From NCBI GenBank assembly GCA_019828545.1, contig JACVRA010000370.1:1-38793 (forward strand): a DNA stretch of 38,793 nt, given 5' to 3'. The notes beneath the pieces are model-generated. The model ran no database searches. It was not told where the DNA came from and worked only from the letters and a program-made list of their open reading frames with translations. The number at the start of each line of letters is the position of its first letter. Positions within the stretch are counted from its first letter, which is position 1. Origin of the DNA: Paracamarosporium sp. OC-R06-R3 (taxonomy: Eukaryota > Ascomycota > Dothideomycetes > Pleosporales > Didymosphaeriaceae). This document shows, in pieces, positions 1 through 38,793 of this stretch. The position numbers and the translations under genes are program-made.

Positions 1-3000
1 AGCTTTTCTATATCCTTTTATACTAGGCCTATAGGTTAGTTAATTAATCTTTAGTTTACCTTTTATTACGTACTTCTATATGCCTCTGCCTAGAGTATAC
101 CTAGTACGAACCTTTTAATTACCTATATTAATATAAGTTAACTTATAGGTAACTTTATACTAATGTTATAAATAGACTATAACCTAATTAATTAAAATAC
201 TATACTTATACTCTTTATATATTACTAATAAATACTTAGGTAATTAGTTAAAATACTTAACTATATTATTAATTTTTATTATAATACTAAAGTTAATACT
301 ACTACTATAGTTTTTAAATAGGTTAATAGCTATATTATAGGTTATTAAAATAAATAGTAATTAAATATATATATCTATAGTTACCTATACTATCTATTAT
401 ATATTCCTTTTTATTTTTAAAATTTTTTATATTTTAACGCGTTTCTACTTTTACTTTAAATTTAATATATTCTTAAAACCCTCTTTAGAATTTAATTATT
501 ACTTTATTAAGTTTACCTTAATCTTAACTTATAACTTTAACGTTTATAACTATATAGTTTCTAGGGCTATAAATAGACTTAGATGTATAGCTTAACGTAC
601 TAATTTTACAACCTAAATCTTAAATTAAATGGCCTATAGGAATATAATTTTAATTTAGTTTTTATAAATAATCTAGTAGGCCCCCGTACTAATATATATA
701 TAGGCATTTTTGTCTAGTATAAATATTCTATTATTAAGGTTTATTTTAGTTAGCCCTTACTAGATTTACTACCCTAAGTTAGAAAAAATATAAATTATTT
801 TCTTTTAACTTTTTCCTTTTCTTATAATTACCTTTATTTTATTTATTAACTATTTTTATTTAATATTATATATCTACTATATAACTTATAATCCTCTTTA
901 TTATAGTAACTACTTTTTTTAAATACTTTTTTTATTATATTTTATTTCTATACTTTACTATTATTATTTATAATATTATTTATATTATTAATTTATTTTT
1001 AAATAATTTTATATTCTTTTTTATAATAATTAATATATAAACTTTAATAAACCTATTTTATTTTATATAGTAAATTAAACTTTAATAAACCTCTTTTATT
1101 TTATATAGTAAACTAAAAATCTATTTACTATTACTTAAGTAAAATATATATTTATTAACTAAGCTCTATAGTATATTTGCCTACTTAATGTTAGTATAGT
1201 AGTAAAAGTAAAATTATATTATTTATATAATCTATAACTTATTAACTTTATTTAAGTTAACTACCTTATTCTCTATTTTAGGTATATTAACTTTATTTAT
1301 TTTATGTTAGTAATATAATATTAGATAGCTCTACTCTAGTATATAGTTACTTTAAATAATAAAGGAGTAATTAAATTATATTTAATTTATATAAAGATAG
1401 TATTAAATTATAGTTAAAGTATAATCTTTAGGATATTAAATAGTAACTTTTATAGTTTATAGACCTTAAATATTTTACTATTTACTTAATTAATAATATA
1501 AAAGTATATATTAAAAATCTTATATTTATAAAAAAATGCCTAATCTAATAAGAATAGGCTTAGTATTTATATAATATATAAAAAGGTTAATTACTTTATA
1601 GGTAGCCCTATATTAAATACTAAGAGTATTAATAACTAATAGTATTATAATTAGATGGCCCTTTTAAGATATACTATTACTTATATCTAGTCTACTAAGA
1701 GAATGTTTACGTAAAAAAGTTTTAAGGTATAATTAAAAACGTTAATACTATCTTTAAAGAGAATAGGTTTATTTAATATTAAAGTACTAACTACTACTTA
1801 CTATAGACTTAACTTAAGGTAGTGTTTAGTATAAAAAATATAGTTAAAATTATTTACTTTAAATTAAATAATATATATTATAGACCTTTAGAGTAGTATA
1901 GGTAGTAAATAGGCTTAAGTAAGTAAATATTAAAAGTTAAATTAATCTATTTTAGTATAATCTAGTATTTAATTACCTTAACTATAGTAGATATATATAG
2001 TATAAATAATATCTAACTACTAGCTTAAAATCCTAGCTATATAAAAGAAGTAAAGGAGATACTAAAGAAAAAAGGCTTCTTAATTATTAGATATTTTAGG
2101 GCTAAAGGCTTTATAAAGGTTAATAATAATGCTATAGTATTTTTAATATTTATAAAAGTATTTTTAAAATAGATTATTATTAATCTTATATATCCTATTT
2201 TTATTATTACTATTAACTATACTACTTTTAATAATATTAGATAAGATGACTACCTTCTAATCTACCTATAGTCTTTTTAATCTATAGTAAATAAAAAATT
2301 ATAGGTAGACCTAAAATCCCCTTATATAAAGAAGATATAGAATAAATATAAAAAATATAATTTTTTAGTCTTATCTAAAGACGTAGTACTACTATAAAGT
2401 ATATAGAATCTATATATATATATATAAAAAGTAATTTAAGGAAGAAGTAAAGATATTAAATATAAAATAAAGCTATACTAAAGACCTACTACTAAAAGAA
2501 AAGAGTAAACTAATTATTAATAAAAATATTAATAAAAACTATATATAGGAAAACCTTAATCTCTTTTATTTCTATCTACCCTTAATTAAATCCCTTTTTA
2601 TAGCCCTCCTCCCCTTAAACCTAATAAGTAATCTTAATTTTTAATAATACCTAGAAAACTACCTTATATATTTACTCTTTAAGATACCTAGGTTAATTAG
2701 TTATACCTTAAGGTAAATAACTATAGTACTAAATATAGTACCTATATATTAAATATACTATATTTATCTTTTATTTATAGCTAGTATACTCTATTATTGT
2801 TAGTTACCTTCTATTCTCTCTTAGAAAAAGCAAAAATAATAATAAAATAAAATAAAATAAATAGGTAGATTAAAGTTTTAATATATTAAAAAAGTATTAT
2901 ATAATTTATAAGTAAAGAGAATTAACGTATAGTAGAGATATAAATTTAAATTAAATAATAATAAGTAGCCTACTTATATAAATATACTTAATAGAATACT

Positions 3001-6000
3001 AATAAAAAGAGATAAGTAAACTTATTCTTCTTTTATTATAGCTATAGCTTAATACCTAGTAAAGGTATATAATGTTTATTACTATTTATACCTTTAATAG
3101 TAGTAGAATTATAAAATAGAAAGCTTTAAGTATTTAATTTAAAATAGTTTATACTAAAGTATAATAAAACTAATAAATAGGTAAGTATAGTAGTCTAATA
3201 TAAACGATAACTATAATATAAATAATTAATAAAAGCCTATAAGGTAGAGTAAATAGGCTATTATAATATATCTTATAATAGTTATTTTTATAATTATATA
3301 ATAGAATACTTTTCTATAATATATTTAGGTATTATAATTAAATAGTATAGTAAGTTATTTAAGTAATAAATACCTTTATACTTACTATTAATAACTATAC
3401 TATAGTATTACGCTACCTAGTGGCTTAATTTTCTTATAAAAGGTAGTAAGGGTAGTAAATTTTATATACTATCTTTTACTATAAATACCCTTTTAAATAA
3501 AGAAGATACTTTAAGTATACTTTATCTTTATAGCTTATAATATATTTTATAGTATATATTAATATTAGTTATTTAATATACTTTCTACTATAATTATAAC
3601 GTTAATATATTTTATTATACAACTAATTCCTCTACTACTAGATTACTTAATAGTATAAATATAACTTAAATAAATAAATGGCATAAGTATTATTATAGTA
3701 TAGATATAATACGTACTAATAATAAAAAAAGAAAATATAAATTAATACTTTTTTACCTACCTTCTACTACTTCTACTTATAATATTTTATAGTAGGTAAG
3801 ATTTTGGGGTCTACTTTTTATAGCTAGGTTAATAAAGTATTTAAGTACTTTTAATAATTAAGTATTTATTTAAGCTATATACTATCTACTTTATTAAACT
3901 TATTATATTAGTTATTGGCAATGTAAGTCCTTTTAATATTAAAATTAATTATTTTAGTAAACTAATTTCTATTCCTTATTAATAACTTTATAGTTAATAG
4001 CCTTACGTAAGATTATATATTAAATTACTATTAAACCTTACCTATATACCTTTATAAAGTATAATAGTATTAAGTTTAATATTAAAGCTTTAATAATACT
4101 CTATACTACCTTTTAATAGTATAGATTTTAAATTACTTATTTAATTTACTCTTATATTTTAGGGTTATATATTTTCTTTTCTTTTAGTTATATTAGTAGT
4201 TATATTCTACCTTATATTAATTCTATATACTCTTTTAAAGCTTTATATTTATAAAGGTTAATAAGTAATACTAAAAGACCCCCTTATACCTATTTAGTAA
4301 TATATAGAGAGATATAAAAAATAAATACTCTTCTTATTTTAAGTAGTTATAAGACTTATATTTACCTCTACTATTATTATAATTTAAATGGCGGCGGCTG
4401 TCTAATTTATTTTACTATAGCCAGCCTCTTTTAGTAATAGTATAATATTAACTATTATAAAAGATAGTAGTAAATCTTCTTTTTTTAATTAAATATTAGG
4501 TCTATTTATATTTATAATTACTATAGGAAAGGTATAGTAAATGCTTTAATAGTTTACTATAATATATATATTTCTCTTTTTATTAGTTATATTAGCTATA
4601 TATAGTTAGTTATTTATTAAGGACGTATATAATTTCTACTTAAGTAGAGTACCTCTACCTTTACTACTTAAGCTAAAAGGTAGTACTATACCTTTAATAG
4701 TAACTATAAAGCCATTAGGCCCTACTTTAAAATTATAAGGTAGTAAATAAGATATTATTTTAATAGCTATTTCTCTCTATAGTTTACTTAGCTAGTAATA
4801 ATGTTTTTTAAATTACTTAGTAATATACTTTATTTATAATCTTTAATACTTTTCTCTTTTCTTTTTTATTAAGATATATAGATTTTAATTCTTAACTTTA
4901 TTATTATTTAGTCTAATAGTAGACTTTGCTACTTCTTAGTAATACTTAAGCTTATTAATACCTATTAACTTAACCTACTAAAGTAGCTTTTATTCTTTGC
5001 CTCTAAGAGTAGTCTTTATTTTTGCCCCTAAAGGTAATCTAACCCTACCTTAGTAGTATAGTTTAAAAATATAGTATTTTTTTACTTTAACTTATAATTT
5101 TAAATACTTTTACTTTTTTTTTAATTAATATATATTTTAAGCTTTACTATAAAATTGTTTTATATTTATATTTTTTTTATTTTTATAACTATTTAATTTT
5201 TTTATTATTATTAATATACTTTAATATTAATTATTATATTAATACCTTTTCTTTATTAAATTAATATATAAATAAAATATATTACTATTAATACTTTACC
5301 TACTATAATACTATATATAATAAAATATTATAATTAAGCCTTTTTATTAGTTTTATTATAACTTTATATAACTTTTATATACTTTTAGTAGTAAAAATAC
5401 TTTTATCTTTTTTTTTACTTATAAAAATATTTTAATACCTAGTATTACTTTTTACTTTTTATTAATAAATTTATAATAGTTATTATTTTAATACTATACT
5501 TATTTTCTTTTACTTTATAAAATAGATTATTTATATTTTATTTTATTTTTTATTTATAATTTTTTTTTTTTTACTATTAACTTTTTATTTTATTATATAT
5601 AAATTTATTTATAGTACTTTTTTTTATTTTTATTATTTTTATATTATTATCTTTTTAATTATAAACTTTAATTTTATTTTATAATTTATTTCTATACTTT
5701 CTTTATTTTATAGTCTTAATTTTTTTAATTTATTACTTTAGCTTTTTACTACTATTATATAGTTAAACTATTTAATTAAGTATTTAAAAACTTTTATAGT
5801 AAGTAAAAATTAATTTTATTAAATCTCTATTATATAAGTTTTTTATTATTAATTTTATATTTTTTATTTTTATTATTAATTTATTAATTCTTTATTTATA
5901 AAAATATTTTTTAAAGTTTTTTTTAAAATAACTATAACCTTTCCCCTTACCCTTTATTTAATTATAAAATAAGTTATATTATAGACTTATTTAGTTATTA

Positions 6001-8963
6001 ATTACTTTTTATTTTTTTTATTATATAATACTACTTACTTAATACTTTTTTTTTATTATTCTTTACTATTTTTTATACTTTATAATTTATTTAAACTTTA
6101 AACGTTATAAATATTATTAAAATATAAAATAGTCTTTATTAATTTTTATTATTATATAATTTTACTTATAGCCTTATTTTTCTTTTAGTTTTTTATATAT
6201 TTTTTCCCTTTTTTTTTACTTTTATATATATTTAATTATTATTTTCTTTTATTAACTTTCTTTTATCTTTTTAACTTTACTTTTTACTTTTTAATATACT
6301 CTTATTATAGTTCTCTTATTTTCTTTTTATAAAATTTTAAACTTTTCTTTTTTTTTTTATTACTACCTTTACTTTTTTCTTACTAATGTTCTTTTTATAG
6401 TATAGCTAAAACGTACTTAATTACTATTAGTAAATAGTATAAATATATTACTACTTACATTAAATATTTATTTAACTTTAGTATACCCCTCTTTATTATA
6501 CTAAAAGTAGTTAAGAATGTACTATAAGGGTTTTATATACTCTATTTACTTAAGGCTATCTTTTTTTTATATTTTAATAACTATAGTGCTTCCCTCTTAC
6601 GTAAACGCTACTATTAGCCTATTTAATTTATTTAAATATAAGCCTTTAATCCTCTTTTATATTACTAGCCTAGGAGGTATTTTTTACTTTTATATTAGTA
6701 GGAATTCCTTTATACTAGTGCTTATTTAACTAGTAATCTAATACTCTATTATTTTATTCTAATTAATAATTAATAGCCCTTACTTTCTGCCTATTTTAAT
6801 TAACGCTATTATTGTCTAGGCCTTATTATAGGCCCTGGCTTATTAAGACTATTAATGCGCCTAGTAGATAAAATTAAAAACTATTTTAAGTAATTTCTAA
6901 AATAGTAAGTTAACTATACTAGAATTTATAAATATAGCTAAAAATTATATTATTTATTTTTATAGGCTTTTTATATAGCTTTTCTTTATAGACGCAATTA
7001 ACGCCTTATTAGATAGGTATAATAGAATTTAATATATTAAGTAAATTAAATAGAGAAATTTATTTAGCTATCTACTTATCTATTAATAGTCTAACTAACT
7101 CTCTATAAACTTAAAGTTTTTTTATAAAATAAGCTAATAAAGTTTACTTTCCTACTCTATACACTCTTACTTATCGTCCTAGAGGAATAAAAAGTTTAGT
7201 AGCTTCTCTATAGTAGAAAACTATATCTTATTCTTTATAATTATATATAGTAGCTTAACTATACCGTTTTTAAAAAATATATATTTTATATTCTTATAGT
7301 AGAACGTTAGGTTACTATTCTACTTTAGTATAGCTAATAAAAGCTCTAAATAGTACTTATAAGTTATTAATATTAATAACTATATATTAGTATTAAACTA
7401 CTTTAGATAAAGGATATATAGATACTTTAACTATTTTTAAAGTAGCTAAGGATACTTTAGAACGTTATACTACTAAAACTAGCCTATAGCCTAGTTAAAT
7501 TAAATAAATATATTTTATAAATCCTTAACTACTCTCTACTTATACTTATACTTAGTATATATTAGTAGGTTTCTTATAAGTATATTATCTCTATACGGCT
7601 ACGTTAGCTATTTAGTTTTTTAACTAAATTTAAGTAAAAATTAGTTTATACTATACTACTTTAGTATATTTTATATACTAAGACTCTTTTTTATAATAAG
7701 ATTTTATCTTTATTACTATTTTTAGTAATCCTTATATAGTAGTAACTCTTTATATAGTAAACTACTATTATAGTAGAATTAAAGTACTTATAGTATAATT
7801 ACTATTACTATAATTTTTAAAAGTAAGTAGATTTAAGTAGTATATATAAGTATATACTTAAATAAAAAATAGTACTTATTAATTTAAGTATAGAAAAAGC
7901 TAAATAGCTTTTATAATAATATTATATAATATAAAAGTAGTAAATAGACGTTATTAATACTATTATTATAAAAGTTCTACTCTTTCTATTACTTATAGAT
8001 CTTATCTATTATAGTAAAGGAAACTTAATACTCTTCTTAAATTCTATATAATTACTATTAGTTATTTTTAAGATTAAAGAACGTATGGTCTTTACTATAA
8101 AAATAAGAGCCCTTATAGATGTTTTTAAAAAAGGTAATACCTCTACTCTACTACTATAGTAAGTAGATATAGTTAAAATTTAATATTAAGTTCTCTACTA
8201 CTATATTATTAAATACGTACACCTTAGCGTTGTTAAATAGTATTTTAATATTTACGTAGAACTATAAGTATACTAGACTATTTATATTCTTCTATTTAAG
8301 TAGTACTATAGTTAGCGTTTAACCTATTATATTTTTTATAGTAGTCTAGGGGTAGGTAGTTACCTATAAACTCCCTTTAGCTTACTTACCGTCTTTTAGT
8401 AGCTTAATATATATATAGATATAAGATTTAAGATAGTAGTACTTCTAAAGAAACGTTTCTACTTTAAATCTATCTAAGATAGGATTATATAAATAGGTAT
8501 AATCCTTTAATATAATTATTTTAGTAATATTAATATAGGTATAATCTTTACTATAGAATTATAGATTAATAGCCTCTACTTAGGCCTATTCCTAGTGCCT
8601 ATATATATTAGTTAAGTTGCCTATTATATATATAAGCTTTGTATTTTTTACGTAGATAAATAGAGTAGTGCCCTTAAACTAATCTAGGCCTAAATTCTTA
8701 ATAATCCTTTTAAGGATAGTAGTTTATAGTATATTAAAGTACTAGTATTATAGCTAGTATATTAATAGCTATTTTTAAGTACTCTCTACTTACTTTAAAG
8801 TTTTCTTAGACACTATAGTAACACCTCTACTAACGTTATCTTTAGAGGTAGATAGATATAACGCTATAATAAAGTCGTTTACTATCTTACTAATAGCTAA
8901 AAGAAGTATAATATCTAACTAAAACTATTAATCCTACTTACTTAAATAAATACTATGCTTATA
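1..8963. repeat. RIP-saturated AT-rich block (decayed transposons)
   Basis: Nearly 9 kb of A+T-rich sequence dominated by TA dinucleotides, with almost no CG and little CA. TAA and TAG occur in every frame, so no reading frame of normal length survives. The longest ones, such as 70 codons at 6517-6729, are low-complexity Phe/Ile/Leu/Tyr strings and resemble no protein. This is what RIP does to repeated DNA in ascomycetes (CpA to TpA). The right part, from about 8.1 kb, continues a minus-strand frame that is less mutated to the right of 8964, so at least the right end belongs to that transposon. The rest cannot be assigned to a family by eye. I see no gene here. Confidence 0.9.
1041..1116. repeat. 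38-bp tandem duplication in AT-rich DNA
   Basis: Two adjacent copies of a 38-bp unit (1041-1078 and 1079-1116) beginning ACTTTAATAAACCT. They differ at a few positions, mostly C/A changes. It is probably a local duplication within the decayed transposon. Confidence 0.75.
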
Positions 8964-10760
8964 CTAGCTTTTAAGGTAGAGTTTTAAAAAGAAGATAAAT
9001 AGAAGTAGTAATTTCATACTACCTATAATAAAACTAAAGTAATAGTAAGGGATTTTATATAATAGTAGGTTCCTTATTACTAGGTTACTATAGCTATTAT
9101 ACGTAGACACCTTAAGGCTAAAATATATATCTATGTTAAGGTTTAGGATGGGGTGCATCCGTGGATACCAGTTAATGCCGTTGTAGGCAAAGGCTAGGCT
9201 GCTAAGAAAGCAATAGATGCTATCTATATTAAACCTTACCTTAGTAGCACGTCCCTTCCTACTACTACTATAGTGCTGCTGTAGGTATAAATTGTGGGGC
9301 AGCTTCTCGTCCTAGGTGCTAACGTCTTTAGGGAAAGCTATGAGACTCGTACCCTTAAACGCAGCCTTTAGATCTAAGCCTTTAGGTAGAGCTAAGGGCT
9401 TTATTAGCTTTAGATTGCTAAGGACATCTAGGAGAGGTATTCCCCTGTTGTACACTCCGCGAAGCAGGTGCGTAACGTCCTTGAATAAAGAGTATATAGA
9501 GTGTACGTTGGCGCGCTTGTAATGCTCCTAGTAACGTCTATCTGCCTCGGCATGCTCCTTATAAGAATAGCCCTAGAAGTGCTGAAGCTGCTTGGCAAGT
9601 TTATAGGCGGTTCACTCGGTGGGTGGCCTAGGTGCACTACCTACTCTAGCTGTAGACTGCGCCGGGGATGCTGCTTGGGTGGCAGCCAGGCTTGGTACGC
9701 TACTAGGGCAGGAGAAAGGTGAGAGTGACGTCGCGCCTGGTGTGCCACGCGCGGCTGCCTAAGGCGTGCTGTTGCGGTTAGACGGCTGTGGCAGGTGAGG
9801 TGTACTATAGTTAGATAGAGGGGGTAGTGGTGGAGGCGTGCTATAGCTAAGAGACTACTACGCTAGCTGCAGCGTATTACTATTCTTAGACAGTTGTCTA
9901 GATAGAGGTTTGACCTAAGACAGTAGTATATTGCTCTAGGCTAAGAAGGTTTTGCGTTAGCTAGTTAACTAAGCTAAAGAGACGCTGCGCTGGCTAGGTA
10001 TTTACAGGCTGTTTAAAGCTTTTAAAGAAGCGTAAGTAGTTTTAGATGGGGTAGGTACTAATGTATTACTAACACTGTAAGCATCTACAATAGGGGGCTC
10101 CTCTACAGCAGTCAACTCCTTAATAATAGGCGCTGTAGGCCATTGCTGTAGGTTGCTGTTCTTAATAGCGTAAATCTGGCCTACTATGTTACCAACACTA
10201 TCGCTGTCTAGTTCTGCTAGCCTCTCTATATTCCCTAAGTACTCTACGATGTTATCTGCACTTATGTGTACTAGTATAGTTCCAGCCTATATCTTAAGTA
10301 AGATACTAGTAGTCCTTGCCTCTTTATCCTTTATCTATTATAGTATACGCTGTTCGTACTTAATACGCTTGTTTACCTATTCTTTATTACTTGTTTAGAG
10401 TTAACTAATAACCGCTGCGGCCTCTACGTCGTCTACTACTAGCAATGTGAGAGGAGATAGTAGTCTGTATACATCCTCGTCTTCTAGCAACTCATCTGGC
10501 TAGATAAGAGTATCTTAGGGGAGAGGTACATTAACACTAATTCAAAGCCCAATGTTTGGGTACGTAGAGGTTAGGGCGCCTAGGATCAAAGGCGCATAGG
10601 TAATAAATTTAGGGGGGGCCTAAGCCTAGCGTTGGCGTTAGTATCGCTGTTGACGAAGCTGTCTTACAGCTTCTGCTGCCTCATCTTTATTCTAGTACTT
10701 TCTAGGTCGACCTTGCGGTATAATAGACTAGACAAGAAGACTCTTAAGAGGTTCTATGTC
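8964..10760 (-). pseudogene. RIP-degraded transposon-like reading frame
   Basis: Read on the minus strand from about 10720, a continuous sense is visible although TAG/TAA/TGA codons interrupt it repeatedly. It starts with an AT-hook-like GRPRK and a Gln/Arg-rich stretch (AAEAVRQLRQQRYQRQR). A Pro/Ser/Thr-rich low-complexity segment follows at about 9650-10050. A globular part then includes ALPKGLDLKAAF (about 9340-9380) and AFAYNGINWYPRMHPILNL (about 9130-9190). The frame continues into the AT-saturated block with an open stretch at 8964-9158. Most stops can be explained as CAA/CAG/CGA hit by C-to-T. I do not recognise the family. An AT hook plus a long disordered linker fits a transposon accessory or gag-like protein, but that is a guess. 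It replaces the front of the esterase gene that begins near 11056. Confidence 0.6.
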
Positions 10761-10782
10761 TAATTATAGGATTCCTATATTG

Positions 10783-10844
10783 TTGCTAATTTATTTATTT
10801 TAGGATTAGCGTATTGCTGATTTATTTATTTCTAGTTTAGCGCT
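10783..10844. repeat. 31-bp imperfect tandem repeat
   Basis: Two adjacent 31-bp copies (10783-10813 and 10814-10844), each beginning TTGCT(A/G)ATTTATTTATTT and ending near TTAGCG. They lie between the transposon-like relic and the truncated esterase, close to the expected insertion or rearrangement boundary. Confidence 0.7.
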
Positions 10845-11055
10845 ATACTCTACGCGCCTTACCAGATTAGTATCTTACTCATGGCTACACTACCTTTCGG
10901 CGTGAATAACTCTACAACCACAACTTCAATTAAAAATCGGAAGAGTGCATTTAACCTATACGCTCTTACTCTACATTTTAGCACGTTAAAACTAAAATTT
11001 TATATCTTGAAATTTCCTAACCTTACCCATATATCCTACCTTCATGGTACACCTC

Positions 11056-11405
11056 CGAACCCCTACGATCCTTGTGCTTTGGGTCGAATTATCAAGACAC
11101 CACAGCAGTGGGGCGACATCGTTCGTGGGTACAATCCGGCCTTCGGAGGGCCCTGGCCGAGAATGCAGATCTGGCATGGTACAAGTGATGATGTTGTCGT
11201 ATACCAAAGCTTTGTTGAGGAGTTAAAACAGTGGAGTAACGTGCACGCAGTAAGCTTCGCGAAAAATACGACGAACACCCCAGAGACTGGTTACACTCAG
11301 ATGACATATGGAGACGGCAAAACACTAGTAGGATATAGTGCAAGGGGTGTAGGTCATGTTGTTCCTGTTCATCCCAAGCAAGCTTTAAGCTTCTTTAAAC
11401 TATAA
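11056..11405 (+). pseudogene. CE1 acetylxylan/feruloyl esterase, 5'-truncated
   Basis: This is the C-terminal third of a secreted carbohydrate esterase of family CE1 (PHB-depolymerase-like), which removes acetyl or feruloyl groups from plant xylan. The recognisable homology runs from CALGRIIKTPQQWGDIVRG through RMQIWHGTSDDVV, EELKQWSNV and GVGHVVPVH to a natural stop at 11403-11405. The Asp of HGTSDD and the His of GVGH are the expected acid and base of the triad. The signal peptide and the GxSxG nucleophile half, roughly 200 residues in this family, are absent upstream. The frame is open back to 10881, but that part (Ser/Thr/Leu-rich) is unlike the family and probably belongs to the inserted repeat. 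No product with activity is expected. Confidence 0.8.
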
Positions 11406-11608
11406 GATGGAATATAGTATATTATATAGCAAGTGTTGATATAGCTGTGCTGCAATATAATTGTACATTCGGTAATTATACTAATAGTAGTACAAAGATA
11501 AACCTTAATAGAATATGCTAAGATATCTTATCTATTAAGATAACGTAAACTATAATATAGAAATATATCTTGAAGCTATATAATAGCTACTCCACTATTG
11601 ACCTCGAA

Positions 11609-12511
11609 TTACTCAAACCATCGGACTAAACGTGTGTTGATGACACCAGCACTTCTCACGGCGCCCATAAACTGGTTGTAGTCTATTTGCCATGGGAAAG
11701 ATGCAATATGAATGTCTTCGCCTTGTGCCCAAAGAGACCAAGCATAAGGATGGGAATTCCTACAACTGTTAGCTCGAACATCTTACCTGAGTTGGGAAAT
11801 TACTCACTCATAGCAATTGAGCATACCAATGCGGCCGTAGGGCGTCTGGACAACGACAAGATCTGATGCCCGATCTCCGTCGCTGAAAAAATTTCGTTCA
11901 GATCCCGACGGCCGGACCTTGTGCAGATGAATCAACAAATCTCCTTCCGGCGAGAACAGAGCTTGTGACATGAAATAGTTGTTGCCGACGCGCTCTGCAA
12001 ATCCAATAGATGCGTATACATCTGCTTCTCGAACGGCAGCAACGATACATTTCCAGTTGTCATCGCCCACAACTACATTGTTCGACCAATAATCAGCCAT
12101 AGTCTGCCCAGAGTGATTATGGAAGTCCCCATAGTGACTACGGAACTCTTAGCAAGGGAGTGTCAAATATCTAATGGCTTATCCTGGGAACCAAAGCTTG
12201 AGGAACACGACGAGTGCTGTTCTTTCCTCAGCTGCGCGCTGAATGTAGCTGACACCAAGATCGACAGACCCGGATACGTTACATGCATAGGGAGGCTTGG
12301 GAACGACTGGCGCATTGTTTGGAGTGCGCGGCGAATTCCTAGTAATGTAAGCCAGTGACTAGGATGGATCTCTTAGCAGAACTTGCGCTGGTGCGGCCCT
12401 GACAGAAGATATCTTGAAACGCTCTGGGTCGAAGCGCAGGTTTGCATTAAACTGTGTTGTTGGCAATGCAACTCTCACGACCGCTAAGACAAAGAAGACG
12501 AAAAGCATCAT
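11609..12511 (-). pseudogene. Nitrilase/cyanide hydratase-family pseudogene, secreted type
   Basis: Carbon-nitrogen hydrolase of the nitrilase superfamily, broken. From ATG 12511 there is a hydrophobic leader (MMLFVFFVLAVVRVA), then RAAPAQVLLRDPS and a stop. Homology resumes with LGVSYIQRAAEERTALVVF and LKLWFPG, where the family has PELWFPG, so the catalytic Glu codon is now AAG Lys (12197-12199). TAA follows at once. An open stretch at 11804-12100 carries the Lys region (HKVRPSGSERNFFSDGD) and the Cys region (GMLNCYE), followed by TGA. After a possible 27-bp intron-like gap the frame resumes with PYAWSLWAQGEDIHIASFPW and ends at 11609. The C-terminal third is missing. P-to-L, E-to-K and the stops fit RIP-type transitions. 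Confidence 0.8.
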
Positions 12512-13536
12512 TTTGAGAAACTATAAACTCAACCTGATGGTTTTGCGATGATCCCCTGCACTTTATATCTACACGGTTTAGTCCCCAAAATTACTCGGTA
12601 CGACCTTTTCTATCTGGGTGTTGGTAACTAGATTCTAATCTGTGACCGTGAGCGTGGGGAGCATGACTGCGTTGAACGATAACGCCGTCAGCGGGAATTG
12701 ATATACATTCTACAAAGCTAATGGCGTGAAAAATGCAACATAATCATGGGTCTATCCACTATCGAAGTGAGATTATCTTGTTTCATCCTTACTCGCTGGC
12801 CGCGATTCGTATGTGACGACGAAACGCTTATCTCAACGGCCTTGCACCATGCACTAAGTGGAGTCCTCTGATTTACAATTAGAGCTGTGGTCGCTCGCAG
12901 AGGACGGCGCCGTTGTCATTGCCGAGACTCGGCGCACGGTTATTGGTATGCTTAACTTTTGCCAACTCGGGTAACGAAAGTACTCAGTGTCCTTGATCGT
13001 GCCAACCTGACTTGCCCGGAATGCGCCAAACTAGCATGTGATAAGGTGACCAACCGCGCTTCGTCAAACATGTCCTCGGAGTACATGTGAGTAGTGGAAA
13101 TTGAACGTGGAGCTGGATCGCTTCGGACCCGACCGCCATTGCGGAAATGCCTTATCGCGGTTTTGCCTGTGCGAGCACCCAATGGGCTGCTAATTGCAAA
13201 ATTAGACGTTCAGTATGGCGTCTTTACAACCTCTCTATAAGTCGTCAATAGCTGACAGGTGTCAGCATCACCAGGTTTGGCTGCCGCAGTCAGCCCGACT
13301 TTTGCTCGTGGCATAAATACAGCTTAACGTTAAGCTAAGCTCGGCGATATACTTTCTGTGCACATATGGTTCCCGCGCACCGCACCCAAATCGTCACCAC
13401 GAATCAAGTTGCAATATACTCAACAACGTTTTATATTTGCCATGAGCTATAGGGACACATAGATACAAGAGTACGAGCTGCTGCTTCTGCTGCTGCTTTG
13501 GTGGCCTGGTCCTCTGTTGAGGTCCTACAACTAAAT
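12512..13536. other. Intergenic, no recognised gene
   Basis: About 1 kb of GC-balanced DNA between the nitrilase relic and the hydrolase. Frames on both strands are short and match nothing I recognise, including a 76-codon minus-strand frame at 12952-13182. It contains a TATA-like ATAAATA near 13313 and a perfect 16-bp palindrome at 13321-13336. It may hold an unrecognisable gene relic. Confidence 0.5.
13321..13336. repeat. Perfect 16-bp palindrome
   Basis: AGCTTAACGTTAAGCT reads identically on both strands. It lies just downstream of ATAAATA in a gene-free stretch. It could be a protein-binding site or chance; nothing else supports a function. Confidence 0.5.
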
Positions 13537-14580
13537 CTAGCCAAGATGCGTACGAAAGAATTGAGTAATCCTCTCGAACGGAATAAGTTCAACACGATCG
13601 TATAGATCAACATGACCGGCGCCAGGAATCCAGACGAGCTCTTTCGGCTCCGCAGCACGCCTATACGCATCCTCGCTAAATTCTCGCGAGTGTGCTTGAT
13701 CGCCCGAGACGAAGAGCAGTGGACGAGGCGAAATTTCCTCAATACCATTAAAGGGATAGAAATTTGCAAACTTTACGCCGCTGGCCAGCGAACTTCCCGT
13801 TGTGACATTTGGGAGTGAGCCTGGCGGTGTGTATTCACCACGTACAGTACGATAGAAATCGTAGAACTCGCGGTTGATAGGCGTCGATGAATTTGTCAGG
13901 GTTAGTGGAGTGCCAACACCGTACGCGACTTCTCCACCTGCTGCCTCGACCCATCGCTGTTCTGCTGAGGCGGCAAGCATGTTTTTTCGTTGCTCGAGCG
14001 TGATGGAGTTGTTGATGCCGTTGCGAAAGGCAGATCCCATATCATACATGCTTGCGGTTGCAATAGCCCTAATACGTGGATCAATTTTCGCAGCGCTGAC
14101 GACGTAGGAACCACTTCCACAAATTCCAAGACCTCCAATGCGCCTGCGATCAATATAGTCTTGTAGACCAAGGTAGTCAACTGCAGCGCTAAAGGACTCT
14201 GCAAAGAGTTCTGGAGACACCGAGTTGCGCGGCGTACCCTCACTGCCACCATAGAAGGTAAGGTCGAGGGCTATCGTAACGAAGCCTTGTTCAGCCAGCT
14301 TGGTTGCATACAGATTTGCGCTCTGTTCCTTCACTGCTCCAGCAGGATGACTGATAACAACAGCAGAGCTCTTACTACTGTGATTGAGACTCCGAGGAGT
14401 GAAAAGATTCCCCGCGACGGTGAGTTGGAACTGATTTGGAAACGTAATAGGTGTTATGGTGACATTGTTACTGCGGTAGAAATTATCGGCTCCATACGAT
14501 AGATTTTGAGCCGCGGTAAACGTGCTGAAGATGGCTGTCGTTATAGAAAGCACGGCAGTGCCTTGATTCGCGTTCCTCAT
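13537..14580 (-). CDS. Secreted alpha/beta hydrolase, dienelactone-hydrolase/YcjY-like
   Basis: Intact single-exon gene of 347 residues. The frame opens upstream, but the first ATG is at 14580 in a good context (ACC before ATG) and starts a signal peptide (hydrophobic residues about 9-25, TAAQ cleavage region). The remainder is an alpha/beta hydrolase: oxyanion region SHPAG at about 77-81, YGGSEG at about 110-115, the nucleophile elbow GLGICGSGSY with Cys154 in the position used by dienelactone hydrolases, Asp293 in VSGDQAHS and His322 in GAGHVDLYD. The family acts on esters, lactones or polyketide intermediates; the substrate cannot be told. A TATATAAA lies about 90 bp upstream. It stands alone between a nitrilase relic and gene-free DNA, with no stop or frameshift, so it is probably expressed and still under selection. 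Confidence 0.85.
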   Translation of the reverse strand: MRNANQGTAVLSITTAIFSTFTAAQNLSYGADNFYRSNNVTITPITFPNQFQLTVAGNLFTPRSLNHSSKSSAVVISHPAGAVKEQSANLYATKLAEQGFVTIALDLTFYGGSEGTPRNSVSPELFAESFSAAVDYLGLQDYIDRRRIGGLGICGSGSYVVSAAKIDPRIRAIATASMYDMGSAFRNGINNSITLEQRKNMLAASAEQRWVEAAGGEVAYGVGTPLTLTNSSTPINREFYDFYRTVRGEYTPPGSLPNVTTGSSLASGVKFANFYPFNGIEEISPRPLLFVSGDQAHSREFSEDAYRRAAEPKELVWIPGAGHVDLYDRVELIPFERITQFFRTHLG

Positions 14581-14668
14581 GGTTCCGGCAGAGGCTGGAT
14601 TGTTGTGAGAGGGTCTTGACTGGAGATGGTAGAGCAAGATGCTTTACAGCTGAAGCCAGCGTCCACCG

Positions 14669-14676
14669 TTTATATA
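14669..14676 (-). promoter_or_regulatory. TATA box of the alpha/beta hydrolase gene
   Basis: TATATAAA on the minus strand, about 90 bp upstream of the chosen ATG at 14580. This is a normal spacing for a TATA-containing fungal promoter. Confidence 0.6.
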
Positions 14677-14680
14677 GTTC

Positions 14681-16237
14681 GTGTAATGTCTAATTATTGC
14701 TTCATTTCACATTGTATTGATGAGACGGCCGATGATGGTATGAGCACGTCATCTTCAGGGGCTTATCTCTATCTTCACGTCTACATCACTGTTTGACTGA
14801 CGCGTCTCCTGGGTACTTTCTCGGCAAGACGCAAAGGTAACGACCAGTCCATTCACTGAAGCTCTATTGGCAAATCGAACCAAAGACTATTTTTCAATCA
14901 CTCAAGTACAGCTTAAACTCATAACTACAGACTACTCTCTGCAGGTAGCTTGTGTCTTTACACCACGATTAAGTCCACAACGCCAAACATTTTTCCTCCC
15001 TTACCTCGCCATCAGATGCGCTCCACACTAAATCCTTGGCTCCGTCGTCACTGTGGCTGTGGTTGTTTGCCGGGTTCTATCTCGGCAGATCTAGTACCAT
15101 GTCCATGCAATCTGCTGACATCCTTAACTCCGCATTCTTGGCCAACACCTCAGCGTGATCTTCCGGAGCCGTGTCAGCCCAATAACAATCGCATCTTCTT
15201 CGGCCTCTACTCGCGCTGGTCATCCCATATTGATCCTCCAATAAAACTGGTTTTGATTCAATATTGTACAGATATACCTAGTCTGATTGAATAGATGCGT
15301 AGCAAAGGTATAAGTGGGCCTTTACGTCATCTTTATATCAATTGTATCATTGGTTCAGAACCCTAATAGAGAGTGTTCTTAATTGGAGGACGAATACGGG
15401 ATGACCAGCGCGAGTAGTGACCGTTTACACTCAGGCAGCTCTCAAATCCGGTTGCGCAACCAGCCAATCTTCCGGTCCTGCTCGACCTCGTCGTCGCACA
15501 TAGTCATGCGAGGTGCGACGTTGGCAATCTCCTTGTAACCGCCCCATCCTAGCTGCCAAGGAAGGGAGTGTAGCCACCATCTTCAGCCTGGCGATGCTAT
15601 AGCGTTAAAGACTGCGGTACAAGGCATCGATTACTATTATTGCGTTGTTAGCTACTGCTATCGCCGTAAAATGGCAGACTAACAGCACTTGTGACGAACG
15701 CTTGTTCGTCCAGTTTGATAATACGTTGATTTGCTTCTCTCTCTTTACTAGACGTTATACAGTTAAGTGATAAATGGCAGGTCAATTACAAGTACTGTAT
15801 CCATGCTCTCAGACCCTCCAATAATTCCCGCTCTTTGCGTTTACTCCCAGATTTGGAATGGATCTGGATAGTAGGGCTGACGCTAATGCGACCTGCTGAC
15901 AGGTTAAGGCCCACCGGCAAGTATGAATAAATTAGAGTTCGGACGACTAGCCGATTATTCTCATACGTAGGACCGATTGACCTTAGCAGCTACGACTAAT
16001 TATTAATTACTGACGGCCGCTAGCTTCGAGCGAGCGAGTAACGTTCTTGGCCGCTAGCTTATCTACGAGCCTCGGTACCAAGCAGTCGGGTGTAGTAAGC
16101 AAGGAATATCCTAGACCGACACGAGTCTTACAGAATGATCGTTTGCGTAAGGGGTGAAGGCGGTTTTGCGGCCTGCCGTAACCTTTTATTAGAGCGGTCC
16201 ATCTCCTCTGGGCGCCTCTCCCAATAAGTATAGTATA
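14681..16237. other. Long intergenic region with a MITE-like element
   Basis: More than 1.5 kb without a gene I can support. A 211-bp inverted-repeat element lies at 15207-15417. On the minus strand at about 15450-15560 a short open stretch reads GWGGYKEIANVAPRMTMCDD and then DRKIGWLRN, which looks like protein but matches no family I know. A minus-strand frame at 16007-16249 and a plus-strand one at 14950-15294 show no recognisable features. The 12-mer GGCCGCTAGCTT occurs near 16014 and again near 16050. Confidence 0.5.
15207..15417. mobile_element. MITE-like element with 36-bp terminal inverted repeats
   Basis: The left arm (15207-15242) begins CTACTCGCGCTGGTCATCCC. The right arm (15382-15417) is its reverse complement with about 33 of 36 positions matching. 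The inner sequence keeps weaker complementarity (GGTTTTGATTCAAT against ATTGGTTCAGAACC), so the whole 211 bp could fold into one imperfect hairpin. It has no coding capacity. Size, long inverted repeats and lack of a frame fit a non-autonomous DNA transposon. I cannot identify an unambiguous target-site duplication. Confidence 0.7.
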
Positions 16238-17123
16238 ATGTATTGCCATTTTGTTCTAGGTTTACTCTTTGCGGTGCAAACTAGCGCTGCAGCGATCTAC
16301 TGCAGCGAAGCCACTTTCCGCAGCTTGTCTTTGTCCAATATCGAGGTCCTTGACCTCAGCGTCACCACCCTATGAAATTATACTATTTCTACGCCGATCG
16401 CTCCCAGCAACGGAAACGGACCTCCCATTGTATCAGTACCTGTAGCAGATGATGCACCTATAACGGATATCTGTCTCTTATCCATCCAGTATACGCACCC
16501 TGGTCAGGGTGATTCTATCAACACCTATATTGCTTTACCGTTGTATCATGGCGACTGGAACTCTCGATTCCTCATGAATGGCGGCGGTGGGTAATAACAG
16601 TTCGACGGTATCGGTATGGGCTGCCCGGCAATCAATTGGCAGCGATTCCTCATGTCTGAGATATGGCCGATTGTTGTGGCGCAATCCTTAGGTATGTCCT
16701 TCCTTGGCCTACTTCAATGCTCAGTTACAGCTAAATTTTGGTGACAAAGACACACGACCACCCCCTTGTGTTCTTGACAGGTTCACAAGCGCTGCCATCG
16801 CAGCCTACGATTCGCTCGATGGTGTGACAGACGGCATCGTCTCAAATCCGCATGAATGCACATTTGATGCCAACTCTTTGATTGGTCAGGTAGTCAACTG
16901 CACTCGTTCAACTGGGGCCGTCACTATCACCAAGGAAGTTGCAGAATTAGTCGCTGCCGTTTGGAACGGACCCCGAGCTCTAAATGGCGAATTTCAGTGG
17001 TATGGTATCAACTACGACGCCGCTCTACAGGGACTTCTAGGCACCACGTGCCAAACGGTCGACGAATGCGAGCTCTTACCCTTTACTATCGCCTCTGACT
17101 GGGTTGCTACATTTCTCGCCTAA
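16238..17123 (+). pseudogene. Tannase/feruloyl esterase pseudogene lacking its nucleophile region
   Basis: Relic of a secreted tannase-family esterase, which hydrolyses gallate or ferulate esters of plant phenolics. From ATG 16238 there is a signal peptide (FVLGLLFAVQTSAAA), the mature N-terminus and a TGA after LDLSVTTL. The frame then continues NYTISTPIAPSNGNGPPI to FLMNGGGG, where TAATAA follows. Immediately afterwards comes QFDGIGMGCPAINWQRF, which in the family lies about 100 residues further on. The intervening segment with the catalytic Ser (GCSTGG motif) is deleted. A frame change near 16690 leads to PPPCVLDRFTSAAIAAYDSL and VTDGIVSNPHECTF, ending at 17123. The expected last 150-200 residues are missing, and AT-saturated repeat DNA starts right after. 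Confidence 0.85.
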
Positions 17124-17700
17124 ACAGAGCTTAAGTTAATTTTAAAGTATAAGTACTATATTAAAAGTAGTACTATATTCAAAGTTATTTTACTATTATT
17201 TATTTTATTTATAATTTAATATTAGCTTTTGTTTTTTAAATAATAAGCTATTGTATAATCTATTTACGAATATATATTTTAATATAATTATAATAAAGTT
17301 TCTATTCTTAATTTTTCTTTATATTAATATATTATTTTTTGGTTTTATTATTAATTAGTTTATTTAATTCTTAATTTATAAAAATAACTATAATAATAAA
17401 TTAAAGTTAAGTTTTTAAACTACTATAAAGAAGATAAAAAATTAAAAATAAATAATTAATTAATTATAACTATAAAATTTAAATTTTTTTAATTAATTTA
17501 AATTAAGATATTTTAATTTAATAGGTTTTAAGAAATACTAAGTACTTTATTAAATAAAGTAAATATAAATTAAATATAGTTAAGTATAGTTAATATTAAT
17601 ATTTTTTAAGTATTAATAAATATAGTAATTATTTATATATCTACTATAAATAGTCTACTAACTTCTATAAGCATTCTAGTAGCTATCCAATTACATAATA
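17124..17700. repeat. RIP-degraded AT-rich repeat
   Basis: TA-dinucleotide-dominated sequence with no frame. It starts abruptly at the truncated 3' end of the tannase relic and stops near 17700, where base composition returns to normal. This suggests a transposon fragment inserted at, or joined by deletion to, the tannase gene. Confidence 0.8.
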
Positions 17701-18181
17701 GCTGTTATCGTCTAGTACTGGTCTACATGCCACGTAACGTAAATTATTCAGGTTTCTTATCAAAGCCATGTAGTGACGTTCAAGCGCAGGGAGTGGAGCA
17801 CGTGTTATCGTAAAGCAGACATAAAGCCTAGCCGCCTTATTGGTAGAGTATCTCGCCGCCGGCCTTTGATGTAATAAGTCGTCAGACTGGGCATTGATAA
17901 CCAGCTGTGTGCGCGGTCGATTCCCTTGGGAACACCAGTTTTACACATATGCGACCCACTTACTGACTCAGTGTATTCCTCACATCATACTGCAAACACA
18001 CAAGGCAACCCACCCCACGAAATTATTGAGTCAGTCGATGCGGCCGCTTTCACTAAAGCCATGACAAATTTCGCCCAGCCTCACCCGCCAGCTCACAGAG
18101 CTCTCCGGCCTATCTACGAAACTGATAGAGCTACTGTGATAGCTTTTGTTTTATCTGCGATTGCAGGGCCTGAGCGTATGA
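17701..18181. other. Upstream region of the asparaginase-like gene
   Basis: GC-balanced DNA. An 86-codon plus-strand frame (17926-18186) has no recognisable domain and I do not call it. Nothing else is supported apart from the TATA box at its right end. Confidence 0.5.
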
Positions 18182-18187
18182 TATAAA
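18182..18187 (+). promoter_or_regulatory. TATA box of the asparaginase-like gene
   Basis: TATAAA, 85 bp before the ATG at 18267, a normal spacing for a fungal core promoter. Confidence 0.6.
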
Positions 18188-18266
18188 GATGCCTCAAGTG
18201 CTGCTGAACTATGGCAGGCATCTGCAACGCTTCTCCTGATCATCGAAAAGGAATTTTTCAGCAACC

Positions 18267-19481
18267 ATGAAGTCAATAGCCGCTTACGTGCTTCTTGTGG
18301 CCTCTATACTCGCATCACCACTCAAGATCCAGAAGCGCGTAGATCCCAATGATGGCCTGACGTGGATATACAAAGATTCCACGCTGCCAAAGGTCATGTA
18401 GGGCAGCTTCTCTGCATCCACATTCTTCATTTAACGTGTTCGCAGGCTTTATAACACTGCGGATGGCACTATCCTCTCTGGCTCCGACAACGGGCGTCTC
18501 GACAACATTAATTACGGTGGCGACCGTGATAGTCTCACGCCCGAGACGCTCATCGCCAATGTTAGCGAAGTGCTGGACATCGCTCAGTTTGCTGTCCGCA
18601 ACATTGGTAGCGGTGGCAGCGCGAACGCGAATTCCGACCGTTTCCTCAATATCTCCATCGATGCAACCCACCGCCTGTGCACGCCAGGCTCCGACATTGT
18701 GGGAGCCGTCATGATCCACGGAACAAATACTTTGCATGAGACTGCCTTCGGCGTCGACCTGACGCTAAACTGTTCCAAACCGTTCGTAGCCACAGGCAGC
18801 ATGAGGCCGAATAGCGCACTGAGTCCCGACGGTCCATTCAACTTCTATGATGCAGTGCGCACGGCGGTTCACCCTGATGCATGGAACCGTGGCGGTATGA
18901 TTGCGTTCAACGACCACTTGACAAGCATTTTCTACGCTACCAAGACCAATGGAAACACTGTCACCAACTTCCTCGCCATTGAACAGGGCTACATTGGACA
19001 ATTCCTCGCCGGACAGCCCTACTTCTTCTACGAACCCAGTTTCCCTAGAGGCCGCAATTTCTTCAACCCTCTTAACATGACGCTCCCCCTACCACCTGTG
19101 GTAGTGCTTTATGGCCATCAAGGCTTCGACGCAAATTTGTTATACGCCGCCGCTAAAGATGGGGCGAAGGGCATCGTTGTCATGGGTGTCGGACCCGGCG
19201 GCATGAGCACTGCTGCGATTGCTGCTGCAAATGACTTGTCTACCCAGGGTGTTGTCGTGGTGGACTCGCTGCGTCCATTTTTTGGAGCCGTGGTACCGCA
19301 GCCAGAGCCCGGATACATTATCCGCTCGGGTTTCTTGCATGGCGAGCAAAGTCGTATTCAATTGCAGCTTGCGCTTGCATCCGGATTTGACCGCGATCAC
19401 ATTCGTCGGTTGTTTGAGGGCCCGGTTAGAACGGCTGTGTATAATAACTCAACGTTGTTTTACAACGCGACCACCATTTAG
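18267..19481 (+). CDS. Secreted L-asparaginase-like protein
   Basis: Two exons, 18267-18397 and 18446-19481. The 48-bp intron runs GTAGGG to TTCGCAG; splicing restores one frame of 388 residues. A signal peptide (1-17) is followed by a KR processing site (23-24), so the product is exported. Type II asparaginases hydrolyse Asn to Asp and ammonia with two Thr residues. Here the first Thr is present (DGTILSGS, Thr52), but the motif before it reads TAD where the family has TGG. The second site reads HGTNT (136-139 region), with Asn138 where the family usually has the catalytic Asp. The Lys of the triad (YATKTN, Lys210) and the downstream TGSMRP and DGP motifs are conserved. The frame is clean, so this is either an active divergent enzyme or a paralogue with changed activity. 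Confidence 0.85.
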
Positions 19482-20150
19482 ATTATAAGGGTGAGGAAGG
19501 GCATGAGTGGGGTAATTATTTGCGCTAAAAAATGGGGCTTTCATCATCAACGACATGTGCGTTGCTGATAGACAAGGCTTATCTGTGTGGAAGGATCGGC
19601 GTATACGGTAAGCAGATTTATGTAATCTTCTAGACGTAAGATGGCGCTCACAGCACATAGAGAGGTAGATGAATGGAAGGGAGCTTTTCCGTTCTGCTGA
19701 TAAGCGCTTTGAGTTTCAGGGTGTCCATAGATCATCGATAGACGCCATGTCTAGTCTTGCAGTTATTGTAGCACGATGGAACGGCGACTAGGCAAAGTAG
19801 GCAACTAAGGCCTTGAATAGCTACGTGTTATGGTTCATCTAATAGACTAATTAATGTGTTGAGCGGCGCGAAGAGCGGGCATTACCTACGCTAAATATAT
19901 TTAGTGAATCTTGAAAAGGTTGTTACTGACTGATAGAGCGTAGGTAACCAATCAACTACTACCCTAGACGGAGTAAACTACTTTTATAGTCTACTTACTG
20001 TTTTTGCTATTAGGTAGGACACAAGAAAAAATGGGTACTGCGATAAGCATCGTAATGTTCTACGTGGAACACATTCGTAGATATTTATACGTGGATCCTA
20101 GTGTGCTGCACTATCTTATCCTGTAATACCTTCTGTCTGTTTGGTAAAAG
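19482..20150. other. Intergenic, no recognised gene
   Basis: About 670 bp with no plausible frame. It contains one small inverted-repeat structure (19882-19947). Sequence from about 20100 leads into the broken 3' end of the DUF3176 relic. Confidence 0.6.
19882..19947. repeat. Inverted repeat with an inner palindrome
   Basis: TTACCTACGCT (19882-19892) and AGCGTAGGTAA (19937-19947) are exact reverse complements enclosing 44 bp. The first arm overlaps a 14-bp palindrome CTAAATATATTTAG (19891-19904). It could be a tiny MITE remnant or a hairpin. Confidence 0.6.
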
Positions 20151-20613
20151 CTATGTCGTACTCACATTCTGATATATAGGCGCCCCAGTCGGATTGTTGG
20201 TTACTTTCTTAGTAATGTAGCTTGAGACGTCGGTGCGGCCGTTGTAGAATTTAATAGATCGGTGCGTAACGTGGCTGCCGTCGTCTTTTTTGAGAAGGGG
20301 GAAAGTGCAGTTTCTAGTTGTACAAGTAAACGTGATAGCGGAATCATTGTTACTCGGGTTAATAAGTGACGAGACAGTACCAGCTTTAACTAGAAGACTT
20401 AAAGCGCGTATCTTATAATCTCCCCAGGTCCAGCTACTATTAGGCGAAGGAATACTGTGCAGGTTTTGTAGTTTGGTAATCACGATGGTACCATCCCCGT
20501 TATGATATTCGCACGGGACGAGCTGAACGGCCTGCTGAATGAAGGGGCTTGTTGCAGTAGCAACGATTGCCATGAGGAGAGGAAAGAATAGAATGGGATG
20601 TTCAGGACTATTC

Positions 20614-20626
20614 TTCAAGAGGCGTA
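20614..20626. repeat. Target-site duplication, left copy
   Basis: TTCAAGAGGCGTA, identical to 21775-21787. Collapsing the two copies restores the DUF3176 frame, which supports a true insertion rather than a chance repeat. Confidence 0.8.
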
Positions 20627-21774
20627 TACTAATGAATTTATTGATGAACTATCAACCCCGTTATAGCAGTGTGCCAAGTTCGATCTAATCTACTATAGCT
20701 AATCGCACTTTATGCCGCACCTGGACCGGCAAGCTGGCGCACGAAGTCAACGACCCTAGTATTCTTAATATCTTATATAAGCTAATATATCTATTTTAAT
20801 AGCTTATATTGACGCTTTATCTCTACTATACTCTTATACCCTTTATAGTTTTTAATAATTAACTTATACTATTTTTATATATATTCTTCTTTTAATTTTA
20901 TTTAATATTAGTATTGTTTATCTCTTTAGTAAGAAGGTATACTTTTATTATAACTAATTTAAAGGAGATTTATAATAATAAATATTAATTTTAATATATA
21001 AAGGAATCTATAAGAGCTATTAATATAAATAGCTATATTAAATAAAATATAAATTATCTTTTTATATAATAGGGCTAGGCTGGTAAATAGGTAGGGGTTA
21101 AGTTAGAATAAGGGTTTTATATAAGACTATCTAACCCCTACCTAACCCCTATCTAGATTTTTAGTACTTTTTTTAGGTAGAGGTTAGGTAGGGGTTATTA
21201 ATATATTAGGTAGGGGTTAGGTAGGGGTTATTAATGCATTAGGTAGGGGTAAGGTCTTATATAATAGGGTTAAGGTAGGTCTTACTAAGTAGGAATATAT
21301 ATTTTAAATATATTTTAAACAATAATACTATAATAAAACTCTATAATTAAACAATTATTTATAAATAATCTAGTAGGTATACCTACCTTACTCCTACTTA
21401 ATACTTTAACTACCCTTACTCTACTCCTACTTAACGCTTTAACTACCTCTACTCTACCCCTACCTAATGCTTTGACTACCCCTACCCTATCTTTACTTAA
21501 GCTTTAACTAACCTAACCTTAACCCTACCTACGCTTGGACTACCCTGAACCCAACCCCTACCTAACCTCTAGATATACCCTACCTATTTACTAGCCTAAG
21601 CTCTATTATCTTATAGTATTTATAGTTACAATTTCTTAGTACTACTTTAATTATCTAAGTGTAATAGTGTTAGCCCTTACAATGTTTTAGTAATTCTAGT
21701 TAATAGAACTACTAAATAATACTAGAGCAATAGTAAATGCGCAAATCAGTAAAAGCTGATTTTATGGTTTATTA
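20627..21774. mobile_element. 1.15-kb inserted element with 13-bp target duplication
   Basis: The 13-mer TTCAAGAGGCGTA occurs at 20614-20626 and 21775-21787, at the point where the DUF3176 frame is interrupted, so the DNA between is an insertion. Its first about 120 bp are GC-normal (20634-20755), followed by TA-rich RIP-like DNA. In the middle are G-rich and C-rich minisatellite arrays. No terminal inverted repeats and no coding frame are visible. A 13-bp duplication is more typical of a LINE- or SINE-like retroposon than of the common DNA transposons. Confidence 0.75.
21088..21575. repeat. Degenerate TTAGGTAGGGG minisatellite in both orientations
   Basis: Repeated units close to TTAGGTAGGGG occur as G-rich copies at about 21088-21100 and 21173-21250. 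C-rich copies (CCCCTACCTAA) lie at about 21130-21155 and 21390-21575. The C-rich run at 21130 and the G-rich run at 21173 could pair as a hairpin with a short loop. The G runs could form quadruplexes. The unit resembles, but is not, the fungal telomere repeat TTAGGG. Confidence 0.7.
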
Positions 21775-21787
21775 TTCAAGAGGCGTA
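21775..21787. repeat. Target-site duplication, right copy
   Basis: TTCAAGAGGCGTA, identical to the copy at 20614-20626; see that entry. Confidence 0.8.
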
Positions 21788-21977
21788 ACGCACCTGAAGG
21801 ACCTTGACTGGCTCTATTAACTACCTCTATGTCTTTTATTGTTGAAACCCAGAACTCCGATGTTACGCGTGCACATACATTGAAACTTACAGGCCTCAGG
21901 GTACAACATCGAGGAGTGTGGAAGCCGTCCAATGATGTCCCCATGCGTCCAGCCTGATTAGACAAATGCAGTAGCAT

Positions 21978-22291
21978 TGTAGCGGAGTAAGAACAGGTAA
22001 ACTAAGGGCGACGGGGTCTAGCTTGCAGGGACTCTAGAGGGGCTGATCTAGTAGTATGTTATTAGGGTGTGCTCATGTCCGTCAGGCGTTAGAGAACATG
22101 ACAGCGTTGCAGTGCGGACTGGTCTAACACGGAAGGGACGACGATACACAAGATGAGAGTAAGATTTGCAGATTTAAGCTATCTTAGAAAGAAGAACAGA
22201 GATAAGACAAACCACAGACGCAGGTTACCTATACAGGCATGTGAATCTTCAGCCAAATAGACAAGCAAACTTGCTTAAACGTACTTTGTGA
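21978..22291. other. Gap between the DUF3176 and oxygenase relics
   Basis: About 310 bp of GC-balanced DNA with no frame or motif I recognise. It would have held the first exons of the DUF3176 gene. Confidence 0.5.
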
Positions 22292-23250
22292 CTACAAAAC
22301 TTCCACTCTGGGCAAACCGTACCTAAGCGGCGCGCTTTGCACTTGCTCACGGATATCAGTAAGCTCCCCTGTGAGAGTCTTAATCCAACTATATAGTGGC
22401 ATATCTAAGTCGGGGTTGACGAAGTACATTACCGACTGGCGGCTCTGGAGACGATGGCACCACTAGTCAATGCTGTAAGCGTCGACCTGGGCATGATAAT
22501 AACCTCGTTTCGCGCTGGAAGCATTGGCAATACCACTTCTAAATCTGATTGTGTGGTGTATATTCCTAGGCCACATTCATAGGAATGCCATATAGTGAGC
22601 ATATGTCCATCTTCATGCTTATCTTGAATCGAGTCTCGTTCTGACGGTGAAGGTAGCAGACTATTGACTTGCAGGTAAGACGCTTTTTCAAACGAGGGGC
22701 CAGCTTCCACCCCGAAGGTCTTCACTACCTCATCAAGTATACTCCTTACTAACAGTATCAGTGCATCGCGCCAGTCAATGATAGATTGAGTGAGCTCTGA
22801 GACTGTTTTGGTGTTGGGGACGAGGTCCATCCGATCAGACCATATTGTGAAGCACTCGTTCAAATCAGGACGATCGAGCGTACTCGAGTACTCGATGCCA
22901 AGCGGTCGGTAGCCATGATTGTAATTGGGAGCACTGTTAGAGAGCTTCTGATTCAGTGGTTTCTGGAAGAACTCGATTGCATAGCGAATAGTTGAATGCA
23001 GCTTGTTGGCCTCTGGATCGGAAAGGTTTAAGACGGCATAACCTTGATCGATGATATCGCGTGTGACCTGCGAGATGGCAGTATCTTTCGATTCCCTAGT
23101 ATTGTTTACGACTGGGATTCGGGAATCATGTAAACCACTCTGTGGTGGAGCAAGATAGTTGTATCTTCGCGCCAAGTCTTTGATTCTTCCGGACCAAGTA
23201 CCGGACTCCATTGCCACTGTTCCGACTCCTTTACCGTCTACTGTTTTCAT
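22292..23250 (-). pseudogene. 2-oxoglutarate/Fe(II) oxygenase (IPNS-like), damaged C-terminus
   Basis: A 273-codon frame (22429-23250) has the fold of isopenicillin-N-synthase-like dioxygenases: LAPPQSGLHDSRIPVV, then DIIDQGYAVLNLSDPEA and GYRPLGIEYSS. The iron-binding HxD is seen as His-Glu-Asp in DKHEDGHMLTIW. The frame reaches LTALTSGAIVSRAASR and stops. One base over, the normal C-terminus continues as QSVMYFVNPDLDMPLYSW and ends at 22292. The roughly 12-15 residues between, which in this family carry the distal iron-binding His, are missing. This indicates a small deletion plus frameshift that removes a metal ligand. The first about 25 residues (KTVDGKGVGTVAMESGTW) resemble an ankyrin repeat and are in frame with the ankyrin relic upstream. 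Confidence 0.8.
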
Positions 23251-23271
23251 GTTCGACAGAAAGCTAGGGTG

Positions 23272-25840
23272 CTAGAAGACAGCTTCTAGCAGATCTGGAT
23301 CCCCTAGCTTGGCAGCATAGTGCACCGCGGCCCATCCATCCTTGCTCATGATATGACTAACGTTGTCCAAAGTCAATATCTCCACTACACAGGTAATGTT
23401 TGCGTTACTAAGTGCATCTATGAGTGGTGTGTTGTCACTGTGGTTGGACTCCGCAGCTAAAGCATCGTCGCCAGTTTTAGCCACATGACGTAGCAAAACA
23501 AGCATAGTGAAATATGTTTCTCCACACATAATCATGTATATTGATCCCAGCTCCATTGCAAAAGAGAGTCTCAACGCAAATTGGATCGTCAAGAAGTTCT
23601 GGTATCTGTGGGCGACCATACACATCCTGACTGTTGATGTGGTCTCTGTTGGTGGTGGAGCATAGAAGTGAGACCATTTGCCGCCTATCAGGTCCTTTTT
23701 CGCAGAGCCCAACATGATGAAGGGCGACGTTTCCGTCTTCTTGTTGTATATTAGGATCTGCTCCAGCGTCTAGCAATAGCTTCATGTAAGATGGAAAACA
23801 CCAGGAAGCACCGTGAAGTGAAGTTTCGCCCCATCTATTGAGATGGTTAAGGCCGTGTTGCTCTAGGCACCGTCGCCAGATTTAGAGCGTGGCCTCCAAG
23901 CCTTTTCCTAATTTCGACTCCACTACAGTATGCAAGATGTTGGCATTGAGGTTGGAAAGAAGCAGTGGGTTGGCACCGTGTTCTAAACGTATTCTAGCCT
24001 TGTCGCAGTGCCTGGAGAAGATCACTCAATGAAGAGGTGACCACTGATACTTCTGATCCTCTGGTCGATGAGATTGTACATGATTTTGCTTCGTGGTGGT
24101 ACCCCGTAGGCGGATGATCGAAAATATTCGATGATTGCTCCTAGAAGAGGAGATATGTTTTTGAAACGCACTTTCCATTCGGCCCAGTCTGTATCCACTG
24201 GTGCGTTATTGGCACGATCAACGAGTTCGATAAGTCTACTTGAAGTAGCTGAAACTTAGCCATGGCTTTTCTTTTGGACGAGGCCACAACAGCTACTTAC
24301 GCTTGAGGAGAAGGTCTCTCCTGATCACTTGTTGCGCATAAGTCCAATACAGTGATGTGTATGGGCGTAAAACCAAAATCTAAAAGATCATGATCTTTGT
24401 CATAGAACAGTCCAACGATGTCTCGTTCTACTTGAGTAGCATCTTAACCCAGCGATTCGAGAACAGCAAAGTCAGCCGGTGTTCTAGACCATGGTTAGTA
24501 TGATGTTTGATATCAAAGTTGCACTGGAAGATACCTTGATGCGATTTCCCCGCTCTCTATATCCGCGCCTAGATCGATCAGATACTTCACGATCAGGAAC
24601 TAACGGTGATAAGCGGCGGTCTGTGTGACGGTCAGTAGAGGTTCTCACCTAGATCTGAGCTCACTTACATGTAACAATGACTAATCATCTGGTGCTGTGT
24701 CCCAGATGATAGCTTCGCCAGATTGGAAGCTTGCTTTGAGTTTACCCAAATTGCCGTGCTTCACGAACCTCATAGCGTTGCAGCCCTCTGAGACTGTGCG
24801 ATACGTCTTCATATTATAGCGCACGTTGATGTTATGCGATGAAGCAGCGCGGGACAGGACTTCGGAAAATAATTTCGAGAAGCTTTGAAACTTTGGTACG
24901 ACTACAGTGCAAGATAGACAAGTCGGATCCGTACAGCTTGTCTTTGTACTCTTAGGCCTGCCAAAGCCTCCTCGAGGTGGCTTAGTACATCCCTCGTGGC
25001 ATTTACAGTAGCATTTATAATGACACGCTTTACGGATTTGTTCGTCTCGCTGATCAGATGTGTCTTTCAACATCGTCCGGGAACTAAGGACTACTGCGTC
25101 TTTTACTAGTATACCGCTGGGAGCAAGTTAAGGATGAGCAGAGTCGTTCGAGCTGGATGCCGGAATATACCAGGCCAGCTCGGTTGGTAACGTTGATGCT
25201 ATCGATATACTATCTGTTTTAGCTGTGGAAGTGGAACTTGACGGTCGACAACGGTGGAAGCGAGTGAGAGGCGCGACTGTGACCTGCGCGCGTTCGGAAT
25301 TCGGTAGTTCGATAGCGACACTCTCGTTGTTGGCAGAAAGTGACTGACATTGACTGATAATAGTCATAAACGTCTCCCTACAAGCGTGTTAGTGACAGGC
25401 TTCCCAGCGATACTAGGGTGTCGTAAGACTTGCGCATGCGGGATAGAAAGAAACGTTTGAAGTATAGCATTCTTCTCCTTCAACTGTTCACGTAGCTTCT
25501 TGAATGTTGACTTGTTTTGCAGCCATCTCAGTCGGCGAATTGCGGGGGTTCGATGTGCGGAGATCTGTACCAAGCGATGCTCAAGCTCTGTCATCGTCTC
25601 CATAGAGCCTTGAACCATCATATTTACGATTTCCTCAGCGATATGATGAGCTGCGTGGCGGCTTCGCAGTACGCGGTTGAACCCGCTCAATGCCTTCGTG
25701 AAAACAGCAACATTTTTGGCCAGGTTATCAATTTCTTCATCTCCCTCTCTGAAACTGCTGATGACTCTAAGCGTTGTTTTGCTGGCGTGGATCAAGGTGG
25801 CGACTGAGGCTACCAAGTCTACTATAGTTACAGGGTCCAT
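23272..25840 (-). pseudogene. HeLo-like N-terminal / ankyrin-repeat protein, decayed
   Basis: The start is ATG 25840: MDPVTIVDLVASVATLIHAS begins a helical domain like the HeLo-like N-terminus of fungal STAND and ankyrin proteins, running to about 25367. The frame resumes at SLSANNESVAIELPNS (a 38-bp intron would restore it) and reaches SAHP. One TAA follows, and the same frame continues to MLKDTSDQRDEQ and the Cys-rich CHYKCYCKCHEGC. Then comes DTAPDD with TAG, a good intron (GTAAGT to CACAG), and AAYHR-stop-FLIVKYLIDLGADIESG, a clear ankyrin repeat. DFGFTPIHITVLDL lies near 24380. The last part (LLLDAGADPNIQQEDGNVAL, frameshift, GWAAVHYAAKLGDPDLLEAV) ends with TAG at 23272. Nearly all stops fit C-to-T or G-to-A mutation. 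Intact relatives function in non-self recognition or unknown signalling. Confidence 0.75.
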
Positions 25841-26637
25841 GTGTATCGTGTGTTTAGTCTGATGTCGTTTTTGAGCGTAAAGGAAACAATCTACGATTCG
25901 GGCTGGGAACGGAACATCAAAATTCACAACGGTGGAGAATCTGCCGATGGCTACAGTCTGTGATCTTCCAGGTTATGAACTTCAGTAATCAGGCTGTAAT
26001 ATTAAGTTGCAAGTATTAGAGTGACCCAAAGCCTGGTAGCAGGACGTTTGCTTATCTTGTGGACGGGGAAACACACACTCATTGTACAATACAAGGGTCA
26101 GATGGGTGAGTAATTCCTTTTCTCATTCGGTGAACGGATTACAAGCGCGCTAGCTGTGTTACTCTTGCTCGGAAATCACTCGTCAACAGATGTGATGCAC
26201 GCATATGCGCTTGCAGCGACCTTGCACAGCCTGCACGGCTGGCAGAAAGAAGACTAGTCTTTGCGATCGATTGATCATTCCAAATGTGTGCACACTTGTA
26301 TCTGCCGAACTGTGACGATATCTGCTTGATGGATATCGCTCAAGTGCTTTGAATGACGCATATTTAGAAGGGTCTCTAGGAAAACCTGTGGTAGCGCCCT
26401 CCCTTAGCGAGGCCAAAGAAGGCGCCATTAATGCAACGTGTTCTGCCAGGCGCCATATGCTTGGCTCTGGGACTTACCACTCTTTTAGTCCGACTAGGCG
26501 CGGGTTTTCCGAGTTGTGTTGGTGTTTTACATGCACGTCCGTGCGCCAATAGCCTTTACCAATCACCCTGTTATCTTCGGTTGCATTCTACAGACTTGCA
26601 TCAAAGCTTGTTCAAAATCTGAAATACCATCGAGACG
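25841..26637. other. Intergenic between divergent relics
   Basis: About 800 bp between the ankyrin gene (minus) and the LYC1-like gene (plus). It would have held both promoters. Short frames on both strands (for example 26183-26428 minus) show no domain. Nothing else is supported. Confidence 0.5.
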
Positions 26638-27997
26638 ATGGGTTCATCGAATATACTCCAAGTTTTGCCAACGTCATCTCCAGACGATTTAGTGCTGCGA
26701 CACCCCACACCAGATGAACGCATCAAGGTTTGGACAGAAACGTCAACCGCTTGGGGAGACTCGTTACCGCTGGCGAAATGCCTAGAGGAGTCAGAATATC
26801 TCCTGACCATCCCCATGAACAAAAATGAGAACACGACCATGTGGATACTCGTTGACAAGAATGATCCTCCAAACATACGAACAATTTATTGTTCATGTGA
26901 AACAATTCGCAAGCGCTCGTTAATGAGTGACTCCCGTGGCAACGTATCTGAGAGCATCATTTACGCTATTGCAAGCGTATTTTGCCCTCCTCAGCATCGA
27001 CGACAAGGCTACGCAGCCCGGATGTTAAGTGATTTGGCCATGATCCTCCAAACATGGCAACTGCAAGATAGCCATTATATAGGATCCGTACTTTACTCGG
27101 ATATCGAGACATCATATTACGCGAGACTCGGGTGGCTTCCCAGAGCAACGAACGCACACGTCGAATTTTTTTCACGGGACTCAAGTGCGCGATCGACTCC
27201 AATCCATGAAGAAGAACTCGAAAAGCTTTGTAGGAGGGATGAGGCAATGGCTCGCAAGCTATTCGCGGTCTCCTGCGACGATGTACGCAAACGAGTAACT
27301 ACCCTACCCGATCTTGAACACATGCTTTAGTATATCAGAAAGGAGGACTTCGCTATGGAATACCTATTTGGGAGAAAACCGGACTCAAGGGGGCAATAAT
27401 TGGAGAACCAGCGAGTCAAGTTCGGGTCTTGTGGGTTCGAAGATATTATGAGCACCATGACTCGCAGTCTGGAAGAAACGTTTTTTTTTATCCTTCTTCT
27501 GGTGTTCGAGTGCGACAGTACCGCGACAAGACTATCGATGAGCGATGCAGAAATGCCAACCGAGAAGTATGATGAACAATCAGGATAATTGAAAGCAGTT
27601 ACAATCTACACAAGCTGAAGCTGCAAAGTGGAAACTTGACTGTGTCCAACTCTGGAATCCAAGCCGCCTAGTCTGGAAGATGCTTGCTGAAAGTGGACTA
27701 AAACATACTACTGTGGATTGCAAAGAGGAAAACATTGCTAGCGGGTTGTGGCATGATAACACAGGCACAATGGATGAACCAAGTTGTTGTTGGGCCAAGT
27801 TTGGACCCGGCGACTTGGCTTTAGGCTCCGAAGTGGAGCTAAGCACCAAACATTTTGTAGTTATTAATCTTGTAGCTTTATATGGTGCTACTCGTCAACA
27901 GTCCCCCTTGGAGTCATTGCAAATGTATGGTTTGGTGAGGATAGCAATGGATGAACCGCCACTGTGGGTAAATAACGAGTATTATGTGTGGACCTGA
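26638..27997 (+). pseudogene. LYC1-like GNAT N-acetyltransferase pseudogene
   Basis: Related to fungal LYC1 lysine N-acetyltransferases. An open frame of 230 codons (26638-27330) holds the acetyl-CoA-binding motif A (FCPPQHRRQGYAARMLSDL) and the YYARLGW motif. It ends DLEHML with TAG where the family has Trp (TGG to TAG fits RIP). The same frame continues YIRKEDFAMEYLFGRKPDS. A one-base shift after the GGGGG run then brings in GAIIGEPASQVRVLWVRRYY. Later, EAAKWKLDCVQLWNPSRLVW and LKHTTVDCKEENIASGLW (27617-27750) are the normal C-terminal half. The terminal VNNEYYVW matches the family end. Several stops lie between these pieces. Confidence 0.8.
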
Positions 27998-28373
27998 GAT
28001 GTTATAGCCATAAGCACAAAGCGCATCGGTTCTTCTGTTTTCTTGGGGTGCTTTCAGTGGTTTCCTGTTTGCCCAATCAGGTGTTTCCAGTATGATGCCT
28101 GCGGATCTTTCTCAAAAGCTCCCTACCTACCGTGACCGCAAGCTCAGATGACCATGCAACTACAGTCAATCTACATAGGGGGCGCAGCAGTAATGGTGAA
28201 AACCTGATTGATCAGTTCTTGCCGAACCTGTGACAGCTGTCGGTCGCCTGGTGACCGCTTAATGAGACACATGATTCAATTTCAGCCTCACTCCAACTTC
28301 AACGGCAGCCTAGCAAACATTCACTACAAACCAGCACTATTGCTATTATAGGATATCCCGGAGCAACTTTCCT
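27998..28373. other. Intergenic between two acetyltransferase relics
   Basis: About 375 bp with no frame or motif that I recognise. Confidence 0.5.
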
Positions 28374-28805
28374 ATGTCTTTTGATGTTCCAGATCACGTT
28401 GCGATGCCACTTGTCCTTTCGCGTGCTAGTACCGACGATGCAGCTCTCATCGCACAAATTCACATGGCTGCTTTTGGTCAAAACGGAATGCTTTTGAATT
28501 AATTGCCCTCACCAGAAGTGCGCAAAGTATTGGAGAAGGCAATAGAGGCAAAAGCACTGGCCGATATCATGGACCCGAAAATCACAGTCTTAGTCGTTCG
28601 AACGACGATGGTAGAGCAACGAGCCAGAGACCGACAAGTCCTGCACAAGACTCCTCTCATCATCAGCTTCGCGAAATGGATCCATCTGGTGCTACCAGAG
28701 GAAGATTATAAAGAACCTTCATGGGTATGGCCGGAATGGCACTGCGTGGGAAATTTTGGATTCTTGGACGAGGAGGGTACGTCCTGTTCTGTGCCGATTC
28801 TCTAG
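28374..28805 (+). pseudogene. GNAT acetyltransferase pseudogene, N-terminal part
   Basis: From ATG 28374 the frame reads MSFDVPDHVAMPLVLSRAST, then AALIAQIHMAAFGQNGMLLN, the usual start of fungal GNAT proteins (a short strand, then an IAxIHxxAF helix). A TAA stands where a Gln (CAA) is likely. The frame continues LPSPEVRKVLEKAIEAKALA, ITVLVVR and ISFAKWIHL to EEPSWVWP-like sequence, and ends at 28805. A donor-like GTACGT occurs near 28771, but the acetyl-CoA-binding half is not found downstream. It is a second, unrelated GNAT gene next to the LYC1-like relic. Confidence 0.7.
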
Positions 28806-29200
28806 GGATAACCTTTTTGTATTACTTCTCGTATTCAGGCCTACGTTAAACTCTTGTTGAATAGAAGATCAAATATATGTGTGCAGTGCAGCGCAGCAAA
28901 GAAAGTGAGATTAATATTCTTTATCCTAGTCTCCTAAATAGCTATATAATGGCTGCTTTGCTGTTTACGGATAGAAATGCCACTTTCGATGACTTTAGCT
29001 ATAAAAGCTTTGATTTTGTACCTGAAACAAAGAAATCCTTGAGGAATTCAATCAACCATCTGCAATGTAAACCTTTCAATTATGTAAATCCAATGGTTTC
29101 AGCTGGAACTTCGTGTTGTGCCTTTTCTGCTTCTTGTCGCATCTCACGTTGATGGAAAAAGTTTCCCACCACTAATGATATATTAAGTCAGCTTGAGTTG
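28806..29200. other. Boundary between decayed region and intact cluster
   Basis: About 395 bp, moderately AT-rich, with no supported gene. A 91-codon plus-strand frame at 28877-29152 has no recognisable feature. It contains the 3' flank of the MFS gene. Confidence 0.5.
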
Positions 29201-30923
29201 CTATTTTCGTTCACAAACCAATGGTTTAAGGATTTTGGACCAAAGTATCTTACATATTAGAAGGACTGCGACGAGTGAAAATGACAAGATTGACGGAAAT
29301 CCACGCTCGAACTTCGGTCCCATCGTTTGCGGGAAGATTATGATTGGTAGGAACGAGTTTGTTGCGTAGAAAAGTCCATTCATGGAGGAAATCGTGAGGG
29401 CTCGTTCCTCCGCATTGGAGTTGTTGACTTCGTTGGCCCAAGTCTACGTGATATGGTTAGCATACATTGACATTACAGGACGAAAGACTGCGTGGGACAT
29501 ACCCAAGTGACGGCTGTCACGTATCCTCCAGCTAGAAGGAAGAACGCTACAACTTTCGCAGTATCTGAGGTATCCCAATACGTAAGGATTGAGCTTCCTA
29601 TGACAGTGGTACCCAGCAGTGGTCCAATCATCCAGTAGATACGATTGCCAGTAAGGTCGGATCCGAATCCCCAAGCAAAATCTGTCGCCATGGTGACCAG
29701 ATTGGAACAGGCCGGAATGATGTTCCGCTGTGAGACGGAATATCCAGCGCTTTTGAGGTAGACCGAAAAATATTGGTTGGCCTGGCACGAATTTCCATAG
29801 AAGATGTACATCAGACACATTACCCACCAGCGCCAGCTGCTAAACATGCGCTTAGCAAGCTTGAAGTCAAGAACACCCTTCACTTTGGCGCGGCCCTGAC
29901 GTTCCATACGATGCCTCGCAAGCTCAATGTCGGCCTCGGTCAAGTACCATATCTTAGCGTTACTAGGATAGTCTGGTAAGAGAAACCACACTGAGAGAGC
30001 TACTGGAAAGCTCATACATCCGCAGACTATGTATAGCCACCGCCAGCCAGCAAGGCCCAGGTGACCATCAAGAGACTTATGTATGCCAGCTTGCATGAAA
30101 CCTGAAGTAGCCTGCCCAAAGAAACCGGTGATGTGCCAGATAGCGATGCGCTTTGCTAATTCGTGTTTGGTATACCAAGAACCGAGTAGGAAGATTATAA
30201 TGGGCGAAAAGCCCGATTCGAAAAGCCCGATCATGAAGCGAAAGGCATACATCTGGTTGGGGGTTTGAACAGCGGCCTGAGCGAATCTGAAGGACTTAGT
30301 TGCGTTTGCGCGGAATCAGGAATTGGGGTTCTCACGTAAAGGCTGTCCAGCCAAGTTCGCAGGCAATAATGCAGTATTTGGGCCGAATTTTTAAAGCGAT
30401 AAGGTTAGATGGAATCTGCATAATGGCGAAGGCGATCGTGTAGCACACTGTGCGCATTAGCGGTATCTAGAATGTGTGCCTTCAGCGAACCCACTTAACA
30501 TGTATGTATATTCGTTTCCCTGTATATCAAGGTCTTCCTTCAATCCTGTAACATCTGAACATTATTATAAGCCTGACGACTGGAGTATATTAACCAGTTG
30601 GGGTCTACTCACAGGCATTTGTGAGGTTAGACTGGTCGACATACTTCATCCACCAGCCCAACGTGGCGCATGTCAAAATGCCCATGTCGAGCTTGCGCAC
30701 CAGTTTTCGTTCCTTTGTACATTGGTCAGCCTCAAACACCCCCGATAATCACGGCGCGAGCACTCACCTCTGTACTCTTGAGATGCTGATCCGCATCCCA
30801 TAGATGCATGAGGATCCGCTTTCCAAAGGAGAACTCCTGTGGTGGTTTGACATCTTCACTGATACCCTCCCTAACTTCGACGGGTCGTGGGTCTGGAATA
30901 TTCAATTTCTTCTCAACCTCCAT
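29201..30923 (-). CDS. MFS anion:cation symporter (Dal5/allantoate-permease type)
   Basis: Plasma-membrane transporter of the major facilitator ACS family, whose fungal members carry allantoate, pantothenate, nicotinate and other organic anions. Six exons join into one clean frame of 484 residues: 30923-30768, 30712-30613, 30554-30495, 30447-30336, 30286-29503 and 29443-29201. All introns are GT-AG and 47-67 bp. Landmarks are a cytoplasmic N-terminus, MKYVDQSNLTNAYVTGLKED across the exon 2/3 junction, AFAIMQIPSNLIALKIRPKY, RFMIGLFESGFSPIIIFLLG, GWRWLYIVCG and, in the last exon, WANEVNNSNAEERALTISSM. Twelve hydrophobic segments are plausible. It is divergently transcribed from the aldolase-like gene. 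The substrate is unknown; an organic acid used or made by the neighbouring enzymes is an inference. Confidence 0.88.
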
Positions 30924-31045
30924 GTCAGCGTAAATGAAGCGTCGTATTTATTAATAATAAACTCAGGAGTCTCTCCACCTGACGAATTGGTAGTGCATCA
31001 GAGATGATGGAAGCAGTGACTTGGTTTTAGAACGTGTCCGCATGC

Positions 31046-31062
31046 ATCGGACAGGCCCCGAT
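31046..31062. promoter_or_regulatory. Candidate Zn2Cys6 site, CGG-N7-CCG
   Basis: ATCGGACAGGCCCCGAT: five-base arms in inverted orientation around 7 bp. Related ATCGGA/TCCGAT words recur in the other divergent promoter of the cluster (34203-34226 and near 34326). Binding by the cluster's regulator is inferred. Confidence 0.45.
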
Positions 31063-31250
31063 ATGCGCCGAACGCTGCCTATCGGCATCCTTGTAGATGA
31101 CCTTTTGGATGTTACCAAGATAAGATATTGGCGGGAGCATTGATAGTTATCTATCTATTGGCCTTTTGCTATCATTGATTATCAGCTTAGTGTTCTGATA
31201 ACCGTGGAAACTGGGGCGAATGACTTCCGGGGAGCGGGGGATAGGGCAGA

Positions 31251-31272
31251 AGTAGGGCCGCAGTAGGGCCGC
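31251..31272. repeat. 11-bp tandem repeat in the divergent promoter
   Basis: AGTAGGGCCGC occurs twice without a gap (31251-31261 and 31262-31272), directly beside the inverted repeat at 31273-31291. Confidence 0.6.
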
Positions 31273-31291
31273 CTCCGAACAGCTTTCGGAG
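31273..31291. promoter_or_regulatory. Candidate Zn2Cys6 site, CCG-N9-CGG (everted)
   Basis: CTCCGAACAGCTTTCGGAG: exact 7-bp arms around 5 bp, which places CCG and CGG nine bases apart. It lies 116 bp upstream of the aldolase-like ATG. Confidence 0.45.
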
Positions 31292-31406
31292 ACTGGACAC
31301 CGAGCTGAATTTCGGTTCCTACTTTCCTGTACTTTCGTATCCCAAAAATTTTGATAACTCCGTAATAGAAGAAGACACCAATCTAATCTACCGTTTCATC
31401 AATATC

Positions 31407-32385
31407 ATGAGTCCCAACATTGACCGAGTCGCCATCGCCCGCGAACTATGCCGGCCGAATCTCGTCAAAGCAACCATGGAGCGCAACGCGCTGGCGCACT
31501 CATTCGGCCTTCGTGTCGCATTCTCAGTGGAAATGCCCTTGATTGCGAAGCGAGCAGGATATCATGCAATTCTCATGAATTTAGAACATATGGCTATCGG
31601 AATGGAGACAATGAGGGATATTGCCATTTCATCTTTGAACGTTGGGTAAGAAGCTAGCCTCTTGCGAATAGTCTATGCTGTACGGACTGCTGATATGGGG
31701 GGATAGAATTACACCGATGGTCGTTGTGCCTACATGTGCACCAGAATGGATATCGCGATGCCTGGACGCTGGCGCGCAGGCTATCATTGTGCCGCATGTG
31801 AACACTGTCGAGCAAGCCCAGATGTGTGCAAATTCTGGCAAATTTCCTCCAATGGTAAGTTATTGTATTTGTGGACGTAAAGCAAGTTCGGCTGACACGG
31901 CATAGGGCAAGCGCTCCGTCACGATGGTCCAGCCCATGACACAGTATGCGACCGGGTTCTCATACGATACCATCGCTGAAGTCGTGAACAATGAAGTTCT
32001 CCTAATGCCTATGATTGAGACAGTTGAGGGCGTAGCCAACGTGGAAGCAATTGCCTCAGTATCCGGTATCGACGCCCTGCTGATCGGATGCGCAGATTTA
32101 TGTATGGAGCTCGGCATACCCGGTCAATTCGATGCGGATGTTTTCCATTCTACTATCGCGACAATCGCGGCGGCAGCAGAAAAAGTAAGCACAGGTGAAC
32201 GCAAGGTATTTGTTGGACTGGGGGGTCTTGAGCCAAGACCGGACTTACTTGAGACGTTCGCTATCCGACATCCTTCAATAAGATTTGCCATGGCAGGCAG
32301 AGATATGGGACTGTTATTGGATGGTATGGCAAGACAGGCTGTATCAATTAACGAAATATCGACGAAGTTACAGCTGAAGCCTTAA
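31407..32385 (+). CDS. HpcH/HpaI aldolase-family protein with altered active site
   Basis: Three exons (31407-31645, 31707-31854, 31906-32385) splice by GT-AG introns into 288 residues with no stop. The family consists of class II pyruvate aldolases (TIM barrels) that make or cleave 4-hydroxy-2-oxoacids. Metal ligands are visible: Glu167 in MIETVEGV and Asp193 in GCADLCMELG. The catalytic His is His61 in MNLEHMAIG. Two residues differ from the bacterial HpaI pattern: Asn58 where Asp precedes the EH motif, and Val86 in MVVVP where Arg (RVP) binds the pyruvate carboxylate. Since the frame is intact, the protein probably acts on a different substrate or has a different reaction. It is convergent with the aminotransferase (270 bp apart) and divergent from the transporter. 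Confidence 0.85.
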
Positions 32386-32655
32386 ATTCTATCTATGTAG
32401 AGTACGTTGCAAACATAGATATTATACACCAAGATTTTCAAAGTTGTTCTTCCTCAAGGGTTCATCTGAGTTTTCTTTGAAGATTTATACTTGACATGTG
32501 TCTGGGTAACTTATATCGAGTTGTTTTGATATCTAGAGTTTGTACACCTGGCCCCTTCCTCTTCAAGTCGATGTAATTTTATATAGATAACAAGTTTTAC
32601 ATGCGTGGTCCAAGACCTAGCAATTACAGTAGTATGGATTAAGTGACACTTGAAT

Positions 32656-34100
32656 TCAACGAATACCGATGGTCATATACTGATCAAATCCAGCTCCGCT
32701 CTTTACCATATCCCTCGTATGAACTATTGCATTCGCCAGCCTTTGCACGCCCACCCTGATCTCCGCCTCCTCATGCCACGCCCAGCACAACCTAAGGCAT
32801 TGAGCGAACCCTCTCTTATCCTCGCCCCTCGATAGGCTCGTTAGGTCACCAGCCACAGTGAACATGTGTCCGAAGGCAACGCGCAGTTGCATATTCTTCC
32901 ATGCGATAGCAGCCACAATCTTGGATGCGGGTAAGTCCTCTGGCAGGCGTATATAGGTGAAAAAGCCTCCAGCAACACCTGTAGGTGCGTTTGATTCGAC
33001 AACGATGCCGAGAGGTAGGAGAAGCTCATCGATACATTGCATCAGCGAGTAGTAACGCTTGCGGTATTCCGGTATGAGGATATTCTTGATGTGCGTCTGT
33101 AAATGGCCGCCGCGGAGCATCTTATCTATGAAGGTGGATGTTAGATGGGATGGTGCACCGCCAGAACTCGAAGAGCCACTGTCAGTATAAAATATTAGTT
33201 TGCCTCTTCCAGCGCTCTACAGAATTCTAGGAAGACTTACACTTCCGATAATTCCAGGGCAAATGCCGGCGCACAGTCTGTCCAGCCAACCCTAATTCCA
33301 GGACCGACAATTTTCGAGAATGACCCATTACTAGCTGTGTTTCCAAATTCACTGCAGCCCTCCATAGATTGGTCAATGTCTATCAGGCGTGGCGGTGGAA
33401 TTGAACTAGAAGCACTGTCTCCAGCGGCGGGATCGACACGCCAACTAAGGAAGTCGTATACATCATCCGACACAATTAGTGCGTCAAAATCTCTTGCTAT
33501 TTTGACTAGTTCTTTGCGTAGTTCTAGGCTCATGGTTTTGCCGCTCGGGTTTGCGAAAGTGGGGACAACGTAGATGATGTATTTGTATATCTTGGGGTAG
33601 GCCTTCCCCGTCTTCAAAGTTGGAGCAATGTTTCCGTCGGCTTGCGCAGCTGCTTCCGCCAGTTGAAGCTTCTTATGTAAGAATTCGATATCGATCCCGT
33701 CGGCCTTTTCGGGCACACCTTTCAATTTCCCACGAAAGCCGTTGTCCTCAAAAATCGGACAGGCGAGGAAGTATGTCGGCTCCACCATGAAGATATTTCT
33801 TGTATATAACGGGTCGGTAAATTTGAGTAGAATGTTTGATAGGTTCGCAGACGCGCCGTTCGTAATACATATGCGCTCTTTCTTCGTGGTGATGTTGTAG
33901 ACAGCTGAAAGCCATTGCGCGACGCTCTCGCGCAGTGGCGGATGGCCAATGTGCGGGCCGTAGATGAGAGCATTTGTTGTTTCTACCTGGGAACTGAGCA
34001 CATCAGTAGCGCCTTGCAGTAGAGAAGCGCCTGCGAAAAGACGCGGCGAGGGCCAGCCAAGCTGCAAGTTGATGGTATCGCCAACGGGAACCACGCTCAT
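32656..34100 (-). CDS. Class I/II (fold type I) PLP aminotransferase
   Basis: Two exons (34100-33241 and 33178-32656) with a 62-bp intron (GTAAGT to GACAG) give 460 residues. I chose ATG 34100 (MSVVPVGDTINLQLGWPSPR), because family members start with a similar NLQLGWPS segment; an ATG at 34130 would add ten residues. PLP-binding features are NGASANLSNI (81-90), NPSGK (184-188), SDDVY (211-215) and the Schiff-base Lys263 in SFSKIVGPGIRVGW. The Arg that binds the substrate carboxylate should lie in exon 2 (GFFTYIRLPEDLP, or nearer the C-terminus). Relatives include AvtA/MocR-like and 2-aminoadipate/kynurenine-type transaminases; the substrate cannot be read from sequence. Its place suggests it aminates or deaminates a 2-oxoacid of the cluster pathway. 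Confidence 0.88.
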
Positions 34101-34481
34101 CTTGTTGAGGATTGAATACTCAATGTACACAATTAGTTATCGTCCAATATCAAGTTATCGCACAGAAGCACTTCAACCCTTTTTTGGTGTCGGACATTGC
34201 ATTCCGATGGGGTCACCTGTATCGGAAGCTTCGGGCGCTAGGAGTGCGTCTCCGAAGATTGTCACTAGGTATCTCCCGATATAGATAGCGTGTCGAAAGA
34301 TGTCCTGTATATCGAATGCATTCTATCGGACCAAAGTAGTGAGCAAGTTAAGATAAAATAGTCGACGAGATAACGCGCATCGGAAAGGGCCTTCCATGTA
34401 AGCATTCGTGTGGCCAAGATTTATGAGCTTGATTGTCACATCTCACTAGACACTCATTCTGAGTGCGTTTCGAGGGACAAT
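34101..34481. promoter_or_regulatory. Divergent promoter of aminotransferase and ICL-like genes
   Basis: A 381-bp gap between divergent starts. It contains TTCCGAT-N12-ATCGGAA (34202-34227), TCTCCGAAGA (about 34249-34258) and TATCGGACC (about 34324). These repeat the ATCGGA/TCCGA words of the other divergent promoter. The ICL-like frame is open back to about 34404 but has no earlier ATG. Confidence 0.55.
34202..34227. promoter_or_regulatory. Candidate regulator site, inverted repeat TCCGAT/ATCGGA
   Basis: TTCCGAT (34202-34208) and ATCGGAA (34221-34227) are exact reverse complements separated by 12 bp. The shared core with 31046-31062 suggests the same DNA-binding protein; this is an inference. 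Confidence 0.4.
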
Positions 34482-36208
34482 ATGACCAAAAGATGGCCAA
34501 ACATCAAGGCGGAGAAGGAAGCTTTCGAAGCCGAGGTAAAACAGATTGAGGCGTGGTGGCAAACCGATAGGCAGAAGCATATTACAAGGTGAGTACGCGA
34601 CAAGAATAAGGTACACAAACCACTAAATTGCGAGAACGGTAGACCATACACAGCAACGTCAATCGCCGCATTGCGGAACGTAGGTTTCAAGCAAGAGTAT
34701 GCATCCAGCATTCAGGGTCGCAAACTGTGGCGGATCCTCAGCGAACATAATGCCAATGGAACATATGAACTCACGTTTGGCACAACCGAGCCACTTATTG
34801 CAAAGGAGATGGCGCAGTCCAGTAGATTTACCTCATTACACTTAGACGCTTTATGAAAGCTAACGTGGCCAGTGCAAACGATATACGTCTCTGGCGCTCT
34901 CTGCGGTTTATCACTCGCATCATGGCCCGGTGAAGACCACGCAGACTATCCTTCTGATTTGGTACCTTCGGTGGTCAAGCGCATATTCAATACACAGCTT
35001 TTTCACGATCAGCGTCAAACTCAACTGCGGATGCGGAATGACGAAACAGATCGCGAATCGCTCGAATGCATCGACTATATGCTCCCTATTGTCGCAGACT
35101 GTGATATGGGTTTCGGGACCTTGACGGGGTGCATGAAGACGGTGAGGAGTTTCGTAGAGAGCGGCGTCGCCATGATCCATATCGATGATCTAGCCATGGG
35201 ACTGAAGAAGTTCACAAATGGTGAAGGAAGGACCATAGTTCCAATATGCGAGTATTTGGATCGCTTGAAAACGGTGCGCATGACCTTTGACATCATGGGG
35301 TGGGTGCAACGTTTTTGTCATCCTTCGAATCGTGCGTTAACCTCCTTTCCAGAGCTGACACTCTACTGCTCTGTCGATGTGACAGTGATGGTGCCGAATT
35401 TATTACGAGTGTCCTCGACCCGCGCGACCACCCGTTCGTCCTCGGAGCCACAAAATCGGTGGAATCCTTCGTAGCAGCCATTGACGCTGGAAAAGAGTCA
35501 GGCAAAGACTACTTGACGGTCAAGAAAGATTGGAAGATGCAGGCAGGATTAATGACGTTCGATGACGCTGTTAAGGCCGTCGTTGACAAAGAGCAATACA
35601 AAGCGTACATAGCTGAAGTAGGAGAAAAGGTGGTCGCCCTGCAGCAGCGGCGGGCCATTGCGAAAAGAGTCACGGGCCAGGATGTTGCGTTCGACTGGGA
35701 GCTCCCTCGTACGCCTCACGGGCAGTACATGTGGCAGTGGAATACGAAGCAGGTCATTGATCGAGCTGTGCTGGCCGCTCCTTTTGGAGACGTTACATGG
35801 AGTCGACAAGACAAACCGAACAAGCGGGATATGCATGACTTCCACACAGGCGTGCGCGCCGCGTATCCCAACCGCCTCTTCGCGTTTGGCTTTATGGGTG
35901 CATATGACTTTGCCCAAGGTGGTTATAGCCTGGCTGAGCTGGAGTCGTTCCACTCAGACATCGCGCGCGATTACGGCATTGTGTGGCAAGTGCAACCAAT
36001 TTGGGCGACGCAAGGACTATCATTGCATGCGAGACAGTTTGCAAAGGCATTTGTAGAGAAGGGCATGGCGGGTTATATGCGCGATGTTGCAAAGCCTGCG
36101 ATAGAAAGTATGCCGACGGACAAGCACGGGAAGCCCACAGCGAGGGGCGGTTACTTAGCAGACGCGTTTTTCGATGTCGTAGCAGGCAGGGAGATTGTCA
36201 ATAAGTGA
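34482..36208 (+). CDS. Isocitrate-lyase-like protein without the catalytic Cys motif
   Basis: Four exons (34482-34588, 34643-34821, 34873-35299, 35353-36208) with GT-AG introns of 51-54 bp give 522 residues. The length and overall plan match isocitrate/2-methylisocitrate lyases: FEAEVKQIEAWW, RPYTATSIAALRNVGF, QSMQTIYVSGALCGLSLASW, YPSDLVPSVVKRIFNTQLFH, the Mg-binding ADCDMGFG (170-177) and HIDDLAMGLKK. Where the family has the active-site KKCGH this protein has KKFTN (207-211), so the general-acid Cys and its His are gone. The C-terminal substrate loop SPSFNW is replaced by GFMGAYDF (417-424), and the ETxTP region reads SRQDKP. With an undamaged frame, a new lyase or hydrolase reaction is more likely than decay. 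The next gene follows after 174 bp on the same strand. Confidence 0.85.
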
Positions 36209-36382
36209 ATGGAAAGCGTTCCCGTGCATGCAACTCGTGGTCAGCAATTGCCAAGGAAGTGACATGACGAAGCACAGGCGCAAGTGGGGCGACAGGAATG
36301 CACGTGACCTTAGCTCGCCAGGGCCGAGGTTAGATAAGGTCCATTTCCCTGAACCACCATCTCAACATACACTGCCAACCTC

Positions 36383-38417
36383 ATGGAGGAGGAAGATAGA
36401 CCGCCATCTAAACGATTGAAGTCGGTCGCCTGTCTACGGTGCCGCAAGCGTAAAGTTAGGCACATCGACCTCTCACCCCTCGTCCATCTGCTGATTGTCG
36501 AAACAGCAAAGATGCGACAACGAACGGCCTTGTGGCAATTGTACCCGATCCAAGCAGCAATGTGTTGAGCCACCTGCGGGGGCGGATCTGCAGCATCATA
36601 GCTATATCTCGCATGATGCACTGGGCCAACTTGCTGATATCGCTTCTCTAGAGGAGCGAATTTCCCGTCTGGAAGACAATCACCTGCGATGGCATCAGGA
36701 TGCTGGCCAAAACCAGTCATCTTCATTGGCTCCTCAGAGTTGGTCTCATTCGCTTGCAACAGCCGGTCTTGTCACGTCTATGCCCAAGTCTACTCAAAAT
36801 ACATCCCCACCAGCCACGTTCCCTGTCCCAAATCCTGGTGATAGTCTCAGCAACGATGCCAGGGAAGCTCTATTCTCTTTGTATCTAGAAAAGGTACACC
36901 CGAGATACCCCTTCCTTCGTCCAGATTATATACGGCATGATCTAAGCCCATGTTCTATCTTCTTCTCCAATCTCATTTACTCCATCGGTCTGCTATTAAA
37001 TGTCAAAGACCAGAAGATCTTATCGTCTTACGGTCAGCAAGACTATTACGATGCCGCCGTAAAGTATCACCTCCCTATAATCTTCGCTCAACCTGACCGC
37101 TTGTTACACATACAAGCTCACCTCCTCATGAGCATGCATGCCTTATTCTCACCATCCACCGAGGCCATCATCTCCGCAGCCTCGACAACTATGCGCTACT
37201 GTGTCATGGCACAACTCCATCTGGCTGATGCGGAACCTCCCTCGACGGACGCTGCAGCTAAGGTGCAGATCCAAATGCGGCGGCGTATCTTCTGGTCCGC
37301 CTACTCTCTTGATCGCACCGTTGGGGCCGTTTTTGATCTACCATTCTGTATTCCCGATTCACAGATTACCATCAAACGATTCGCAAACATAAACGACAAT
37401 GAGCTCGAGGCACGCTGCGTAGAGGCCTTCCCTAATGATCCCACAAGCTTTCCCGGCCTCACAGATGTATCCGCAGCTCTACACGTGGTCTATTGCAGGC
37501 AGATTCAATCAGAAATCCTCAATACTACCTTGCATCGCGACTTCTGGACGTCGATGGATACGCACAACCACTGGCGTTTACGCGTCATCGAGAAACTGGA
37601 CAGATGGCGCACTCTCTGCCACCGATATGCCGATAAACGCGACATCAACTTTTCCAACAGCGAATGGCTGCACATGATCTATAATTACAGTCTCGCGATG
37701 CTCTACCAGCCAACCAAAACGACGGCGAGGGAGTCAGCAGGCCATTGGACGGTCAAAGCATGCACCCAAGCGCTTCTCATCTTCCGTAAGTTCCAACGGG
37801 AGAGACCGCTCACCGATCTGTGGCTTGGTCTGATCGCTCAGCTCAAGTGTGGTGTTGCCCTATTGTATTGTTTCTTTGCGACCCCGCCTGAGCAACGGTC
37901 ATCAACGTACGAGACGCTCGACGTTTCGGAAGCTGTACGAGCATGTAGTGTCACCATGTCGCTCCTGGCTGAGCGGTGGCCGCAATCGAAATGCTTGCGT
38001 GACAGCTTCGATCTTCTCGCTCGCGAAATACCACTCTTCGAAACTAGCGGAACGAATCCCACTTCCAATACTAGAAGACGCATGCGCCAAGAATCCATTG
38101 CTGCGCTAGAAAGACTCATGCCTCAGCTCGAACTACTTGTTGTGCATCGCGGCACGCTCCGCATGGTACGCGAGATGATGACCAGCGACTTTCCACGCTC
38201 GCAAGATAAAAACGCAGACGATGGCAATACTGAAGATGCTGCAAAGGGAGATGCGACTGGAGATTTCGATTCGCACTACTCTGGCGTGAGTGAAGATCTC
38301 TTCCAGCCGTTCACGCCGCAGTGTATGCCGGGAGATGGCTTAGTGGATTTACAAGAACAGTTCAATGAGTCCTCTATCTGGTTTCCTGGTGACTTCAATC
38401 TTAACACTACATTTTAA
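36383..38417 (+). CDS. Zn2Cys6 transcription factor, likely cluster regulator
   Basis: Two exons, 36383-36454 and 36507-38417. The 52-bp intron (GTTAGG to AACAG) falls inside the zinc cluster, a common place in fungal regulators. Splicing gives 660 residues with Cys17, 20, 27, 33, 36 and 43, exactly CX2CX6CX5CX2CX6C, and a basic stretch (RKRKQR) for DNA contact. A short coiled coil (LADIASLEERISRLEDN, about 75-90) fits dimer binding. The middle region, from EALFSLYLEKVHPRYPFLRP through RRRIFWSAYSLDRTVGAVFD, is the fungal-specific transcription factor domain (PF04082 type). The acidic, Asp/Phe-rich C-terminus may activate transcription. Its position beside the ICL-like gene and the paired CGG motifs in the cluster promoters suggest pathway-specific control. 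Confidence 0.9.
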
Positions 38418-38548
38418 GTCAAGTTATGTTTTACCTAGTGTCTCTGTAGATAGTCTTTCAAATCTAGTATAAAAGTTAGTATTATTATTAATAATATATT
38501 CTTAAAAGACTAGTTTTCTATATAAATAAAACGATTTAACTTGCTATA

Positions 38549-38793
38549 ACGTGTCTATAAGCGAGCGGCCACTATAAGCGAGCGACCACCCCTACTAACT
38601 TTTTACGCCTTTATAGTAATCTATCTTAATAACGCAATAAGATAATTAAAATATTTAAGCTGCGCTAGATTAAGGAGTATCTATAGTATCTTTCTTACAG
38701 GTTCGTAAGTTATGGCCAGTCTGCCTGCAGCGGCTGCAGCGCGCTGAAGCCTGTTAACTCATACCTAATCGCGCCTTGCCTTGGCGCGTTTCC
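38549..38793 (-). mobile_element. Fot1/pogo-type DNA transposon, terminal part
   Basis: The terminal inverted repeat starts at 38549 (ACGTGTCTATAAGCGAGCGG) directly after TA (38547-38548), the target site of Tc1/mariner/pogo elements. A subterminal repeat TATAAGCGAGCG occurs twice (38556-38567, 38573-38584). On the minus strand 38738-38697 encodes CSRCRQTGHNLRTC, a CX2CX4HX4C zinc knuckle typical of the C-terminus of Fot1/pogo transposases. The rest of the transposase and the other terminus lie outside the window. TAA codons between the knuckle and the terminus suggest light RIP or the natural end of the frame. The element is AT-enriched but much less mutated than the left block. Confidence 0.8.

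Follow-up and report, generated by a model that had tools for sequence, protein, structure and literature searches.

The window, a 38,793-nucleotide stretch of contig JACVRA010000370.1 from the ascomycete Paracamarosporium sp. OC-R06-R3, carries at positions 29201..38417 a set of five adjacent genes in the order MFS transporter (-), HpcH/HpaI-like protein (+), aminotransferase (-), isocitrate-lyase-like protein (+) and Zn2Cys6 regulator (+). The features are as follows:

29201..30923, minus strand: MFS transporter, 484 aa, 6 exons (gene model, Pfam)
30924..31406: divergent promoter, MFS / HpcH-like, with 9 HGATAR and 3 ATCGG sites
31407..32385, plus strand: HpcH/HpaI-fold protein, 288 aa, 3 exons; Val at V86 for Arg, Asn at N58 for Asp
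32656..34100, minus strand: PLP aminotransferase class I/II, 460 aa, 2 exons (gene model, Pfam)
34101..34481: divergent promoter, aminotransferase / lyase-like, with 6 HGATAR and 5 ATCGG sites
34202..34227: perfect inverted repeat TTCCGAT-N12-ATCGGAA, read in the sequence
34482..36208, plus strand: isocitrate-lyase-fold protein, 522 aa, 4 exons; KKFT for KKCG, Phe at the catalytic Cys
36383..38417, plus strand: Zn2Cys6 transcription factor with Fungal_trans domain, 660 aa, 2 exons (gene model, Pfam)

Each gene gives a single open reading frame once 1 to 5 short GT-AG introns are removed, a Pfam search confirmed the family assignment of all five, and the RIP indices are negative throughout (composite -0.52 to -0.98), which bears out the original prediction of five adjacent, cleanly spliced genes free of RIP damage. 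The accompanying statement that nearly every gene to their left is broken was overstated: the kilobases at 1-11, 17-18 and 20-22 kb are RIP-like, those at 11-17, 18-20 and 22-29 kb are not (with a value of -0.03, 19-20 kb is a borderline case), and both domains of an asparaginase are covered by an open frame at 18435-19478. The contig stops 376 bases past the regulator.

The isocitrate-lyase-fold protein reads KKFTN where isocitrate lyase has KKCGH, and thus lacks the catalytic cysteine. Residues were mapped onto isocitrate lyase numbering by motif, and on this mapping five of the nine ligand-contact residues listed in PMC8099091 are substituted (Trp93, Glu182, Glu285, Asn313 and Thr347 are Ala, Asp, Arg, Gly and Pro, respectively), while the other four, Ser91, Asp108, Asp153 and Arg228, which form the Mg/oxo-acid half-site, are kept. 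The same signature runs through the 91 long relatives (at least 480 aa), 73 of which carry a fungal name: the position of the catalytic Cys is Phe and that of Glu285 is Arg in 91/91. A 49-row tree has a 100/100 branch that separates the lyase-like rows, all on one side, from the isocitrate and methylisocitrate lyases of the genome itself. Near-invariant replacements (Phe-Thr for Cys-Gly, Arg for Glu, Pro for Thr, Gly for Asn) accompany Mg-site residues that are retained in most or all rows, and the protein therefore looks like one with a new active site rather than a decayed one.

A comparable change is seen in the HpcH/HpaI-fold protein. It keeps His61, Asp100, Glu167 and Asp193, of which we take Glu167 and Asp193 to be the metal ligands, so that the metal ligands and the catalytic His of class II aldolases are in place. 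The evidence on this protein includes a structural model of a relative. Among the close rows His61 and Glu167 are present in 59/59 and Asp193 in 55/59 (4 gaps). The residue corresponding to the catalytic Arg70 of HpcH/HpaI class II aldolases (PMC8560999) is V86 in the window protein; it is Val in 55/59 close rows (Ala in 2, gaps in 2) and Arg in 50/50 distant rows. The active-site Asp is replaced as well, by N58 in the window and by Asn in 59/59 close rows. By their titles, structures 4b5w and 4b5x concern the R70A and D42A mutants. The genome has eight other HpcH places, six of which show the stretch and keep the Arg; two were missed by the pattern. Macrophomate-synthase-like chemistry was considered, and the macrophomate synthase structure scores behind the bacterial aldolases. 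A 4-hydroxyglutamate (hydroxyproline) route, in which an aminotransferase is combined with a pyruvate aldolase, was dropped because the Arg of the aldolase is missing.

Whether the genes belong together was judged from other fungi, using the best 120 of 211, 135 and 641 matches in three family searches. Among the matches listed, lyase-like and aminotransferase genes share a contig at least 30 times and lyase-like and HpcH-like genes at least 11 times; the three pair counts of at least 30, 11 and 8 compare with shifted-control means of 0.085, 0.0125 and 0.0325. All three genes lie on one contig in at least 3 cases (shifted controls average 0.085 or less), and some of the linked genes bear consecutive locus tags. 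Lyase and aminotransferase distances are correlated in a mirror-tree comparison (r = 0.835; 0 of 5000 permutations as high). The three-gene core of lyase-like, aminotransferase and HpcH-like genes is more than a chance neighbourhood. As judged from the sequences compared, the lyase-aminotransferase pair is conserved and the HpcH-like gene joins it in one clade. HpcH-like and lyase-like genes lie on different contigs in at least six fungi (Xylariaceae FL0016, Xylariomycetidae FL2044, Xylariales PMI_506, Lecanosticta, Pestalotiopsis NC0098 and Seiridium cardinale). Five Fusarium rows link the lyase-like gene with an HpcH-like gene, and no link of a window-group lyase to an aminotransferase was seen in Fusarium, in both cases among the matches listed. 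Homologues scattered without co-occurrence were to count against the original prediction; for these three genes the opposite was found, since they share contigs in many fungi, and the compact pathway that it proposed gains support to the extent of three of the five genes.

Both divergent promoters contain the clusters of HGATAR sites expected of an AreA-type catabolic cluster. In the MFS / HpcH-like promoter 9 sites were observed against 2.07 expected in shuffles, and in the aminotransferase / lyase-like promoter 6 against 1.69; such counts are reached by 0/2810 and 6/2856 genome windows, respectively, where HGATAR is the published AreA nitrogen-regulator consensus but was tested after a 6-mer scan of both promoters. 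GATA sites serve other factors besides AreA, and secondary metabolism is among the targets of AreA itself. Taken as sequence evidence, these clusters point to probable control of the set by a nitrogen regulator of the AreA type, a point absent from the original prediction. ATCGG is also enriched (2/1000 shuffles as high), a count that is optimistic because the motif was chosen after the 6-mer scan; in the MFS / HpcH-like promoter its number is not significant (131/1000). The regulator's own promoter holds one HGATAR site and no ATCGG. We infer that the inverted repeat at 34202..34227 is a candidate site of the Zn2Cys6 regulator.

Elsewhere in the genome, a contig here called C67 carries a second lyase-aminotransferase pair, whose members are 45% and 43% identical to their window counterparts, near amidase, DAO-family oxidoreductase, NCS1 permease and hydantoinase genes. 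These nitrogen-related neighbours extend almost 40 kb from the C67 lyase-like gene and may be unrelated to the pair. The C67 promoter between an MFS-like gene and the lyase-like gene shows no HGATAR excess (1 against 1.16 expected), the one before the aminotransferase a weak excess (3 against 1.16; 98/1000 shuffles as high), and one other C67 promoter has 4 against 0.78. A duplication of the whole cluster onto C67 was rejected; the HpcH copy there keeps the catalytic Arg. The MFS-like gene near the C67 pair did not appear in the search with the window MFS protein, which scored the 88 best of its 178 candidates, and among the paralogues of the window regulator the one on C67 ranks second, at a weak 30%. 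The best paralogue (29%) is on contig C39, where an MFS gene adjoins it (6.5 kb read by eye) and the genome searches for lyase, HpcH and aminotransferase gave no match. Two further contigs, C50 and C36, each have an aminotransferase copy and no lyase-like match in the genome search.

Taken at face value, the database names of many relatives, isocitrate lyase or methylisocitrate lyase, would make the lyase-like gene an ordinary housekeeping duplicate of one of these enzymes beside unrelated genes. With 344.3 bits its product does exceed the 275.9-bit cut-off of the NCBIfam equivalog model for isocitrate lyase, and the model of a relative, on which the fold was judged, matches fungal isocitrate lyase over its full length (TM about 0.9). 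We nevertheless regard this as highly improbable: a Cys191Ser change by itself is reported to inactivate the M. tuberculosis enzyme (PMC7609661), five further contact positions are altered, the genome has separate KKCGH copies on contigs C40 and C142, and the linkage to the aminotransferase is non-random. Since catalytic residues are gone from both folds, the two proteins could also be metabolite-binding regulatory pseudoenzymes and the aminotransferase the sole catalyst, a view that we consider improbable in the light of the near-invariant replacements and the retained Mg site.

More weight, although still that of an unlikely explanation, is given to a biosynthetic cluster whose product would be an amino acid or acid building block of an unusual kind, in which the lyase folds would form C-C bonds, the aminotransferase would add the amino group as the last step and the MFS protein would export or re-import. 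The biosynthetic MppQ is among the matches of the aminotransferase, though far under the cut-off of that model, the set members are patchily distributed over fungal classes, and fungal secondary metabolism is described as being under nitrogen regulators too (PMC5404775, PMC4246892). Against it, the five genes include no NRPS, PKS or terpene backbone synthase and no tailoring oxygenase, the MFS protein comes closest, at low similarity, to uptake carriers of the galactonate type (its best curated subfamily is TIGR00893, the D-galactonate transporter group, with a score under the cut-off), and the paralogous C67 pair keeps company with hydrolytic and nitrogen-compound genes.

The five intact genes, the conserved lyase-aminotransferase pair with the HpcH-like gene added in one clade, the two conservedly remodelled active sites and the GATA-site-rich divergent promoters are what the sequence itself establishes. 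The two C-C lyase-fold enzymes have probably been repurposed, and their family names mislead. With evenly balanced confidence we take the locus to be a nitrogen-regulated metabolic cluster, probably for an amino acid or an amino-acid-like organic acid used as nitrogen source. The MFS protein would import the compound and the aminotransferase would remove the amino group to give a 2-oxo acid, which the isocitrate-lyase-fold enzyme may hold via Mg2+ and the kept Ser/Asp/Asp/Arg half-site while altering a C-C bond with no Cys to serve as the acid. The metal site that the HpcH-fold enzyme has kept could let it act on this intermediate or on the one that follows, and the Zn2Cys6 protein together with an AreA-type GATA factor would turn the set on. 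Both folds have lost residues that their known reactions require, which weakens the cautiously proposed connection with glyoxylate or pyruvate chemistry; what stands is the metal-binding half, which holds the oxo-acid in relatives. More tentatively, and somewhat short of an even chance, both folds may perform C-C chemistry undescribed for either superfamily on the 2-oxo acid made by the aminotransferase, in a widespread fungal nitrogen-use pathway that goes unrecognised under the name isocitrate lyase.

All 91 long relatives lack the catalytic cysteine and have another active-site signature in common, and many nonetheless bear the name of isocitrate lyase or methylisocitrate lyase, so that for many fungi automated naming and metabolic models are probably in error here. 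The partner aminotransferase and the nitrogen-type promoters offer a direct and cheap route to the substrate, the identification of which may add a reaction to those known from these two well-studied folds. Exact-word searches of the open-licence PMC literature, judged by titles and abstract starts, gave no earlier description of this gene combination.

Compared with fungal isocitrate lyase (PF00463, TIGR01346; structure 1dqu), the window protein shares the full-length fold and the equivalents of the Mg-site Asp, Ser91, Asp108 and Arg228, but differs in the missing Cys, the five replaced positions, the separate side of the tree and the aminotransferase linkage. The HpcH-fold protein has the fold, the Glu/Asp metal ligands and the catalytic His of the class II pyruvate aldolases (HpaI, SwHKA, GarL, macrophomate synthase), but has Val at Arg70 and Asn at the Asp42 position. 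As a gene set the locus is closest in design to the hxn nicotinate utilisation clusters of Aspergillus nidulans as described in PMC8478523. Although their enzymes and regulator type are entirely different, and although hxn is proven by experiment whereas the window set is known from sequence, both combine a pathway regulator, MFS transport, catabolic enzymes (putative in the window), divergent gene pairs and HGATAR sites.

The five genes are carried on a complete 38.8 kb contig (C177) from a 43 Mb fungal assembly and were modelled as follows.

within 29201-38417, minus strand: MFS gene, 6 exons, 484 aa
within 29201-38417, plus strand: HpcH/HpaI-fold gene, 3 exons, 288 aa
within 29201-38417, minus strand: aminotransferase gene, 2 exons, 460 aa
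within 29201-38417, plus strand: isocitrate-lyase-fold ("lyase-like") gene, 4 exons, 522 aa
within 29201-38417, plus strand: Zn2Cys6 regulator gene, 2 exons, 660 aa

All five splice cleanly, every intron being GT-AG, and the family names given in the original prediction all agree with Pfam. The composite index for RIP, the repeat-induced mutation signature, is below 0 in each gene; the left 11 kb of the window is RIP-like and very AT-rich over most of its length. One divergent promoter is common to the MFS and HpcH-like genes and another to the aminotransferase and lyase-like genes. Elsewhere in the window, an asparaginase frame at 18435-19478 is open with both domains and flanked by RIP-like stretches. 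The contig stops 376 bases past the regulator, and this last part (38418-38793), with lower GC and a tandem 17-base repeat at 38555-38588, is perhaps a transposon end.

A 6-mer scan of both divergent promoters ranked GATAAC first and ATCGGA second. HGATAR is applied to the hxn genes as the consensus of the nitrogen regulator AreA in a passage of PMC8478523. The MFS-HpcH promoter (483 bases) contains 9 HGATAR sites against 2.07 in dinucleotide shuffles (0 of 1000 as high), and the aminotransferase-lyase promoter (381 bases) contains 6 against 1.69 (4 of 1000 as high). As genome background we used 184 kb elsewhere in this genome, from 30 loci (some overlapping) in windows of at least 40% GC; at a length of 483 bases, 0 of 2810 windows reached 9 sites, and at 381 bases 6 of 2856 overlapping windows reached 6. 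No HGATAR was found in 27998-29200. The aminotransferase-lyase promoter also carries five ATCGG sites, a number matched by 2 of 1000 shuffles and 2 of 2856 genome windows, and among them is the element TTCCGAT-N12-ATCGGAA (34202-34227), the shape of which suits a Zn2Cys6 dimer and makes it a candidate site. ATCGG was not significant in the MFS-HpcH promoter, its count being reached in 131 of 1000 shuffles. The promoter of the regulator itself has one HGATAR and no ATCGG.

Another contig of the same genome, C67, carries a second lyase-like and aminotransferase pair, in a region of about 89-131 kb (G000:C67; L009, L010, L028-L030).

91.3-92.9 kb: C67 lyase-like gene
103.3-104.7 kb: C67 aminotransferase gene

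Between or beside this pair are an MFS-like gene, one exon of which has a weak Pfam match, and class I glutamine amidotransferase, regulator-like, polysaccharide-deacetylase-fold, DAO-family and amidase genes. Further on, within 40 kb, come an ordinary HpcH gene and genes for an NCS1 permease and hydantoinase/oxoprolinase. These surroundings suit a role in nitrogen-compound use, short of proof. The promoter between the C67 MFS-like and lyase-like genes shows no HGATAR excess (1 against 1.16 expected).

Outside this genome, linkage of the lyase-like, HpcH-like and aminotransferase genes was read from protein listings, where rows with an exactly equal-sized longest contig almost surely share that contig. 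Comparing 120 lyase-like rows (best 120 of 211), 68 HpcH-like rows (from the best 120 of 135) and 120 aminotransferase rows (best 120 of 641), we found at least 30 contigs common to lyase-like and aminotransferase genes, at least 11 to lyase-like and HpcH-like, at least 8 to HpcH-like and aminotransferase, and at least 3 carrying all three (Karstenula, Cadophora DSE1049 and Colletotrichum orchidophilum); because the listings hold only these best matches, absent links prove nothing. When one list was shifted by 1 to 200 bases in either direction, mean matches were 0.085, 0.0125 and 0.0325, respectively, with a maximum of 1. Organism names were available for 25 of the 30 lyase-aminotransferase pairs and agreed in all 25. 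Nine of the 30 contigs are below 100 kb (shortest 3.7 kb); many of the others are much larger, where a common contig does not by itself show adjacency. Locus tags of this pair follow one another directly in Meristemomyces, Zasmidium, Fusarium sarcochroum and Cosmosporella (steps of ten) and are two apart in Stylonectria, as are those of the lyase-like and HpcH-like genes in Fusarium sp. DS 682. The latter two genes lie on different contigs in Xylariaceae FL0016, Xylariomycetidae FL2044, Xylariales PMI_506, Lecanosticta, Pestalotiopsis NC0098 and Seiridium cardinale.

Lyase-like and aminotransferase distances correlate with r = 0.835 over the 30 linked pairs and the two pairs of this genome, a value reached in 0 of 5000 permutations (largest 0.261), part of the correlation coming from species relatedness. 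Judged from sequence, the pair is an old unit. With the C67 pair standing apart, the pairs form two groups, one near the window, at 73-84% for the lyase-like protein, and another at 52-56%. Lyase-like rows from both groups occur in Stachybotrys elegans, and Geosmithia morbida has aminotransferase rows resembling both. A tree built from 49 rows (45 hand-picked from the 120 listed relatives and four from this genome) has the 47 lyase-like rows on one side of a 100/100 branch and this genome's isocitrate and methylisocitrate lyases on the other. The window's clade has 17 rows (support 100/100), and the C67 row sits on a long branch without firm placement.

Among near-full-length matches, top identity was 81% (Karstenula) for the lyase-like protein (best 120 of 211, headed by score by a Colletotrichum protein), 82% (Karstenula) for the HpcH-like protein (best 120 of 135), and 81% (Kalmusia, then Karstenula at 77%) for the aminotransferase (best 120 of 641). 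Karstenula and Kalmusia both belong to Didymosphaeriaceae, so the host probably falls within or close to that family.

For the HpcH-like active site, rows below 240 aa were excluded (9 of 68 close, 2 of 52 distant), leaving 59 close and 50 distant rows among the best 120 of 135 matches; 55 of the close rows bear fungal names, and the distant rows are mostly unnamed, the named ones being bacterial. In E. coli numbering, the Arg70 position is Val in 55 of the 59 close rows, with Ala in 2 and a gap in 2, and Arg in all 50 distant ones. The Asp42 position is Asn throughout the 59 close rows and Asp throughout the 50 distant ones. The equivalents of His45, Glu149 and Asp175 are retained. Among eight other HpcH places in the window's genome, six show the stretch and retain the Arg. 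The predicted model of an 82% identical relative (pLDDT 95.9) has the HpcH/HpaI aldolase fold. Arg70 and His45 matter in cleavage and enolate stabilisation, according to a passage of PMC8560999. The Val/Asn type also occurs in the basidiomycete yeasts Naematelia, Kwoniella, Saitozyma, Cryptotrichosporon and Cryptococcus (P0135, P0147, P0148, P0151, P0155, P0166), the placement having been looked up for Saitozyma. Since these yeast copies (63-71% identity) are as close as many ascomycete copies, they suggest transfer between phyla or repeated loss.

With 344.3 bits, the lyase-like protein clears the cut-off of 275.9 set for the NCBI isocitrate lyase model, which may be why databases name such proteins isocitrate lyases. 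The predicted model of a 78% identical relative (pLDDT 88.6, loop 206-212 uncertain) aligns full-length to fungal isocitrate lyases with a TM of about 0.9. The window protein itself retains the equivalents of Ser91, Asp108, Asp153 and Arg228. It is unlikely to be an ordinary isocitrate lyase. We aligned the 91 relatives that reach 480 aa among the 120 listed of 211 found (29 shorter excluded; 73 of the 91 with a fungal name). In all 91, Phe takes the place of the catalytic Cys of KKCGH, and Thr comes next in 90. With M. tuberculosis numbers placed on the fungal columns by motif, a mapping of our own, Glu285 is replaced by Arg and Glu182 by Asp in all 91, Asn313 by Gly in 90, Thr347 by Pro in 89, and Trp93 by Ala in 75 (the rest Gly, Ser or gap). 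For isocitrate lyase itself, a passage of PMC7609661 describes Cys191 as the acid and Cys191Ser and Asp108Ala as inactive, and the contact list in a passage of PMC8099091 has nine residues.

An exact-word search of open-licence PMC papers found no earlier description of this gene combination. A biosynthetic role is possible; the best reading of the five genes is a nitrogen-regulated pathway of uptake, transamination and C-C-bond chemistry, in which the lyase-like and HpcH-like proteins, compared residue by residue with the known enzymes, are best read as two putatively repurposed active sites.
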